A stretch of DNA of 62,065 bases from Lachnospiraceae bacterium (lineage in GTDB: Bacteria; Bacillota; Clostridia; Lachnospirales; Lachnospiraceae), in the NCBI GenBank assembly GCA_021770755.1, contig JAETQI010000024.1:1-62065 (forward strand), given 5' to 3'. Position numbers and translations under genes: made by a program. The notes under the pieces were generated by a model. It was given only the letters and a program-made list of their open reading frames with translations, was not told the origin of the DNA and ran no database searches. Every line of letters starts with the position of its first letter. Position 1 is the stretch's first letter. Shown here in pieces: positions 1 through 62,065 of the stretch.

Positions 1-687
1 ATTGAAAACAGAACACAATGGCACCCGGCATTCTGCAGTACCATGGAACTGGAATTCCTGGAAAATGAGAATGGTCTGGTATATGATCCGGAATACAGCC
101 TGAGCAGGGAACCACTCCGGATCGACCTGCTGGTCATCAAGAAAAAGCCCGAGACTGTCATCAAGAATGAAATAGTGACCTTTTTCCTCGGACACAATAT
201 CATTGAATACAAGTCGCCAGATGACAGCGTGAACATTGATACATTTTACAAGGTACTCTCCTATGCCTGCCTGTACAAGGCAGATACCGGCGCAGTAGAT
301 GAAATCCTGGATACTGATATCACGGTTTCCCTGATCCGCGAACGGAAACCCTTAAAACTGCTGGGACAACTGGCGGAGAAGTACCATGTCATACAGGAGG
401 GAAAAGGCATCTACCGCATTTACGGAATGCTTTTTCCGATGCAGGTTATCGTCGCAAAAGAGCTGGATCAGCAACGGCATGTCTGGCTGAGATCCCTGAC
501 GCGGAATATGGACATCTCTCAGGCCGAGATGCTTCTGGACAGTTTCGACAGCCTGGATGGAGAGGAGGCGCGCGCAAAAGCGGGTGTCGTCGTTAATCTG
601 GTGTCAGATATCAACAGCGCAATTTTTGAACAGATCGTCAGTGGAGGTGATCGCATGAGTGAGGCTTTGAAAAAACTTAGCAGATAG
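1..687 (+). CDS. Rpn-like PD-(D/E)XK nuclease, 5' end outside window
   Basis: The frame is open from base 1, and the residues before the first ATG at 43 (TQWHPAFCST) look like the usual start of this family, so the true start lies upstream of the window. The protein resembles the Rpn / PDDEXK-family transposase-like nucleases common in Lachnospiraceae: IDLLVIKK, a hydrophobic strand and EYKSPDD form the PD-(D/E)XK-like core (about residues 15-70). These proteins are thought to cut DNA and promote recombination. Translation stops at 685-687, but a shift by one base in the A6 run at 670-675 opens a charged tail (LADRDAKLADKDAEIAALK) to the TGA at 767-769, which is typical of the family C-terminus. 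The gene is therefore either frameshifted or slips there. Family call is by recognition, not by search. Confidence 0.7.
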   Translation: MENRTQWHPAFCSTMELEFLENENGLVYDPEYSLSREPLRIDLLVIKKKPETVIKNEIVTFFLGHNIIEYKSPDDSVNIDTFYKVLSYACLYKADTGAVDEILDTDITVSLIRERKPLKLLGQLAEKYHVIQEGKGIYRIYGMLFPMQVIVAKELDQQRHVWLRSLTRNMDISQAEMLLDSFDSLDGEEARAKAGVVVNLVSDINSAIFEQIVSGGDRMSEALKKLSR

Positions 688-799
688 AGATGCTAAACTG
701 GCGGATAAGGACGCAGAGATTGCTGCATTGAAGCGCATGCTGGCAGAAGCCGGAAAACAAACCTGCTGATACAATACGGAAAGGAAACAAATTTAGATT

Positions 800-858
800 A
801 TGCTTTTCCGATGCAGGTTATCGCAGCAAAAGAGCTGGATCGAAAACAGCATGTCTGT
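800..858 (+). pseudogene. Remnant copy of the Rpn-like nuclease gene
   Basis: About 59 bases here closely repeat 427-486 inside the upstream nuclease gene (both start ATGCTTTT, share CCGATGCAGGTTATCG and AAAGAGCTGGAT). One T is missing from the T run, so the fragment is out of frame. It looks like the leftover of a second, tandem paralogue and lies directly before the esterase gene. It explains an artificial N-terminal extension of the esterase reading frame. Confidence 0.65.
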
Positions 859-874
859 GCACTGGGAGGCAATA

Positions 875-1756
875 ATGAAACAAAGAATAAAAGTAAAAAC
901 GAACTCAAATGAAATACAATGTCTATACTCGCAGGATCTGGAGTATCATGATTATGGAAACTGCAAAAGGCATCTGCAGATCATCTTCCCGTACAGACAG
1001 GAGATGACAGCAGACGAAAAGTTTCCCCTGATCCTGCTGATCCCCGGATCTGCCTGGCACAAACAGGAAATGTACAATGACATTCCACAATACGCACTAC
1101 TTGCCAGAAGAGGATTTGTAGTTGCTGCGATGGAATATCGCGAGTCTGATCTTGCCATCTTTCCAGCGCAGGTCGAAGACGTGTGCAACGCTTTAAAGTT
1201 CATTCCGAACATCGCATATCCATTCCATATTGATACAGACAGAATCTTTCTGATGGGCAATTCGTCCGGCGGACATGTTGCCATGATGTCCGTTCTTTTT
1301 CATGCGCATGGCTTATGCGATCCGCTGCCGGACATTTCAGGTGTCATCTGCGAAAGCGGTTCGACAGATCTGATCATCTGCGCGAATAAACCGCTTCCAC
1401 CATGGATGACGATCCGCCCATCTTCCGTGCTCCTTGGCGTTGATGACACTTTAGGTCATAAAGAGCTTGCCGCAAAGGCTTCCTGTTCCATGTACATCAC
1501 GGAAAATATAAAGCTTCCGCCGATACTGCTCCTGCACAGCGAGAATGATCCGGTTGTCTCTGTGGAAAACAGCAGGACACTGCATGAAAAGCTGACCGCT
1601 TCCCGCCATAATGTTGTATATTATGAACTGGAAGAAAATGACGCGCACGGCGGCGCAGTTTTTTACGACCGGACAATACTGGACATTATTCAGGATTTCT
1701 GTAAAAAATGTCTATCGCAAGATTTTGAGAAAACAGAAAGGAACAATGCAAGATGA
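875..1756 (+). CDS. Alpha/beta hydrolase, acetyl-esterase-like
   Basis: A 293-residue serine hydrolase of the esterase/lipase (BD-FAE-like) type, likely cytoplasmic since no signal peptide is seen. LLIPGSAW matches the oxyanion strand. The nucleophile elbow GNSSGG places Ser130, with Asp225 (ENDPVVS) and His258 (DAHGG) as likely triad members. The substrate is unknown; relatives deacetylate sugars or hydrolyse short esters. The start at 875 is chosen because GGGAGG lies five bases upstream; the frame continues to 800 only through the nuclease remnant. Its stop overlaps the next gene by four bases (ATGA), suggesting translational coupling with the GNAT gene. Confidence 0.85.
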   Translation: MKQRIKVKTNSNEIQCLYSQDLEYHDYGNCKRHLQIIFPYRQEMTADEKFPLILLIPGSAWHKQEMYNDIPQYALLARRGFVVAAMEYRESDLAIFPAQVEDVCNALKFIPNIAYPFHIDTDRIFLMGNSSGGHVAMMSVLFHAHGLCDPLPDISGVICESGSTDLIICANKPLPPWMTIRPSSVLLGVDDTLGHKELAAKASCSMYITENIKLPPILLLHSENDPVVSVENSRTLHEKLTASRHNVVYYELEENDAHGGAVFYDRTILDIIQDFCKKCLSQDFEKTERNNAR

Positions 1757-2166
1757 TTTACAAGGAAAATGCATTATGTTACGACGATTATTGCAGGCTC
1801 AGAGAAAGTGTCGGATGGCTCAATTTTTCCAGGGAGCAGACGGAAAAGGCACTCAGAAACTGCCTCTATTCCATAGTGGCAGAGGACGATGGCAAGGTCG
1901 TTGGAATGGGAAGAATGACAGGCGACGGATTGTATTATCTGATCTTTGACATCGTGGTACAGCCTGACCATCAGAATATGGGGATCGGCAGTGCGATCAT
2001 TGATATGCTGATCGACTACGTGGCCAGAGAAACGCCCGCCGGAGGGCGTTCCAGTATCCAGCTCAGCGCGGAAAAGGGAAAAGAATCCTTTTATCAAAAG
2101 AGGGGCTTTAAGCTCATTCCGCACGAATTTTGCGGTTCCGGCATGCGGAAAATAATCCATAAATGA
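1753..2166 (+). CDS. GNAT family N-acetyltransferase
   Basis: A 137-residue single-domain GNAT protein. The acetyl-CoA loop is seen as VQPDHQNMGIGSAIIDML (motif A, about residues 71-88), followed by FYQKRGFKLIP (motif B). Such enzymes transfer an acetyl group from acetyl-CoA to an amine; the acceptor cannot be told. The start overlaps the stop of the esterase gene by four bases, so the two are probably co-translated. An esterase paired with an acetyltransferase could act on the same class of substrate, but that is inference. Confidence 0.88.
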   Translation: MIYKENALCYDDYCRLRESVGWLNFSREQTEKALRNCLYSIVAEDDGKVVGMGRMTGDGLYYLIFDIVVQPDHQNMGIGSAIIDMLIDYVARETPAGGRSSIQLSAEKGKESFYQKRGFKLIPHEFCGSGMRKIIHK

Positions 2167-2201
2167 CACCGGAAGCGCTTTTACCGATGTGATCAAATCG
2201 G

Positions 2202-3659
2202 TCAGTTCCCTAGCTGCCGGATCCCCTCGAGTGCCCTGCAGTCCTCCGCCTTTGCCGCATCGATCAGTCCGGCGGTCTTTTCCCTGACAGAGCGGCTTGC
2301 GAGATTCTGAAGCATCTTTTCCATGTCGCTCCAGTCGCCGATCAGAGCCATCATCTCCTCCGCAAGCACACTGACTTTGCGAAAATGCCGCGCTACCTGT
2401 GCGCATACGGCGGCATCCTGCTCCCCGCACGCCGCTGCCACTTCCTCGAAAAACGCCGCTCCCCATTTTCTTCCGTCCTGAATGCAGACCATCGCGTCAT
2501 TATGGACGAGCAGCTTCTCAAAAAGCCCGTCAAATGCGGCATTGTTCTCAAACCACTTTTCGTCTAAGAGCATTTCCTTCCACGCGTCATATGCGCGGAT
2601 CCCTTTCGCGTAATCATACTCCTCCCGCGCTTCCATGACGTCTGCCGCCGTTTTTATGATATCCTGCAGACTTCTCCTCGCGCCATGGGCAGCCCCAATA
2701 CACATCACTGCCTGCGTATCCGTATTCTCCCACCAGGTGTCACACACAAAATAGCCGTTGTCCGCCGTGCGCACCGAGGCGGCAAACGCTGCGTCGTTCT
2801 GAAAAAAATTCCAGCCCATGAGGACATCTCCATCCGCTTCATACCCTGCGACAATGCATGGCTCCGGCGGTCCGATGATCCCCAGCGCGATCACCGGATA
2901 CCCCTGCGCGATCGCTGCCTTCATGTGATCTGCAAACGCTGCTTTCGTCGTTTCCTTTTCTCTTCCCAGAAACGAGAACTCCCTTCCCAGCGCCTGTGCG
3001 CCATACGCATAAATGTCGTTGGATTCCGTCAATGTGTGATAAATATCCACATTGCTCAGATCCCACATTTTCCGGTTCCACACCAGCCGGAACGCTGCCC
3101 CGGTCGCCGCCATGATATACGCGTAGGAGACATCATCTCCCAGATACTCCGACACTGCCTTGACACAGATCGGGTACATCGTATTGCTCCCGTATGCACC
3201 GTGCTCCACCTTGCGGATCCCGTACAGCACCGTACTCTTTTCATTGTGTTCCATCATCAAACCATCTCTCCTTTTCTCTTCACCGGCAATGCGATCCAGC
3301 CCGAACACGCCCGGCTCTAGCTGCCTTCGTCCGATGGCCGGTCTCTCCAGACGAAACTGGCTTGGCGGCATGCCAAAGCTTTTCCGGAAAGCCCTTGTGT
3401 ACGCCTCATGACTCGAAAATCCGCTTTCCAGCGCAATATCGATGATCTTCTTGTCAGAGTGCAGCAGTTCGAACGCGGACATTATCAGCTTCCTCCGCCT
3501 GTAATACTGCATGATGGGCATATCCATATTTTTCAGGAAAAGCTCCCGCAGATACGCCTGGGAGAACCCAAAGCACTCCGACATGCTCCTGATGTCAAAG
3601 CACTCGAGATGCTCCTCCACATAACCAGTCAGGGCGTGCGCCATAGCCGAATAACTCAT
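2202..3659 (-). CDS. AraC-type regulator fused to a papain-like sensor domain
   Basis: A 485-residue protein. Residues about 8-105 form an AraC/XylS double helix-turn-helix (SMSECFGFSQAYLRELF, then IIDIALESGFSSHEAYTRAF and FGMPPSQFR). After a linker, residues about 150-340 resemble the N-terminal cysteine-protease-like fold of butirosin protein BtrH: a Cys in YPICVKAVSEYLG, then GYPVIALGIIGPPEPCIVAGYE. The position where peptidases have the catalytic His is not His, so the domain is probably a sensor, not an enzyme. The C-terminal 130 residues are helical and of unknown role. The same domain occurs at 23141-24931 behind an XRE head. The start has AAGGAA upstream. Ligand unknown. Confidence 0.78.
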   Translation of the reverse strand: MSYSAMAHALTGYVEEHLECFDIRSMSECFGFSQAYLRELFLKNMDMPIMQYYRRRKLIMSAFELLHSDKKIIDIALESGFSSHEAYTRAFRKSFGMPPSQFRLERPAIGRRQLEPGVFGLDRIAGEEKRRDGLMMEHNEKSTVLYGIRKVEHGAYGSNTMYPICVKAVSEYLGDDVSYAYIMAATGAAFRLVWNRKMWDLSNVDIYHTLTESNDIYAYGAQALGREFSFLGREKETTKAAFADHMKAAIAQGYPVIALGIIGPPEPCIVAGYEADGDVLMGWNFFQNDAAFAASVRTADNGYFVCDTWWENTDTQAVMCIGAAHGARRSLQDIIKTAADVMEAREEYDYAKGIRAYDAWKEMLLDEKWFENNAAFDGLFEKLLVHNDAMVCIQDGRKWGAAFFEEVAAACGEQDAAVCAQVARHFRKVSVLAEEMMALIGDWSDMEKMLQNLASRSVREKTAGLIDAAKAEDCRALEGIRQLGN

Positions 3660-3761
3660 TGCATTTCCTTCTTTCCATCGCGATGTGTTTCAAGTATACC
3701 AGCTCTTTGAAACGATGGCTTGATTTTTTTGTGGAGGTTCCGTAAACTCCGGTCAGATTTA

Positions 3762-3790
3762 TTTACATTTTTCACAAAACCCTCTATACT
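3762..3790 (+). promoter_or_regulatory. Sigma-A promoter for the hydrolase gene
   Basis: TTTACA (3762-3767) and TATACT (3785-3790) are separated by 17 bases, a near-consensus housekeeping promoter. It lies about 85 bases before the chosen start at 3876. Confidence 0.7.
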
Positions 3791-3875
3791 TATACCATGG
3801 AATATCAAGGAATCATATGCCGCAAAGGGGTTAAATCCTTATGCGGTCGTCTGCATGAATCGGGGGAGGATACAA

Positions 3876-4709
3876 ATGTTTTGGAACGCAAAAAACGGGC
3901 GCATCGATCTTGATGACGCCGATATGGATTATATTTCATTTGGAAAAGGACACGATGTCCTCGTCATGATCCCCGGACTCGGGGACGGACTGGCGACAGT
4001 GAAGGGTATGGCGTACCCGCTTGCGTACACCTACCGCATGTACGCCAAAGACTACAGGGTATTCATATTCAGCCGGAAAAATCATCTGGAAAAGTATGTA
4101 CAGACGGGCTATTCCACAAGGGAAATGGCAAAAGACCTGGCACATGCCATGAGAAAACTGGATATCACGCACGCAAAGGTGCTGGGCGTCTCCCAGGGCG
4201 GCATGATCGCGCAGTACCTGGCGATCGATGATCCCGCACTCGTCGACAGGCTCGTGCTTGCCGTCACCCTGTCAAGGCCAAACGAAACTGTCCGAAATGT
4301 CATTGACCGCTGGATCCGGTTTGCCGGGCAGAATGATCACCGCTCCCTCATGATCGACACCGCGGAAAGATCGTATTCAGAAGATTACTTGAAAAAATAC
4401 CGCCGCCTCTATCCACTCCTCACACGCATGGGAAAGCCAAAGGATTACAGCCGCTTTATCGTGCAGGCTGCCGCCTGCGCACAGCATGACGCCTACGCAT
4501 CACTGCGCGGTATCGCCTGCCCGACCCTGGTCATCGGCGGCGGCAAGGACCAAATCGTTACCGGCAGCGCTTCTGTCGAGGTCGCTGACCAGATCCCCGG
4601 AAGCGAACTGTATCTGTATCAGGAGCTTGGCCACGCCGCCTACGAGGAGGCAAAGGATTTCAACAGCCGTGTGACCGCATTTCTTTCCAAAGGAGCACGC
4701 TGCAGGTAA
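3876..4709 (+). CDS. Alpha/beta hydrolase
   Basis: A 277-residue alpha/beta-hydrolase fold protein, likely cytoplasmic. VMIPGLGDG supplies the oxyanion region, GVSQGG the nucleophile (Ser106), GGGKDQIV the acid (Asp225) and ELGHAAYEE the histidine (His253), so the triad is complete. The substrate is unknown; relatives include esterases and C-C bond hydrolases. The start at 3876 is chosen because GGGGGAGG sits just upstream and the conserved fold begins there; the frame is open to 3720 but that part includes the promoter. The last 50 bases overlap the convergent kinase gene. Confidence 0.85.
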   Translation: MFWNAKNGRIDLDDADMDYISFGKGHDVLVMIPGLGDGLATVKGMAYPLAYTYRMYAKDYRVFIFSRKNHLEKYVQTGYSTREMAKDLAHAMRKLDITHAKVLGVSQGGMIAQYLAIDDPALVDRLVLAVTLSRPNETVRNVIDRWIRFAGQNDHRSLMIDTAERSYSEDYLKKYRRLYPLLTRMGKPKDYSRFIVQAAACAQHDAYASLRGIACPTLVIGGGKDQIVTGSASVEVADQIPGSELYLYQELGHAAYEEAKDFNSRVTAFLSKGARCR

Positions 4710-5952
4710 ATACACCCTTTTCGGCGGAAAAGTGCGCGTCCCCGCCATATTTTTCTGCAATGCTGCGTATGCTATCCACCCCCACGCCCTCATGGTCCTT
4801 CGCCTGCGGAATACCATCGCAGAAATGAATATCATCTGTACAGCTATTCTGGCACCGCAGAAGGATCATGGCATTTTCCTGCTGTGCCGCGATCTCGATC
4901 CTGCGCTCTCCTGCAACCTCCATACAGCCGTGCACAGCGTTCTCCAGCATGTTGGAAAGCACCGATACCAGATCCACGTCGGAGACACACAATTCCTTGT
5001 CAAGCCTGATATCCGCGTTCATCGCGATACCGCACGGCTTCGCCCTGCGCATGTAGACAGCGATCAGGTTATTGACTGCATGATTCTTGCAGTATCTCCT
5101 GTCACACTTTTCCTCCTCGATCTGCTCGTACTCCTTGAGATACGCAAGGATCCCCTCATAATCCCTCTGCTCGGCGAGCGCCATCACGACCGTGTTGTGA
5201 TGACGGAAATCGTGGCGTGTCTGCCGTACACTGCGCTCCGTCTTCTCATACGCCTCCACCTGCGCCTTCAACGCTTTCTCATGAACCAGCATCAGCCTAA
5301 GCTGGTACGCGCGATTCTCCTGTACCATAAAATAAAACAACAGCACATACACGATCAGCATGAACAAATAGCAGAGTGTCATCACAAAGACATGCCCCAT
5401 ACTCTTCTCCCGATGCCATTCATTATAAAATGTCAGGAAAGTCATCATGACAAATGTAAGGCTCGAGATGCAGGCGATCAGCCCGTAACCGTTCTGCATC
5501 TGGCTGTATATCCGGCGCAGCTTCTCTCTGAAAAAGATGAGATACACAGACAGAAAAAACAGGTTCAATCCGGCGCGAAGTCCCCAGACAGCGCTGTTTC
5601 CAGTTCCTGCAGGACTCCCCGTGACGACCGAGATAAAACAATAGATAAAAGTCCACAGACTGTAGTATGTCGAGACCAGGAACACAGACTTTCCCGGATG
5701 CGAAGCGGACAAAAAAAGCACAAATCCCCCGCCCAGGACGACGGAAGCCAGCAGGTAAGCGGATAAATATACCATTTTCTCCGGCAATCCTGACTTCGCA
5801 AGCACCAGATAAATCAATTCAAACAGGATACCGTCTGTGATCGATATCAGCAGCATCTTTTTCTTTCCATGTTTGGGTTCCAGCGCAAGGTTATAAAACC
5901 AGATCACATGAAAAAAGATATTGATGAAATTAGTGATCAGCGCCTCACGCAT
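4660..5952 (-). CDS. GHKL sensor histidine kinase (AgrC/VirS type)
   Basis: A 430-residue membrane kinase. About six hydrophobic segments occupy residues 1-205. A coiled linker leads to QTRHDFRHHN, the phosphoacceptor region typical of GHKL kinases, then SNMLENAVHGC (N box) and EGVGVDSIRSIAEKYGG (G box). It should autophosphorylate and pass phosphate to the LytTR regulator encoded just upstream. The start at 5952 has AAGGAG upstream and overlaps the regulator's stop by eight bases, so the pair is one operon. No agrB/agrD-like peptide gene is nearby, so the signal is unknown. The 3' end overlaps the convergent hydrolase gene by 50 bases. Confidence 0.9.
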   Translation of the reverse strand: MREALITNFINIFFHVIWFYNLALEPKHGKKKMLLISITDGILFELIYLVLAKSGLPEKMVYLSAYLLASVVLGGGFVLFLSASHPGKSVFLVSTYYSLWTFIYCFISVVTGSPAGTGNSAVWGLRAGLNLFFLSVYLIFFREKLRRIYSQMQNGYGLIACISSLTFVMMTFLTFYNEWHREKSMGHVFVMTLCYLFMLIVYVLLFYFMVQENRAYQLRLMLVHEKALKAQVEAYEKTERSVRQTRHDFRHHNTVVMALAEQRDYEGILAYLKEYEQIEEEKCDRRYCKNHAVNNLIAVYMRRAKPCGIAMNADIRLDKELCVSDVDLVSVLSNMLENAVHGCMEVAGERRIEIAAQQENAMILLRCQNSCTDDIHFCDGIPQAKDHEGVGVDSIRSIAEKYGGDAHFSAEKGVFTCSVLLWKEMRSHGC

Positions 5953-6712
5953 TGTCCTGCTCCTTTGTATCGATCGATGCAAAATTTTTCCGATTGAAAT
6001 AATAGTCAAAATATTTTTCCCGCAAGGCTTTGTACGATCCCCTCGGCAGATAGATCCGTTCTCCATTGTCCAGTTCCAGCATGCGCGTGCTCAGGCGTTC
6101 TATGTGCTCCAGATTGACAATATAAGAAGCCCCCAGCCGTGTGAACTCCCTGCGCGGCGCAAGCATCTCGCAGAGCCTTGCCAGTGTCAGTTTCATGGAC
6201 ACGCTCTCCCCCTCTTTGAGATAGATGCACTGATTCTTGCGCTGCGCCTCGCAGTACAGGATATCGCACAGCGCGATCTTGCGCACATGTTCCGCCTCCT
6301 GCACAAAGATATAGCGCATCTGGTCATCATCAAGCTTCTGGAGAGCCCTGTCAAATACATGATAAAAATGTTCAGGATCGATCGGCTTGACCATATACGA
6401 GAACGCCTCCACCCCAAACGCCTCAAGCGCGTGATTTCTGGACGAAGTCAGAAATATAATACGGCAGTCCTGCCCCAGCCTGCGCAGCTTCTCTGCCGCC
6501 TCGATACCCGATTCTCCAGGCATATAGATATCCATAAATACCAGATCCGGCTGATATTGTCCCTGCTGTATCGCGCAGAACAACTCTTCCGGATCCACAA
6601 ACTGTCTGATCTGAAATCTCCTGTCCGCAAACTGCCCGTGGTATGCGCACAACATACGCTCGATCTTGTCCAATTCCGTCTGTTCATCATCACAGAGCGC
6701 TATCTGATACAT
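5945..6712 (-). CDS. LytTR family response regulator
   Basis: A 255-residue regulator. The receiver domain (about residues 1-120) shows the acidic pocket CDDE, the phosphoacceptor in LVFMDIYMPG and the conserved Lys in YMVKPID. The LytTR DNA-binding domain (about 140-240) has CDILYCEAQRKNQ and FTRLGASYIVNLEHIE. It is the partner of the kinase encoded next to it. The start MYQIAL at 6712 is chosen because GAGGTGG lies six bases upstream; six codons of open frame before it carry that site. Targets may include the motif-bearing promoters described at 9312 and 16847, as inference. Confidence 0.92.
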   Translation of the reverse strand: MYQIALCDDEQTELDKIERMLCAYHGQFADRRFQIRQFVDPEELFCAIQQGQYQPDLVFMDIYMPGESGIEAAEKLRRLGQDCRIIFLTSSRNHALEAFGVEAFSYMVKPIDPEHFYHVFDRALQKLDDDQMRYIFVQEAEHVRKIALCDILYCEAQRKNQCIYLKEGESVSMKLTLARLCEMLAPRREFTRLGASYIVNLEHIERLSTRMLELDNGERIYLPRGSYKALREKYFDYYFNRKNFASIDTKEQDNA

Positions 6713-6837
6713 ACAGCCACCTCGTTTCATATTTTAATAGTTTACCCTGTATTTCGGGCAAAAATCAATCCATGTGGTACGATTTGGCATTTTAACGGTA
6801 TAGATTGTCAGCGGGCAGGGTTCTCTTTATGGAACGA

Positions 6838-7383
6838 TTACGCTTGTGTAAACACGGTATTCTGTTTCCTGTATGTGTCATTGTCCTTCTGGCTCAGTTC
6901 ATTCTCCACCTGTGCCAGCTCTGTCTGCAACTGTCTGACCTTCTCCTCATCCCCGGCCGCTGACTTGATCTGCTGCTGTAGCTGCCTCTTATGCTCTTTG
7001 AGCTTACGGATCTCCTGATCAACTTTGTCTGTGCTGCTGACGCACTTCTCCCCAGCCGCCCTGGGATCCTCGTCCTTGTCTGCATCGACAGGCTTTTTCG
7101 CTGCGGACTCTTTTTCCGCCGTCTCTCTGACAGTTTTATTCGGATCGTCGTACAGCACTTTCGGATTGCCGTTCTCGTCCTGCCCTAACCGGTACAGCCC
7201 TGTCGGCTTTCTGTCTGACGCCTCGCTGCTGATGTACTCGTCCCTGGGTTCAGGGATCCTGCCATTATCCTTTCCCGCTTCCTTTTCCTTTTCTGCCTCC
7301 TCTGCCCTCTCCTGACGTTTCGCCCTCAACTGCTCCTCGTAATCTGTTCCGTAATTACCATAAGTTCTGATCTCCATTGCCAT
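6838..7383 (-). CDS. Hypothetical coiled-coil protein, FlxA-like
   Basis: A 181-residue, very hydrophilic protein without signal peptide or membrane segment. The middle is low-complexity and charged; residues about 125-165 (VDQEIRKLKEHKRQLQQQIK and onwards) are a clear coiled coil that resembles FlxA-like proteins. No function can be assigned. The start at 7383 has GGAGG seven bases upstream. It precedes the LytTR operon on the same strand, separated by 125 bases that presumably hold that operon's promoter. Confidence 0.6.
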   Translation of the reverse strand: MAMEIRTYGNYGTDYEEQLRAKRQERAEEAEKEKEAGKDNGRIPEPRDEYISSEASDRKPTGLYRLGQDENGNPKVLYDDPNKTVRETAEKESAAKKPVDADKDEDPRAAGEKCVSSTDKVDQEIRKLKEHKRQLQQQIKSAAGDEEKVRQLQTELAQVENELSQKDNDTYRKQNTVFTQA

Positions 7384-7658
7384 ATCTGTATCCTCCATTT
7401 TTCCTTTCATAGTCTCTCGGAATCTTCCAAAGTCTCCGAAATACTATTTCTGATTTTACATCCGACACAATCATTTTCGGACACAAATTCCGGCAAGTAA
7501 ATCCTTTTGCACTCAAATGCGCTCTCAATGTCGTGAGCTGTTTCCTGCTTTCCTGCAGATCCTCATTCCGTTCGCTGCCAGAAACCGTCAGCCGTCATCT
7601 CGATCCTGTCATGGTATTCGATCACCCCCAGTGAGGCCATGCACATATCAATTATTAT
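7384..7658. other. Intergenic stretch without a clear gene
   Basis: No gene of normal length is seen. On the minus strand near 7560-7640 a short frame (MASLGVIEYHDRIEM and a few more residues) looks protein-like but stops after 26 codons without a good context, so it may be a decayed fragment. Confidence 0.3.
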
Positions 7659-8591
7659 TTATTGGTTTTGGCAGAGCCTGAGGATCTCCCGGATATGCTC
7701 CACGTTCCTGCTGCCCACATTGACCGCGTCCACGCCGCTCTGCGCAAACGACAGCATTTCCTCCAGCGTATATTTTTCAAACCCTTCACCGCAGCACAGG
7801 GGCATACTTCCGATCACCTGCAGGCCCATCCTGTGCGCTGCCTCCACCAGCGTACAGTCCTCCCCCATGCAGGACTGGTTCTGCACCGTCGCGGCATAGG
7901 GATATTGAAGATTATAGGGGATCTGGATATATTTGAAATGACTGTCACCGCCGCTGATCTCCCGCGCGATCCGGTCGACCATTTCGATACTGATGTGCCA
8001 TTGCTCCTCCGCCGGCTCCATGGCAGACATCTCGAAAGCCATACCATAAAACCGGATCTTCCCCTCTTTTACTTTCTCCTCATACCACACCAGAAGCTTT
8101 GCCAGTCTCTGATAAAACATATCCTGCGTCAGTTGGGCGCGCGTGATCTCGGGGAGATGGATATAATGGAGATCCACCGTGTCCACGCCCAGGTTCCGCA
8201 AGCTGATCTGCAGTGCGATCTCAAAAAAATCGGGATTCAGCGTCTGATACACCCCATCATATTCACAGAAGTCATTCTGTCCGATCCCCCTCGGCTCCAG
8301 GACTTCCTGCAGACACCTTACCGGATTCAGTCCGCTCACGACATCCCCAAACAAAAGCCCCGCCTTTGTCGCGAGAAAAACATCCTCCCTGCAGATCTCG
8401 CCGGACGCAAGCAGCGCGCCGACCGCGGCGCCGACGTCCCGCTCGGAGCGCATGCCCCTGTAGTTGATCGCCGTGTCGACCGCCGTGATCCCGTTTCTGA
8501 TCGCAAATGTGACCGCCTCCTCATACCGCCTTGAATCCTCGTCGGAAAAAGTGCCAAGATGCGTCCCCAATCCTATTTTTAACATATTCAT
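7659..8591 (-). CDS. Aldo/keto reductase
   Basis: A 310-residue protein of the aldo/keto reductase fold, an NAD(P)H-dependent oxidoreductase acting on aldehydes, ketones or sugars. It shows the family features in order: GLGTHLGTFS near the N-terminus, FAIRNGITAVDTAINYR (Asp and the Tyr-bearing motif), FLATKAG (Lys), VDLHYIHLPE (His region) and a C-terminal VNVGSRNVEHIREIL which binds the cofactor. The start has AAGGAGG eight bases upstream. It is flanked by divergent GNAT gene; no operon partner. Confidence 0.88.
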   Translation of the reverse strand: MNMLKIGLGTHLGTFSDEDSRRYEEAVTFAIRNGITAVDTAINYRGMRSERDVGAAVGALLASGEICREDVFLATKAGLLFGDVVSGLNPVRCLQEVLEPRGIGQNDFCEYDGVYQTLNPDFFEIALQISLRNLGVDTVDLHYIHLPEITRAQLTQDMFYQRLAKLLVWYEEKVKEGKIRFYGMAFEMSAMEPAEEQWHISIEMVDRIAREISGGDSHFKYIQIPYNLQYPYAATVQNQSCMGEDCTLVEAAHRMGLQVIGSMPLCCGEGFEKYTLEEMLSFAQSGVDAVNVGSRNVEHIREILRLCQNQ

Positions 8592-8696
8592 CTGAAAATG
8601 CCTCCTTCTACAACTGTGTGATCTTCTCTTCGAGAAAATAACCTTTTTATTTACTATACCACAGTTGCAGCCGTCTTTCCATAATCCTGACTATTT

Positions 8697-8754
8697 TAGA
8701 GCGTATTGAAAAATCCAGCGTTTTATTCTATGATACTATCTGAGAAACGCTCTC
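8697..8754. repeat. Possible decayed MITE, related to the one at 27545
   Basis: TAGAGCGTATTGAAAAATCC at 8697-8716 closely resembles the left end of the MITE at 27543 (TAGAGCGTGTTTGAAAAAT), and CGCTCTC at 8749-8754 could be its reduced right end. Only about 58 bases separate them, so this would be a heavily deleted copy. It could also be a simple hairpin. Confidence 0.3.
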
Positions 8755-8863
8755 AACCACATACACCGTTACCTGATCCATACGTGCTCCCGGAAACTCC
8801 CCTGCACCCGCTGCTTTGGCGCAGAGAGACTCCGAGAGCCTATCGCTTTCCTAGGAGGAAAAA

Positions 8864-9316
8864 ATGGACATTATCAAAATATCTGAAAACAAAAAGCAAT
8901 ATCTTAACCTGCTCCTGCTCGCGGACGAACAGGAGAGCATGATCGACCGCTACCTGGAACGCGGCACAATGTACGCCCTGGACGACGGCGGCATCCGCGC
9001 AGTCTGTGTCGTCACCGACGAGGGCGGCGGCATACTCGAGATCAAAAACATCGCAACCGCGCCGGAATATCAGGGCAGAGGCTACGGCAGACGGCTGATC
9101 GCTTTTATCATACAGCAATATCAAAAAACGTTTCAGATCCTGCAGGTCGGCACAGGCGACAGCCCCCTGACGGTTCCCTTTTATGAAAAGTGCGGTTTTC
9201 AGAGATCGCACACCATCAGGAATTTCTTTGTCGACAACTATGACCATCCTATCTTTGAGTGCGGCAAGCAGTTGACCGATATGGTCTATTTCCGTATGGA
9301 ACTGAATAAAATCTAG
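8864..9316 (+). CDS. GNAT family N-acetyltransferase
   Basis: A 150-residue acetyltransferase. EIKNIATAPEYQGRGYGRRL is motif A with the Q/RxxGxG/A acetyl-CoA loop (about residues 64-83), followed by VPFYEKCGFQRS. It resembles B. subtilis YvbK-type enzymes; the acceptor is unknown. AGGAGG is six to seven bases before the ATG. It is followed by the direct repeats at 9312 and the lipoprotein gene. Confidence 0.88.
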   Translation: MDIIKISENKKQYLNLLLLADEQESMIDRYLERGTMYALDDGGIRAVCVVTDEGGGILEIKNIATAPEYQGRGYGRRLIAFIIQQYQKTFQILQVGTGDSPLTVPFYEKCGFQRSHTIRNFFVDNYDHPIFECGKQLTDMVYFRMELNKI

Positions 9317-9348
9317 TCGATTCAGCACATATTCTAGTCGATTCATGT
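9312..9348 (+). promoter_or_regulatory. Candidate LytTR operator: direct repeat TCTAGTCGATTCA
   Basis: TCTAGTCGATTCA occurs at 9312-9324 and again at 9333-9345, 21 bases apart from start to start, i.e. two helical turns. LytTR regulators are known to bind imperfect direct repeats with about this spacing. A TATAAT -10 element at 9378-9383 follows 43 bases after the second TAGTCG, and the lipoprotein starts at 9430. A related TAGTCGATCCATGT is found at 16847. The link to LytTR is inference. Confidence 0.45.
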
Positions 9349-9429
9349 TAAAAAACGCCGCTTCGTGATCTTTTGTGTATAATGATCAGGATAACATTTC
9401 AATTTTCAGTTTAAGTAGGAGGAAAAAGA

Positions 9430-10233
9430 ATGAAAAAGAAAATTGTATCGATCATGTTAACTGTCATGATGATGGCATCGCTGACGACCGCCTGCGGCGG
9501 GGACAACAAGAAAGCGAACGCCGCATCCACCGCAAATACCCAGACAGCGGCGCCGGCAGACACAAAAGCCGACACGCCTGCTCCGGCAGACACAAAAGCG
9601 GACACACCTACTCCGGCAGACACAAAAGCCGACACACCTGCAAGTGATGACGCTGCCTCGGCGACCGACGCAGATGTGGTATCCGATGAACTGTTTTCAG
9701 AACTGCAGAACATTTATGACCTGCTCGTCCAGCACTATAACGCAGTCATAGATCTGTACACCGACGATGCGATCGCGGCAAACCCGGAGATCGATGATGT
9801 GCTGAATCAGGCACGGGATCTGATCGAGGAGATGGGCGAGATCACGCAGGATACCCTGACCGTGACAGATGCGCAGGATCTGCTCGATGCCATGGAGATC
9901 ATTGTGGACGGACTCAATGAGCTGACCGATCAGATGGAGTTGACGGACGATGCGGCCGCAGCGGAAGGCGAAACAGTATCCGATGAGACTTTTGCCTCAT
10001 TGCAGGAAAGCTTTGAAGCTTTGACGACAGCTTACAACACGATCGCGGAGGCTTACAATGACGGTGCGGAAGAAAACGCCGATATTGTGGACACCATGAA
10101 TCAGGCATACGACATCATCGGGCAAATGGGCGAGATCACGCAGGATAATATCACAGAAGCAGATGCCGAGGAGCTTCTCAATGCCATGCTCGACATCCTT
10201 GAAGTGCTTTCTGTGGTCGCCGATGCCATGTAA
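9430..10233 (+). CDS. Lipoprotein with tandem duplicated domain
   Basis: A 267-residue predicted lipoprotein: a Lys-rich start, hydrophobic core and lipobox LTTAC (Cys22), so it should be anchored outside the membrane. Residues about 40-75 are three copies of the ten-residue unit PADTKADTPx, encoded by a 30-bp tandem repeat. Two homologous helical domains of about 80 residues follow, each starting SDE.F..LQ and containing MGEITQD. The function is unknown. It lies between a candidate LytTR operator and the four-domain response regulator, so it may be a target or an accessory of that system. AGGAGG precedes the start. Confidence 0.75.
   Translation: MKKKIVSIMLTVMMMASLTTACGGDNKKANAASTANTQTAAPADTKADTPAPADTKADTPTPADTKADTPASDDAASATDADVVSDELFSELQNIYDLLVQHYNAVIDLYTDDAIAANPEIDDVLNQARDLIEEMGEITQDTLTVTDAQDLLDAMEIIVDGLNELTDQMELTDDAAAAEGETVSDETFASLQESFEALTTAYNTIAEAYNDGAEENADIVDTMNQAYDIIGQMGEITQDNITEADAEELLNAMLDILEVLSVVADAM
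9553..9642 (+). repeat. 30-bp in-frame tandem repeat, three copies
   Basis: Three units beginning CCGGCAGACACAAAAGC at 9553, 9583 and 9613, differing at a few positions. They encode the PADTKADTPx spacer of the lipoprotein and are a likely site of copy-number change. Confidence 0.85.
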
Positions 10234-10249
10234 AAAACTGACATAGATT

Positions 10250-10278
10250 TTGATTTGATTGCGGCCGCAGACTATGAT
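10250..10278 (+). promoter_or_regulatory. Sigma-A-like promoter for the two-component operon
   Basis: TTGATT (10250-10255) and TATGAT (10273-10278) are 17 bases apart and lie 40 bases before the regulator start at 10318. Confidence 0.5.
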
Positions 10279-10317
10279 ATCATAGACACATAAAATTTGT
10301 ATATGGAGGATGAAACC

Positions 10318-11760
10318 ATGCGGATAGCCGTCTGCGATGACGACGAGCGGGACATTGCCCGCATTGGCAAACTGATCGCGGAATATCAGACAAGTCGTGA
10401 TCAGATGGTCGATTGTCACTATTTCACTAACAGCACGGATTTCCTGTGTGAACTTAGGGGCGGGGAGTACGACCTTGTCCTGCTGGATGCCCTGATGCCG
10501 GGCGTCGACGGGATACACGCTGCGCAGGAGCTAAGAACCCTGGATCAGAATGTCAGGCTCATCTTTGTGTCTGCATCACCGGAATTTGCTGTAGAAAGCT
10601 ACAATGTGGGAGCATACCACTATCTGCTCAAACCGCTGGACGCCGGTTCCCTCTTTGCGCAGCTTGACAAAATAACAGACGAACTGTCTGGGCAGGCGAC
10701 GCAGGGACTTGTGCTAAGGAGCAGGGAAGGGATCGTCCAGATCGCATTTTCGAGGCTTGCGTATGTGGAAGTCATCAATAAGACGGTATTCTTTCATCTG
10801 ACAGACGGCACGGTCCGGGAAGTGACTGCTACTTTGGCGGATTTTGAGGAGAAACTCTTATCCAGACCGGAATTTCTAAAGACTCACCGCTCCTATCTCG
10901 TCAATCTGGGTTTTGTCCAGGCGGCCGGCATCAACTGTGTTATCATGAAGGGCGGAAACAGAATTCCGGTATCGCGCCAGCGGCGCAGTCTGGTACAGGA
11001 TGCCTATATGCACTATCTGCACCAGACGCCTCCAGAGGACTTTGCAGCCGGCAATGCCAAACGCCCCGATGGTCCCTGGCGGATCCTGCTGGCAGACGAT
11101 GATCCGGCAGACCGCGCAGTCTGGGCTGATATCCTGCGAAACCATGGCTGTATCGTCCAAGTGGCGGGCAGCGGTGAGGAAGCACTCCGGCAGGCATCGG
11201 ACGGGCTCTGTGACTGCGTGCTGCTGGATGTGATGTTTCCCGGCGAGGACGGATTTTCCATCTGCGAAAAACTGACCAATCTGACCCAGGCACCTGTCAT
11301 CTTTCTAAGCTGCCTCACCGATCCGGACAAACAGGTTGAAGGATTTTCGGCTGGCGGTATCGACTATATCACAAAAGATACGTCTGCGGCGCTTTTCTGG
11401 GCAAAAATAGAAACGCGCATCCGGCTGGCAAAATCAGAGCGCACACAGCTACATTACGGCGCGCTTCTTCTGGATCTGACAAGACGCCGGGTGCTGATCG
11501 ATGGCAGGGAACTGTTTCTCACCCCGGTCGAGTTCGATATCCTGTGGCGTCTCTCCGAGCACGCGGATCATGTCTTTACACCGGAAGAGATCTTTGACAT
11601 GTTCTGGAACGGGCAGCCGTGGGATGGCGGGCAGCTAGTGCAAAAGCATATGTCGCAGCTCCGGCGAAAGCTGGAAAAAGCATGGAGCGCACACCGCTTT
11701 ATCGAGACCGTCTGGGGACAGGGCTACCGCTTCGTTCCAGAAAAGGAGGCACACATATGA
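10318..11760 (+). CDS. Four-domain response regulator REC-LytTR-REC-OmpR/PhoB winged helix
   Basis: A 480-residue protein that joins two complete response regulators. Residues 1-120 are a receiver (CDDDE, Asp57 in LLDALMPG, Lys105 in YLLKPLD). Residues about 130-235 are a LytTR domain (RLAYVEVINKT, FLKTHRSYLVNL). Residues about 250-370 are a second receiver (LLADDDP, LLDVMFPGEDG, YITKDTS). Residues about 380-478 are an OmpR/PhoB winged helix (LTPVEFDILWRL, VQKHMSQLRRKL, TVWGQGYRFVP). All key residues are kept in both receivers. The start has GGAGG nine bases upstream. It overlaps the kinase gene by four bases. Each half alone is standard; the fusion is unusual. Confidence 0.9.
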   Translation: MRIAVCDDDERDIARIGKLIAEYQTSRDQMVDCHYFTNSTDFLCELRGGEYDLVLLDALMPGVDGIHAAQELRTLDQNVRLIFVSASPEFAVESYNVGAYHYLLKPLDAGSLFAQLDKITDELSGQATQGLVLRSREGIVQIAFSRLAYVEVINKTVFFHLTDGTVREVTATLADFEEKLLSRPEFLKTHRSYLVNLGFVQAAGINCVIMKGGNRIPVSRQRRSLVQDAYMHYLHQTPPEDFAAGNAKRPDGPWRILLADDDPADRAVWADILRNHGCIVQVAGSGEEALRQASDGLCDCVLLDVMFPGEDGFSICEKLTNLTQAPVIFLSCLTDPDKQVEGFSAGGIDYITKDTSAALFWAKIETRIRLAKSERTQLHYGALLLDLTRRRVLIDGRELFLTPVEFDILWRLSEHADHVFTPEEIFDMFWNGQPWDGGQLVQKHMSQLRRKLEKAWSAHRFIETVWGQGYRFVPEKEAHI

Positions 11761-13661
11761 AACAGCGCAGATTCTGGCGTCAGCCGCTGGCTGTAATGGC
11801 AGCGATGGCGCTTTTTTTCATGTTGTCTTACTATAAGGACAACAAATATTACACGCCGCCTCCTTACGGAAGATCCGGCGTGATCGATCTGAACGAGACA
11901 GATCTTGCGCGCAGGGATCCCATCTTTCTCATTGACGGATGGCTGCTGACGGACGGGCGCGTGACAGACAAGCCCACTTATATCGGCGAATTCTCCAATC
12001 TGCAGCGCAGGGATCTGCGCGTCTCCCCGCACGGGCAGGCGCGTTATCAGCTAACGCTGCGCTATGACGGAGCCGGCCGGATCGTATCGGTAGATTTCCC
12101 GCAGTTATATTCCGCGTACACGGTTCTTCTGGATGGCATACCGCTTGCCCAGGGAACGGGCAGCGGACGGATCACGTTTCTGCTGACAGCAGGCGATCAC
12201 ACGCTGGTCGTGGAAACTTTTTCCAGTATAGGATACTACAGCGGAATGTATTTCCCGCCAGCGCTGGGTACGCCGGAGACATTTTTTCAGATCGACTCTA
12301 CCCGTCATTTTATCCATGCAATAGCATTTCTGATCCCGCTGGCACTGGCGGTATTCACGCTTTTTCTGTGGTGGACGGGCGGAAAGCTGGCACACTGGTT
12401 TGTAGTGCTGTGCTGCAGTTATGCACTGTACATGGCGCGCTTTTTTGCACTGCCGATCACACAGTACTGGTTTCTGATGCAGAGCCTGGCGCTGTACTGT
12501 CTATGTTTCTGCATCGTACAGCTTACGGTTCTGGCAGCCAATGCCGTCCACAGCCGGGCGTGGCGGCGGATCCGTGCGGTACTGCTGGCTCTTCCAGTCA
12601 TCCTGACGGCACTGAGTCTGCTGATCCCGGTATTGACGTGGGCAGTTTTCGTTCACGGCAGACTGACGGATCTCTATTATGTCGCAACGTTCTGCGCTGC
12701 TGCCGTATTCTCCGCGCGCAGTGTGACGGCACAGGGCTGGGAAAGCCGCTATACGCTGGTCGGCTGCACCGTATTTGGCGCGGGGCTCCTCGCAAATCTC
12801 CTTTTCTCCAACCGATTTGAACCGATCCGCTTTCTCTGGCAGTTTGAGTGGTGCGGGCTGCTGCTTGTTCTGTTGTTTGGCGCCATGATGGTATCGCGCA
12901 GCCGAAGGATCCTGATGGAAAACGAACTGCTGACCAACCATCTGGAAGAGCAGGTAAAGAAACGGACGCAGGAGGTGACACAGCTTCTGGAGGAACGCAA
13001 GGCGTTCTTTTCCGATATGGCACATGACTTGAAAGCGCCGGTATTTGCCACGCAGTCCTTTATCGAGGCGATCCGCAAAAGCGGTGTCGGCGTCGATTCG
13101 GAGCTGCAGGGTTATCTCGACCAGGCAGAAGCCAAGCAGTGGGAGATGGCAAGACGCCTCCAGGGGCTCTCCACGATCAATGCGCTGGACCGCATTGAAG
13201 AAAAACGGGTTCCGGTGTCTGTACAGGAGATGCTCTCGGAAATCTACGCCACCCACTCCGGGGAAGCCGAAGTCCAGTCCGTGTACCTGGTCGTGGAACC
13301 GCCGGAAACGGACGCATTTCTGATGGCTCAGCCGGAAAAACTGAACATTTTATTTGAAAATCTGATCTACAACGCACTCAGGGCGACACCACGCAACGGC
13401 AGTATCACGATATCCGCGTCGGCGAAAGCCGATCAGATCCGTATCACGGTCTCCGACACCGGATGCGGCATTCCCGAGGAGGAGCTTCCGCTTGTCTTTC
13501 GGCGGTTTTATGTGGGTGCCAATAACAGAGATACCGGTACAGGATTGGGATTGTACATCGTCCAGGGCATCGTGACCGATATGGGCGGAACGATCGAGGT
13601 ACACTCCACTGTGGGCAGAGGCACACAATTTATCCTAAAGATTCCGCAATATAGCCCGTGA
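11757..13661 (+). CDS. Membrane sensor histidine kinase with 7TM-DISM-like sensor
   Basis: A 634-residue kinase. An N-terminal membrane helix is followed by an extracytoplasmic beta-rich part (about 45-175), seven or so hydrophobic segments (about 180-385; 7TMR-DISM-like), a coiled coil, HisKA with DMAHDLKAPV (phosphoacceptor His), and HATPase with ENLIYNALRAT (N box), DTGCGIP (G1), FRRFY (F box) and GTGLGLYIV (G2). The start at 11757 has AAGGAGG eight bases upstream and overlaps the regulator stop (ATGA), so the two are coupled. A single kinase next to a regulator with two receivers means it may phosphorylate either or both. Ligand unknown. Confidence 0.9.
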   Translation: MKQRRFWRQPLAVMAAMALFFMLSYYKDNKYYTPPPYGRSGVIDLNETDLARRDPIFLIDGWLLTDGRVTDKPTYIGEFSNLQRRDLRVSPHGQARYQLTLRYDGAGRIVSVDFPQLYSAYTVLLDGIPLAQGTGSGRITFLLTAGDHTLVVETFSSIGYYSGMYFPPALGTPETFFQIDSTRHFIHAIAFLIPLALAVFTLFLWWTGGKLAHWFVVLCCSYALYMARFFALPITQYWFLMQSLALYCLCFCIVQLTVLAANAVHSRAWRRIRAVLLALPVILTALSLLIPVLTWAVFVHGRLTDLYYVATFCAAAVFSARSVTAQGWESRYTLVGCTVFGAGLLANLLFSNRFEPIRFLWQFEWCGLLLVLLFGAMMVSRSRRILMENELLTNHLEEQVKKRTQEVTQLLEERKAFFSDMAHDLKAPVFATQSFIEAIRKSGVGVDSELQGYLDQAEAKQWEMARRLQGLSTINALDRIEEKRVPVSVQEMLSEIYATHSGEAEVQSVYLVVEPPETDAFLMAQPEKLNILFENLIYNALRATPRNGSITISASAKADQIRITVSDTGCGIPEEELPLVFRRFYVGANNRDTGTGLGLYIVQGIVTDMGGTIEVHSTVGRGTQFILKIPQYSP

Positions 13662-13674
13662 TAGATCATACGTT

Positions 13675-15909
13675 TCATCTGCCTGCGATCTTTCGGAAGA
13701 ATCCGGCAAGCCGGCGCAGCAGATTGTATCCTGCCGCCTTGAAGACAACGGCACCGATGCAGGCGACTGCCGTTGCGGCTGTTACCGCCGCTGGCAGAAA
13801 CCGCTTCTGACCATTTTCTTTTTCATCCAGGTTATGCACAGCCGCCGCAGTATCTCCTTCATTTTTCCTTTCCGGCGCCGCCTGTACTACAAGCGGCGGC
13901 TGCACCGTACTGTCAAGCCACTCCAGCGCGCGGTTCCCACCCCCGTCCGCAGGATTTTCCGCTGCAGTCTCTGATAGCTCTTCCGCCTCTTCTGCTCCCT
14001 GCGGCATCTGCGGCAGATCGGGGCGCTGCCCGCTCCCAATGTCTTCTGCCTTCTGCGCCTGATACGGAAACGAAACATCCTCGTATTCCTCCGGGACTGA
14101 CGCATCTGCAGGAGCCATCGATACCGTTTCTTCTTCCGATACTGGCGATGAGACTGGCTGGCGCTCCTGCTGATCGTCGTCCGGCTGCCAGGGCAGGTCT
14201 GGCCGCTGTCCGTCCTCTGTGCTGTCGTCCTTGTTGTCTGCCCCGGCATTACCCTCATTTCCGCCCGCGCCTCCGACTTCGGGCAGATCAGGGAGCTTAT
14301 CGTAGCTATCCGGCCATGCGAGGATAAGCTGTCTGCCGTCATAGACACCGCCCTCGACCTTAAGCCCTACAAAAAACGGTACGGGCACGTCACCCGCGTC
14401 GACTGCTTCCAGATAGGACCGAAACGGTTCCTGATCACTGCGCAGCAGGAGCACATAGCCGCTGCCTGCGTTCGCGATCTGGGCGTTCATCTCCTTTAAA
14501 ATAGAATGCCCTGTCAGCTTCGTCCACTCCGACGCCCCCTCCGTCATCACATACGCCTGTATCGCGGTCGCACCTGTGGGCTTTGGATACAGCGCTATCT
14601 GCAGATCCTTTATCTCCTGCCTCAATGCCCCCGTGAGACTTCTGTCCTCCGAGCTGACATTCAGCACCAGCTCAACCCTGTCATCATAATAAAATTCCGT
14701 ATACAGGGCAAGCGGTTCCTCCAGCACATAGATCCCAAACGGTGTTTTGATCTGTGTACCAGCCGGAACCTGGATCTTCTCTGCGGCGTCTGAAACTGTG
14801 AAGCTTTCGCCGGCGGAAAGCCCGGGAAGGTCTAGTGATCTCCATGCGACCGGACAATCCACAACAGCAGATGCGTTGATCTGCGTTCCGTACCAGATCT
14901 CCACGCGAATGGGCAGTGTCTTTGGCAGCATCGCAGCGATCTCGCTGGCTGTGGCATCTGCGGGCACGGTCAACTGATATCTTCCAAATCTGATCGGAAG
15001 CCGCGGATGGTCCGGGTTTGCCTCGCTGGCAGTCATCGCAGATGAGAAGAACGCCTTGCATTCTGCCCCCTCCGGAAGTGGCTGAACCTCCCCGCGTCCA
15101 AAGAATTCAGACTCCGTATCATAAGTACTCCCGCTTCTGTCTGTGATGCGCAGCCTGACATAAAAACAGTCTATTTCCCCTGTCTTATAACTTTTCAGCG
15201 GTTCATAGTAGCCAAAGAGGCATCGCTGATTCTGCAATCCATTCAGTCTGTCCTCATCATCCGTGTCCAGAATTTCGGGATAGTCTAAACCCAAATTCCA
15301 GCCTCCTCCCACGGCGGTCTGCCAGTTCTCCCCGTCGAGCGAATACATGGTATCAATCCGGGTGATGTCAGGCGTAAAATCCGTAAATGTGCCGATCACA
15401 AAATAATCACAGAGTTCATATACGATGCGGGCATGAAATGCAGGTGCGGACATGGCATACGACTCCTCCACAGCCATCTCTGCTGATTGTCCTGGCGTGT
15501 GACCTAATTCAGTGGTGGTTTCCATTTCGATCTCGGATTCTTCGGATCCTGTTTTGATTTGGGTTTCCGTTTCTGTTTCTGTCTCAGACTCTGTTTCAGC
15601 TTCGTTTTCTATATCAGATTCGATCTCCGTTGTCGCTTCTGCCTTCGTCTTTATTTCAAGCTCAGTTTCAGATTCTATTTCCGTTTCTATTTCTGATTCT
15701 ATTTCCGTTTCAGTCTCTATCCCGCTCCCGCTGTCCGTCTCGATCCTGTTTTCCGTGTCCGTTCCTGCATGCCATGGATCCCCTTCGGTCTCCTGTGCTA
15801 TATCCGTGCTTTCCGGCGGCTGATCCGCCTTCACCGGGATCATCGCAAAACTGCCCGACATGATCATCACTGCTGCGAGCATTGCCGCAGATCTCTGCCA
15901 TATTTTCAT
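13675..15909 (-). CDS. Large exported surface protein with Glu/Thr-rich region
   Basis: A 744-residue protein with an N-terminal signal peptide ending near PVKA. Residues about 50-130 are a highly acidic low-complexity stretch (alternating E, T, S, I: ETEIES, ETETETET). The middle (about 150-530) has several domain-like, beta-rich segments. A second Pro/Glu-rich linker follows, and a C-terminal hydrophobic helix (FLPAAVTAATAVACIGAVVF) followed by basic residues anchors it in the membrane. No LPxTG motif is seen. No family is recognised. It is convergent with the kinase gene, 13 bases apart. AAAGGAG precedes the start. Confidence 0.7.
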   Translation of the reverse strand: MKIWQRSAAMLAAVMIMSGSFAMIPVKADQPPESTDIAQETEGDPWHAGTDTENRIETDSGSGIETETEIESEIETEIESETELEIKTKAEATTEIESDIENEAETESETETETETQIKTGSEESEIEMETTTELGHTPGQSAEMAVEESYAMSAPAFHARIVYELCDYFVIGTFTDFTPDITRIDTMYSLDGENWQTAVGGGWNLGLDYPEILDTDDEDRLNGLQNQRCLFGYYEPLKSYKTGEIDCFYVRLRITDRSGSTYDTESEFFGRGEVQPLPEGAECKAFFSSAMTASEANPDHPRLPIRFGRYQLTVPADATASEIAAMLPKTLPIRVEIWYGTQINASAVVDCPVAWRSLDLPGLSAGESFTVSDAAEKIQVPAGTQIKTPFGIYVLEEPLALYTEFYYDDRVELVLNVSSEDRSLTGALRQEIKDLQIALYPKPTGATAIQAYVMTEGASEWTKLTGHSILKEMNAQIANAGSGYVLLLRSDQEPFRSYLEAVDAGDVPVPFFVGLKVEGGVYDGRQLILAWPDSYDKLPDLPEVGGAGGNEGNAGADNKDDSTEDGQRPDLPWQPDDDQQERQPVSSPVSEEETVSMAPADASVPEEYEDVSFPYQAQKAEDIGSGQRPDLPQMPQGAEEAEELSETAAENPADGGGNRALEWLDSTVQPPLVVQAAPERKNEGDTAAAVHNLDEKENGQKRFLPAAVTAATAVACIGAVVFKAAGYNLLRRLAGFFRKIAGR
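15512..15760 (-). repeat. Degenerate hexamer repeat coding for the Glu/Thr-rich stretch
   Basis: On the minus strand this stretch is made of GAA/GAG alternating with ACT/ATA/TCA type codons, giving ETE, EIE and ESE units. It is prone to slippage. On the plus strand it yields an open frame of Ser/Val repeats which is only a shadow. Confidence 0.7.
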
Positions 15910-16095
15910 AGGTATGTACTCCTTTGGGACGTATTCTTACCGTTCGCGCAGTTTCAGATACCTTTCACACCGCAGACGGTTTTTATGTCATATTCCTGTT
16001 AAGATTGATGACGATTTACTGTTTATTAACCATAAATATAAAATAATAAGCCGTGCCTTGTCAAGCTTTTACATTTTATAAGGAGTGATCGATCT

Positions 16096-16845
16096 ATGAT
16101 AAAAGTCGCATTTTGTGGCGATGACACGTCCGCATTGCGCGAACTCAATAAACTGACCGGCAAATATTCCGCCAGAAACGGCAGGGCGATAGGAACTGAT
16201 ATTTTCCACCGTTCTCTTGATCTGCTCTCTGCAATCGAAAAAGGCGTCCATTACGATATCCTGTTTCTGGACGTCACCCTGACAAATGAGAACAAGATCC
16301 ATATCGCAAAAGAAATCCGCCAGTATGACAGCGTTGTCAAGATCATCTTCTTGACATCATCAACGGAATGTGCAGTACAGTCCTACACCTTCGACGCATA
16401 TTTCTACCAGCGCGATCCGATCTGGACAGGAAATTTTTTCAAACTGATGGATTCCGCAATCGCCGAATGCCAGGAGGAACAGAACTCCAGTCTGATCCTG
16501 CGCGGCAAGAGCGGCATCACCCGGATCGATCTGAACAGACTCAGATATTGCGAGGTGTTCAGGCGCACCCTGCTGTTTCATATGGCGGACGGCAACGTCT
16601 GGGAAAACGCCGGAAGCATGGACGATCTGCATAAACAGCTCTCACAGTATGACAATTTCATGCGTCCACACCGTTCATTTCTGATCAATATGGAGTACAT
16701 ACAGAAGATCTCATACAAGACGGTTACGATGGAAGACCTGACAGAGATTCCCATCCCGCATGGAAAATGCTCCGATATCAAAAACAGATATCTTGAGTAT
16801 ATGTTTAGATCAGAGAGAAACGGAACGGCTGTCTGCATACCGTAA
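16096..16845 (+). CDS. LytTR regulator with degenerate receiver
   Basis: A 249-residue protein with receiver (about 1-120) and LytTR (about 140-240: RLRYCEVFRRTL, FMRPHRSFLINMEYI) domains. The phosphoacceptor Asp in LFLDVTL is kept, but the following MPG is LTN and the conserved Lys is lost: the usual YLLKP reads FYQRDP. It is therefore probably a pseudo-receiver not controlled by normal phosphorylation. No kinase gene adjoins it. A candidate LytTR site begins two bases after its stop, upstream of the ydjI operon, which it might control. AAGGAG lies upstream of the start with slightly long spacing. Confidence 0.85.
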   Translation: MIKVAFCGDDTSALRELNKLTGKYSARNGRAIGTDIFHRSLDLLSAIEKGVHYDILFLDVTLTNENKIHIAKEIRQYDSVVKIIFLTSSTECAVQSYTFDAYFYQRDPIWTGNFFKLMDSAIAECQEEQNSSLILRGKSGITRIDLNRLRYCEVFRRTLLFHMADGNVWENAGSMDDLHKQLSQYDNFMRPHRSFLINMEYIQKISYKTVTMEDLTEIPIPHGKCSDIKNRYLEYMFRSERNGTAVCIP

Positions 16846-16846
16846 A

Positions 16847-16891
16847 TAGTCGATCCATGTCATATTATCCATTTTTACACACTGATATGAT
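16847..16891 (+). promoter_or_regulatory. Candidate LytTR site and -10 element of the ydjIGH operon
   Basis: TAGTCGATCCATGT at 16847-16860 matches TAGTCGATTCATGT at 9335-9348 with one difference. A TATGAT -10 element lies at 16886-16891, giving almost the same spacing as at the lipoprotein promoter (39 against 43 bases). A second half-repeat is not clear here. Confidence 0.4.
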
Positions 16892-16947
16892 ACACTACGC
16901 AAGTATGTCTGTATCGAACGTACATATTTCAGAAAGGAGTTTTTGTT

Positions 16948-18285
16948 ATGGGTTTGATCAAAGCCGGAATGGGCGCGTTAGGAGGAACACTGGCCGATCA
17001 GTGGAAGGAATTTTTCTACTGTGAGGCGATGGATAAGGATATCATGGTCACAAAAGGCAGGAAGCGCACAAGTTCCCGCTCATCCAACACAAAAGGAAAT
17101 GATAATATCATCTCCAACGGCAGCGTGGTCGCCGTTGCCGATGGTCAGTGCATGATCATCGTGGATCAGGGGAAGGTCGTGGAAGTATGTGCGGAGCCGG
17201 GGGAATTCCGGTACGACACATCGACAGAACCGAGCATTTTCACAGGAAGTCTCGGCACAAGTATCAAAGAAACCTTTGGCGTGATCGGCAGACGGTTCAC
17301 ATTTGGCGGAGACACCGGCAAGGATCAGCGGGTGTACTACTTCAATACCAGGGAGCTGGTGGACAATAAATTCGGAACGCCAAACCCGATCCCTTTCCGC
17401 GTGGTGGATTCCAAGATCGGTCTGGATGTGGATGTCTCTGTCCGCTGCTCCGGTGTCTACTCCTACCGGATCGCTGATCCACTGCTTTTCTACACAAATG
17501 TCTGCGGCAATGTAGAAGACGACTATGAGCGCAGCGAGCTGGACAGCCAGCTCAAAACAGAGTTTATCAGTGCGCTGCAGCCTGCATTTGGCAGGCTCTC
17601 GGATCTGGAACTGCGCCCGAACCAGATCGTCTCCCACAACACAGATCTGGAGGCGGCGATGAATACCGTCCTGTCGGCAAAATGGGGTGAGCTGCGCGGA
17701 CTTAAGGTCGTCAGCATCGCGCTTGGCTCCGTCACCCTGCCGCCGGAAGACGCGGAGATGATCAAGCAGCTACAGCGCACCGCCGTACTGCAGAACCCCA
17801 ATATGGCCGGTGCCGCACTTGCAGGCGCCCAGGCGGATGCCATGAAAGCAGCAGCCTCCAACTCGGCAGGCGCGATGACAGGATTTATGGGCATGGGAAT
17901 GGCGATGAACGCCGGAGGCGGCATGAACGCGCAAAATCTTTTTGCGATGGGACAGCAGCAGGCGCCACAACAGCCGACAGCACAACAACATCAGGCACCG
18001 CCTCCATCCCAGACAGACACCTGGAAATGTTCTTGCGGAACCGTAGCGACAGGCAGATTCTGCCCGGAATGCGGGACAGCTAAACCCACGAGAAACAACG
18101 GATGGGTGTGCGCCTGCGGGGCGATCAACAAAGGCAGATTCTGCTCTGACTGCGGGGCAAAGAAACCGGAAACGCTGCCGCTGTACCGATGCGACAAATG
18201 CGGCTGGGAACCAAAAGACCCTGCCCATCCGCCCAAATTCTGCCCAGAATGCGGCGATGCATTTGATGAGAACGACATGCGCTGA
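16948..18285 (+). CDS. ydjI: SPFH-domain protein with C-terminal zinc ribbons, YdjI-like
   Basis: A 445-residue protein. Residues about 15-290 match the SPFH/virion-core-like family of B. subtilis YdjI (GNDNIISNGSVVAVADGQ, FRVVDSKIGLDVDVSVRCSG). A Gln/Met-rich linker follows and then three Cys pairs that form zinc ribbons (CSCG..CPECG, CACG..CSDCG, CDKCG..CPECG). In Bacillus the family works with YdjG, YdjH and the PspA-like YdjF in envelope stress; no pspA is seen here. The first gene of a three-gene set, AAAGGAG eight to nine bases before the ATG. The symbol is by similarity of family and of gene set. Confidence 0.85.
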   Translation: MGLIKAGMGALGGTLADQWKEFFYCEAMDKDIMVTKGRKRTSSRSSNTKGNDNIISNGSVVAVADGQCMIIVDQGKVVEVCAEPGEFRYDTSTEPSIFTGSLGTSIKETFGVIGRRFTFGGDTGKDQRVYYFNTRELVDNKFGTPNPIPFRVVDSKIGLDVDVSVRCSGVYSYRIADPLLFYTNVCGNVEDDYERSELDSQLKTEFISALQPAFGRLSDLELRPNQIVSHNTDLEAAMNTVLSAKWGELRGLKVVSIALGSVTLPPEDAEMIKQLQRTAVLQNPNMAGAALAGAQADAMKAAASNSAGAMTGFMGMGMAMNAGGGMNAQNLFAMGQQQAPQQPTAQQHQAPPPSQTDTWKCSCGTVATGRFCPECGTAKPTRNNGWVCACGAINKGRFCSDCGAKKPETLPLYRCDKCGWEPKDPAHPPKFCPECGDAFDENDMR

Positions 18286-18317
18286 CCGTCAGCGCTTATA
18301 TGCAGAGGAGGAATACG

Positions 18318-19403
18318 ATGGCTGCGATACAAGAATACAAATGTCCGTGCTGCGGCGGCGCCATTGCCTTTGACAGTACGATACAAAAGATGAAATGTCC
18401 CTTCTGTGACACTGAATTTGAGATCGGGACACTGGAAAGCTATGACAGCGAACTGAGAAGTGACCAGACGGATGATATGAACTGGCAGATGGCATCGGGC
18501 GATGCATGGCAGACGGATGAGCTGGGCGTACTGAATGCCTATGTCTGCAATTCATGCGGCGGCGAGATCGCATGCGATGAAAATACGGCAGCTACTTCCT
18601 GTCCGTTCTGCGGGAATCCGGTCGTCATGACAGGACAGTTATCCGGCGCACTGAGACCGGATCTTGTGATTCCGTTCAAGGTCAATAAGAGAGCCGCAAA
18701 AGCGGCGCTTAAGAAACATTATGAGGGAAAGCGCCTGCTTCCCAGGATATTCAAAGACCAGAACCATATCAATGAAGTAAAAGGGGTATACGTTCCATTC
18801 TGGCTGTTTGACACCGACGCGAATGTCAACATGCGCTACAAAGCGACCAAAATCCGCACCTGGAGCGACAACCGATACGACTACACCGAGACGAAATATT
18901 ATGCCGTAAGCCGGGGCGGGAGACTTCGATTTGACAAGGTTCCTGTGGACGGCTCTGCCAAAATGCCAAACGACCTGATGGAATCCATCGAGCCCTTTAA
19001 TCTCTCGGAAGCAGTAGATTTTCAGACTGCCTACCTTGCAGGATATCTGGCTGATAAATACGATGTGAACGCAGAGCAGAGTGTGGAACGCGCAAACGAA
19101 CGGATCCGCAACAGCGCGGAGGCTGCTTTTAACGAGACGGTCAAAGGTTATGCGACAGTCACAAAAGAGACTGGCAGTATCCGGCTGCAGAACGCCAAAG
19201 TGACATATGCCCTTTTTCCTGTGTGGCTGCTGAGCACCACATGGAAGGGGCAGAACTACCTTTTTGCCATGAATGGTCAGACAGGGAAAATGGTCGGCGA
19301 CCTGCCATTTGATAAAGCCGCGTACAGAAAATGGCTGTTTGGCCTGACAGGAATCATAGGCATGCTTCTATATGCCGTTTTCTACCTGTTCTGGCTGATG
19401 TAA
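18318..19403 (+). CDS. ydjG: Zinc-ribbon membrane protein, YdjG-like
   Basis: A 361-residue protein. Two Cys4 zinc ribbons are visible: CPCCGG with CPFCDTEFE at the start, and CNSCGGEIAC with CPFCGNPVV near residue 85. A long conserved region follows (VIPFKVNKRAAKAALKKHY, GVYVPFWLFD), and a C-terminal membrane helix (LFGLTGIIGMLLYAVFYLFW). This is the layout of B. subtilis YdjG, a partner of YdjH/YdjI. Proteins of this type are often misnamed as PriA or TFIIB because of the ribbon. The start at 18318 is chosen for GAGGAGG upstream. It lies 32 bases after ydjI. Confidence 0.85.
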   Translation: MAAIQEYKCPCCGGAIAFDSTIQKMKCPFCDTEFEIGTLESYDSELRSDQTDDMNWQMASGDAWQTDELGVLNAYVCNSCGGEIACDENTAATSCPFCGNPVVMTGQLSGALRPDLVIPFKVNKRAAKAALKKHYEGKRLLPRIFKDQNHINEVKGVYVPFWLFDTDANVNMRYKATKIRTWSDNRYDYTETKYYAVSRGGRLRFDKVPVDGSAKMPNDLMESIEPFNLSEAVDFQTAYLAGYLADKYDVNAEQSVERANERIRNSAEAAFNETVKGYATVTKETGSIRLQNAKVTYALFPVWLLSTTWKGQNYLFAMNGQTGKMVGDLPFDKAAYRKWLFGLTGIIGMLLYAVFYLFWLM

Positions 19404-19411
19404 GGGGGCAA

Positions 19412-20242
19412 ATGATGAATCATACAATGAACAAAAAATTTTGGAGCATATGCTCTACACTGGTCTTATCCATATTGTTTTTGTCTGTAAGCCTGGCGAT
19501 CCCTGCATCTGCATCGGAGGATCTTCCACGGCTTGTGGATATGGCAGATCTGCTCGATGATGGCGAGGAAGCCAGTCTGTCCGGCCTGCTCGATGAGATC
19601 AGCCAGCGTCAGCAGGTCGATGTCGTGGTGGTCACGGCGGACTCCCTAGAAGGGGATACGGCGATGGTATACGCTGATGATTTTTATGATTACAATGGAT
19701 ACGGTTTTGGAGATGCGCGGGACGGCATCCTGCTTCTGGTCAGCCTGGAGGAGCGGGACTGGTACATATCGACAACGGGGTACGGCATAACGGCGGTCAC
19801 TGACGCCGGGCGGGAATATATGTCCGAAATATTTGCAGCCGATCTGAGCACCGGCGATTACGCGGCTGCATTCACAAGCTTTGCCAGGCTGTGCGACGAT
19901 TTCATCACACAGGCAAAGACCGGAGAGCCGTATGATACCGGCAATCTTCCGCAGGAGCCCTTCGATGTTGTCTGGAATCTCCTTGTGGCATTTGTGATCG
20001 CGTTCATCATTTCCCTGATCGCGACGGGCATCATGCGGGGAGAACTTAGGACAATACACAGCCAGTCCGCCGCAGACGATTATCTCAGGCAGGGAAGCAT
20101 GCATCTGACGAAAAAGAACGACTTGTTCCTTTACAGACATGTCGACCGCAGGAAAAAGGAAGAACCCAAAAATTCAGAAGGCTCCCAGACGCATACATCC
20201 TCTTCCGGCACGACACACGGGGGCGGCGGCGGAAAATTTTAA
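19412..20242 (+). CDS. ydjH: TPM-domain membrane protein, YdjH-like
   Basis: A 276-residue exported protein: signal peptide to about residue 36 (ASAS), an extracellular TPM domain (about 40-170; VDVVVVTADSLEG, DGILLLVSLEERDWYISTTGYG), one membrane helix (LLVAFVIAFIISLIATGIM), a cytoplasmic segment and a Gly-rich tail THGGGGGKF. This matches YdjH/YgcG. It begins eight bases after ydjG, with AAGGGGG before the ATG; a second ATG follows immediately. Likely anchors the YdjI/YdjG complex at the membrane (inference from Bacillus). Confidence 0.85.
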   Translation: MMNHTMNKKFWSICSTLVLSILFLSVSLAIPASASEDLPRLVDMADLLDDGEEASLSGLLDEISQRQQVDVVVVTADSLEGDTAMVYADDFYDYNGYGFGDARDGILLLVSLEERDWYISTTGYGITAVTDAGREYMSEIFAADLSTGDYAAAFTSFARLCDDFITQAKTGEPYDTGNLPQEPFDVVWNLLVAFVIAFIISLIATGIMRGELRTIHSQSAADDYLRQGSMHLTKKNDLFLYRHVDRRKKEEPKNSEGSQTHTSSSGTTHGGGGGKF

Positions 20243-20272
20243 CCAGGATTTGTCTGGAAATGCAAAGAATAG

Positions 20273-20321
20273 TTTAGTTAAATCTTGTAGAATTTAGTCG
20301 GTTTTTACGCTATACTATAAT
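20273..20321 (+). promoter_or_regulatory. -10 element and possible LytTR half-sites before the GGDEF gene
   Basis: TATAAT at 20316-20321 (with an overlapping TATACT at 20311) is a good -10. Upstream, TTTAGTTAAAT at 20273 and TTTAGTCGGTT at 20293 are imperfect direct repeats 20 bases apart, similar to the TAGTCGATT motif at 9312. No good -35 is seen, which would fit an activated promoter. Weak evidence. Confidence 0.3.
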
Positions 20322-20386
20322 ATATAACTATGTCAAAAATCGTTGCGGGACAGATACGCTCTGAGCATTTCGATAGGGGAACACAT

Positions 20387-21457
20387 ATGCAGGCAGATAC
20401 AGCCACTGGCGGGAATCAAAAACTGATCGAACTTGAAAAAATGAAAGAGGATCTCGAAGACCGGCTAAAGGAGATGTCCAGAACTGTCAAAAAACAGGAG
20501 ACGATGATCGCCCTGGCAAAGCGGGATCCGCTCACTGGCCTCAGGAACCGCCAGGGAATCCCTGAACTGGTCAGCGCCAGTCTGCGCGCGCACTGTGAGG
20601 GGACCTTTTTCATCATGGATCTGGATAATTTTAAGAGCGTCAACGATACGTACGGCCACATGGAGGGCGACCGGGTGCTCATCCGGTTTGCCAAAGCGCT
20701 GAGAGTGTCCATCGATCCGGACGATATCACTGCAAGGCTTGGCGGTGACGAATTTGTCGTCTTTTCCCCGGGTCACTATGATAAATACGAACTAAAGGCT
20801 AAGGCAAAACGTTTTATCCGTCAGATCGAGCGCAGTCTTTTGACCCCCGGAAAGCCGATGCAGGTGACTGTGTCCATCGGGATCGCGCGCGCACCGCTTG
20901 ACGGCGCGACCTACGAAGCGCTCTACGAAAATGCTGACAAAGCACTCTACAGTGTAAAAAATGAGGGAAAAAATGGATTTCGTTTTTTTGATGAACTGAA
21001 TGATCCCGCACACAGCACTGTTCTGTGTGGCACGCCGCACACTTCCCTGGAAGAGATAACAAACAAGCTCAGAGAGCAAAAAACGGCGGGTTCCTTCGAG
21101 GTGGATTACACGAATTTTGAACAGATCTACCGCTTTATGGAAAGAAACCTGATCCGCGACCCCCGGGAGATACAATGCGTTCTATTCACGCTGGAAGCAT
21201 GCCCCGACGCGGAGGCGATGGTCATTCAGCAGCAGCTTGCACACCTGCAGCACGCGGTCGCATTCTCCTTAAGAAAAAGCGATGTGACGACAACGTACAG
21301 TTCCACGCAATTGCTGGCACTGCTGATCGACGCCAACAGAGAAAATACAGACATGGTTGTGAAAAGGATCCTCAGAAAATACCGCACTGAGGCTGGCAGC
21401 GGCCGGATGGAGGTTCTGTATGATATGCAGCAGCTAACACCCGTCAGTTCCTACTGA
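20387..21457 (+). CDS. Diguanylate cyclase (GGDEF) with degenerate second domain
   Basis: A 356-residue protein likely making c-di-GMP from two GTP. A short coiled coil (about 10-45) precedes the GGDEF domain (about 50-205): DPLTGLRNR, FFIMDLDNFKSVNDTYGH, the intact RLGGDEFVVF and VSIGIA. The inhibitory I-site is absent: the RxxD position reads DxxD. Residues about 215-350 (YTNFEQIYRFMERNL, LLALLIDANRENTDMVVKRI) look like a diverged second GGDEF-like fold without catalytic motif. It is cytoplasmic. The start at 20387 (AGGGGA upstream) is preferred to 20330, which lies at the likely transcription start and has no binding site. Confidence 0.85.
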   Translation: MQADTATGGNQKLIELEKMKEDLEDRLKEMSRTVKKQETMIALAKRDPLTGLRNRQGIPELVSASLRAHCEGTFFIMDLDNFKSVNDTYGHMEGDRVLIRFAKALRVSIDPDDITARLGGDEFVVFSPGHYDKYELKAKAKRFIRQIERSLLTPGKPMQVTVSIGIARAPLDGATYEALYENADKALYSVKNEGKNGFRFFDELNDPAHSTVLCGTPHTSLEEITNKLREQKTAGSFEVDYTNFEQIYRFMERNLIRDPREIQCVLFTLEACPDAEAMVIQQQLAHLQHAVAFSLRKSDVTTTYSSTQLLALLIDANRENTDMVVKRILRKYRTEAGSGRMEVLYDMQQLTPVSSY

Positions 21458-21493
21458 CAGGTGCCAGCCCTGTTCTATCTCAGGGTGAAATGA

Positions 21494-22381
21494 TCAGACT
21501 TTCCTGACTGGGATCCACAGCTCGCAGAAAAGCCCGCTCTCACCTTTCTCAAAATACAGCTCATAGTCTGTATCCTCCGTCTGCTCATAACCTGTCTGCG
21601 TGAGAAACTCCTTGTAGAACTTATTCCAGGTCTCGGCGATGCAGTCCCCGTCAGTCCCCATGCATTTGAATACTGCATAGTCTGTCGGTTCTGTCTTCCA
21701 CATGGTATAACCGTTTTCGAGCAAGCGCTGTACGCCTTCCATGTCAGTATCCGCATCGACGAGAACACCGATCCCATAGTTGAAGTGCGTTTCGCTCTTC
21801 AATGCAGGGCCGCACAGACCGTACAGATCCTTCTTTCCTTCCGCGCGGAGCTGTCTCATGGGCTCGACCAGATCTTTCTCATGACACGCTGTCCAGAAGT
21901 CGGGAACGCTGTGATCATTGTCGTCATTGATGCTCTCATTGGGGAAAGCCTTCACCCTCGCGATAAACTGCTGTTGTTCCTTGTGTTCCATTCTGTAATC
22001 CATAATACTACCACCTTCCAATGTAATCTTTATCACGAGAGGATTGAACAAGTGGAGCCTTGCGCCGTTTTGTTTCGCCTGCTTCGGCGATGAGCCGTGA
22101 AACCGCGAAAAGGCTTTGGAAAAGCTCTCCGGCGTTTCATAGCCGTACTTATATGCAGCATCGATCACCGACAGATCCGTCGTCCGCAGCTCCTGCGCCG
22201 CCAACGTGAGCCGCCTGCTCCGGATATATTCGTTGGCGGTCATCCCGACAACCAGACTGAATGTCCGGTGAAAATTGTAGTTCGACATGTGTACCTGTCT
22301 CGCCACATCATCATAGCAAATGTCCTCGCAGATGTGCTGCTCCATATAATTGATCGCCTGCTGGATCCACTGTATTGACAT
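21494..22381 (-). CDS. AraC family regulator with GyrI-like ligand domain
   Basis: A 295-residue regulator. The N-terminal double helix-turn-helix (about 8-105) has CYDDVARQVHMSNYNFHRTF and VIDAAYKYGYETPESFSKAF. Residues about 130-292 are a GyrI-like/SOUL small-molecule-binding domain (KAFPNESINDD, LYGLCGPALKSE, YELYFEKGE). Such proteins often sense drugs or metabolites and activate efflux or detoxification genes. No obvious target adjoins; the Nudix gene lies upstream on the same strand. Confidence 0.88.
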   Translation of the reverse strand: MSIQWIQQAINYMEQHICEDICYDDVARQVHMSNYNFHRTFSLVVGMTANEYIRSRRLTLAAQELRTTDLSVIDAAYKYGYETPESFSKAFSRFHGSSPKQAKQNGARLHLFNPLVIKITLEGGSIMDYRMEHKEQQQFIARVKAFPNESINDDNDHSVPDFWTACHEKDLVEPMRQLRAEGKKDLYGLCGPALKSETHFNYGIGVLVDADTDMEGVQRLLENGYTMWKTEPTDYAVFKCMGTDGDCIAETWNKFYKEFLTQTGYEQTEDTDYELYFEKGESGLFCELWIPVRKV

Positions 22382-22462
22382 TGTTGTTCACTCCTCCCCT
22401 GCATATTGCCATTGTAAATGATCGCATCCGTAAAGTCCTGTCCTCGTTTGCACGGATTTGTC

Positions 22463-22954
22463 TCAAAACTCCGGTATCGCTGTAAACGCTATTTTTTCCC
22501 CGTCCGCGGCTCCCACATAGATCTCATCCGTCTCCCGCCCAGTCTCCAGATAGTGCGCTATCACAAATTGGGAAGTATACGCCATCCCTAACGCCCCCAA
22601 TTCTGAAAAGTCAAACCACTTGCTGATCCCTTCATTTGACACAAGCTCATCATCCACGCACGGATCCAGCACGGCAAAAAAATAATAGTTCTGCCGGATC
22701 TCCCCCTTTGACCTGCGCAGCGTGATATACCGCAGGGACAGATCATGGATATCGCACTCTTTCAATCCAAGCTCCTCCTCCAGCTCCCGCAATACACAGG
22801 CGCGCGCATCATTCAGCTCATGCGGTTCAAAATGCCCTCCGGCCGAGCCGACCCAGACATCGTTCACCACCCTGCCGCCCTGCCGGAACAGCAGCAGCAT
22901 CCTGTCGCCCTTCGTTATATACACAGACGCCATATTTCTCAGTTTTCCGTCCAT
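22463..22954 (-). CDS. Nudix hydrolase
   Basis: A 163-residue Nudix protein that hydrolyses a nucleoside diphosphate linked to another group; the substrate is unknown. The Nudix box is GGHFEPHELNDARACVLREL followed by EEELGL, with two extra residues between the first Glu and the REL core. The start at 22954 (MDGKLRN) is chosen because GGGAGG is seven to ten bases upstream; the open frame continues 25 codons further without a site. Confidence 0.85.
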   Translation of the reverse strand: MDGKLRNMASVYITKGDRMLLLFRQGGRVVNDVWVGSAGGHFEPHELNDARACVLRELEEELGLKECDIHDLSLRYITLRRSKGEIRQNYYFFAVLDPCVDDELVSNEGISKWFDFSELGALGMAYTSQFVIAHYLETGRETDEIYVGAADGEKIAFTAIPEF

Positions 22955-23140
22955 TCTCCCGCCTCCCCGACTCACGAAATCTTCCCGCACGCCGCACTTT
23001 CGTGCGATTATGATATGATCATAACACACTCAGCACCCTTTTTCACGCACTTTTTGAACTACGTCTCGTATCAATATATCGTATCAAGGACACTGTTGTC
23101 ACGTACCAGCGTCACTGTGTCAAAAGCCGCCATCGCAGCA

Positions 23141-24931
23141 TCATTTCAGGATCAGTTCCGCAAGGCGGCAGTTTTCCTCCTCCAGAACAAGTGCCCTCTC
23201 CAGCATATCGATCTGTTCCCTGCGAAGCTGCGGCGCCGCCGCGCCGAAAGCACTCACCGTATTGTAGGAAACGGCGTCCGCAGACAGACTGCGCACCCTG
23301 CCCTGAAACGCAGAAACCATATCGGCGATCGCCTGCTCATTTCCAGCGATCCGCTCCAGATATTCCCGCTCCTGATGCGCAAGCAGAGAAACATTTTCAC
23401 GCAGATACACCGCTGCTGCCTTGCGCGCATCCGCCAGATTGCTCAACATGCTGTCATTGACACTCAACCGCCGCATCACAGCTTCCCTGTCGCCGTCCAG
23501 TTCAAAATCCGATTCCGCAGACAATCCTCTGATCCATGCCTCATAGGCGCCCTTTCCCTGGGTGTAACCCCTGCACTCCCCGGCGCGGAAGGACGCCATC
23601 AGCGTTGCAAGGGAATTTTTCAGAACCTCCTTCGGAGGCAGCGCGTCACTCTTCTCCCCCAGATGCATGATCAGAAAAGGCCACGCATCATTATAGAGAT
23701 ACCCCTCGTTCTCCTCAAAGACGATCCGCCGATCCTCTGCGTTTGCGTGATCCTCCTGCTCCAGTTCCTCAAAGATTTCCCTGTCAAAATAAGTACGGCA
23801 CAAAAAACGGTTTCCGTTATCCGTGTATCCCGTGATGACGCCCCACTCCGGCGCAACCCGTAGATTGATCGCCAGCACCGGTCTGTTGTTTTGGATATCA
23901 TCCATGATCGCCTGACGCTCCGCTTTCCTGTCCTTTTTCTCCAGCCGTTCCGCCATACGAAACGGATAGCCGACCGCCCGGGATAGCGGTGTGACATAAT
24001 CAAATGCCACCAGGGCATCTGTACAGCTATAATCCCAGACATCGACAAAGCAGATCCGGTAACATGCGCCGCTCATGCCCATCAACTGATGGTAGGTGCA
24101 CGTTTCCCCCATGTACTTTAGCGCCGCATAGAGCGCGCCTGCCCACGGGCAGTCCATTCCCTCCGCCCAGTTCAGCCGCATCACATTTTTGAGAATACAC
24201 TTCGAATGCTCCCTGAGCATCAGTTGTGTGCGATGACCTCCATAGTAAATGACCCCGTTTTCCGGACAACTGATCACATGAAGCCCGTCGGCGTTCAGAT
24301 ACACCAAAGTCAGATACTCGGTGTCATCACTGACCGCATTGCTCGGGAACAGTTCATGGTTCACGGCGATCTGGTCCCACTTGAAATACGCATAATGTTC
24401 CATTTTATGCATGACAGAGGCATACGCCTGTTCATTTCCATAATAGGCGCCAGTCAGCTCAAATGCCTTTTCGCCCGCATAAGCTGTACTTTCCTTATTC
24501 AAGATCAGATTTTCATTCTGCAGTGCGTGGCAGAAGAAAACACCCTTTGACGACTGGTATTTGACTGTCAGGAGTTTCAGGCGGTCGCTTTTTATGGAAA
24601 CGCCTAAAAACATTTCATTGACATAGATATTCAACGCATTGCCGCGCACCAGATCATCCACAAAGTGCGTCACCGGGATCTGTGTCTGCCCGTCCGTGTA
24701 GACCGCCTCAAGGATAAAGAGTTCCCGCGGGGACAGCAGGCTGTCTATACTGCACTGCAGCGCCTCCGCCAGCGCGGGCAGGATCGCCGTCTCCGGCAGA
24801 CATTTGGCATTCTCCCACTTTGATACCGCCTGTGCGCTTACCTGCAGGCGCTCTGCAAGCTGCTCCCCCGTATACCCGCGTTCCTTCCTCATCGACGCGA
24901 TCCGCTTTCCGACTTTTACCATATCGATCAT
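23141..24931 (-). CDS. XRE-type regulator fused to a papain-like sensor domain
   Basis: A 596-residue protein. Residues about 5-60 are an XRE helix-turn-helix (ASMRKERGYTGEQLAERL, VSAQAVSKWENAKCLP). Residues about 75-230 are of unknown fold. Residues about 260-400 resemble the BtrH-type papain-like domain seen in the AraC protein at 2202-3659: CPWAGALYAALKYMGETC, then NRPVLAINLRVAPEWGVITG. The peptidase His is not kept. A helical C-terminal part of about 150 residues is shared in style with the AraC protein (LARKAAAVYLRE-like helices). Probably a ligand-sensing transcription factor. GGAGAG precedes the ATG. Confidence 0.75.
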   Translation of the reverse strand: MIDMVKVGKRIASMRKERGYTGEQLAERLQVSAQAVSKWENAKCLPETAILPALAEALQCSIDSLLSPRELFILEAVYTDGQTQIPVTHFVDDLVRGNALNIYVNEMFLGVSIKSDRLKLLTVKYQSSKGVFFCHALQNENLILNKESTAYAGEKAFELTGAYYGNEQAYASVMHKMEHYAYFKWDQIAVNHELFPSNAVSDDTEYLTLVYLNADGLHVISCPENGVIYYGGHRTQLMLREHSKCILKNVMRLNWAEGMDCPWAGALYAALKYMGETCTYHQLMGMSGACYRICFVDVWDYSCTDALVAFDYVTPLSRAVGYPFRMAERLEKKDRKAERQAIMDDIQNNRPVLAINLRVAPEWGVITGYTDNGNRFLCRTYFDREIFEELEQEDHANAEDRRIVFEENEGYLYNDAWPFLIMHLGEKSDALPPKEVLKNSLATLMASFRAGECRGYTQGKGAYEAWIRGLSAESDFELDGDREAVMRRLSVNDSMLSNLADARKAAAVYLRENVSLLAHQEREYLERIAGNEQAIADMVSAFQGRVRSLSADAVSYNTVSAFGAAAPQLRREQIDMLERALVLEEENCRLAELILK

Positions 24932-25118
24932 ATCTTCTCTCCATTCTCATACTTTTTGATATTTTTCTGCAGCTTCTAAGGAACAGTTCCTAACTATATT
25001 CTAGGCGGAATGGATTAGATTTACAATACATCTCGCGTTAAGGGCTGCAGGAAAAAATCAACCGGAAGTTTATAAACGATAATTTCCAATTGAGAAAATA
25101 ACAAACATATGATATAAA

Positions 25119-25211
25119 TTAATCTTTGGGATCATACTTTAGGAAGAGTACAATCGGTACACGCCCGACCAGCACTGCGACATACGCAAGCGCGCATAAC
25201 ATACCTGTCAT
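25119..25211 (-). pseudogene. Fragment of an ECF transporter S component (RibU-like)
   Basis: The 30-codon frame MTGMLCALAYVAVLVGRVPI continues VLFLKYDPKD and then stops. This is the conserved first helix and loop of RibU-like riboflavin transporter subunits, which normally have about 200 residues. Both ends are missing. It shows a deletion in this stretch. Confidence 0.55.
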
Positions 25212-25226
25212 TTTTTCATCGCATCG

Positions 25227-25685
25227 TCATTTTATACCAAAATACTTCTTCATCTCCGCCTGAAACGAGGAATGCCGCGGGAATTTTGCCTTATATGCCG
25301 CAAAGATCTCCCGTTTTGCTCCCCTTATGCCCATCTCTTCTTTGATCTCTGCAACCATCGCCAGCAGTACCGCACAGTTCCCGTAATGACCTCTGTGCTG
25401 TCCGCCAACGATCGCATCTGCCCTGCTGCACGCGATCTTCTCCGCCCACGCAGAATACCGCTTTCGCTCGGACTCCTCCACCGGAAAGTACTGTTTCCAG
25501 CGCTGAAAATAATTCCAAAATACACTCACCTTGCATTTCCTGCTCTCCTCAATGATATCACTCTCGAAACAAAGATCGGGGTGCGGATCCTCCGAGTCCG
25601 CAAAACCAACAGCCTGCGCGACAGACATTGGATAGTTCGAAGGGGTGACAAACAAATACAAATAAGAAAGCAGCACCGAAACCAA
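25227..25685 (-). CDS. Hypothetical protein, probably 5'-truncated
   Basis: The frame encodes up to 152 residues from a TTG codon, or 133 from the first ATG at 25628, but neither has a binding site. The start reads as the middle of a protein (FVTPSNYPMSVAQAVGFADS). The rest is rich in aromatic and charged residues (SVFWNYFQRWKQYFPVEESE, AIVGGQHRGHYGNCAVLLAM). I do not recognise the family. Next to the RibU fragment and the edge of the AT-rich island, it is likely a gene remnant. Confidence 0.4.
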   Translation of the reverse strand: MVSVLLSYLYLFVTPSNYPMSVAQAVGFADSEDPHPDLCFESDIIEESRKCKVSVFWNYFQRWKQYFPVEESERKRYSAWAEKIACSRADAIVGGQHRGHYGNCAVLLAMVAEIKEEMGIRGAKREIFAAYKAKFPRHSSFQAEMKKYFGIK

Positions 25686-25811
25686 TCAATCATATCAATC
25701 AATCTAATCTATCAGTTTGGGGAACAGGGTAAAGCGGAAACGTGCGCGGAATAAATTAAAAATTTGAACATCAGATATGTTTATGGTAGAATAAAGCCAT
25801 AAAAGGTTTAA

Positions 25812-25837
25812 GGGAAGAGGTGTCCACACCACTTCCC
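25812..25837. other. Perfect hairpin at the edge of the AT-rich island
   Basis: GGGAAG-A-GGTG-TCCA-CACC-A-CTTCCC folds into a strong stem-loop with one A-A mismatch. No T run follows on either strand, so it is a weak terminator candidate; it could be an end structure of a former mobile element. Confidence 0.5.
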
Positions 25838-25878
25838 TATATTACTATTATACCAAAAAAACCCTTATAATTCAAGAC

Positions 25879-25907
25879 TTGTACTGTTTCCTGTTCGGGA
25901 TTATACT
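25879..25907 (+). promoter_or_regulatory. Sigma-A promoter for the DUF6323/DUF6179 pair
   Basis: TTGTAC (25879-25884) and TATACT (25902-25907) are 17 bases apart, 25 bases before the gene start. Confidence 0.6.
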
Positions 25908-25931
25908 ATATATTCCAAAGGAGGAATGTGT

Positions 25932-26468
25932 ATGGGCGGTCAAAACTGGTTAGAACTCTTGAATGGTCAGACATGGCTTAAACAAGTGCAGGAAACAAAT
26001 CAATATACAGAAAAATTTGGGCTTGTGTTGTCAGAAAAAGATACAGAACTTTTACTTGCAGAAAAAAATAATACTTTAAAAGCGGAACGGAGGGTAGAAT
26101 TTGGGCAGAGCATTCTGCCTAAAATTATTTATGAGTTTTGTGATTCTTCCTTTTTATCGCAAAATAATTATGTCGAGACGCTGATACGGTTACAGGAAAT
26201 ATTTTATCTGTATAAGAATGAAATGCAGGACGAGATTACAGATGATGAACTGATTCATTTTATGAGAGAACAATTTGAAACGGTATGCTATGGGGATTTA
26301 GATTATCTTGCGGAAACCTGTTTAGATATTTTTGCACAGGCGGTCAGAGCAGGATATAGAGGTTATCAGGAAACGCAGGGTTATGGAGAATTTGAAAAAT
26401 TTGATATTGTACAAAGGTGGGATAAGGAACTGTATTTAGAAACATTAAGAGAACTTTGTTGGAGGTAG
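25932..26468 (+). CDS. DUF6323 family protein
   Basis: A 178-residue protein of a family known only as DUF6323, recognised from its start (MGGQNWLELLNGQ) and from its usual neighbour. It is predicted cytoplasmic and helical (LIRLQEIFYLYKNEMQDEIT, DLDYLAETCLDIFAQAVRAG). No catalytic motif is evident. The base composition is clearly richer in A and T than the flanking genes, which suggests transfer. The start at 25932 is seven bases after GGAGG; an earlier ATG at 25926 lies too close to it. It is followed after five bases by the DUF6179 gene. Confidence 0.7.
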   Translation: MGGQNWLELLNGQTWLKQVQETNQYTEKFGLVLSEKDTELLLAEKNNTLKAERRVEFGQSILPKIIYEFCDSSFLSQNNYVETLIRLQEIFYLYKNEMQDEITDDELIHFMREQFETVCYGDLDYLAETCLDIFAQAVRAGYRGYQETQGYGEFEKFDIVQRWDKELYLETLRELCWR

Positions 26469-26473
26469 CCGAT

Positions 26474-27310
26474 ATGGATTATAAAATGGAAGAACTTCTC
26501 CCCGTCGTTTCTGAACTGGCGCAAAAATATACTGGTTATGAAAGTACATCAATCACGTATGAAAAAGCACAAATGCTTATGGGTGCTGTTTTGTATTGTT
26601 TAGATGAATACAGTCATTCATGCACCAACAGCCTTGTTGATAAAAATGTATCTGTAAAAGAGCACTACCATATAGGCGCAAATATTATATTGGAAAAGGT
26701 AAACAACATTAGGGAAATTTTTAACGCTGTTTCCTCTCGGTTTGATGATTTTGGAGTGAAGTGTCTGTATGATACGGTACAGAAAGGTATCCCACAATTT
26801 TTGAAATGGTATGACGCAAAATTTTGTCCGCAGGATACAATTCTGACTTTAGATTATCCATTGCTCATAGACTGTAATTCTCTGACAGGGGCAAACGCAG
26901 TTTATAAATATATCCAAGCCATTCAGATTGAGCAGTCGTTTTTAAGCCTGTTTGACAGGAACTATGTCATATCCATTTTAGCGAATTACAATTCCGAATA
27001 TCGGGATATGTTAGAAAACATATGCGGTATTGTACTGATGAATACAGTCGGACATCTTGCAGTCAAAAAACCGTTTCATGACGCTTATTTCCTGCATGAA
27101 GAATATCTTCAATTATCAGAAGTATTTAGTGGGAAATCAATTTCCGATATAGAAAATATCGTGAAAAATTTTATTGAGGAAATGGTAAGACGATTTTACC
27201 AATCGAATACAGATTTGCTTGAATATCTATGTTGTGAAACGAATAACATAGCGACAAGGATTTATACAGCAAATCAATATGGAGAATTAAGCAAAGTCTT
27301 TGTGCTTTAA
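26474..27310 (+). CDS. DUF6179 family protein
   Basis: A 278-residue protein, usually found directly after a DUF6323 gene in Clostridia. It is helical and without membrane segments (SITYEKAQMLMGAVLYCLDE, NAVYKYIQAIQIEQSFLSLF). No enzymatic motif can be seen. GGAGG is eight bases before the ATG. The two genes end in a terminator at 27401. The function of the pair is unknown to me; a role in regulation of the mobile element or in stress is open. Confidence 0.7.
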   Translation: MDYKMEELLPVVSELAQKYTGYESTSITYEKAQMLMGAVLYCLDEYSHSCTNSLVDKNVSVKEHYHIGANIILEKVNNIREIFNAVSSRFDDFGVKCLYDTVQKGIPQFLKWYDAKFCPQDTILTLDYPLLIDCNSLTGANAVYKYIQAIQIEQSFLSLFDRNYVISILANYNSEYRDMLENICGIVLMNTVGHLAVKKPFHDAYFLHEEYLQLSEVFSGKSISDIENIVKNFIEEMVRRFYQSNTDLLEYLCCETNNIATRIYTANQYGELSKVFVL

Positions 27311-27400
27311 TTTTCAAAGTATGCTAAAGATTATTTATGCGTGTTTCCTTTGCTTTTACAATGATAATGCAGAGGATAAAACTGAATATTGTTTTCCTTT

Positions 27401-27440
27401 AGGTAGCGATTTTCTTAACAGACAATCAGCTACCTTTTTT
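27401..27440 (+). terminator. Rho-independent terminator after DUF6179
   Basis: AGGTAGC (27401-27407) pairs with GCTACCT (27429-27435), followed by a T6 run and ATTTT. Confidence 0.75.
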
Positions 27441-27487
27441 ATTTTCAGAAACCACCAACACAGCACAGAAAGAATGAGGTATCAGAA

Positions 27488-27889
27488 ATGATTGAGAGCA
27501 AAAATGACGCAAGCAGAAACTTAGAAAAGGCATTGCAGGCACTAGAGCGTGTTTGAAAAATGCTTTCCGTCAGATGTGCGTCACAAATTGTGGGAGATTT
27601 GTGCTAAATGAAGGAGGCGTAGCGGGCTACGTCGACTGAATTTAGTGCAAATATCGCGCAAAGTGGGGCGTGCAGATGGCGGGAATGATTTTTCAAACAC
27701 GCTCTAGACCAGGCAAAACAGCGTGTAGCCAACGAGAAGAAACGCAAAGCCGAGAACCACCACAAGTACATCATGGGAGGTATTATCGTAAAGTATTTCC
27801 CCGACTGCTACCGCTATGACGAGGACGAGTTAAACCGTATCTTATCGGTTGCCTTGCAGACAAGCCGAGATACAGTCTTTGCAGTCTGA
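27488..27889 (+). pseudogene. Small mobilisation-type gene split by a MITE
   Basis: The frame starts MIESKNDASRNLEKALQAL and then runs into a stop inside the inserted element at 27545-27704. If the element and one TA are removed, the frame reads on (DQAKQRVANEKKRKAENHHK, MGGIIVKYFPDCYRYDEDEL) to the TGA at 27887, giving 79 codons. This type of small Lys-rich protein is found beside relaxase genes of integrative and mobilisable elements in Firmicutes. The last residues (TSRDTVFAV) look out of place, so the 3' end may also be joined to foreign sequence. Confidence 0.6.
27545..27704. mobile_element. 160-bp MITE with 17-bp perfect inverted repeats, TA target
   Basis: GAGCGTGTTTGAAAAAT at 27545-27561 is the exact reverse complement of 27688-27704. 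The element is flanked by TA at 27543-27544 and 27705-27706; the reading frame of the host gene shows that one TA was there before, so TA is the target duplication, as for Tc1/mariner-IS630 elements. The interior also pairs almost throughout (e.g. ATTTGTGCTAAAT with ATTTAGTGCAAAT, GTAGC with GCTAC), so the RNA would be one long hairpin. It encodes nothing. Confidence 0.85.
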
Positions 27890-28049
27890 ATATAACAGTA
27901 TCGGCAGGGAGCAGACCAGGACCGCCACAGAATTAGAATATGCGAAAGTTATCAGCTATAACAAAAAGAACCTTGAGAGGGAACTTCAGAACGAGAGCCG
28001 ACAGCATAACAAGCAACAAAACAGGACTAAGCGGAGGGAGGAATTGTAA
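27868..28049 (+). pseudogene. Coding fragment from a mobilisation protein
   Basis: In the next frame, residues like QAEIQSLQSEYNSIGREQTR, then LEYAKVISYNKKNLERELQN, run to a stop at 28049. It is a helical, coiled-coil-like segment without a start or a binding site, consistent with the C-terminal end of a relaxase or related protein fused here by deletion. The identity is uncertain. Confidence 0.35.
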
Positions 28050-28142
28050 TTGCGAGAATTAAACGAAAGTGTAGTGGCAATAACGGTAAGATTATGGTAA
28101 GATTTCAGTTATATATCAATAAAAGTTAATACGGAGGAAAAC

Positions 28143-29129
28143 ATGAAAAAATTAGGATTTTGTAAAATTTATGGTTGCATTTTAGTATTTGTTTTTTTGG
28201 GGTTGACTGGTTGTTCAAAAGACAGTGACCGGCTGATTGATAATCAGCAAATGGAAATGCCACTATCAGAGGAAACATCACAAACAGAAGAATTGTTAAA
28301 TGATGATATTTCAGAGATAATAGAAACACCAACAAATGAGGTGCAAGAAGTAACTGCTGAACCAATCATAGAAGATATGGATTGGTCAAATTACTTTGAC
28401 GGAATAAATGGCACCGCTGTTATTTATGAACCAACCGAGAACTGCTATCAAATTTATAATCAGGAATTAGCCCTCACACAGCGTTCTCCATGTTCAACCT
28501 TTAAAATAATTTCCTCATTAATTGCGTTGGAAAACGGGATAATCGAGCCAAACGAATCTGTCCATACATGGAGTGGGGAAATATTTTGGAATGAGGAATG
28601 GAATAGGGATATTAATTTTTCTGATGCGTTTCGTTCTTCTTGTGTCTGGTATTTTCGGGAGATTATTGATGAAATCGGAAAAGATATGATACAGGAGAAT
28701 TTAAACGAACTTAGATATGGAAATTGTGATATTTCCGATTGGGAGGGACGATTAAATACAAATAATAACAATCCAGTCCTAACAGGCTTTTGGCTTGAAT
28801 CATCATTACTTATTTCACCCAAAGAACAGGCGGAAGTAATGGAACGCATTTTTGGTGGCAGTACAGATTATTCAGAAGAAACATTAGACCAATTAAAACA
28901 AGTTATGCTGTTATCAGAGCAAAATGGCGCAGGCGTTTCAATTTATGGAAAAACAGGAATGGGCAAGGCACATGGTATCGTTGTAGATTCATGGTACACA
29001 GGTTTTGCAGATACCACTGATAAAAGGATTTACTTTTGTGTGTATTTAGGTGAAACAGATAATAAAAATGTATCCAGTACAAAAGCAAAAGAAATATCCG
29101 TAAAAATAGTTTCGGATTATTTGAATTAA
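28143..29129 (+). CDS. Class D beta-lactamase, lipoprotein
   Basis: A 328-residue protein. A signal sequence ends in the lipobox LTGC (Cys24), so it is membrane-anchored outside the cell. After an acidic linker (to about residue 80) the class D serine beta-lactamase domain follows, with all hallmark motifs in order: STFK (Ser nucleophile and Lys), SCVWYF (SxV), YGN and KTGMG (KTG). Class D enzymes hydrolyse penicillins; spectrum cannot be told. It resembles Gram-positive class D enzymes. The gene is AT-rich and lies among mobile-element debris, so it is probably acquired. GGAGG precedes the ATG. A terminator follows at 29153. A penicillin-sensing or inactive homologue is less likely as all motifs are kept. 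Confidence 0.85.
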   Translation: MKKLGFCKIYGCILVFVFLGLTGCSKDSDRLIDNQQMEMPLSEETSQTEELLNDDISEIIETPTNEVQEVTAEPIIEDMDWSNYFDGINGTAVIYEPTENCYQIYNQELALTQRSPCSTFKIISSLIALENGIIEPNESVHTWSGEIFWNEEWNRDINFSDAFRSSCVWYFREIIDEIGKDMIQENLNELRYGNCDISDWEGRLNTNNNNPVLTGFWLESSLLISPKEQAEVMERIFGGSTDYSEETLDQLKQVMLLSEQNGAGVSIYGKTGMGKAHGIVVDSWYTGFADTTDKRIYFCVYLGETDNKNVSSTKAKEISVKIVSDYLN

Positions 29130-29152
29130 AAATTGTCATTATTACAACAGTC

Positions 29153-29190
29153 AGAGCGTATAGAAAAATCTATGCGCTCTATTTTATTGT
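29153..29190 (+). terminator. Terminator of the beta-lactamase gene
   Basis: AGAGCGTATAGA (29153-29164) pairs with TCTATGCGCTCT (29169-29180) with one G-T pair, followed by ATTTTATTG. Confidence 0.75.
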
Positions 29191-29197
29191 AAAAGAG

Positions 29198-29389
29198 GGT
29201 TGTTCATCATACACCATTGAGGCGAGGACGGTTCACGAAGTTGTGCTTACGGATATTCAGAAGCACGCAGGACAGGCACTGACGGATAGGAAAACAATGG
29301 TAACGGATATTGCCGAGCGTCTTAATCTCCAAATGTCAGCGGATAAGGAACAGCAGAAAAAGGAAAGGATACGCTTGTCACTTCTATGA
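29198..29389 (+). pseudogene. Fragment of a large serine recombinase (TnpX-like)
   Basis: The frame GCSSYTIEARTVHEVVLTDI followed by QKHAGQALTD resembles the end of the zinc-ribbon and the start of the coiled-coil part of large serine recombinases of the TnpX/Tn4451 kind (CSxHYIR..L..VLxDI). There is no catalytic domain left. It supports the view that the beta-lactamase came in on a mobilisable transposon now eroded. Confidence 0.5.
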
Positions 29390-29483
29390 TAAATATGCAG
29401 ACCGCAGTAAAAAATGATGGAATTATCCAGACAGCTATGATAAGATAATGAGGAAATAAGATCTGGTGCGGAAAGGAAGACTT

Positions 29484-29993
29484 ATGATGACGATACGGCC
29501 TGCCACAGACAGCGATCTTCCCACAATATGCGGGATCTATTCCCATGCGCGCAGGCAGATGGCTCTCGCAGGGAATCCAAAACAATGGGGAAATGACAAA
29601 CCCTCCCTGGAAACGATCAGGGAGGACATCCGCAAAAAGCAATCCTATGTGATATGCATCCACGGACACCTCTGTGGTGTCTTTGCCCTTATCATCGGCA
29701 CTGACGCGACATACCAGGTGATCGAAGACGGCGCATGGCTGAACGACAAGCCCTACGGAACCTTACACAGAATTGCCGGAAATGGGCAGGTTCACGGCAT
29801 ATTTGCGGCTGTTTCATCCTTTTGTGAAAGTAAACTCGAGACAGACGGCATCCAGAATATCCGGATCGACACACACGAGGACAACAGGATCATGCAGCAT
29901 CTGCTCGTTGAATACGGCTATACCAAATGCGGCCGCATCTATGTCGAAGACCACACACCGCGGATCGCATATCAAAAAGAGTTTTCAGTCTGA
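29484..29993 (+). CDS. GNAT family N-acetyltransferase
   Basis: A 169-residue acetyltransferase: IRPATDSDLPTICGIYSHAR at the start, a core with HRIAGNGQVHGIFAAVSSFC, and IRIDTHEDNRIMQHLLVEYG near the C-terminus, which is the GNAT subfamily common in Clostridia that lacks the canonical QxxGxG loop. The substrate is unknown. The start has AAGGAAG upstream; a second ATG follows directly. It lies 20 bases before the MNT gene, so the three genes 29484-30881 may be one transcript. Confidence 0.82.
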   Translation: MMTIRPATDSDLPTICGIYSHARRQMALAGNPKQWGNDKPSLETIREDIRKKQSYVICIHGHLCGVFALIIGTDATYQVIEDGAWLNDKPYGTLHRIAGNGQVHGIFAAVSSFCESKLETDGIQNIRIDTHEDNRIMQHLLVEYGYTKCGRIYVEDHTPRIAYQKEFSV

Positions 29994-30013
29994 CTACACG
30001 AGGAGGGATCCAG

Positions 30014-30364
30014 ATGGAAAATGATAACACAAAAAACATGTGGGATTTCCCCGTTATGGAAGGCGTTTCCTTCCACAACGCCAACCGCGTGCATCCGCTC
30101 ATGCAGCGAAGGGTGCAAAAGCTGCTCCATGAGCTTGGCAAGGATCAGAATATCCGCCGGCTGATATTGTTTGGCAGTTCCCTCGAATTTCGCTGCAGCA
30201 GTACCAGTGACATTGACCTGTACATCGAAAAACTGGATCCTGAAAAGAAGCTGACTCATTTTCCGGAATTGGACTGCGAGACAGACGTTGTTACAAATCT
30301 GCCGCCGGAAAACAGACTGTATCAACAGATCATGCAGAATGGTCTGGTTCTATTTGAGAGGTGA
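30014..30364 (+). CDS. MNT-type nucleotidyltransferase, antitoxin-like
   Basis: A 116-residue minimal nucleotidyltransferase of the polymerase-beta fold with the full motif GS(x10)DxD: LFGSSLEFRCSSTSDIDLYI (about residues 54-73). In MntA/HepT pairs the MNT protein modifies the HEPN toxin by adding AMP. The start at 30014 is chosen for GAGGAGG nine bases upstream. The HEPN gene follows after four bases, the usual arrangement. Confidence 0.82.
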   Translation: MENDNTKNMWDFPVMEGVSFHNANRVHPLMQRRVQKLLHELGKDQNIRRLILFGSSLEFRCSSTSDIDLYIEKLDPEKKLTHFPELDCETDVVTNLPPENRLYQQIMQNGLVLFER

Positions 30365-30368
30365 AAAT

Positions 30369-30881
30369 ATGTGTGACATTCGGTTATTTAAAAGTGCATT
30401 GATGGATTACGAGACAGCTGTCATGATCTGGAGAACTCCATACAACGACGAAATGATCCTGAACAATGCTGCATACCATCTGCTGCAGGCGGTCGAAAAA
30501 GTATTAAAAGGGGCTTTGGAATGTGTTGGTGTTACCGTTCCCAATACGCATAAAATATCCAAACTGGTGAGAATGATATCCGATAACGGCGCCAATCTGG
30601 TGATCACGGACTGGATCGACGACCATTCGGAGATGCTCGGAGAATGGGAAGCACAGACCCGGTATGATATGGATTTTCTTGTGGAAAAACGAAAACTGGA
30701 CGCTGCGATCAGAGAAGTCCAGAATTTCCTCTCTGTCAACGGTATCCAGAACGAACTGCGCAAAGAGCTTTGCGATCCCGAAAAGAAGCAAAGATTACTT
30801 CAATGTCTGCCAGAGAACAGGAAAGCATGCAGTGCATTTGAACTGAATTGCTATTATGTCATGTTTCAGAAGAAACTATAA
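30369..30881 (+). CDS. HEPN domain protein, partner of MNT
   Basis: A 170-residue protein. The HEPN helical core covers about residues 5-130: NNAAYHLLQAVEKVLKGALE, THKISKLVRMI and TRYDMDF. HEPN proteins paired with MNT proteins are commonly RNase toxins, but the Rx4-6H catalytic motif is not visible here, so RNase activity is doubtful. The 40-residue C-terminal tail has several Cys. It starts at 30369, four bases after the MNT stop. The 3' end overlaps the convergent GNAT fragment by some 15 bases. Confidence 0.75.
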   Translation: MCDIRLFKSALMDYETAVMIWRTPYNDEMILNNAAYHLLQAVEKVLKGALECVGVTVPNTHKISKLVRMISDNGANLVITDWIDDHSEMLGEWEAQTRYDMDFLVEKRKLDAAIREVQNFLSVNGIQNELRKELCDPEKKQRLLQCLPENRKACSAFELNCYYVMFQKKL

Positions 30882-31121
30882 GGCTCCAATGCATACCCCT
30901 GTTTCTGATACTTTTCACCTATGACATATCCGATCTCCCCCCACTCCCAGCTTCCTGTACGGTATGTCGACTGTGATATAGCCAACGATCTTCCCAGAAG
31001 TTTTATCCCCGATCACCCACGCGTCCGCATTCGTAAAAAATCCCTGTATCAGCTCCGTCATATTACGTATCTGCAGACGCGCCGTCCACAACACCTTTTC
31101 TCTGTCTGTCATATCTTTCAT
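30866..31121 (-). pseudogene. GNAT fragment with frameshift
   Basis: The frame from MKDMTDREK reads AWVIGDKTSGKIVGYITVDI, the centre of a ribosomal-protein-type GNAT enzyme, then fails in a G run near 30935-30945; one base less restores EIGYVIGEKYQKQGYALEP. Both the N- and C-terminal thirds of a normal GNAT are missing. It overlaps the end of the helicase gene. Confidence 0.65.
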
Positions 31122-33675
31122 CCGCCGCCTTCGCCCTGTTCTTATATTCCGCCTCGCGGCGCCTTGCCGCCTCGATGTCACCCTCCATCTTTCCGGCACA
31201 GACACAGCCCGCCGTCAGGCTGCGGTATCGGGGGTGCTCCATATGATGCGCATACCGTATGATCTGATAACCGCACATTTCACAGATTCCAGCCGGTGCG
31301 CCCAAATCCTCTACGCCAGAGCATGTCCAGCCATCGTGCGGAACATCATCGCGCTTCCACAGGTTCGGGGCTTTTCGCTTCATTGTCTGCAAAAGGTCAC
31401 TTTCCCTGACAGTGTCCTCCTCCGGCCTCGCTGCAGCCCGATATACGTCACAGCGGTCTGTGCTTTCGGCGGCATGCACTGTGCTATCGGACACTTCTTC
31501 CGGCTTCATATATTTCTGCCGGAGATCCTCGTGCTCCTGTGCAAAATAGCGGATCGAAATGTTTCTCGGCTGTGCAAATTTTTCAAACCGGATCAGATAA
31601 CTCGCCCTTTTTGCATCAACGCGCTCGATCGTTCCCTTTCCAAAAATATGGTGCTCAACCACATCCCCAGCCTTGCGGGCATCCTCCCGCTCCATCTCGG
31701 TCTCCCGATCCAGCTTCGCCGCATAACTCCTGCTCTCCTGTCGCAGATCCTCCGGAATCTTGCCGATCCGCACAAAGTTCTGCTCCCCGATCTCCTCGAT
31801 AAAGCGCGAGACCAGCTTCTGCATGCCGTTCTGTGACGTCCCCTCAGAATCCATCAGAAACAGATACCGCTCCGCCCGGGTGATCGCCACATAACACAGC
31901 CTCCGCTCCTCCTCCAGCCCCAGATTCTTCCGCTCCCCGATCGTCTTCGCCGAAGGGAAGACGCCCTCCGTAAAACCCAGGATAAACACGACCGGAAATT
32001 CCAGTCCCTTCGATGCGTGTATCGTCATGAGCTTCACCGTGTCGCGCTGATCCTCCTTATCCTCCCCGGACTGGAGCGCGATCTGCTGCAAAAACTCCTC
32101 AAGACTCAAGTTCTCTCCAAATTCCCGCTCAAACTCATTGGCAATGCGCTTGAATTCCGCGAGATTGTCCAGACGTTCCTCGTCGCCCAGCTCGCGAATG
32201 TACCCTTCATAGCCGGAATCCCTCGTCACTTCATTGACAATATCCGATATCCGTTTTTCCCGATAACGCTCCCGCATTCCCTCAATAAAATGAACAAACG
32301 ACGCCACGTCACTGTTCTGGAGCTCCTTCGCCTCCAAGTGTGCGGACAACGTTGAAAAAAGCGACTTGTCTGGTTCCTTCAACCTTTCGAGTTCATTCAT
32401 CTTTGCCCGTCCGAACCGCCTGCGCGGCGTATTGACAACACGCCGGAAGCAGGTATCATCATCATATGCGATCAGTTTCAGATACGCCAGGATATCGAGG
32501 ATCTCCATTCTCTGATAAAAGCGCACGCCCCCAAAGATCTCATACGGAATATTTTTCTCAACCAGCTTCTTCTCCACAACGCGCGACATAAAACCAGCGC
32601 GGTAGATGACAGCAAAATCCGAATACCGCAGTCCCTGTGATGCGCGCAGCTTTTGGATATTCCCGATCACATGGTCCATCTCCTCAAAATCATTTCTGGA
32701 GTGATAGTGGATCACAGGCGCACCGGGCGCATTTCTTGTAAAAAGATCTTTTTTCAGCCGGAGCTGGTTCTTTTCGATCAAAGTATTCGCGCATTTTAAG
32801 ATCTGCGGCGTCGAGCGGTAATTCTGGTTCAGAATGATCGTGCGGGTCGATTCATGGCTTTTGTCAAACTCCACAAGAAGCTTCACATCAGAGCCGCGCC
32901 ACTCGTAGATATTCTGATCCGGGTCGCCCACGATCATCAGATTGCGGTACTGGTCCGACAGGATATCCACCAGCCGCATCTCCACCGCCGAGCTGTCCTG
33001 AAATTCGTCCACCATAATGTAATTGAGCCTGTCCTGCCACTTCTCCCGCACCTCGGGATCCTTTTCCAGCAGATGGATCGCAAACGCGATCAGATCATGG
33101 AAATCCAGCGAATACGTCGCCTTCTGCCGCTGCAGGAATTCCTCCACGATGCGGTCGTCCTGATCCCTGATCTCATGCAGGATCTGACACGGCTGCGGAT
33201 CACACAGCCTCGCCACGTACGCGCCATCCTTTTTGGCATATCCGATCTTCCTTAAGATCATCTCAAAACTGGCATGATCCAGTTTCAGTTCAAACTTCTG
33301 ATAGATCTCGCCAAGGACCGCTTTCTGCTGCGTACTGTCGATGATCTGAAACTGCTTGTTCAGAAACAGCTTTTCCGGATTCTCCCGCAGCAGCCGGTTG
33401 CAGAATCCATGATAGGTACAGATCAGGCTCGTGTCGTACTCGCCGCCGATCAGCGCACGGATCCTGCGCCTCATCTCACCCGCCGCCTTGTTGGTAAACG
33501 TCACGCACAGGATATTGAAAGGATCGATCCCGTACTCCCGCACAAGATAGGCATACCGGCTCACAAGCAGCTTCGTCTTGCCGCTTCCCGCGCCCGCGAT
33601 CACCCTGACATAGCCTTCCGTCCCGAGCACTGCTTCCCTCTGCTTTTCATTCAGGCTGTCCAATAGATCCGCCAT
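31063..33675 (-). CDS. UvrD/PcrA-like DNA helicase with C-terminal Cys-rich domain
   Basis: An 870-residue superfamily 1A helicase, 3'-5' direction by family. AGAGSGKTKLL is Walker A (about residue 27-37), VDEFQDSS motif II, QNYRSTPQIL motif IV, LMTIHASKGLEFPVVF motif V and CYVAITRAERYLF motif VI. After about residue 650 comes a Tudor-like linker and then an extra Cys-rich segment near 790-850 (WTCSG, GICEMCGYQIIRY, AGCVCAGKMEG) that could bind zinc; usual PcrA is about 740 residues and lacks it. Likely role in repair or replication restart. The gene overlaps the GrpB gene by 29 bases. Confidence 0.88.
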   Translation of the reverse strand: MADLLDSLNEKQREAVLGTEGYVRVIAGAGSGKTKLLVSRYAYLVREYGIDPFNILCVTFTNKAAGEMRRRIRALIGGEYDTSLICTYHGFCNRLLRENPEKLFLNKQFQIIDSTQQKAVLGEIYQKFELKLDHASFEMILRKIGYAKKDGAYVARLCDPQPCQILHEIRDQDDRIVEEFLQRQKATYSLDFHDLIAFAIHLLEKDPEVREKWQDRLNYIMVDEFQDSSAVEMRLVDILSDQYRNLMIVGDPDQNIYEWRGSDVKLLVEFDKSHESTRTIILNQNYRSTPQILKCANTLIEKNQLRLKKDLFTRNAPGAPVIHYHSRNDFEEMDHVIGNIQKLRASQGLRYSDFAVIYRAGFMSRVVEKKLVEKNIPYEIFGGVRFYQRMEILDILAYLKLIAYDDDTCFRRVVNTPRRRFGRAKMNELERLKEPDKSLFSTLSAHLEAKELQNSDVASFVHFIEGMRERYREKRISDIVNEVTRDSGYEGYIRELGDEERLDNLAEFKRIANEFEREFGENLSLEEFLQQIALQSGEDKEDQRDTVKLMTIHASKGLEFPVVFILGFTEGVFPSAKTIGERKNLGLEEERRLCYVAITRAERYLFLMDSEGTSQNGMQKLVSRFIEEIGEQNFVRIGKIPEDLRQESRSYAAKLDRETEMEREDARKAGDVVEHHIFGKGTIERVDAKRASYLIRFEKFAQPRNISIRYFAQEHEDLRQKYMKPEEVSDSTVHAAESTDRCDVYRAAARPEEDTVRESDLLQTMKRKAPNLWKRDDVPHDGWTCSGVEDLGAPAGICEMCGYQIIRYAHHMEHPRYRSLTAGCVCAGKMEGDIEAARRREAEYKNRAKAADERYDRQRKGVVDGASADT

Positions 33676-34243
33676 AGTGCCTCCCCCCTCCGCACAAATG
33701 TGATCTCGCTCTCTTCGTATATCCGGTTACAAATTCGTGTTTGGCATTCGTATATCCGTCACGATCATGCTCATATGATCTCCAAAGCGACAGCTTCAGT
33801 TTTTCATATTCTTTTGCGGCCATCGGGTTGCGATTCATGTAATCCCTGAAATACACTTCATCATTATCACCCCAATACCTCAGATGTAAGTGAAATACTT
33901 TTGAGGCAAAACCATTTTCTGTATATCCTTTATTAAATGACATTCTTCGCGGCTCTTCTGCCATGCAGATATATCCATTCTGCACGATCCGCTCTTTCGC
34001 GCCGTTCATGTCATTTTCCAAAGGGATCTCGACCAGGATATCAATGATCGGTTTCGCCCATATGTTTTCTATCGCGGTACTTCCTATATGGCTTATCCGC
34101 ACCCTCATATTTGAAAAAAGAGCGCATAATCCCTGATATTCCTCACGGTACCACAGTTCCCATTCGTCATTATGTTCCGTTAGATATATGGGAAATAACT
34201 GCCACAATTCTTCCAGTGTCATCTCAGATAATCTTTTTGACAT
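33647..34243 (-). CDS. GrpB family protein (nucleotidyltransferase-like)
   Basis: A 198-residue GrpB/DUF family protein: RISHIGSTAIENIWAKPIID (about residues 49-68) is the signature of this nucleotidyltransferase-superfamily group, followed by VFHLHLRYWGD and FRDYMNRNPMAAKEYEKLK. Some members are fused to CoaE; the reaction is not known. It overlaps the start of the helicase gene by 29 bases, so the two are probably cotranscribed. The C-terminal 20 residues (SHLCGGGRHYGG) lie in the overlap. Confidence 0.85.
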   Translation of the reverse strand: MSKRLSEMTLEELWQLFPIYLTEHNDEWELWYREEYQGLCALFSNMRVRISHIGSTAIENIWAKPIIDILVEIPLENDMNGAKERIVQNGYICMAEEPRRMSFNKGYTENGFASKVFHLHLRYWGDNDEVYFRDYMNRNPMAAKEYEKLKLSLWRSYEHDRDGYTNAKHEFVTGYTKRARSHLCGGGRHYGGSIGQPE

Positions 34244-34377
34244 AGCATCCTCCGTAAAATCTCCTAATCAATATCATACCATTATCACACTATTATTGCC
34301 ATCTTATTTCCATTAAATTTTTTCGTCCCGATAAATGCACGCCAAACGTATGTTGCGAAAATATTTTCTTTTTCCTC

Positions 34378-34406
34378 TTGACAATTTTTCTCTCCCGATG
34401 TATGGT
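34378..34406 (+). promoter_or_regulatory. Sigma-A promoter for the Rpn-like nuclease
   Basis: TTGACA (34378-34383) and TATGGT (34401-34406), 17 bases apart, 66 bases before the start. Confidence 0.6.
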
Positions 34407-34472
34407 ATGATTATATCGAACAGATAATCGATTGAATCTATTCTGCGAAGCTGTTATAATAAAGGAGATCCT

Positions 34473-35417
34473 ATGGCAAAAATACGACAGACAATGAACC
34501 GTTTCATCAGACGACTGAAGATCCGCAGAAAATACAAAGATGCCCTCTTTCGAAGATGCTTTGACAACAAGCAGGATCTGCTCGAGCTTTACAATGCGTT
34601 AAACGGCACCTCATATGATAATAACGCGGATCTTAGGATCACGACACTTGATGACTGTATTTATCTGACTTACAAAAATGATCTGTCGTTTATCATATCG
34701 GTGACGCTGAACCTCTACGAACATCAGTCAACCTACAACCCAAACATGCCGATCCGTGGACTGATCTATTTTGCCAGAATATACGAAGCCTATATTAAAG
34801 AACACCAGATGAATCTTTATGGCAAAGCATTATTAAGGCTGCCAGCTCCGCGATATGTCATTTTCTATAACGGGAACGATGAGGAACCTGATCTGCAGGA
34901 GCTCCGGCTCTCAGATGCTTTTAAAAAAGAGGCGAATGCTCCCGAAAAAACGCCAGCTCTTGAGTGTGTGGCTGTAATGCTGAACATTCATTACGGACAC
35001 AACGTAGAACTGCTGAATAAATGCAAACGACTGCACGATTACGCATACTTTATCAATGAGGTAAACCAAAATCTAAATGCTGGATACGCATATGAGGAAT
35101 CCATACATCTGGCAATGGAGCACTGTGAGAAAAACGATATCCTCAAAGATATTCTGGGCAAACAGAGAAGTGAGGTGTTAAATTTGTTATTGAATGAATT
35201 TGATGTAAAGATTTATGAACGCGGTCTAAAAGCAGAAGGCAAGGCGGAATCCATTATCGAACTGCTCGAAGATGTCGGCGATATACCTGCCTCCCTCCGA
35301 TATACGATCATGTCACAGACAGACCTCGGAGTGTTAAGCAGATGGCACAAGCTCGCTGCCAAAACCCCCTCCATAGAAGCATTTGAAAAAGCGATCGATA
35401 TCGATCAAACAGAATAG
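34473..35417 (+). CDS. Rpn-like PD-(D/E)XK nuclease family protein
   Basis: A 314-residue protein of the PDDEXK transposase-like/Rpn group. It has the family landmarks: YKDALFRRCFDNKQDLLELY near the start, ISVTLNLYEHQSTYNPNMPI (the E-x-Q core, about residues 77-96) and LPAPRYVIFYNG. The C-terminal third is charged and helical (IYERGLKAEGKAESIIELLE), typical of intact members. Unlike the gene at 1-687 this copy looks complete. GGAG is seven bases before the ATG. Likely a recombination-promoting nuclease; the biological role in Clostridia is unclear. Confidence 0.82.
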   Translation: MAKIRQTMNRFIRRLKIRRKYKDALFRRCFDNKQDLLELYNALNGTSYDNNADLRITTLDDCIYLTYKNDLSFIISVTLNLYEHQSTYNPNMPIRGLIYFARIYEAYIKEHQMNLYGKALLRLPAPRYVIFYNGNDEEPDLQELRLSDAFKKEANAPEKTPALECVAVMLNIHYGHNVELLNKCKRLHDYAYFINEVNQNLNAGYAYEESIHLAMEHCEKNDILKDILGKQRSEVLNLLLNEFDVKIYERGLKAEGKAESIIELLEDVGDIPASLRYTIMSQTDLGVLSRWHKLAAKTPSIEAFEKAIDIDQTE

Positions 35418-35500
35418 GAAATGCGGGTCTTAGTCAGAACTAATCTCATTTTAATGATTCCCCCTTCTGTCTGTGATATACTATATGTAAAGGTAAAAAA

Positions 35501-35761
35501 ATGAAAATAAAACTTGAGAAATCTGCCATCAAATACTTAAAAGGACTGCAAAAGCCCCAGCGCGATCTAATATTAAGCGCAATCGAAAAACTCACCCATG
35601 ATCCTGCCGAGGGCGACATTAAGCCTATGAATGGATATAAAGATGGACGTTACCGCCTTCGCGTCGGCAAATACAGAGTAATCTACAGATACATGTACGG
35701 ATCTGATATTGAAATCCTATGTGTGATGGATATCGGAAGCCGCGGAGATATTTATAAATAA
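35501..35761 (+). CDS. RelE/ParE family toxin
   Basis: An 86-residue protein with the RelE/ParE fold: KSAIKYLKGLQKPQRDLILS, then GYKDGRYRLRVGKYRVIYRY and VMDIGSRGDIYK. RelE proteins cut mRNA in the ribosome; the conserved basic residues (RLRVGKYRV) are present. The start has AAAGG upstream. It is followed after 19 bases by a small acidic gene, so the order is toxin first. Confidence 0.88.
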   Translation: MKIKLEKSAIKYLKGLQKPQRDLILSAIEKLTHDPAEGDIKPMNGYKDGRYRLRVGKYRVIYRYMYGSDIEILCVMDIGSRGDIYK

Positions 35762-35780
35762 CAAGATCAGGAGGTCTATT

Positions 35781-35996
35781 ATGAGCGAAACCGTCAAACA
35801 AACCATAGATATGTTAGAGATGCTTCCAGATCATGAACAGAATCTTGCTCTGGAGATTGTAAAACGCCTTGTCCTTGCATGGGATCCTGACTTTACAAAA
35901 CTTACACCAGAAGAACGCAGGCATCTGGAATCTGCCGAAAACGGTGAATATTTTGATCTGGAAAACATTGACTGGGATAATGTCGATTCAGACTGA
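35781..35996 (+). CDS. Putative antitoxin of the RelE pair
   Basis: A 71-residue acidic protein: an N-terminal helical part (VKQTIDMLEMLPDHEQNLAL) and a very acidic C-terminus (GEYFDLENIDWDNVDSD) which could wrap around the toxin. Not a typical RelB; the call rests on size, charge and position. AGGAGG precedes the ATG. Confidence 0.7.
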   Translation: MSETVKQTIDMLEMLPDHEQNLALEIVKRLVLAWDPDFTKLTPEERRHLESAENGEYFDLENIDWDNVDSD

Positions 35997-36183
35997 GGAT
36001 CTGTAAATAAATAACCTTACAATCTTGCCTTCCTATGTCTCCGATTGCACAGGTCAAAAAATATTTATTTTAGGTATTTTCAAATTCATCATTTTGGTAT
36101 ATGATAAGAGTATCACTTCTTTTTGCAGCACAGCCTATGATCCTGTCTGTATCCGGGCAGGCTGCAGCGTACAGATTTACTGT

Positions 36184-36274
36184 GGAGACGTACCGAAGAG
36201 GCCGTAACGGGACTGACTCGAAATCAGTTTACCGGTATTATACCGGTACGAGGGTTCGAATCCCTCCGTCTCCG
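36184..36274 (+). tRNA. tRNA-Ser (CGA)
   Basis: Acceptor arms GGAGACG and CGTCTCC pair; the anticodon stem-loop is ACTGA-CTCGAAA-TCAGT with anticodon CGA (codon UCG). A long variable arm (ACCGGTATTATACCGGT) marks a class II tRNA, and the T arm is GAGGGTTCGAATCCCTC. CCA is not encoded. It lies alone between the toxin pair and the GHL10 gene. Confidence 0.95.
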
Positions 36275-36332
36275 TTCATTTTGATCAAACAACTTTTCCA
36301 GTTTATAACATGATAAGAAAGGAACTCCTGAT

Positions 36333-37475
36333 ATGACAAAGCGACACAAAAATATTCTGACCCGTATCATAGCGTTTATTTTACTGTTCTCCCTGCTGGC
36401 GGCATCCCCCGCCATGGAGATCCGTGCAAAAGCAGCTCCCGCGGACGCTGACAAAAAAGCATGCTGGATCTCTTTTCTGGATATCGAAGCGCTTTTGCAG
36501 GATAAGAACGAAAAAGATTTCCGTTCCAGGGTATCCGCCATGTACGATCGTGTCATTCAATACGGCATGAATACTGTGATCGTCCACGTCCGTGCCCTGG
36601 GCGATGCCATGTATCCTTCTGACTACTATCCGTGGGCAGAATATTTCACCACCGGCAGGCGCGAACCCAGTTATGATCCGCTGCAGATCATGCTCGATCT
36701 CGCTCACCAGAAAAATCTGCAGTTTGAGGCGTGGATCAACCCGTACCGCCTCTCCCGCAACAGCAGTTCAACGCTCAGCTTCAAGGCAACGCCCCATTAT
36801 GAAGCCTTTCGGTCTTTCTCGATCGAGTACACAGCGCCCGGCGGTCAGACCTGCCTGGTCCTTGATCCTGCGAAGCCGGAGACAAGGGAACTGATCACAA
36901 ACGGCGTAAAAGAGATCGTGAGCAGATATGATGTGGACGGAATCCACTTTGACGATTATTTCTATGTATCCGGCATGGCAGACAATATAGATACCGCGAC
37001 GCGGAAGAAAAATGTCAACGCACTCGTCTCACAGGTCTATAAGGCCATCAAATCCATCAGACCAGACTGTACCTTTGGGATCAGTCCCGCGGGAAATCCT
37101 GACAGTGCGCGCGATCAGGGCGCAGATATCGACACCTGGCTCTCCACTCCCGGATACGTCGACTATATCATGCCGCAGGTCTATTGGACAGATGTCTATG
37201 TGACAAGCAAAGGCGCGGAGCTCATGTTCACAAACAGATGCAGTGCATGGACGAAGATCAACAAGCTGGATCTGCCGCTCTATGTCGGGCTCGCCCTCTA
37301 CCGGGCTGGTGAGAAATCCAAGACCGACCTGGGCTGGTCGACCAGCGACACCAACCTCGCCTACCAGTATCTGACTGCGAAGCAGTTTGGTTACGACGGC
37401 TACGCACTGTTCCGCTACCAGTGGCTCGAGAAGGACATCGCCGCCGCAGAGCTGGATCATCTGAAAGACTATTGA
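36333..37475 (+). CDS. Exported GHL10 family glycosyl hydrolase-like protein
   Basis: A 380-residue secreted protein. The signal peptide ends near residue 30-34 (RAKA). The rest matches the GHL10/DUF187 family (YngK-like): ACWISFLDIEALL, MNTVIVHVRALGDAMYPSDY, QFEAWINPYRLSRNSS, DGIHFDDYFY and DYIMPQVYWTD. Members are thought to cleave peptidoglycan- or glycan-related bonds; the acidic pair in HFDDYF may be catalytic. The start has AAAGGAA upstream. The stop overlaps the convergent gene by seven bases. Confidence 0.88.
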   Translation: MTKRHKNILTRIIAFILLFSLLAASPAMEIRAKAAPADADKKACWISFLDIEALLQDKNEKDFRSRVSAMYDRVIQYGMNTVIVHVRALGDAMYPSDYYPWAEYFTTGRREPSYDPLQIMLDLAHQKNLQFEAWINPYRLSRNSSSTLSFKATPHYEAFRSFSIEYTAPGGQTCLVLDPAKPETRELITNGVKEIVSRYDVDGIHFDDYFYVSGMADNIDTATRKKNVNALVSQVYKAIKSIRPDCTFGISPAGNPDSARDQGADIDTWLSTPGYVDYIMPQVYWTDVYVTSKGAELMFTNRCSAWTKINKLDLPLYVGLALYRAGEKSKTDLGWSTSDTNLAYQYLTAKQFGYDGYALFRYQWLEKDIAAAELDHLKDY

Positions 37476-38176
37476 TCTAAATGATGTCGCCTCGTCTGCC
37501 GCCGCATGTTTTCGGCGTGTTCCTCCCTGATTTTCTGCTGAGCTTCCTCTGACGGCCACTGTATCCGCCCCCCACCGCCCGAAAACCGATAGTTGGAGAT
37601 ATTCCCCTCCTCATCAAACGCAATATTAAATGATTCGATCGAGCCAGAGGGATCCTGCTGCATCATCAGTGCGGATATCCTGTCCATGAGCGTCTGTGCC
37701 AGCGAGGGATCCTCCTCTAATTTTGCCTCCAGTTTTGGCGGAACGATCACGGCGTACTTTCCCCGCGCCGCATTCAGCCTTGCCTGCACGCCGGAATCCA
37801 GCATGGACGGTTCCCGCGTTGACGGCTTCCAGCTCAGGACAGACTCGTCCACTTCATCTGCAAAAAACTGCTCAAACGGATAATCATTGCGCTCCCATGC
37901 AGACGCGCTGATCCCTGAAGTGTCCATCACATGGTATTTCAGCCCGGGAAACCGTGCAGTCAGCGCCCCCTCAAAATCCTGTCCCTTAATACTCGCCGCA
38001 AGTACACTCTGAAACCGGGGATACGACTCCACAGGATTCTGACTGTAAAGACCGCCCAGATACAGCGCATTTCCATTCTGACCATAAAGACCACCCAGAT
38101 CATTGACACTCGCATTCTGGCAGTATAAGCTGCTTAGATAATAATCACTCAAAAGACCCGAAAAATCAAAATTCAT
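37469..38176 (-). CDS. Hypothetical protein, DUF6033-like
   Basis: A 235-residue cytoplasmic protein. The first 45 residues hold an odd repeat of LYxQN units (SLYCQNASVNDLGGLYGQNG, GGLYSQN). The middle (LTARFPGLKYHVMDTSGISA, AWERNDYPFEQFFAD) resembles a Lachnospiraceae family of unknown function that I would place near DUF6033. No active site is evident. AAGGAG precedes the ATG. Confidence 0.55.
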   Translation of the reverse strand: MNFDFSGLLSDYYLSSLYCQNASVNDLGGLYGQNGNALYLGGLYSQNPVESYPRFQSVLAASIKGQDFEGALTARFPGLKYHVMDTSGISASAWERNDYPFEQFFADEVDESVLSWKPSTREPSMLDSGVQARLNAARGKYAVIVPPKLEAKLEEDPSLAQTLMDRISALMMQQDPSGSIESFNIAFDEEGNISNYRFSGGGGRIQWPSEEAQQKIREEHAENMRRQTRRHHLDQ

Positions 38177-38288
38177 CCTGACCGCTCCTTTTTATTTTTC
38201 CACAGTATAGCATATCCTTTTCACATATTGAACACAAAAGGAACGAAACACCCCAGATCATGGAATGAAATGCACGGGTCTGTGCAGA

Positions 38289-38325
38289 AACGGCTCCACA
38301 GGAATCCGCATTCCCATGGAGCCGC
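38289..38325 (-). terminator. Terminator hairpin after pgi
   Basis: CGGCTCCA (38291-38298) pairs with TGGAGCCG (38317-38324), with an inner GGAAT/ATTCC stem. On the minus strand it is followed by TTTCTG, a weak T run. Confidence 0.6.
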
Positions 38326-38329
38326 ATCT

Positions 38330-39676
38330 TTATAATCTCTTCAAAAGTTCCTCTCTCGCAGCCTCATATCCCGGCTTGCCGAGCAACGCGAACATGTTCT
38401 TCTTGTAGCTCTCCACACCAGGCTGGTTAAACGGATTGACACCCAGCAGATATCCGCTCAGCCCGCATGCAAACTCAAAGAAATAAAACAGCTCGCCCAG
38501 ATAAAACTCGCTTACCTCCGGCATGTTCACCATCAGGTTTGGAACCTGTCCGTCCGTATGCGCGAGCACAGTTCCGTTCATCGCGCTCTTGTTGACAAAA
38601 TCAACCGTCTTCCCGGCAAGATAGTTTAGTCCGTCAAGATCCACCGGCTCCGTGCCGATCGTGATCTCCTCCCTCGCCTTCTCGATATTGAGAACCGTCT
38701 CGAACATCACTCTCGCACCGTCCTGAATGAACTGCCCCATGGAATGAAGGTCCGTCGTCAGATCGACGCTCGCGGGGAACAGACCCTTCTGATCCTTGCC
38801 CTCAGACTCGCCAAAGAGCTGCTTCCACCACTCTGACACATAGTGCGCGCTCGGCTCATAGTTGCAGAGGATCTCAACCGCCTTTCCTTTTCTCAGAAGG
38901 ATATTTCTGACAGCCGCATACTTCATGGCGTCGTTCTCCTCAAACGGAAGCTCCAGAGCGCTCTTTCTTCCGCTCGCGGCGCCTTCCATCAGTTTATCGA
39001 TATCCGCACCGCTCACCGCGATCGGAAGCAGGCCGACCGCTGTCAGCACAGAGAAACGGCCTCCCACATCGTCGGGAACGACAAACGTCTCATATCCTTC
39101 CTCTGTGGCAAGATTCTTCAAAGATCCCTTTGCCTTGTCTGTCGTCGCATAGATCCTCTTTGCCGCGCCCTCTTTGCCATACTTCTTCTCCATCATTTCT
39201 TTGAATACACGGAATGCAATGGCTGGTTCTGTCGTCGTACCGGACTTGCTGATCATGTTGATCGAGAAATCCCTGTCGCCGATCACGTCCGTCAAATGCC
39301 TGATATACGTAGAGCTGATCGAATTTCCCACGAAATAGATCTCAGGAGTCTTACGGATACTCTTGTCCACCATATTGTAAAAGCCATGGCGCAGGAATTC
39401 GATCGCAGCCCTCGCTCCCAGATACGAGCCGCCGATACCGATCACCAGCAGTACCTCGCTGTCATTCTGGATCCGCTCTGCCGCCTTCTTGATCCGTGCG
39501 AACTCCTCCTTGTCATAGTCTACCGGCAGGTCGATCCAGCCCAGGAAGTCATTGCCTGCACCAGTCTTGTTTACAAGCACCTCCTTCGCGTCAAGCGTGA
39601 GCTTTTTCATGTACTCGACCTCATGGTCATTGATAAACTGTGCCGCCTTTGAATAATCAAACGTTACCTTGCTCAT
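38330..39676 (-). CDS. pgi: Glucose-6-phosphate isomerase
   Basis: A 448-residue enzyme interconverting glucose-6-phosphate and fructose-6-phosphate in glycolysis. Family signatures are clear: [20 protein letters not shown] (about residues 77-96), [20 protein letters not shown], the [16 protein letters not shown] motif, and the catalytic region around [14 protein letters not shown]-like [15 protein letters not shown]. The length is normal for the Gram-positive type. AAAGGAG is six to eight bases before the ATG. It stands alone and has a terminator. Confidence 0.97.
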
Positions 39677-39836
39677 TTACATTCTCCTTTACAATAATCA
39701 ACACTATGCTTTATCCGTCACTCCAAACCATGCCGCTCTGTACCCGTGAATTTGTACAAAATCCATAATCCGAAATGCCCTATGTCTTATATTCTAACAA
39801 AATTTCCCAGAGAAATCAATTACTATCTGTTGTTTT

Positions 39837-40553
39837 CTACACCCGGTTTCCAATGATCGAGCGCAGGATCTCCTCCAGCTCATGTGCCTCCTCCTGTGAA
39901 AAGACAGGCGCTTTGGCAAGCTCCCTGTCCGATTCTTCCTGATCCGGTGTCTCCTCCGCAGCCTTGATCTCTGATGTACCCCGCCGCTCAGCCTTGGCAC
40001 TCTTCTCCTGCGCCAGCTCCCACAGAAGCTTTTCCTTCTCCACTATGCCGTGTTCAAGCCGCTGTGCCACCGTATTCTCCAGATAATCCGTGAGGTTTGT
40101 CTTCAGCATCCGCCTGCGCCCTGGCATATCCACGATCGACATCGCACTCAGATACAGATAGATCCCAAAAAGACTGATGATATAATACGGAAGCAGATCC
40201 ACAAACCTGTGCCCCTCGACAATACCGCTGAACACGCCAAAACCCGCGACAAAAACACCAGCCAGCATCAGTTGTCCCGAGAGATGTTTCATAAAATTGA
40301 TGCTCATCCCCAAAACGCGGATACGGTTGATGTACTTGTCCACAAATACCGGTATGTTCGACACGCCCCCGTTGAGCTTGTAACAGTTGATAAAACGTTC
40401 CTTGCACTGTTTTAACAGCTTGTTGTCCGTGCCGGAGAGCGTGTCCGCCTGCTGGATCATTCTTTGGTATATCACACCGATCGCCACCTGATATAAGATG
40501 CCGAGCGCCATAAAAACAATTGTCAGTAACATGGTTGTTGTTTCCTTCGTCAT
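39837..40553 (-). CDS. Hypothetical membrane protein
   Basis: A 238-residue protein with an N-terminal helix (LLTIVFMALGILYQVAIGVI), two central membrane segments (LMLAGVFVAGFGVFSGIV and LLPYYIISLFGIYLYLSAMS) and a long charged cytoplasmic tail that ends in acidic residues. A Cys and Lys-rich loop (NKLLKQCKERFINCYKLNGG) lies between. It is common in Lachnospiraceae but I know no function. GGGGGTAG precedes the ATG. Confidence 0.65.
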   Translation of the reverse strand: MTKETTTMLLTIVFMALGILYQVAIGVIYQRMIQQADTLSGTDNKLLKQCKERFINCYKLNGGVSNIPVFVDKYINRIRVLGMSINFMKHLSGQLMLAGVFVAGFGVFSGIVEGHRFVDLLPYYIISLFGIYLYLSAMSIVDMPGRRRMLKTNLTDYLENTVAQRLEHGIVEKEKLLWELAQEKSAKAERRGTSEIKAAEETPDQEESDRELAKAPVFSQEEAHELEEILRSIIGNRV

Positions 40554-40605
40554 AATGATATCTACCCCCTATAACATAGCCGTTTTGCGTTTTCTATAAG
40601 TATAA

Positions 40606-40731
40606 TCATTTCCAGACTTTACCACAAGACGTTTGGCGGCAGAATCGTTCGACAAATTCATACAATACCTGTTCCATATCCTCCCGAAATCTTTTGATGC
40701 TGCGCGATTCGACTTTTTCCGTCAGCGTCAT
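40606..40731 (-). CDS. Possible small protein coupled to the membrane protein gene
   Basis: A 41-codon frame (MTLTEKVESRSIKRFREDME and so on) starts in an ATGA overlap with the stop of the gene upstream. The sequence is amphipathic and protein-like, but there is no clear binding site, so this rests on the overlap alone. Confidence 0.3.
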   Translation of the reverse strand: MTLTEKVESRSIKRFREDMEQVLYEFVERFCRQTSCGKVWK

Positions 40732-41378
40732 AACGTAAACATCAGAAACATGACGATCCATGCCTTCCTGATATCCCTGTTGACCAGCAGATACGCAGAC
40801 CCGAACATAAATCCCGACAGGATGCTGCCAATCCCCACCGCCAGGCTTCCCTTCGTGAAAATATGGGCAAATCCCCATGTCAGCCCGCACACAATGCCGC
40901 CGTACGGAATCTTCTGGTCTCCAAACCATGCCTCGCACGCTTTCTGCCCAAACACAATGATCAGCATGAACAGCATTGTCTCAAAGGCATAATAGATATA
41001 CTGGAATGTAAAGAGCAGCGCGCCAAGATTGCGAAATTCGTGCATGAACTTCACCCCGCCCCACGCACGATACTGCATCGCGGCGGAGATCACGACACAC
41101 AACACCACCGCAAACCACTGCCATGAACGCATCCGTTCCTTCCGCTCCAGCAAATCAGGATCGCAGTCCTTCTGTGCTGACCGCACGATCCATGATCCAA
41201 TGATCCCCCATGTGATGCAGGTCAGGATCCAGTGCGCGATGGTCTGCGCCGCGGACCATTCCTGCATCGGTGTCCCATACAATAACGGCTCCAAACCAAA
41301 TGCGTAGACCGCCTCCATGCCAAGACCGCCAAAAGCGGTAAGTGCCAGACTGCTTTGATTTTTTACGATTGTTTTCAT
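40728..41378 (-). CDS. Polytopic membrane protein, CPBP-like
   Basis: A 216-residue membrane protein with about six hydrophobic segments. The C-terminal half (GGIVCGLTWGFAHIFTKGSL, GFMFGSAYLLV) resembles the CPBP/CAAX protease fold (FxxxH-like AHIF), though the EExxxR motif is not obvious, so activity is uncertain. The start at 41378 has AAGGAGGG upstream and overlaps the DUF3021 stop by four bases. The three genes 41378-42248 form one operon under LytTR control. Confidence 0.7.
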   Translation of the reverse strand: MKTIVKNQSSLALTAFGGLGMEAVYAFGLEPLLYGTPMQEWSAAQTIAHWILTCITWGIIGSWIVRSAQKDCDPDLLERKERMRSWQWFAVVLCVVISAAMQYRAWGGVKFMHEFRNLGALLFTFQYIYYAFETMLFMLIIVFGQKACEAWFGDQKIPYGGIVCGLTWGFAHIFTKGSLAVGIGSILSGFMFGSAYLLVNRDIRKAWIVMFLMFTL

Positions 41379-41800
41379 CTTGAACCCTCCTTCATCTGTT
41401 TCAGCAAACGGTTTGCTTTTCCAACCTCCATGTACAGTGCCGCATAGTACACTGCTGCCGTTACAATATAGGGGATTGTAAACGACCAGAACATATCCCT
41501 GTAGGCATCCGGGTGCAGCTCGGTGAAAAAGCCCGAGCCCCATGTAAACAACATGACCGCGCCGATCAGCACGCCGTACTGGAGCAGTGCCACGAACAGC
41601 AGCGGAAGCTGAGCCAGCCGATAATGCTGGGATATGATCAGGGTGCCTATCAGTGAAAAGAACAACATTGTCAGCAGATTTCCCTGATAATTGCCGAAAT
41701 TGTGCTGTGTGACGGCCTCCACCGCGATCTTCCCTACAGACAGTGCGGTATAGACCACACACACGACAGAAATAAAATTGCTCCGGTTAATGATCTTCAT
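41375..41800 (-). CDS. DUF3021 family membrane protein
   Basis: A 141-residue protein with four membrane segments (FISVVCVVYTALSVGKIAVE, LLTMLFFSLIGTLIIS, PLLFVALLQYGVLIGAVMLF, FTIPYIVTAAVYYAALYMEV). DUF3021 proteins are nearly always encoded next to a small LytTR regulator and are proposed to inhibit it from the membrane. It overlaps the LytTR gene by 14 bases and has GGGAGG just upstream. Confidence 0.85.
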   Translation of the reverse strand: MKIINRSNFISVVCVVYTALSVGKIAVEAVTQHNFGNYQGNLLTMLFFSLIGTLIISQHYRLAQLPLLFVALLQYGVLIGAVMLFTWGSGFFTELHPDAYRDMFWSFTIPYIVTAAVYYAALYMEVGKANRLLKQMKEGSR

Positions 41801-42248
41801 TCTGATACCTCCCCACTTTCTTTAGACAGTCCATAAAATTTTTCCTGTATGCCCTGTTCAATACCAGTTCTTCCTTGTTCTCCATCAGCAGGTGCATTCG
41901 CATGTTCAGATCCGGTCTAATCCGGTCGATCCGGTGCAGGTTCACCACCAGCGATTTCCCGATCTGCACAAAACCGCCCGACCAGTATTTCTCCAGAAAC
42001 TGTTTTAGATTATACTCGATCTGAAACACTTCATGTTCCAGATAGGCAAAGCAGTGCCGGTCGACAATCTCCAGATAAAAAATATCACGCAGAAAGATCC
42101 GTTTCGTGCTCTGCTCCTTCTTCCCGATGACCACCTGCCCTGCCTCAAGAAAATCGATCAGCCCTGCAACTTCCGCGTCCTGCTCCCGGTAATAGACATC
42201 TACCCGGCTTCCCGGCAGTGCGGGGTCTTCATAATAATTGATTTCCAT
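41787..42248 (-). CDS. LytTR DNA-binding regulator without receiver
   Basis: A 153-residue protein. The LytTR domain fills about residues 45-145 (IFLRDIFYLEIVDRHCFAYL, IGKSLVVNLHRIDRI, LVLNRAYRKNFMDCL). There is no receiver domain, as usual for regulators paired with DUF3021 proteins, so control comes from the partner and not from phosphorylation. The start is the ATG at 42248; the frame also has a GTG directly before it. It probably controls its own operon. Confidence 0.9.
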   Translation of the reverse strand: MEINYYEDPALPGSRVDVYYREQDAEVAGLIDFLEAGQVVIGKKEQSTKRIFLRDIFYLEIVDRHCFAYLEHEVFQIEYNLKQFLEKYWSGGFVQIGKSLVVNLHRIDRIRPDLNMRMHLLMENKEELVLNRAYRKNFMDCLKKVGRYQNEDH

Positions 42249-42274
42249 CACGTTTTACCGCCCCCTTCCCGTAC

Positions 42275-42302
42275 AGTATAGCAGTGTGTCTGATTTTTGC
42301 AA
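42275..42302 (-). promoter_or_regulatory. Promoter of the LytTR/DUF3021 operon
   Basis: On the minus strand TTGCAA (42302-42297) and TATACT (42280-42275) are 16 bases apart, about 30 bases before the ATG. Confidence 0.6.
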
Positions 42303-42368
42303 TAAGTGCGTGCGCATCCTGCACTCTGAACCGTCTGACATGCATGATCGGACAAGTGCCTATACAAT

Positions 42369-42453
42369 CGAGGAGGGAAGATCCATCTTCCCTCCTCGCG
42401 CGCCGGGCGTCCGTCAGCGTATGCTGACACTTTTCCTCTGGACGCCCGTGTGC
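42369..42453. repeat. Structured intergenic repeat, copy A
   Basis: A perfect hairpin CGAGGAGGGAAGAT-CC-ATCTTCCCTCCTCG (42369-42398) is followed by a second one with an inner stem-loop: GGGCGTCC (42405-42412), TCAGC..GCTGA (42414-42427) and GGACGCCC (42440-42447), ending GTGTGCATAAA. Copy B at 48255 has the same plan with paired changes in both stems, which argues for selection on RNA or DNA structure. Confidence 0.8.
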
Positions 42454-42455
42454 AT

Positions 42456-42493
42456 AAAAAAAGATAAGGAATCACGTTCCTTATCTTTTTTTT
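42456..42493. terminator. Bidirectional terminator at the end of the glycosyltransferase operon
   Basis: AAAGATAAGGAA (42460-42471) pairs perfectly with TTCCTTATCTTT (42477-42488), with A and T runs on both sides. The stop codon of the glycosyltransferase gene lies inside the stem. Confidence 0.8.
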
Positions 42494-43458
42494 GCGCATT
42501 GCCTGATCGCATCCGCCAACGCTTCCGCGCTGCCCATCGCCGTCCATACCACCTGATCATCCCCCTCAAAGAGCTCACGGTTCGCCCTGTTGTCGCCCAG
42601 AACCATCCGCTTTCCCATGGCACGGTAAATATATGCCTTTCCGGGAATCGTTCTCTTCGCCTTGTCGATCGTATTGCTAAAATGCCCCGCAAGACATAGA
42701 TCCGCATTCGCGATATGCGCCGCCAGATCCTCCTGCGCCAGCCAGTCGATATACTGCACATTGTCCTGTACCGGCGCCCGGTACTTGTCAGACACCGGTC
42801 CTATAAATTGGAAAAAGATATCCGGCTCATCCTTTAAGAGTTCGATCGCCCTCAGCACGATATCCACCCCCTGCAGCGGCAGGATGCTCCCAAAATACAG
42901 GACGACGAACTTGTCCGCCAGCCTGTCGGTCTTTCGCTGCTCCCGCGGATAATAGACCGATCTGTCCGCCTCGAGATAAACCGTCCGGAATCTGTTCCTG
43001 TCCCCATGAAACTCCTGGATAAAATACCGGGCGTCCGCTTTCGTGTCCGTGACGACGCAGTCCGCCCTCCGGATCACATAATCGTCGATCCAGTGGCATA
43101 CCCTTGCGATAGGACTGTGCACAGAAAACTTTTTCCGGTCGTTTACCAGCGTGTCATACACCGAGACAAAAAAATCGATGATGATCTGATGTTTCCTGTA
43201 TTTGTAAAAAAACGGCGCGACAAGCTGCGGTGCAAACCCAAAAAAGACCACATCGTATCCCCTGCCAGCGATCAGCAGCTTCCACCATACTTCCAGGATC
43301 CTGACCGCATAATTCTTTTTGTGCGAACAGATCACCCGCAGCCCTCCGGCATGTTGCTCCAGAAACCGGATCTCCTGCACATTGCGTATATAGTCGATAT
43401 TTTTCGTTGTCACAAAGACAACCCGCCTGCCGCGGACCAAATGCTCCAACTGCTGCAT
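42481..43458 (-). CDS. Glycosyltransferase, GT-B (family 4-like)
   Basis: A 325-residue cytoplasmic GT-B enzyme transferring a sugar from a nucleotide donor. The C-terminal donor domain shows FVVLYFGSILPLQGVDIVLR (about residues 180-200), ADLCLAGHFSNTIDKAKRTI and the acidic pair region KAYIYRAMGKRMVLGDN. The N-terminal half has VVFFGFAPQLVAPFFYKYRK. The last gene of the surface-polymer cluster on the minus strand, ending in the terminator. AGAGGATAGT precedes the ATG, ten bases after the previous gene. Confidence 0.85.
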   Translation of the reverse strand: MQQLEHLVRGRRVVFVTTKNIDYIRNVQEIRFLEQHAGGLRVICSHKKNYAVRILEVWWKLLIAGRGYDVVFFGFAPQLVAPFFYKYRKHQIIIDFFVSVYDTLVNDRKKFSVHSPIARVCHWIDDYVIRRADCVVTDTKADARYFIQEFHGDRNRFRTVYLEADRSVYYPREQRKTDRLADKFVVLYFGSILPLQGVDIVLRAIELLKDEPDIFFQFIGPVSDKYRAPVQDNVQYIDWLAQEDLAAHIANADLCLAGHFSNTIDKAKRTIPGKAYIYRAMGKRMVLGDNRANRELFEGDDQVVWTAMGSAEALADAIRQCAKKR

Positions 43459-43467
43459 ACTATCCTC

Positions 43468-44538
43468 TTATACTTTCCATTTCTTTGCCGATTCCCATGC
43501 GACATGAAGCAGATACACTGCCCATCCGGACCGCATCCGCCCCGCCAACGCCACGATCTTGAGCTTCCACTCCAGATCAGACAGCCTCACCGTGTGGAAT
43601 GCCGTACGGTACGGCTCACTTCCCATCACCCGCTCCACATAGCGGATCTTCTCCCGCAGTTTTTTCTTATTATCATCATGAAAAAAACACAGGCGGCAGC
43701 AGATACTAAACGACTTGACGATCCGGCACATCAATGCCTTTCGCAGTTCTGTGGTATCTCTGCCGTTCCACATTTCCAGCGAAAAGAGATAGCGCCAGAC
43801 GGTTCTGTCCTGCCGTACCCGGTCCGGTTTGTAAGTGTTCGTGATGGACTCCGCCACAAAACGGCGGTAATGGTACGGTCTGATCTTTCTGCACGCCACC
43901 TGATCCGCGGCACCCATCACTTCGAAATTGAACACCATATCGTCAAGCACCCTGAGGTGCTCGCCAAACTGCAGACGGTTCCTCACGAGAAAATCCCTGC
44001 GGTACACTTTGTCCCACGGTGCTGCCATCGGATCATTTTTTACCCTGAGCCAAAACGGCGCATAGAGGATCCCGCACTGGAGCTTTCTGATGCTTTCGCG
44101 GTCTGTCAGATCCGCATCGGCATCAAAGTGTACCCACTCGCTCTGTTTTCGCCCCACATTCTGGTACGCTTCCATAAACAGCACATCCGCATCCGGAATC
44201 TTTGCCGTCTCCTCACAGATGGCGCGGATCCCTCCCTCCGCCATCCAGTCGTCAGAGTCCACAAAATACAGCCATTCTCCGCATGCGCTGCGGATCCCTG
44301 TATTTCTCGCTGCCGCCACACCGGCATTTTCCTGATGGATCACCCTCACACACGGGTATCTTCGCGCGAACGCATCCGCGATCCTGCCAGACTTATCTGT
44401 CGATCCGTCATCGATCACGATGACCTCGACTGCCCCGGAACCCCCCGCATTTTCGCCCACGATGCTCCGCAGGCACTTTGCGATATACTTTTCAACGTTG
44501 TAGACAGGTATGATGACCGACAGATGCTTACCGCTCAT
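43468..44538 (-). CDS. Glycosyltransferase family 2
   Basis: A 356-residue GT-A enzyme. LSVIIPVYNVEKYIAKCLRS starts the fold, VIVIDDGSTDKSG holds the first acidic residues, and WLYFVDSDDWMAEGG the DxD. The C-terminal 120 residues are basic and helical and may sit at the membrane. The start at 44538 (MSGKHLS) has GGAGG seven bases upstream and overlaps the previous gene by 11 bases, so it is part of the polymer operon. It probably adds one sugar to the glycan; the donor is unknown. Confidence 0.9.
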   Translation of the reverse strand: MSGKHLSVIIPVYNVEKYIAKCLRSIVGENAGGSGAVEVIVIDDGSTDKSGRIADAFARRYPCVRVIHQENAGVAAARNTGIRSACGEWLYFVDSDDWMAEGGIRAICEETAKIPDADVLFMEAYQNVGRKQSEWVHFDADADLTDRESIRKLQCGILYAPFWLRVKNDPMAAPWDKVYRRDFLVRNRLQFGEHLRVLDDMVFNFEVMGAADQVACRKIRPYHYRRFVAESITNTYKPDRVRQDRTVWRYLFSLEMWNGRDTTELRKALMCRIVKSFSICCRLCFFHDDNKKKLREKIRYVERVMGSEPYRTAFHTVRLSDLEWKLKIVALAGRMRSGWAVYLLHVAWESAKKWKV

Positions 44539-46330
44539 ACAGATACCTCCAATATTCGATACCATGCAGTGATGACCACTCCGCCTGGTACTTTTGTTTG
44601 CCGGCATCGTATTTCGAAAAGATCAGCCACAGTGATCTCACATACAGGGATAAAAATACAAATACCTGCCCAAATGACCGCCTAAGCTCGATTCCCTGCA
44701 TACTCTCCTCATCATAGAGGATCACGCTGCCCATCCTGTACAGATCGATGGGATGCACGCCCATCGAAAATGCCTTTGTCTCCCTGACAGGCGGCAGAAG
44801 CCAGCCGTTCAGCGTGACGATCTGCCGCAGCAATCGCCCAAATGCTTTCTGCCGCAATGCACGCCTGAAAATATCCTTCATACTGTTAATCTCTGACGGA
44901 TCACTGCATTTTATACATTGAATATCTTTCAGTCTCTCTGACACATCTGTCAGTTTATATCCCTTTTCAATGATCTTCTGATGGTAGGACGGCGCATCTA
45001 CCTGCCGCAGCCACTCCGGCCCCCGGCAGAAGTCCGCCAGCGCCTGGTAGACCAGATACATATCCTTGTAACGGAATCGCAGCAGCGGCATCATCAGCCT
45101 GACCGCCATCGTTTTTGTCAGCCGTTTCCTGCCAAATCCGGGGCAGTACCTTGCATTCACGATCAGCATATTTCTGAGATTGTAATACTCATTGCTCGAG
45201 ATGCGCTTGTTCACCGCGACAGGATGCCAGACAGCGATCCCGTTCATCGTGATGATCCCCTTCGCGTTCCTCAGACTGTACTCCACATCATCCTGATGGA
45301 TAAAGACCGGGATCGGAAGGTTGTCCGCCCGCACGTTCGCCGCCGGTATGCAGCAGTACCACCACGCCGCATAGTCGCGCTCCGCATCCATCTCATTGCG
45401 CACGACGTTGGAAAACCGGCGCAGATCGAGACCCCTGCCCGCAAACTGGCACTTTCCCGCGTTCCACACAGCACCGTTCTCATGCTGCATGTACTTCCTG
45501 TCAAGCTGGAGCATCGCACCCGCGATAAACGCAGAAGCGTACTCCTCCTTAAGACACCGCAGCAGCGCGTATGTGCGGAGCAGCGCTTCCGGCAGGATCT
45601 GTACGTCATCATCCATAAAAATGACATGCGTGACATTTTTACGCTCTTTCACCTGACCGATCTCGATCAGCCCTCTTGCAAATCCCCCTGCTCCGCCCAC
45701 ATTGGGATTGCGGCAGACATGGACCTGGTCATCCTGCAGCGTTTCGATCGGGAGTGTATTTCCGTTATCCGTGATAAATACCTGCAGATGCCCATACAGT
45801 TCAGATTCTTTGTTGTCCAGAAAACAGGTGCGCAGCAATTCCAGATTGCGCAGGAGATCCTTCTCCCGTCTGTATGTACATATGTTCAGTGCAATTGTGA
45901 CCGCTTTCGCGGAAGCGGTCTCCCCCTCAAAGAACGCACCGCTGCAGGATGCCCCGTCCGTCACCGCCTTGAGCGAGAAGTAGGCCACACCTTTTTTCTG
46001 CATCGGTATATCGTACTTTATGGTCTCTCCCTCCGCTGCCGCCACACGCCCACCGGCGATCTGTCTGCGGCAGAACTTATTGCGGTCCACGTCCACATGA
46101 AATACCCGCACGATAAAAGTTCCCTGCAGCCTGACCTGCAGGGTAACCTTTTCCAGATCACAGTATGTGCACCATTTTCCGATCGAAAAAGCATTGAGAT
46201 ACGCGTCTGTCGACCACTCGGCACCCTTCTCAAAAATGACACATCTGTCATTTTCATACCGCAGTGCCCCCCGGCTGTGACAGTGTAATCCGTCTGTGTT
46301 TTCCGTCAGTATTATTTTCTGCAAAAGCAT
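44528..46330 (-). CDS. GlfT2-like (galactofuranosyltransferase-type) glycosyltransferase
   Basis: A 600-residue enzyme with an N-terminal beta-sandwich (about 30-140: VTLQVRLQGTFIVRVFHVDV), a GT-A domain (about 145-400: ALNICTYRREKDLLRNLELL, NPNVGGAGGFARGLIE, VIFMDDDVQILPEALLR, FIHQDDVEYSLR) and a C-terminal helical part. This is the layout of mycobacterial GlfT2, which builds galactofuran from UDP-galactofuranose; the DDD and xDD motifs are kept. No UDP-galactopyranose mutase gene is in the window. The start lies three bases after the ABC ATPase stop. Confidence 0.82.
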   Translation of the reverse strand: MLLQKIILTENTDGLHCHSRGALRYENDRCVIFEKGAEWSTDAYLNAFSIGKWCTYCDLEKVTLQVRLQGTFIVRVFHVDVDRNKFCRRQIAGGRVAAAEGETIKYDIPMQKKGVAYFSLKAVTDGASCSGAFFEGETASAKAVTIALNICTYRREKDLLRNLELLRTCFLDNKESELYGHLQVFITDNGNTLPIETLQDDQVHVCRNPNVGGAGGFARGLIEIGQVKERKNVTHVIFMDDDVQILPEALLRTYALLRCLKEEYASAFIAGAMLQLDRKYMQHENGAVWNAGKCQFAGRGLDLRRFSNVVRNEMDAERDYAAWWYCCIPAANVRADNLPIPVFIHQDDVEYSLRNAKGIITMNGIAVWHPVAVNKRISSNEYYNLRNMLIVNARYCPGFGRKRLTKTMAVRLMMPLLRFRYKDMYLVYQALADFCRGPEWLRQVDAPSYHQKIIEKGYKLTDVSERLKDIQCIKCSDPSEINSMKDIFRRALRQKAFGRLLRQIVTLNGWLLPPVRETKAFSMGVHPIDLYRMGSVILYDEESMQGIELRRSFGQVFVFLSLYVRSLWLIFSKYDAGKQKYQAEWSSLHGIEYWRYLYER

Positions 46331-46333
46331 CCG

Positions 46334-47062
46334 TCAATTCCCCATAAATTTCAAATAATGTTCCAGCACCGTGTCCGTATCCCCGATCTCCTTCATCTCG
46401 CCGTCGTGAAGCCACATCACACTGCCGCACAGCTCCTTGAGCGTCTCGATACTGTGGGACACGATGATCACGGTCCGGTTATCGTCACTGATCAGCTCCT
46501 TCATTTTGGACAGGCTCTTTTTCCGAAACTTTTCATCGCCGACGCTTAAGACCTCATCCACCAGCATGATATCATTTTCAAGCATCGCCGTGATCGAGAA
46601 GGCAAGCTTCGAGTGCATGCCGCTCGAGTAAGTGCGCACCGGTCTGTCAATAAAATCCCCGATCTCCGCAAAGTCAATGATCTCCTGCGACCGCTCCTCG
46701 ATCTCTTTCTCCGAAAATCCAAGCAGCATTCCCGACAGCACGATATTCTCACGCCCCGTCAGATTTTCCTTAAAGCCCACACCGAGCGCCATCAGCGAGA
46801 CAGAATGCCCTTTCAGGTCGATCGTGCCCGTATTAGGTGAAAATACCCCTGCAATGGAACGCAAAAGCGTCGATTTTCCGCTTCCGTTTTTTCCGATGAT
46901 GCCAAGGATGCCGCCCTCCTCCACGGAAAACGTCACATGTTTTACCGCCTCAAAGATCTCACTGCGCGCCTTCCTGCGAAAAAATGATTTCTGCACCGAT
47001 ATACTGTTGAGGATCCTGTAATGAATGCTGACATCCCTCACATCTATTGCAATATCTGCCAT
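46334..47062 (-). CDS. ABC transporter ATPase for surface polysaccharide export (TagH/Wzt-like)
   Basis: A 242-residue ATPase. Walker A GIIGKNGSGKSTLLRSIAG (about residues 54-72), Q-loop-like GVGFKENLTGRENI, signature YSSGMHSKLAFSI, Walker B DIMLVDEVLSVGD and the H-loop VSHSIETLK are all present. The subfamily is that of teichoic acid and O-antigen exporters; the C-terminal carbohydrate-binding domain of longer Wzt proteins is absent. It works with the permease encoded just before it. GAGAGGTGG precedes the ATG. Confidence 0.92.
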   Translation of the reverse strand: MADIAIDVRDVSIHYRILNSISVQKSFFRRKARSEIFEAVKHVTFSVEEGGILGIIGKNGSGKSTLLRSIAGVFSPNTGTIDLKGHSVSLMALGVGFKENLTGRENIVLSGMLLGFSEKEIEERSQEIIDFAEIGDFIDRPVRTYSSGMHSKLAFSITAMLENDIMLVDEVLSVGDEKFRKKSLSKMKELISDDNRTVIIVSHSIETLKELCGSVMWLHDGEMKEIGDTDTVLEHYLKFMGN

Positions 47063-47083
47063 GTCTGTCCACCTCTCTGCATG

Positions 47084-48181
47084 TTATATGATCTTTACAT
47101 ACGCATTTTCGTTGCTGTAGATCGTGAATGCCCCGAGCGCGATCAATATGACTGACAGCCCGCCCCACATCATGAGCATTCCCGCCGCCGGGGTCGTCTC
47201 GTACAGCAGCACCTCCCTCATGGCTGATATGAGAAATGCCACAGGATTCAGTTTCGCAAGCAGATCGCCAAACGGTTCGGGAACACGCTTTGCCACATCG
47301 TAAAATGTACCCGTAAAATACATCAGCATGCTCAGAACGATCCCCGTGATATAACCCAGATCGCTGACATACACGCCGTAGTGCATCATGATCGTCCCCA
47401 CGCCGAACGTAAACAGGAACAGGACGACAATGATCGGCACCGCATACAGGATACGCCACGTCACAGGCACCCTGAAAAACAGCATCATCACAAGCACCAC
47501 TCCAAAGGACACCATCATCTTAAATCCGTTTACAAACATCTTCGAGAGGAGCAGTATATACTTTGGCATATAGATCTTGGTGATGATCCCTTTGCTGGCT
47601 CTCACCGTATTCACGCTTCCGGACACACTCCTTGAGAAAAACCCCCACATCGTGATCCCGATAAAGATAAAAACCGGAAAATACTGTTCTGACGCATGAA
47701 ACACGACGCCGAAGATCATCGTGTAGATCAGCATCATGCAAAACGGCTCGATCAGCCACCACAGCCAGTCCAGATACGAGTTTGACACCTCAGAACGCAG
47801 ATCCGCCCTCGCGGAACGCACCGCATAGGGAAAATACTTTCTAACATCATTGATAAACCGCACCGAGTATCTCCTGATGCCGCCAAATGTGATGATATCC
47901 TCCGTGAGCAGACACACCGGAAACGGAAAGATAAATCCGCTCACCGCCCCAACACTGATATATTTGATCTTGTACGTCATCGTCATATCCGCAAAATGTA
48001 TCCCCCGCACGCCGCGCAGAAAAGATATCCCGAGTGAAAACAGATTGATGATCACAAAGTACGCCGCGTAAAAGATCACTTTTCTCTTTCCCGTCATCTC
48101 CCCGTGCCGCAGGTAATTGTGAATCACCAGTGCAAAAAGGGGCGGTATGCAAAACATCGCGATTCCCATCAATATATCCAT
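47084..48181 (-). CDS. ABC transporter permease for surface polysaccharide (TagG/Wzm-like) with N-terminal extension
   Basis: A 365-residue membrane protein. Residues about 120-365 are an ABC-2 type polysaccharide permease (RSARADLRSEVSNSYLDWLW, WLIEPFCMMLIYTMIFGVVF, GFFSRSVSGSVNTVRASKGI, KIYMPKYILLLSKM). The first 115 residues are an added membrane region with three or four hydrophobic segments (ILMGIAMFCIPPLFALVIHN, VIFYAAYFVIINLFSLGI), which ordinary TagG (about 270 residues) lacks. The start at 48181 is chosen for GGAAGGAG upstream. It pairs with the ATPase at 46334. Confidence 0.88.
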   Translation of the reverse strand: MDILMGIAMFCIPPLFALVIHNYLRHGEMTGKRKVIFYAAYFVIINLFSLGISFLRGVRGIHFADMTMTYKIKYISVGAVSGFIFPFPVCLLTEDIITFGGIRRYSVRFINDVRKYFPYAVRSARADLRSEVSNSYLDWLWWLIEPFCMMLIYTMIFGVVFHASEQYFPVFIFIGITMWGFFSRSVSGSVNTVRASKGIITKIYMPKYILLLSKMFVNGFKMMVSFGVVLVMMLFFRVPVTWRILYAVPIIVVLFLFTFGVGTIMMHYGVYVSDLGYITGIVLSMLMYFTGTFYDVAKRVPEPFGDLLAKLNPVAFLISAMREVLLYETTPAAGMLMMWGGLSVILIALGAFTIYSNENAYVKII

Positions 48182-48254
48182 AAATACTCCTTCCAGAAAT
48201 TTCACTGTTTCAGTGGCTTTGTCATATCATTTTATTGTTTACATTTCTCATAAT

Positions 48255-48372
48255 CGAGTAGGGAAGAGCCATCTTCCCCTACTCGTGCGCCGGGCACCCG
48301 TCAGCGCATGCTGACAATCTTCCTTTGGGTGCCCGTGTGCATAAATCAAATAGGGAAGAGCTTTCTTCCCTA
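48255..48372. repeat. Structured intergenic repeat, copy B
   Basis: The plan is the same as copy A at 42369: hairpin CGAGTAGGGAAGA / TCTTCCCCTACTCG (48255-48285), then GGGCACCC (48292-48299), TCAGCGCATGCTGA (48301-48314), GGGTGCCC (48327-48334) and GTGTGCATAAA. Against copy A, both arms of both stems have changed together. A third hairpin, TAGGGAAGA-GCTT-TCTTCCCTA (48351-48372), overlaps the stop of the following glycosyltransferase gene and may be its terminator. Confidence 0.8.
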
Positions 48373-49374
48373 CTCGTCACGCAAAGCGTCCTTCCCCCGC
48401 ACTGTCCGTTCATCAATCTTCCTCATTTTTTCCTCCATCTCATACTCCATCCGCCTGACATGATACTGCGTATCTGCCAGTATGCGCCTGTTCGATGCCA
48501 TCAGGTCCGATACAAGGCCGATCATAAATGTCAGAAACCCTATGATAATGAGCGTGCACGCAAGGATCAGCGACTGCACATGTCCGGTTCCGCCCTGTGT
48601 AAACAGATAACACAAGAATCGCAGTCCGATCCCAAATCCGATCAGCGTCGGCAGAATGCTGATGTATGTGAACGCCTTTAACGGCTGGTACATGATATAC
48701 GCCCTGATAATGATGACGATCGATTTCTTGACATATGCCCACACACCGTTAAACAGCCTGGATGGCCGTAGCTGTGGGTTGGTGTGCACGGGAACGCTGG
48801 TAACTGCGATCTTCTCCCGCCCCGCCTGCACGATCGTCTCCAGTGTGTAAGTGTAATCGTTAACCACGTTGATGCGCATAGCCGTGTCGCGCGTCATCGC
48901 GCGAAAGCCGCTGGGCGCATCCGGTATATCCGTGTTCGAGGCACGCCTCACCGCCCAGCTTCCAAGATGCTGGAGTTTCTTCTTCATATAGGAAAAATGT
49001 TCCGTCTCGTCGATCGGTCTGGCGCCTACCACCATATCCGCCCTGCCATCGAGGATCGGGCGGATCAGTTCCTGTATATCCTCTGCACAGTACTGGTTGT
49101 CCGCATCCGTATTGACGATGATGTCCGCACCGTTTCTGAGGCAGCCGTCGAGACCTGCCATGAATCCCTTTGCCAGTCCTTTGTTCTGGCTGAAATTTAC
49201 GATGTGGTGTACGCCCCACTTTCTTGCCACCTCGACAGTGGCATCACAACTGCCATCATTAATGATCAAATATTCGATCTCGTCGATCCCCTCCAGATAT
49301 TCCGGCAGGTCGTTCAGTGCCGCCTCAAGGGTATCCGCCTCATTGTAGCATGGTATCTGTATAATGAGTTTCAT
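48370..49374 (-). CDS. Glycosyltransferase family 2, DPM1/polyprenyl-phosphate type
   Basis: A 334-residue GT-A enzyme with two C-terminal membrane helices (FTYISILPTLIGFGIGLRFL, LILACTLIIIGFLTFMIGLV). IQIPCYNEADTLEAALNDLP, IEYLIINDGSCDATVEVA, ADIIVNTDADNQYCAEDI (DxD) and GARPIDETEHFSYMKKKLQH are typical of the subfamily that loads sugars onto polyprenyl phosphate. It could feed the polytopic enzyme at 50113. It starts five bases after the SH3 gene; the binding site is weak. Confidence 0.9.
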   Translation of the reverse strand: MKLIIQIPCYNEADTLEAALNDLPEYLEGIDEIEYLIINDGSCDATVEVARKWGVHHIVNFSQNKGLAKGFMAGLDGCLRNGADIIVNTDADNQYCAEDIQELIRPILDGRADMVVGARPIDETEHFSYMKKKLQHLGSWAVRRASNTDIPDAPSGFRAMTRDTAMRINVVNDYTYTLETIVQAGREKIAVTSVPVHTNPQLRPSRLFNGVWAYVKKSIVIIIRAYIMYQPLKAFTYISILPTLIGFGIGLRFLCYLFTQGGTGHVQSLILACTLIIIGFLTFMIGLVSDLMASNRRILADTQYHVRRMEYEMEEKMRKIDERTVRGKDALRDE

Positions 49375-49379
49375 TGTGA

Positions 49380-50093
49380 TTATTTTTTCCCCTTATTGTT
49401 GCGCAAAGTCGTAATAATACCCACTGCAAAGATCGCAACCACCAGAACTGCGATCACGATTCCCCATACTTTTTCGGAAGCCGCCTGGTCTTTTGCCGTT
49501 TCCGCCTCCTGATAAGCCACAATGGCTGCCTCCTCTATCGTCTTAAACTCATCGTCAAGTGCATTCCGATCCGGACGTACTGCGTTGTCCGCCGCCTGCG
49601 GCGCCGTTTCAACGTCTGCTGGCTGCGGCTCAGCCGCCGTGTCTGCCGGCTGCGACTCGGCTGCTGCCGTATCTGCCGGCTGCTGCGCCGCTTCACCGTC
49701 TGTCTGCTGCGGCCCGGCTGCTGTGTCTGCTGGCTGCGATACCGCCTCACCCTCGGTCTGCTGCGGCTCGGCTGCTGTATCTGCTGGCGCGTCCGGCGCG
49801 ATCGGAGTTCCTAACAGCACCAGATAAGATATCTGCACATATCCTTCCTTTTCCTGGTATGCTGCCTTACACCAGCCGTCCGCCGCTTCCTCCTTGATGA
49901 TGACCGGCGTTCCGCCCAGAAGCGTAGCCGTCACGGCTGAGTTCTCATCCGGCGCCTCACGCAGCTCCACCTGGCTGTTTGTCTGCAGCACTGAATTTTT
50001 CTTTATCTTTTCAGCGTCCACCGCACATACTGTCATACCCATCATGAGCAGCATTGCCATAACGCACAATATTCCACACAATCTCTTTTTCAT
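49380..50093 (-). CDS. Exported SH3-domain protein with Pro/Ala/Glu repeats and membrane anchor
   Basis: A 237-residue protein: signal peptide (to about AVDA, residue 27), a bacterial SH3 domain (about 35-95: NSQVELREAPDENSAVTATL, WCKAAYQEKEGYVQISYLV), a low-complexity stalk with repeated PADTAAEPQQTxGEA units (about 105-185), and a C-terminal helix (VWGIVIAVLVVAIFAVGIIT) with basic tail. It should be anchored in the membrane with the SH3 domain facing the wall, which may bind peptidoglycan or the polymer made by the neighbours. The start at 50093 has GGGGATTG upstream. Confidence 0.8.
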   Translation of the reverse strand: MKKRLCGILCVMAMLLMMGMTVCAVDAEKIKKNSVLQTNSQVELREAPDENSAVTATLLGGTPVIIKEEAADGWCKAAYQEKEGYVQISYLVLLGTPIAPDAPADTAAEPQQTEGEAVSQPADTAAGPQQTDGEAAQQPADTAAAESQPADTAAEPQPADVETAPQAADNAVRPDRNALDDEFKTIEEAAIVAYQEAETAKDQAASEKVWGIVIAVLVVAIFAVGIITTLRNNKGKK

Positions 50094-50112
50094 GATCAAT
50101 CCCCCGTATACT

Positions 50113-51795
50113 CTACTCGTTGTAATATAGTATAAAATGTCCCTTCCTAAAATGACTGTCAAACTTTTCCTCCAACGCCTGCGCCTGATCGCTGCGATAA
50201 TCGATCAGCAGCAGATCCTCCCCGCCATATTGATCCAGATCATAATACGCTTTCACAATATGGATCGGCGTATCCCGCATCATAAACTGCAGTATACCGA
50301 TATTTCCAAATGGTTCCCCGTCCGTGCTGTAATAAACATCCCTGTCATTTTCCGGATTCAGCTCCTCTATCTTCTGCATGACGATCGTATCCCTAAAGCA
50401 CCCCAGCCGTGAGGAATCGATGTACATGGACGACAGCCGTATGCTGTTTAGGACCTGAACCGCCACCAGGATCACCAGCAGCATCTCCCTGCCTTTGCGT
50501 CTGCCGATCCAGCGCACGCCCATGCATGCCGCAACAGTCATTGCGCCGCATACAGCATATGCCCGCCAGTAAAAACCGGCCGGCTCAAAATTTTCCGGAT
50601 CGTAAAGCCAGCTAATCCCGCATATCGTATTTCCAAAAAAAGAAGTCTGCCCATTTTTGTGCAGGCTGACCGTGACCAGCCACGTCATGACTGCTTCCAG
50701 GACAAGGATCACACTGATGATGCCGGCTGTCCTCTTTACCGTCAGAGCCTTCTCTCCCAACGCCCTGATCCCCATAATGATCAGGATGGGCATCACATAT
50801 TCGTGATAGCGACCGTACGTCAGCGCGTCCACCCGCCCCGGATATATCGTATAGATGGCACTGATCATGACTGCCGCCAGCGTCGAGAGCAGTACAAATA
50901 AGGATACATAACTGCCCTTCCGCAATGCTTTGACAGCATAACCGATTCCAAAATAAGCGATCCCAAAACTCGACAACCCCAGATATAAAATTTTTCCCGC
51001 TATGCTGATGATCAGATTTTCAAATCCTTCTCTAGTAAAAATGTACGCGATCTTGCCAAACTGTCCCGCATAGTCATTGGCATTCTTTAACACCTGCTCC
51101 GCATCCGTGTAAAGAGAGCCTGTCCAGAATTTTTTTGCCAAAAAAGCCGCTGCCAATAGAAATGCTGCCCCCATCAGCAGGACCAGCATATATCTTACCC
51201 TTTTCCCGCCATTCTTAAAGCCACGCACAAAGAGCACGATCACCCCTGACACCAGAACGCCGACCGCGCGCATATGAACGATATACATGTATACCATTGT
51301 CGCAAACATAAACACCAGATACAGCTTATTGTCTGTTCTGATATACTTCAACAACAGCAGGCATATGACAATATACAATGTCACAAGAAGCGCTTCCGCA
51401 AAAGTCGTCCCGGCATAAAAAAGCCATGTAGGATAAAACACCGCCACCGCCGCGTGAAAAGCCGAGATGCTCCTGCCCATTTTCTGTAATACAAAAAAGC
51501 ATGCAGCAAGCAGTGCAAAGTTCACAAACATTGCCACACGATAAGCGATAACCCCATCTTTGAACAATAAAAAAACGGGGAGTAGGACGAGACTATAGCC
51601 AAAAGAATAATAAGAGCTCAGCGACGCGATATCCGACCAGTCATATCCGGCAAGCCTGGCTGCATGAGACCAGTAGCCAAACTCATCGGCCGGAAAATAG
51701 AATCCGTAGCTCTTGCTTATGCCATGGGATGCGACACAGAACATGAGTACCACAAACAGTATGTCATATCTTCTCCGCACACACCATGCCTTCAT
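50113..51795 (-). CDS. Polytopic membrane glycosyltransferase-like protein (GT39/ArnT-like)
   Basis: A 560-residue membrane protein with about twelve hydrophobic segments and a small C-terminal soluble domain (about 470-560: DRDVYYSTDGEPFGNIGILQ). The first loop after helix 1 has ADEFGYWSHAARLAGYDW, with acidic residues as in GT-C enzymes that use polyprenyl-phosphate sugars. This fits with the DPM-like enzyme at 48370. It is the first gene of the minus-strand cluster. GGGGGAG lies upstream of the ATG. Confidence 0.75.
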   Translation of the reverse strand: MKAWCVRRRYDILFVVLMFCVASHGISKSYGFYFPADEFGYWSHAARLAGYDWSDIASLSSYYSFGYSLVLLPVFLLFKDGVIAYRVAMFVNFALLAACFFVLQKMGRSISAFHAAVAVFYPTWLFYAGTTFAEALLVTLYIVICLLLLKYIRTDNKLYLVFMFATMVYMYIVHMRAVGVLVSGVIVLFVRGFKNGGKRVRYMLVLLMGAAFLLAAAFLAKKFWTGSLYTDAEQVLKNANDYAGQFGKIAYIFTREGFENLIISIAGKILYLGLSSFGIAYFGIGYAVKALRKGSYVSLFVLLSTLAAVMISAIYTIYPGRVDALTYGRYHEYVMPILIIMGIRALGEKALTVKRTAGIISVILVLEAVMTWLVTVSLHKNGQTSFFGNTICGISWLYDPENFEPAGFYWRAYAVCGAMTVAACMGVRWIGRRKGREMLLVILVAVQVLNSIRLSSMYIDSSRLGCFRDTIVMQKIEELNPENDRDVYYSTDGEPFGNIGILQFMMRDTPIHIVKAYYDLDQYGGEDLLLIDYRSDQAQALEEKFDSHFRKGHFILYYNE

Positions 51796-51852
51796 CTCCT
51801 CAAACTCCCCCTGTTGTATACGACCGCATCTGAGTTATCTTTCCTAACAGAT

Positions 51853-51885
51853 AATTCCGGTGTGGCATAATGCCATACCGGAATT
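51853..51885 (-). terminator. Terminator hairpin after the exported protein gene
   Basis: AATTCCGGTGTGGCA (51853-51867) pairs with TGCCATACCGGAATT (51871-51885) with one G-T pair; the T run on the minus strand is short (AATTATCTGTT). Confidence 0.6.
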
Positions 51886-51897
51886 TGTCTGCTCAAC

Positions 51898-52539
51898 CTA
51901 CTTTGCTACGATCGCATATGCGCCGATGCCGCTCTTAACTTCAAATGTAACAGTCTTAGGATTGGTATCCAGATCTTCAAGGATTGTTACTTCGCCGCCC
52001 GGCAGTACGCAGACTGCGCAATATGTCTTTGTTGTGTCAGCTCCCTTAGGAAGTCCTGTTGCAAGTGCGACAGAGCCGCCCTCAAGTGCTACCCACTTAT
52101 GGTTCTGCTTTGCACCAAGGTTGATGTTGAGTGCAGCAAGTACCTTTCCACCAAGTGCTTCTGCAGCCGCATTGATGCTTGCCATTGCTGCAGGGCTGTT
52201 CTTCTCATCTGCGTCATAGATTGTGATTACAGCCTTCTGACCAGCCTTCAATCCAAGCTTTGCAGCAAGATCAGACGCCGGTGTTGTAACTGCTACGCCC
52301 TGTACGCTTCTTGCAGCGTAAGCGCCTGCGATCGATGTCCTTACAACAGCGCCGCCCACTTTGATCTCAGCATTTGCGCCCTTAATTGTCTCCGGCTCAG
52401 ATGATACCGGTGTTGATGCCGGTGCCGGCTCTTCTGCCGGTGCACTTGAAGAATAGTAGTTACGTGCGGATACTGTCATAGCAGATGACAATACCATTGT
52501 TGCTGCAAGTGTCGCAGCAAGAATTTTCTTGAGTTTCAT
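51898..52539 (-). CDS. Small exported protein of unknown function
   Basis: A 213-residue secreted protein. The signal peptide (KKILAATLAATMVLSSAMTV) ends at SARNYYSSS; a Pro/Ala/Ser linker follows. The mature part (about 55-213) looks compact: a helix region GVAVTTPASDLAAKLGLKAG, strands KAVITIYDADEK, and VTFEVKSGIGAYAIVAK at the end. Codon use and the strong promoter suggest high expression. It is a type often seen in Lachnospiraceae without a function. The start at 52539 has GAAGGAGG upstream; the longer frame includes the promoter. Confidence 0.75.
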   Translation of the reverse strand: MKLKKILAATLAATMVLSSAMTVSARNYYSSSAPAEEPAPASTPVSSEPETIKGANAEIKVGGAVVRTSIAGAYAARSVQGVAVTTPASDLAAKLGLKAGQKAVITIYDADEKNSPAAMASINAAAEALGGKVLAALNINLGAKQNHKWVALEGGSVALATGLPKGADTTKTYCAVCVLPGGEVTILEDLDTNPKTVTFEVKSGIGAYAIVAK

Positions 52540-52578
52540 AGTAATTTCCTCCTTCTCTGTCTTATATGACCAATTCAT

Positions 52579-52607
52579 ATTATAACTTAACTTTTCGTAT
52601 TTTGCAA
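52579..52607 (-). promoter_or_regulatory. Strong sigma-A promoter of the exported protein gene
   Basis: On the minus strand TTGCAA (52607-52602), 17 bases, and a perfect TATAAT (52584-52579), 40 bases before the ATG. Confidence 0.8.
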
Positions 52608-52842
52608 CCGATTTAACCTTTTCTTCTTGCAAACCCAAGTCTTTTGTGCAGATTCCCCAAAATATTTTTATCTTTTCCTGTATTCGTCATATAATTGAGC
52701 GTTCTCATACACAACTTCTGTTTATTTTATACGCTAATACAGTTTTTCTGTATTTTTGATCTAAAAAAAAGCACTTTTGCACGTGCTTTTCCGCACTTTA
52801 TTGGCAATTTAGACAATACCAAACAAAAAAATAGAGCAGATC
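52608..52842. terminator. Intergenic stretch with the acpP terminator
   Basis: This stretch is AT-rich and holds no gene. On the minus strand AAAGCAC (52790-52784) pairs with GTGCTTT (52775-52769) and a T run follows (52770-52764), a good rho-independent terminator for acpP. Confidence 0.7.
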
Positions 52843-53076
52843 TTAGATATCTGCTCCCTGCTCTCTGAGAAATTCGATGATGTCGCCGACCGTCCGGACT
52901 TTCTTATCCATCTCCTCATAATCAGCGCTGATGCCGTACTCGTCCTCAAACGCCATGACAAGCTCTACCAGATCGATCGAATCCGCGCCGAGATCGTCCT
53001 TTAAGTTCAGATCCTCTGTGAGCTCCATGCCTGTCAAATGTAACTGTTCCTCGATGATTTCATACACTCTTTCCAT
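52843..53076 (-). CDS. acpP: Acyl carrier protein
   Basis: A 77-residue acidic protein. GADSIDLVELVMAFEDEYGI carries the Ser (in DSID) that receives 4'-phosphopantetheine; helix II follows. It carries the growing acyl chain in fatty acid synthesis. The length is that of AcpP. It is not in a fab cluster here, so it could be a second or specialised ACP. The start at 53076 (MERVYE) has AAGGAG nine bases upstream. A strong promoter lies at 53205. Confidence 0.93.
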   Translation of the reverse strand: MERVYEIIEEQLHLTGMELTEDLNLKDDLGADSIDLVELVMAFEDEYGISADYEEMDKKVRTVGDIIEFLREQGADI

Positions 53077-53204
53077 ACAAAAATCTCCTTTTTCCAACCT
53101 ATCCCGTATTGAGACGCCCATATAGTACCCACACTTCATTGTATGCATTCCTGATCGATCTTATGAAGTGATATTTTTGGCGGCGCCAGAATGAACTATA
53201 ATAA

Positions 53205-53233
53205 ATCATAGTATCCATATATATATTTGTCAA
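53205..53233 (-). promoter_or_regulatory. Strong sigma-A promoter of acpP
   Basis: On the minus strand a perfect TTGACA (53233-53228) and TATGAT (53210-53205) are 17 bases apart. The leader to the acpP start is about 120 bases. Confidence 0.75.
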
Positions 53234-53263
53234 CGCATTTTCTCAAATTTTTCCATATTTATA

Positions 53264-54115
53264 TCAGTATTTTTCGGCTGCTACGAGATATTGATATACA
53301 TCGCGTCTGGAGATCCCCCTATCCTTTGCCACCTTCCGCATCGCTTCCTTGCGCTCCATGCCCTGCGCCTCATACTGCTGCATATGATCCTCAATCGAAA
53401 TCTCCTGCCAGTTCTGCTCCTCTTCCCGCTTAAACTCCAAAAGGCTCTTTCCTTCCAGCACGAGCACATACTCACCGCGCGGTTGTTCCTGCGCATACCG
53501 CGCGCGCGCATCACAGATCGTGGTCGGCACAACCTCCTCAAACTTCTTGGTCAGCTCCCTGCACAATGTCAGCCTGCGGTCGCCAAGGGCATCATACAGT
53601 GCCTCCAACGTATTGACCAGATGATGCGGCGCTTCGTACAGGATGATCGTCCTTGACTCTTTCTTCAGATCATCCAGTATGTCCTTCTTCTGCTTTTTGT
53701 CAGCAGGCAGAAACCCTTCAAAGCAAAAACGCCTGGTACTAAGCCCCGAGAGTGTCAGCGCTGTGATACATGCCGCCGCACCCGGAAGCGACGTTGCGAC
53801 GATCCCCGCTTCATGGCACATCCGGACGAGCACCTCCCCCGGATCGGAGATCGCCGGCGTCCCCGCATCCGTGATCAATGCCACATTTTTACCGCCATTC
53901 ATCTGTTCGATCAACACGGCAGCTTTCTCGATCTTATTGTATTCATGATAGCTTGTCATCGGCGTGCGGATCCCGAAATGATTCAGCAGCCTGATACTGT
54001 TTCTCGTATCCTCCGCTGCGATCAGATCCACCATCTGGAGCGTTTCCACCACACGTGGCGTCATGTCGCCAAGATTGCCGATCGGTGTGGCGCACAGATA
54101 CAATTTTCCCGCCAT
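53264..54115 (-). CDS. rsmI: 16S rRNA (cytidine1402-2'-O)-methyltransferase
   Basis: A 283-residue SAM-dependent enzyme that methylates the 2'-O of C1402 of 16S rRNA. LYLCATPIGNLGDMTPRVVE at the start, AEDTRNSIRLLNHFGI, ALITDAGTPAISDPGE and SLPGAAACITALTLSGL are RsmI signatures; the C-terminal helical part (IEDHMQQYEAQGMERKEAMR) ends with KDRGISRRDVYQYL. The start at 54115 has GAGGTGG upstream. It belongs to the block rsmI-trmN6-ricT-holB-yaaR, common in Firmicutes. Confidence 0.95.
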   Translation of the reverse strand: MAGKLYLCATPIGNLGDMTPRVVETLQMVDLIAAEDTRNSIRLLNHFGIRTPMTSYHEYNKIEKAAVLIEQMNGGKNVALITDAGTPAISDPGEVLVRMCHEAGIVATSLPGAAACITALTLSGLSTRRFCFEGFLPADKKQKKDILDDLKKESRTIILYEAPHHLVNTLEALYDALGDRRLTLCRELTKKFEEVVPTTICDARARYAQEQPRGEYVLVLEGKSLLEFKREEEQNWQEISIEDHMQQYEAQGMERKEAMRKVAKDRGISRRDVYQYLVAAEKY

Positions 54116-54190
54116 CGTCAACACCACCTCATCCCCAATATCTCAAATCCCATCCGTCTTTTCCCCATATATTCTTTATTCAAAACTGTA

Positions 54191-54928
54191 TTAATATCCA
54201 TATACATCACACATTTCGTCCGTGTACACATTCGGTTCCCGCCACACGATCAGCGGTTTCTCCACAGTCATGCGCGGTCTTCCGCCCCTGCATCCCTCGA
54301 TCAGCACCATATTCGGTTCCTTGTCAACATACGGATACACCAGCTTCATGCGCTTAGGTTCCAGTTTATATGCTGTCATCACTGTGATGATCTCCGCCAG
54401 CCGGAACGGTCTGTGAACCATGCAGAAATATCCTCCCGGCTTTAGCAGCCTTGCCGCGACCCTGACCACATCCTCCAGGGTACACAGGATCTCATGCCGC
54501 GCGATCGCCTTAGGTTCATCCGGATTCGTCAGTCCATGCTGCCCGATCATATACGGCGGATTGCATGTTACCACGTCAAAAGAAGCAGCGTCAAAAAACG
54601 TGTCTGCTTCCCTCAAATCCCCTGTCACAATATCGATCTTACGCTCCAGCCCGTTGAGACGCACACTGCGTCTTGCCATGTCAGCGCTCTCCTCCTGGAT
54701 CTCGACGGCACTGATATGTGCAGCCTGCGTCTTTGCTTCCACCAACAGCGGTATGATGCCTGTCCCTGTCCCCAGATCCAGCACGTTTGCCTCAGGCTTC
54801 ACCCGCACAAAACCGCTCAGCAGCACCGCATCCATACCAAAACAGAATTTCTCAGGATTCTGGATGATCTGATAGCCGTTGCGCTGCAGGTCATCAATGC
54901 GCTCATTTTCCTTTATTTCCACATCCAT
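54191..54928 (-). CDS. trmN6: tRNA1(Val) (adenine37-N6)-methyltransferase
   Basis: A 245-residue class I SAM methyltransferase of the YfiC/TrmN6 family. NVLDLGTGTGIIPLLVEAKT binds SAM, and VVTCNPPYMI is the NPPY motif of adenine-N6 methylases. It probably modifies A37 of tRNA-Val. The start MDVEIKENERI at 54928 has AGAGG upstream. It lies between rsmI and ricT as in many Firmicutes. Confidence 0.9.
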   Translation of the reverse strand: MDVEIKENERIDDLQRNGYQIIQNPEKFCFGMDAVLLSGFVRVKPEANVLDLGTGTGIIPLLVEAKTQAAHISAVEIQEESADMARRSVRLNGLERKIDIVTGDLREADTFFDAASFDVVTCNPPYMIGQHGLTNPDEPKAIARHEILCTLEDVVRVAARLLKPGGYFCMVHRPFRLAEIITVMTAYKLEPKRMKLVYPYVDKEPNMVLIEGCRGGRPRMTVEKPLIVWREPNVYTDEMCDVYGY

Positions 54929-54967
54929 CTGTAAACCTCTGCGCCGCTTTCCGCTCCGCTGCGGCAA

Positions 54968-55060
54968 CGCCAGCTTTCAGGCAGCTCTCCCCTCCGGATC
55001 GCCAGTTCCCGGGCAGCTCACCTCTCCGCTCTGACATCGCCAGCTCTCCGCTCTGGATCG
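54968..55060. repeat. Degenerate tandem repeat between trmN6 and ricT
   Basis: Three imperfect units beginning CGCCAG (CGCCAGCTTTCAGGCAGCTC, CGCCAGTTCCCGGGCAGCTC, CGCCAGCTCTCCGCTCTGGA), 30-37 bases each. No gene is seen in it. Confidence 0.6.
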
Positions 55061-55063
55061 GAT

Positions 55064-55981
55064 TCAGAGCTTGGACTTTGCATCTTTCTCCTGTTTCTCG
55101 AGTTTTTCAAGCTCCCGCAGTTCCTTGAGCTCCTCGTGGCTCATATTGTCGTTCTTATCCTTCTTGTGGCGTCTCTTAAACCGAAGCTGCTCCACCTTAT
55201 ACTCGTGAATCTCCTTCTCATCGTCCACCTCGACGATCACTTTGACTAGCTGGCGGAGCACGTTGACGCTATGCACTTCACCCTTCAATCCGTCGTCCGC
55301 CGTCACAAAGTCCCCCACGTTCGGGAGCTTTCTGTTGAGATATTCATAAGTTTCCTCCTCATGCTTTAGGCAGCACATCAACCTTCCGCAGACACCGGAG
55401 ATCTTCGTGGGATTCAGTGACAGATTCTGCTCCTTTGCCATCTTGATCGAAACCGGCACGAACTCCGACAGATGCGAGTGACAGCAGAGCGGTCTTCCGC
55501 AGATACCGATGCCGCCCAGGATCTTTGTCTCATCGCGCACCCCGATCTGGCGCAGTTCGATCCTTGTCTTGAACACGGACGCCAGATCCTTCACCAGTTC
55601 CCTGAAATCAATGCGCCCATCCGCCGTAAAGTAAAAGAGCACCTTATTGTTGTCAAACGTGTACTCCGCATCGATCAGCTTCATCTCGAGATTGTGCTTT
55701 TTAATCTTGTCAAGGCAGATCTTAAAAGCGTCTTTTTCCTTCTGTTTGTTCGCTGCCTCCTGCTCCATATCGCGTTTCGTCGCGATCCGGAGCACCGGTT
55801 TCAAGGGCTGTACTACCCTGTCCTCCTCTATTTCCCGGGGATCTCCTACCACTGTACCGTATTCGATCCCACGCGCAGTCTCAACGATCACATGATCGCC
55901 GCGCCTGATCTCAAACGCCAGCGGATCAAAAAAATATATCTTGCCCGCCGTCCGAAATCTCACACCAATCACTTTCACCAT
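55064..55981 (-). CDS. ricT: PSP1 domain protein RicT (YaaT)
   Basis: A 305-residue protein of the RicT/YaaT family. The PSP1 domain shows KIYFFDPLAFEIRRGDHVIV, GIGICGRPLCCHSHLSEF and SGVCGRLMCCLKHEEETYEY with the conserved Cys residues. In B. subtilis RicT works with RicA and RicF in RNase Y-dependent RNA maturation and sporulation/biofilm control and can hold Fe-S clusters. The C-terminal 35 residues are Lys/Glu-rich. It sits next to holB, as usual. Confidence 0.95.
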   Translation of the reverse strand: MVKVIGVRFRTAGKIYFFDPLAFEIRRGDHVIVETARGIEYGTVVGDPREIEEDRVVQPLKPVLRIATKRDMEQEAANKQKEKDAFKICLDKIKKHNLEMKLIDAEYTFDNNKVLFYFTADGRIDFRELVKDLASVFKTRIELRQIGVRDETKILGGIGICGRPLCCHSHLSEFVPVSIKMAKEQNLSLNPTKISGVCGRLMCCLKHEEETYEYLNRKLPNVGDFVTADDGLKGEVHSVNVLRQLVKVIVEVDDEKEIHEYKVEQLRFKRRHKKDKNDNMSHEELKELRELEKLEKQEKDAKSKL

Positions 55982-56013
55982 ATCTATCTACCCCACTATT
56001 ACTTTCCATTAAT

Positions 56014-57102
56014 TTATCCAGCCTTCATATCCAGAAACATCAACTCCATCGTCAGGTCAAAGTTCACATTTGACGAAAGCCTGCTCCTCGCCCGGTCGAT
56101 CGAATGAATGATCTTCTCGACCGCATCATAACTGTAACGCCTCGCCGCACCGGCAATATCAGAAATCTCCTCCTTGAATACAATGTGACTCTGACCACCG
56201 TGCGCCCCGCACGCTTTATATAATAACACATCCCGGAACCAGATGAAACACAGATCCAGATAATCGTCCGTGTCAAATTTTTCCTCAGTGATCTTCCTGA
56301 CCTCGGCCGCGATCTGATTGATCTCCATATCTGAAATATTTTTTAGTATCCCGAGTACGGACCACTTCATGTGTTCGAATGTCTCATTGGTGGCAAGCTC
56401 GGCCGCACGCCCGACATTTCCCCGCGCAAAAGACGCACAGACTGCCGCCTTATAATCTGGTATCTGGATCCGCTGCATCAGATATTTTTTGATCAGATCC
56501 TCTGATACCGGCCTCGTATTCAGGGTGACACAGCGACTCAGGATCGTCGGAAGCATCGCCTCTGCCCTGGTGGAAAGCAGCAGGATCACTGCATACTCCG
56601 GCGGTTCCTCCAGTGTCTTTAGCAGCGCATTCTGCGCCTGCACATTCATTTTCTCCGCCTCATCAATGATGTAGATCTTGTACGTCCCGCTGTACGGCTT
56701 GATCGCAATATCGCCGTTGATCTGCTGTCTGATGTTGTCAACCGATATCACATTGGGTTTCTCGTGCGTCACATAGATGATGTCCGGGTGGTTTCCATTG
56801 ATCGCCTGCCTGCATGATCTGCAGCAGTTGCACGGACGTATTCTGACACCCGTGTCATTTTTCTCCTGCGCCTGATCCCTGTCTGCCGCAAGATCGAACA
56901 AAGAGGACTGCCGCCCGTCCTCCGCCTGCCCCTCCCCGCATTGAAGCGCTCTCGCGAAGATGTCGGCGATCATGCGCTTTCCTGACAGCTTTTCGCCCTG
57001 TATCAGATAGGCATGTGATATTTTATTGTGCTTTATGGCGCTCTGCAGGTTATCTGTAAGCTGCCTCTGCCCTACAACATCGTTCCATGTCGTGCCTTCC
57101 AT
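56014..57102 (-). CDS. holB: DNA polymerase III subunit delta prime
   Basis: A 362-residue clamp-loader subunit. TTWNDVVGQRQLTDNLQSAI starts the AAA+ domain; the P-loop is diverged (GEKLSGKR), as is usual for delta prime. A zinc site is formed by CNCCRSC plus an upstream Cys, and ILSRCVTL carries the SRC motif. The insert around residues 55-85 (DGRQSSLFDLAADRDQAQEK) is somewhat long. The start MEGTTWN at 57102 has GAGGGAG upstream. It loads the beta clamp with DnaX and HolA. Confidence 0.93.
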   Translation of the reverse strand: MEGTTWNDVVGQRQLTDNLQSAIKHNKISHAYLIQGEKLSGKRMIADIFARALQCGEGQAEDGRQSSLFDLAADRDQAQEKNDTGVRIRPCNCCRSCRQAINGNHPDIIYVTHEKPNVISVDNIRQQINGDIAIKPYSGTYKIYIIDEAEKMNVQAQNALLKTLEEPPEYAVILLLSTRAEAMLPTILSRCVTLNTRPVSEDLIKKYLMQRIQIPDYKAAVCASFARGNVGRAAELATNETFEHMKWSVLGILKNISDMEINQIAAEVRKITEEKFDTDDYLDLCFIWFRDVLLYKACGAHGGQSHIVFKEEISDIAGAARRYSYDAVEKIIHSIDRARSRLSSNVNFDLTMELMFLDMKAG

Positions 57103-57113
57103 AATGCTCCCTC

Positions 57114-57821
57114 TCAGGTGTTCGTGGACACGTTGTCCCAATCGTCAGTGCCGTCTGCGTCGATCAGCCAGTTCAATGCACAGTGCCGCTCAAATACCAC
57201 GTCCGGATTTAAGCCTGCCGGCGCCTCCTCCTCATGAATGCGCGCCTCCACACACGCCCAGTCATACCGAAAGATCAGATCCGCCTCATCAAGTATTTCA
57301 GAGATATCACGCAGATGGACCTGCTGCAGAAGTGCATCCATTCCATCACACTCCGCAACCGCATTGATCGCAAGATCACAGTCACAGGCATCCGCCGGGT
57401 AGTCGAGCTCCTTCACGATGCCAAGCGCCCACAGCAGCACCCAGTAAGCTTCATATTTCCATGTCATGCTGCAGAACTCCTGGTTCGTGCACTTATCCCG
57501 AAACACTTTCCGCTCCTTTTGTGTGAGAAATCCCTCCACACCAAACGCTGCAACCTTGTCGCTAAAGAATTTCCGGCTCTTTTTCAGATTCGCACGTCCG
57601 CCGGCCGCATCACATGCCACCTGAACCGCGAACAGACACGCCACAGCCCGGCGCGCGATCTCATCGGCAGTTCTGATCCTGACGCGGTCTGACGTCTCGA
57701 TCACAGGAAGATGCTCTATGTAGGGAACATTGTGTGCCCTCAGTATCTCTATGGAGCGCTTCCTGCGCATCTGCGCCTCCTGCGCACTATTTTCACTGAT
57801 GTTTTCATTCACTATTTCCAT
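57114..57821 (-). CDS. DUF4272 family protein
   Basis: A 235-residue cytoplasmic protein with the features of DUF4272: RRKRSIEILRAHNVPYIEHL at the start, RIRTADEIARRAVACLFAVQ, and the conserved WKYEAYWVLLWALGIVKELD. The role is unknown. It lies between yaaR and holB on the same strand and is probably cotranscribed with them, 11 bases before holB. Confidence 0.85.
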   Translation of the reverse strand: MEIVNENISENSAQEAQMRRKRSIEILRAHNVPYIEHLPVIETSDRVRIRTADEIARRAVACLFAVQVACDAAGGRANLKKSRKFFSDKVAAFGVEGFLTQKERKVFRDKCTNQEFCSMTWKYEAYWVLLWALGIVKELDYPADACDCDLAINAVAECDGMDALLQQVHLRDISEILDEADLIFRYDWACVEARIHEEEAPAGLNPDVVFERHCALNWLIDADGTDDWDNVSTNT

Positions 57822-57880
57822 ACTACGCCCTCCAATTTCACCCTGGTACAGTATTACATCAAAATTAATGCAACGCTGTA

Positions 57881-58321
57881 CTATGCAAATATATCGAGCA
57901 GCAGCCCCCGTATCTCATCAACTTTGGCAAGGATCGCAATCTTATCGCACTCCTCGTTCACCAGCTCCTGCGCAAGTTCATCCAGCTTCTCGTCCACAAG
58001 CCTGATGATTCCGTAAACCCTGTGCCGTCCGCGCCTGTCCAAAAAATTCTCACGCGAAAATTTGTGCGAGCGGTTCACGATCTCATTCATGAACTCCTTG
58101 ATCAGTGTGCGGTATCTGCGCATGTCGCGCACATCCATGCGCTTCACGATCTTGTCTCCCTGCATCACGATCTCTTCCATCATGAGATTGAGCCGCTCTG
58201 CAAGTCCCGCCTCCTCAATATTGCTCGCCAGCATAAACTTAAACGAATCATCCGTTGGCTGCGCAGTCTGTGTCTGCTGCACCGGCGCCGTCTGCTGCAC
58301 CTCGTTTACCTTAAAATCCAT
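57881..58321 (-). CDS. yaaR: YaaR family protein (DUF327)
   Basis: A 146-residue helical protein of the YaaR family. A Gln/Thr-rich start ([18 protein letters not shown]) leads to [20 protein letters not shown], then [20 protein letters not shown] and [20 protein letters not shown]. In Bacillus it is encoded next to holB and yaaT; its role is unclear. It lies 16 bases after the kinase gene in the operon. Confidence 0.92.
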
Positions 58322-58337
58322 CTATCCGTCACCCCAC

Positions 58338-59000
58338 TCATGCATCAAATGCCTCACAGTTTATCCCGCTCTTTTCCAGCCTCCCGCCCAGATCGAAAGA
58401 AGCGGAGGCTTCCTGATTTGCTGTGATATACGCCTCCACCTTATCAAGACAGTTTTTCAAATCATGGTTGTCAAATCTTACAGTGATTCCTGCCCTTGCA
58501 AGATTATCCTCTGAAAAGTCCTTCGCATCCGCGATAAAACGTCTGCACATTTCCTCATACCTTGGCTGGCTCTGCTGTTTTTCGCGCTCAAGCGCCCGGG
58601 ATAATCGTTCCCCGTCATCCAGATCGATATAGACTGGCAGCACCCTGTTCCTGCCAAAATGATCCCTTATCTTTATGAAGGATTCCAGCGTTCCGATGAT
58701 CAGATAATCATTTGCATCCAGATCGATCTGGCTGTCCTGTACCATAAAATAATACCATACGCCATAGACCGTATCGTAAGAGCGGCATTCAATGATCTTA
58801 TTCTCCTCCTGCAACTGAGTCAGTCTCTCCATTGTCGCAAAGTGATACTCCACGCCCTCCTGCTCGCCCGCACGGATCGGCCGTGTCGTGTAGGGAACGA
58901 TCCGCTTCAGCCGAAGCGACGGATTCTCCAGAAGTTTTTTGTAGACTGTATCTTTTCCCGATGAACTTTTCCCAACGATGCAAAAAATGTTCCCCATCAT
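58338..59000 (-). CDS. Guanylate kinase homologue
   Basis: A 220-residue P-loop kinase of the guanylate kinase family (GMP + ATP to GDP + ADP). FCIVGKSSSGKDTVYKKLLE is the P-loop, YTTRPIRAGEQEGVEYHFAT the GMP-binding part. The P-loop differs from the usual GPSGxGKGT of Gmk, so it may be a second, diverged homologue often found in this Clostridial block. It starts in an ATGA overlap with the pyk stop, so it is translated from the pyk transcript. Confidence 0.8.
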   Translation of the reverse strand: MMGNIFCIVGKSSSGKDTVYKKLLENPSLRLKRIVPYTTRPIRAGEQEGVEYHFATMERLTQLQEENKIIECRSYDTVYGVWYYFMVQDSQIDLDANDYLIIGTLESFIKIRDHFGRNRVLPVYIDLDDGERLSRALEREKQQSQPRYEEMCRRFIADAKDFSEDNLARAGITVRFDNHDLKNCLDKVEAYITANQEASASFDLGGRLEKSGINCEAFDA

Positions 59001-60415
59001 ACTTCCACAACGCGCACCATATTGGTGTTGCCTGCAACGCCAAGCGGCACTCCTGCCGTTATCACAACCTTATCCCCGTGACGGATCAGACCGGCAGCAA
59101 CACTCGCTTTCACTGCTGCATCGAACAATTCCTCCGCATCATCTACCTTCTCGATCAGCAGCGGATTGACGCCGAACATCAGCGACATCTGACGGTACAC
59201 CGTCTCATCCACCGCACAGCCGATCACCATGCATCCCGGCTGGTATTTCGAAATCATACCTGCAGTAAATCCGGACATCGTTACAGTGATGATTGCTGCT
59301 GCGTTCAGATCCATGGCTGTCGTGCAGCAGGCGTGGCAGATCGCCGTCGTCACTCCCTCATTGTTCACCCAACTGTGGCTTCTCTCCCGCAGACGGTCCG
59401 CATAGCAGATCGCCTGCTCTGTGCGCTCCGCTATCCTGCTCATCGTTTTTACCGCCTCGATCGGATACGCGCCGGCAGCGCTCTCACCGCTCAGCATGAT
59501 CGCTGAGGTTCCATCGTATATCGCGTTCGCCACATCTGTCGTCTCCGCCCTGGTCGGTCTCGGATTCTTGATCATGGAATCAAGCATCTGCGTTGCTGTA
59601 ATGACGATCTTTCCAAGCTGCAGCGCCTTCCCGATCATCTCCTTCTGCAAAATGGGAACCTCCTCGAGCGGGATCTCAACGCCCATGTCCCCTCTTGCCA
59701 CCATAATGCCGTCAGAAGCCTCAAGAATCTCATCCAGATTATCGATTCCCTGCATGTTCTCGATCTTGGAGATCACCTTCATCCTGCCGCCATGTTCCCT
59801 GATCAGCTTCCTGACTGCCAGCACATCATCCGCACATCTCACAAAGGATGCCGCCAGATAGTCGTATCCCATCTTTGCACCAAATATGATGTCATCTCTG
59901 TCCACATCACTGATGTAGGGCATGGAGAGGATCGCACCAGGAACATTGATCCCCTTATGGTTAGATACATATCCCCCGTTGATCACTTCACAGACGATAT
60001 CCGTGTCCTCGATCGCCTTGATCGTCAGCTCGATCAAACCATCATCGATCAGTATATTTTTCCCTACTTCCACATCGTTTTTCAGATTCTTGTACGATAT
60101 CGCTGCCCTGTCTGCAGTTCCCATGATCTCCTCGGTCGTAAGACGGAACAACGCACCAGTTTCAAGATAAACCTTCCCGCCCTCAAAATCTCTCAGCCTG
60201 ATCTCAGGGCCTTTCGTATCCTGCATTGTCGCAAGCGGAAGCCCTAATTCCGCAGCAGCCTTTCTTGCCCGCTCGAGCTTCATCTGATGCTCCGCATGAT
60301 CACCATGCGAAAAATTAAACCTCGCTACATTCATTCCCGCAAGAAGCAGTTCTTTCAGTTTTTCCTCACTCTCGGATACTGGTCCGATCGTACATATGAT
60401 CTTTGTTTTTCTCAT
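58997..60415 (-). CDS. pyk: Pyruvate kinase
   Basis: A 472-residue enzyme making pyruvate and ATP from phosphoenolpyruvate and ADP. TKIICTIGPVSESEEKLKEL, NVARFNFSHGDHAEHQ, MVARGDMGVEIPLEEVPILQ and ITATQMLDSMIKNPRPTRAE are pyruvate kinase signatures; the last three motifs hold the active-site residues. It lacks the extra C-terminal PEP-utilising domain of some Gram-positive enzymes. The start has AAAGGG upstream. First gene of the run pyk-gmk-yaaR-DUF4272-holB-ricT. Confidence 0.97.
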   Translation of the reverse strand: MRKTKIICTIGPVSESEEKLKELLLAGMNVARFNFSHGDHAEHQMKLERARKAAAELGLPLATMQDTKGPEIRLRDFEGGKVYLETGALFRLTTEEIMGTADRAAISYKNLKNDVEVGKNILIDDGLIELTIKAIEDTDIVCEVINGGYVSNHKGINVPGAILSMPYISDVDRDDIIFGAKMGYDYLAASFVRCADDVLAVRKLIREHGGRMKVISKIENMQGIDNLDEILEASDGIMVARGDMGVEIPLEEVPILQKEMIGKALQLGKIVITATQMLDSMIKNPRPTRAETTDVANAIYDGTSAIMLSGESAAGAYPIEAVKTMSRIAERTEQAICYADRLRERSHSWVNNEGVTTAICHACCTTAMDLNAAAIITVTMSGFTAGMISKYQPGCMVIGCAVDETVYRQMSLMFGVNPLLIEKVDDAEELFDAAVKASVAAGLIRHGDKVVITAGVPLGVAGNTNMVRVVEV

Positions 60416-60456
60416 AAAATCTGAACCCTTTCTAAATCACCACTTATTTTAAATGA

Positions 60457-60975
60457 TCACGCTGCACTGTGATCAGAGACACCAACAAAAGCATATTTCT
60501 TTTTGGATCGCTGATTGTGGATCCTGCCTTTTTGTATATAAAGTGTTTCCAGCAAGGAACAGTATTTGTCTGCCGTCGTCACGATCCATGCTTCCCTGCA
60601 CATAGGCGGGATCACTGTGAGCGGCCACATATGTTTTATGATGATATCCGACTGCCTTGCTGATAAATGGTATTCCTTCCGCGCATTGTACAGTGCCCTT
60701 GCAGGATGAAAAAATCCGTGCAGCCTGTGGGAATTTACCTTGTCACTCTTATGCCAGTCGTATAAAAAATAATCATGGAGCAGCGCTCCCCTGATCAGAT
60801 CCCTTGTATTGCACTTGATCTTAAATTTATCTCTGATATATAAGCTCACCTTGGCAACATTGATACAATGTTCCTGCACCGACATATTCCCATGCTGGAT
60901 GTACTCCTTGGTGCTCTTAAAATTTTCCGACTCAAAAATATCATTTGCATATTTTTTCAATTCATACTCATACAT
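60457..60975 (-). CDS. HD domain phosphohydrolase
   Basis: A 172-residue HD-superfamily protein: VQEHCINVAKVSLYIRDKF gives the first His, RGALLHDYFLYDWH the HD pair, and VTTADKYCSLLET the last Asp. Such proteins hydrolyse phosphate esters of nucleotides; the substrate is not known. The start MYEYELKK at 60975 has GGGAGAG upstream; the frame extends 38 codons further without a site. It stands alone between pyk and the tRNA cluster. Confidence 0.85.
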   Translation of the reverse strand: MYEYELKKYANDIFESENFKSTKEYIQHGNMSVQEHCINVAKVSLYIRDKFKIKCNTRDLIRGALLHDYFLYDWHKSDKVNSHRLHGFFHPARALYNARKEYHLSARQSDIIIKHMWPLTVIPPMCREAWIVTTADKYCSLLETLYIQKGRIHNQRSKKKYAFVGVSDHSAA

Positions 60976-61144
60976 ATCATTCTCTCCCACTTTCACATCA
61001 CAGTTCAAACACGCTCCAGGAACCATGCCCTCCTGATCACTACAGTTCCCTACAGACTTTGAAAACGAGTCTCGCAAACAATCGTCCAAATTTTATTTTA
61101 TCATATATCCGAATAATAAAAAAGGTTCTTAAGAAATTTTTAAA
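60976..61144. other. Intergenic stretch upstream of the HD gene
   Basis: No gene is seen. The AT-rich part near 61090-61130 must hold the promoter of the HD gene; on the minus strand a TATGAT is visible but no good -35. Confidence 0.3.
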
Positions 61145-61168
61145 TAAAAAAACACGCTATCCAGCGTG
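61145..61168 (-). terminator. Terminator of the rRNA-tRNA operon
   Basis: On the minus strand CACGCT (61168-61163) pairs with AGCGTG (61158-61153) around a four-base loop, followed by a T run. Confidence 0.75.
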
Positions 61169-61201
61169 CTCCAATCATACATACTACTCAGACAACACAA
61201 A

Positions 61202-61274
<73 letters not shown>

Positions 61275-61279
61275 AGAAA

Positions 61280-61353
61280 TAGCGGGGACAGGATTTGAAC
61301 CTGTGACCTTCGGGTTATGAGCCCGACGAGCTTCCAGACTGCTCCACCCCGCG
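61280..61353 (-). tRNA. Initiator tRNA-Met (CAT)
   Basis: Read on the minus strand: CGCGGGG start, anticodon CAT in a stem with three consecutive G-C pairs (CGGG..CCCG), the mark of an initiator. Position 1 C faces U at 72, so the first pair is open as needed for formylation; A72 is more usual. CCA is not encoded. Confidence 0.93.
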
Positions 61354-61371
61354 ATATTATATTTAGTTAAA

Positions 61372-61453
61372 TGGGTGGAGGTGGATTCGAACCACCGAAG
61401 CATAAAGCAGCAGATTTACAGTCTGTCCCCTTTGGCCACTCGGGAATCCACCC
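61372..61453 (-). tRNA. tRNA-Tyr (GTA)
   Basis: Read on the minus strand: GGGTGGA..TCCACCC acceptor, anticodon loop CTGTAAA with GTA, a long variable arm and T arm GGTGGTTCGAATCCACC. Class II shape fits bacterial tRNA-Tyr. Confidence 0.94.
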
Positions 61454-61457
61454 ATAA

Positions 61458-61530
61458 AGCCGATGATCGGACTCGAACCGATAACCTGCTGATTACAAAT
61501 CAGCTGCTCTGCCAATTGAGCCACATCGGC
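61458..61530 (-). tRNA. tRNA-Thr (TGT)
   Basis: Read on the minus strand: GCCGATG..CATCGGC acceptor, anticodon loop TTTGTAA with TGT, T arm TCGGTTCGAGTCCGA. Confidence 0.95.
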
Positions 61531-61564
61531 ATATATCACAGATATATGCAACTTTTTAATGAAA

Positions 61565-61637
61565 TGGGACCTATAGGGCTCGAACCTATGACCCTCTGCT
61601 TGTAAGGCAGATGCTCTCCCAGCTGAGCTAAGATCCC
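61565..61637 (-). tRNA. tRNA-Val (TAC)
   Basis: Read on the minus strand: GGGATCT..AGGTCCC acceptor with one G-T pair, anticodon loop CTTACAA with TAC, T arm TAGGTTCGAGCCCTA. Confidence 0.95.
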
Positions 61638-61650
61638 ATATGAATCTAAA

Positions 61651-61724
61651 CGACCCCGATCGGACTCGAACCGACGACCTCCGCCGTGACAGGGCGGCGC
61701 TCTAACCAACTGAGCCACGAGGCC
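61651..61724 (-). tRNA. tRNA-Asp (GTC)
   Basis: Read on the minus strand: GGCCTCG acceptor start with CGGGGTC at the 3' end, anticodon loop CTGTCAC with GTC, T arm TCGGTTCGAGTCCGA. First tRNA after the 23S gene. Confidence 0.93.
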
Positions 61725-61860
61725 AATGTCTTTCGTGAGATCGTTCCCTCAAAACCGAACACAAAAACCATGTATCTTGATATCTGTATGCTATTCCTTC
61801 CAAAACCTGCTTTCACGCAACATTCCCGCAGTGTCACCCACTGCGTTCCCATACCGTTCA
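61725..61860 (-). other. Spacer between 23S rRNA and tRNA-Asp, without a 5S gene
   Basis: A spacer of 136 bases. The 5S landmark CCGAACACAGAAG and the usual 5S ends are not seen. It contains a possible stem GCAGTGGGTGACACTGC (minus strand), likely a processing site. Confidence 0.6.
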
Positions 61861-62065
61861 GGATAAGCCTTCGACCGATTAGTAGCATTCAGCTCAGTAC
61901 ATTGCTGCACTTACACCCATGCCCTATCTACCTCGTCGTCTCCAAGGGATCTTATCCGCTTCTGCGGGGGATATCTCATCTTGAGGGGGGCTTCACGCTT
62001 AGATGCCTTCAGCGTTTATCCCTGCCGGACTTGGCTACCCTGCCGTGGCGTTGGTCGCCAACAGG
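61861..62065 (-). rRNA. 23S rRNA gene, 3' end, continues beyond the window
   Basis: The minus strand from 62065 to about 61861 carries highly conserved 23S 3' sequence: CTGAAGGCATCTAAGCGTGA, GAGCTGAATGCTACTAATCG and GGTCGAAGGCTTATCC at the end. The exact 3' end is uncertain by a few bases. The gene runs out of the window at 62065. Confidence 0.93.

Follow-up and report, generated by a model that had tools for sequence, protein, structure and literature searches.

A lineage-restricted fusion of LytTR-type and OmpR/PhoB-type response regulators in Lachnospiraceae

Gene neighborhood and domain architecture

The window, by which we mean the whole 62,065-nt stretch analyzed, is contig JAETQI010000024.1 of a Lachnospiraceae bacterium (GCA_021770755.1), numbered along the forward strand. 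Its plus-strand positions 10,318–11,760 encode a response regulator of 480 amino acids in which two receivers, REC1 and REC2, alternate with two DNA-binding domains in the order REC1-LytTR-REC2-winged helix. The reading frame is uninterrupted from the ATG at 10,318 to the TGA at 11,758–11,760. In Pfam searches, Response_reg (PF00072) matched two stretches of the protein, scoring 131.1 bits over the full chain against a cut-off of 30.2, with the best stretch at residues 256–359. REC1 (residues 1–119; 10,318–10,674) is followed by the LytTR domain (PF04397; residues 138–228; 10,729–11,001), which covers profile positions 2–95 of 98 at 50.4 bits (cut-off 22.6). REC2 (Pfam match 256–359; 11,083–11,394) is followed by an OmpR/PhoB winged-helix domain (Trans_reg_C, PF00486; residues 396–472; 11,503–11,733) matching all of profile positions 1–77 of 77 at 69.6 bits (cut-off 26.2). 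All four domains lie on the plus strand. The completeness of both output domains, claimed in the initial annotation, was thus borne out by the profiles. The same holds for the acidic pocket, phosphoacceptor Asp, and Lys it had read in both receivers: the phosphorylation residues are intact in REC1 (D7-D8-D9, D57, S85, K105) and in REC2 (D260-D261-D262, D304, S331, K353). The usual receiver form is Lys-Pro; REC2 has Lys-Asp at that position.

The N-terminal half has the domain order of the LytTR family, receiver then LytTR, with the receiver present in 11 of 17 aligned orthologs. The C-terminal half has that of the OmpR/PhoB family, receiver then Trans_reg_C, both over cut-off. Judged by these domain tests, the two halves are typical members of their respective families, and the combination is without a precedent that we could find; no NCBIfam model reached its cut-off among the best 25 of 99. 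An AlphaFold model built with the 17 aligned orthologs consists of four compact domains (mean pLDDT 81.9), the strands and helices of REC1 spanning residues 2–127. The arrangement of the domains relative to one another is not to be trusted, since the pTM is 0.49. A variable linker joins the halves (residues 237–252; 11,026–11,073, plus strand); pLDDT falls below 50 at residues 237–248, and the linker is probably disordered. REC2 (model residues 252–375) took up the whole list returned by a structure search, which therefore says nothing about LytTR.

The regulator gene is coupled to that of a 634-residue membrane histidine kinase (11,757–13,661, plus strand), whose ATG (11,757–11,759) overlaps the regulator's TGA as ATGA, confirming the overlap noted earlier with the one adjoining kinase. 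Its HATPase_c domain scored over the Pfam cut-off and its HisKA match below it (21.3 bits; cut-off 26.9), and H423, the presumed phosphoacceptor His, is invariant in 15 aligned kinases. The kinase also has a beta-rich N-terminal part and about seven predicted membrane helices, in a model with pLDDT 65.6. The predicted topology fits a 7TMR-DISM-like kinase; 7TMR-DISM_7TM was not among the 13 families that the 15 aligned kinases matched at E 0.1, and a relative, the kinase of locus L112, matched this family (PF07695) at 27.0 bits, just below the cut-off of 29. There is no GHKL-type kinase beside the fused gene in the window.

Upstream of the regulator, a sigma-A-like promoter candidate, TTGATT-17-TATCAT (10,255–10,283, plus strand), was picked by its match to the consensus. 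The promoter scan gave an equal score to TTGATT-17-TATGAT, located five bases further upstream, and the same hexamers with spacing 17 occur in L060 and L071. No operator for the fused protein was found in its own upstream region, only this promoter-like sequence. Just upstream lies a lipoprotein-like gene with an internal repeated segment (9,430–10,233, plus strand); it has a match in six loci, over the whole length only in L075 and over the first 41–63 residues in the others.

Neighborhoods were compared across 18 loci (the window, L058–L066, and L071–L078). Convergent to the kinase lies the gene of an exported-looking protein with long acidic Glu/Thr repeats (13,675–15,909, minus strand), a relative of which is found in the same orientation in each of the 14 loci that extend to this point. 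Four of these proteins were run against Pfam and gave no informative match. The protein is a candidate partner of the sensor kinase. Beyond it, a separate REC-LytTR regulator (16,096–16,845, plus strand) has a degenerate receiver in the window, the acidic-pocket Asp being replaced by Gly and the conserved Lys by Arg; alignment showed these residues to be kept in nine orthologs. Unlike in other genomes, no GHKL kinase gene follows it. The system looks like one in decay to a phosphorylation-independent regulator. The full run of genes as far as the 16,096-type regulator and a GHKL-like kinase occurs in seven loci (L059, L060, L063, L072, L073, L076, and L077). In L074 a different gene, LysM-like by eye, starts at the position of the 16,096-type gene (L074:12,838–14,200).

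Conservation of the fusion and absence of REC1 from some orthologs

Related genomes contain ten other intact full-length copies of the regulator, 60–76% identical; one of them is in a strain-named draft (RAYE01000016.1) and several others are in MAGs. Among same-genus genomes the gene is present in 7 of 38, at full length in G000, G003, G004, and G030 and without REC1 in G005, G009, and G020. The kinase co-occurs with it in the identical seven genomes, in G030 only as a piece at a contig end. Among genomes drawn from the family, 4 of 397 have the gene (G000, G093, and G351 at full length; G402 without REC1). Scanning of named genome contigs yielded 12 loci: seven with both receivers (L058–L064; L058 is apparently the contig of G004, the layout being the same), two without REC1 (L065, L066), and three that match one half or less (L067–L069) and were left out of the ortholog set. 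The L064 ortholog (L064:10,001–11,450) has a frameshift at a G-run inside REC1, which may be either error or decay, and was left out of protein alignments and counts. The aligned set of 17 therefore consists of 11 intact full-length proteins, the window's included, and six without REC1. In 392 order-level and 391 class-level genomes, both halves were found in one protein at E 1e-45 only in the window and in G351; scoring in the family, order, and class searches was limited to each genome's best four candidates, so a convergent fusion could be missed. The fused regulator is real, conserved, and lineage-restricted.

All REC1 residues checked (D7, D8, D9, D57, S85, and K105) are kept in 11 of 11 full-length copies, and D260, D261, D304, S331, and K353 of REC2 in 17 of 17 aligned orthologs. 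In the LytTR domain, H190, R191, N196, R220, R222, and R223 are invariant. Mean pN/pS over full-length pairs is 0.256 for REC1, 0.267 for LytTR, 0.257 for REC2, and 0.230 for the winged helix, values that are rough because some pairs approach saturation at synonymous sites. Mean pairwise protein identity is 0.70, 0.67, 0.72, and 0.72, respectively, and 0.34 for the linker (residues 236–253). On these comparisons, purifying selection appears similar on all four domains.

LytTR, REC2, and the winged helix are present in all 17 aligned orthologs, and REC1 is missing in six. Two kinds of junction were seen. In L066, L073, L074, and L075 the opening of REC1 is kept and runs straight into the LytTR linker (ATGCGGATAGTGACTTGTGAT in L075 versus ATGCGGATAGCAATATGTGAC in L072), the resemblance being weakest in L066; L065 and L078 start inside the linker. 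No copy without LytTR was found in the genus, family, or contig searches. Since REC1-LytTR is collinear with standalone REC-LytTR regulators, loss of REC1 is far likelier than gain, although our trees have no outgroup. A tree of LytTR-REC2-winged helix plus kinase (15 rows; L062 and L071, which have no full kinase, are absent from the kinase trees) needs three label changes for the REC1 state. A single clade of REC1-less proteins was not rejected (p-AU 0.105), nor was one of the four that have a strand remnant (p-AU 0.136), and the two junction kinds favor at least two losses. The initial annotation had suggested that one protein could read, and integrate, two sites or two phosphorylation states. 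The idea of a single chain with a pair of inputs and a pair of outputs stands; as a general requirement, integration of two phosphorylation states does not hold, REC1 being missing in 6 of 17.

Relatives of the two halves and a conserved intergenic block

The closest N-half relatives examined are standalone REC-LytTR regulators, 40–44% identical, in loci L103–L110. A GHKL-like kinase, related to a GHKL kinase encoded elsewhere in the window, adjoins them in eight of eight loci; the kinase from L103 has its best whole-genome match in that other in-window kinase (4,660–6,066; E 3e-28). For the C-half, the two class-level matches examined are standalone REC-OmpR regulators, 35% (L112) and 33% (L113) identical. 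These are encoded near kinases that match the window kinase over nearly the whole length (E 4e-112 and 3e-107) and in which HisKA is over cut-off; in L112 an opposite-strand ORF lies between regulator and kinase. In a 38-row tree the fused N-halves formed one clade (100/100) that grouped with the standalone regulators (90/94), apart from the 16,096-type. Most simply, these relationships suggest that one fusion joined the regulators of two two-component systems and that only the C-half kept its kinase.

Derivation of the N-half from the neighboring 16,096 regulator was also considered and is unsupported, the nearest tree rows being standalone regulators. An earlier tree without most of these regulators, from which LytTR proteins of fewer than 200 residues (L001, L002, L004, L008, and L012) had been dropped, placed L079/L080 nearest to the fused N-halves.

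Upstream of the 15,909 gene we found a conserved 34-base block (15,938–15,971, minus strand) made of two LytTR-like half-sites and a conserved spacer. A LytTR repeat is 9 bases long. The half-sites of the block lie 21 bases apart, the period expected for LytTR repeats, which are described as mostly 12 bp apart (PMC6193735). The block is present in 10 of 13 upstream regions, nine found by regular expression and the L072 copy by eye, and is the only match in the genome to the degenerate pattern at three or fewer mismatches. Conservation amounts to 1.30 bits per column in the spacer and 1.52 and 1.71 in the half-sites; on the 5′ side it is 1.07 over the adjoining 12 bases and 0.75 beyond them, and in the 3′ flank 0.42, figures that are only suggestive as they come from ten related sequences.

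Nine of the ten block loci belong to loci or genomes with a 16,096-type gene. L061, L066, and L078 do not have it; each carries the fused gene and, in the fetched stretch, no 16,096-type gene. It is missing too from the fetched stretches of L081 and L082, where a 16,096-type gene is present and the fused gene is not. L079, with no fused gene, matched in part at 22.1 bits, against a maximum of 15.6 for shuffled sequences. In L074, from genome G009 (76% complete), the block is kept and no 16,096-type match was found at E 1e-35. The distribution follows the 16,096 regulator better, and for this reason we do not claim the block as the operator of the fused protein: it is probably the operator of the 16,096 regulator and possibly shared. 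In 8 of the 10 loci (not L075 or L076) the best promoter match lies 36–81 bases upstream of the block, which may therefore sit in a transcribed leader. Folded as RNA, the block gave five pairs and no two-sided change, and no Rfam family matched window positions 8,600–17,000 at gathering scores.

A proposed mode of action and its alternatives

We propose, with a probability of about 0.6, that the protein is a fusion of a LytTR-type and an OmpR/PhoB-type regulator, that it is the partner of the coupled kinase, and that it would act as a REC2 dimer with two folds on DNA and with REC1 dispensable. The coupled kinase would phosphorylate D304 of REC2. Phosphotransfer to REC2 is, as a sequence-based prediction, well founded, because the relatives of the kinase go with the relatives of the C-half. 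Dimerization of the OmpR type is established for the OmpR family, and phosphorylated REC2 would dimerize in this manner. The dimer would join two winged helices and two LytTR domains, with two different folds holding the DNA; the outcome would be either a longer, more selective operator or the linkage of two sites. REC1, where present, would serve as a second input that tunes LytTR binding and is inessential to the system. Its phosphate could come from a GHKL kinase elsewhere, from the coupled kinase, or from a small phosphodonor such as acetyl phosphate, by which the receiver of S. aureus LytR is phosphorylated before it dimerizes (PMC4830213). LytTR is found in every ortholog seen and REC1 is not; hence what the N-half lastingly contributes is probably DNA contact by LytTR, with REC1 as an additional control.

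A bidentate factor is a reading that we offer tentatively. Here the phospho-REC2 dimer would place two beta-type LytTR domains and two winged helices on one composite operator, and REC1 would be a removable phospho-input, taken away in some species, perhaps more than once, with the rest left intact. The 15,938–15,971 block, with its conserved spacer and its retention in G009 without a 16,096-type match, could be such a composite operator.

That the coupled kinase phosphorylates both receivers, making a two-site switch (graded or AND-type) that the REC1-less lineages have simplified to one site, seems to us unlikely. It would agree with the single coupled kinase, present wherever the fused protein occurs in the genus, and with the window REC1, which is intact though no GHKL gene follows the related 16,096 regulator. 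This intactness argues against the missing 16,096-linked GHKL kinase having been the only donor to REC1. However, the standalone relatives of REC1 pair with GHKL-like kinases and not with the coupled-kinase type, and the coupled kinases, 65–78% identical to that of the window in lineages with and without REC1, bear no sign of a lost partner.

We consider it rather improbable that reading DNA is not the main role of the LytTR half, and that this half instead pairs with other LytTR regulators (e.g., the 16,096 product) or only regulates REC2, the protein having an ordinary OmpR-type function. The variability of the linker and the presence of a separate REC-LytTR regulator nearby in 10 of 18 loci, the window included (several contigs end too soon), would accord with this. 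But LytTR is retained throughout, with invariant basic residues and a pN/pS like that of the other domains; moreover, the fused protein exists in G009 with no 16,096-type counterpart detected, and in G402, where the sole 16,096 match is 32% identical and of another REC-LytTR type.

Against the mode of action that we propose, the lack of REC1 in six orthologs also admits a reading in which the N-half is decaying. The N-half would then be a passenger of the fusion, with REC1 loss as the first step of its decay, and the L064 copy, in which REC1 is frameshifted and the raw sequence has Gly in place of the phosphoacceptor, would point the same way. This seems very improbable, since REC1 and LytTR are under purifying selection comparable to that on REC2 and every copy seen retains LytTR. 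A sequencing or assembly error that joined two adjacent genes, which the initial annotation had named as a possible refutation and which has nothing in its favor beyond the oddity of the architecture itself, is ruled out by intact fusions in ten other loci, RAYE01000016.1 among them.

Measured against known systems, the protein resembles OmpR/PhoB regulators such as MtrA (2gwr) and KdpE (4kfc) in its C-half, with conserved receiver residues and a HisKA-like partner kinase (usual for the family, not strictly defining), and departs from them by adding a whole second regulator, or at least LytTR, at the N terminus. With LytTR regulators of the AlgR/AgrA/LytR type it shares the REC1-LytTR half, which is 40–44% identical to standalone ones found beside GHKL-like kinases. 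In contrast to these, the fused gene has no adjoining GHKL kinase in the window (a usual feature of the relatives, not a defining one), LytTR is followed by another receiver and by another DNA-binding fold unrelated to it, and in six orthologs LytTR has no receiver of its own and precedes an OmpR-type regulator. FrzZ is a multi-receiver regulator, and regulators like it also have more than one receiver per chain; in the fused protein, however, the two receivers are each paired with a DNA-binding domain of a different kind. In PMC4618731, a table gives FrzZ as the name of a class. Among the papers listed in our literature searches, none was found with a regulator of the order REC-LytTR-REC-winged helix, in agreement with the initial annotation.

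The usual picture of a response regulator pairs a single receiver with a single output; the fused protein holds two entire regulators, each from a different family, in one chain. Natural relatives that lack only REC1 offer a ready comparison for what a receiver adds. Joint reading of one operator by two different DNA-binding folds becomes testable, as does insulation of the fused regulator from the kinase of the N-half donor system. As to LytTR domains at large, G000 has 24 matches over cut-off in its 4.7-Mb genome, and 5 of 14 control genomes have any.
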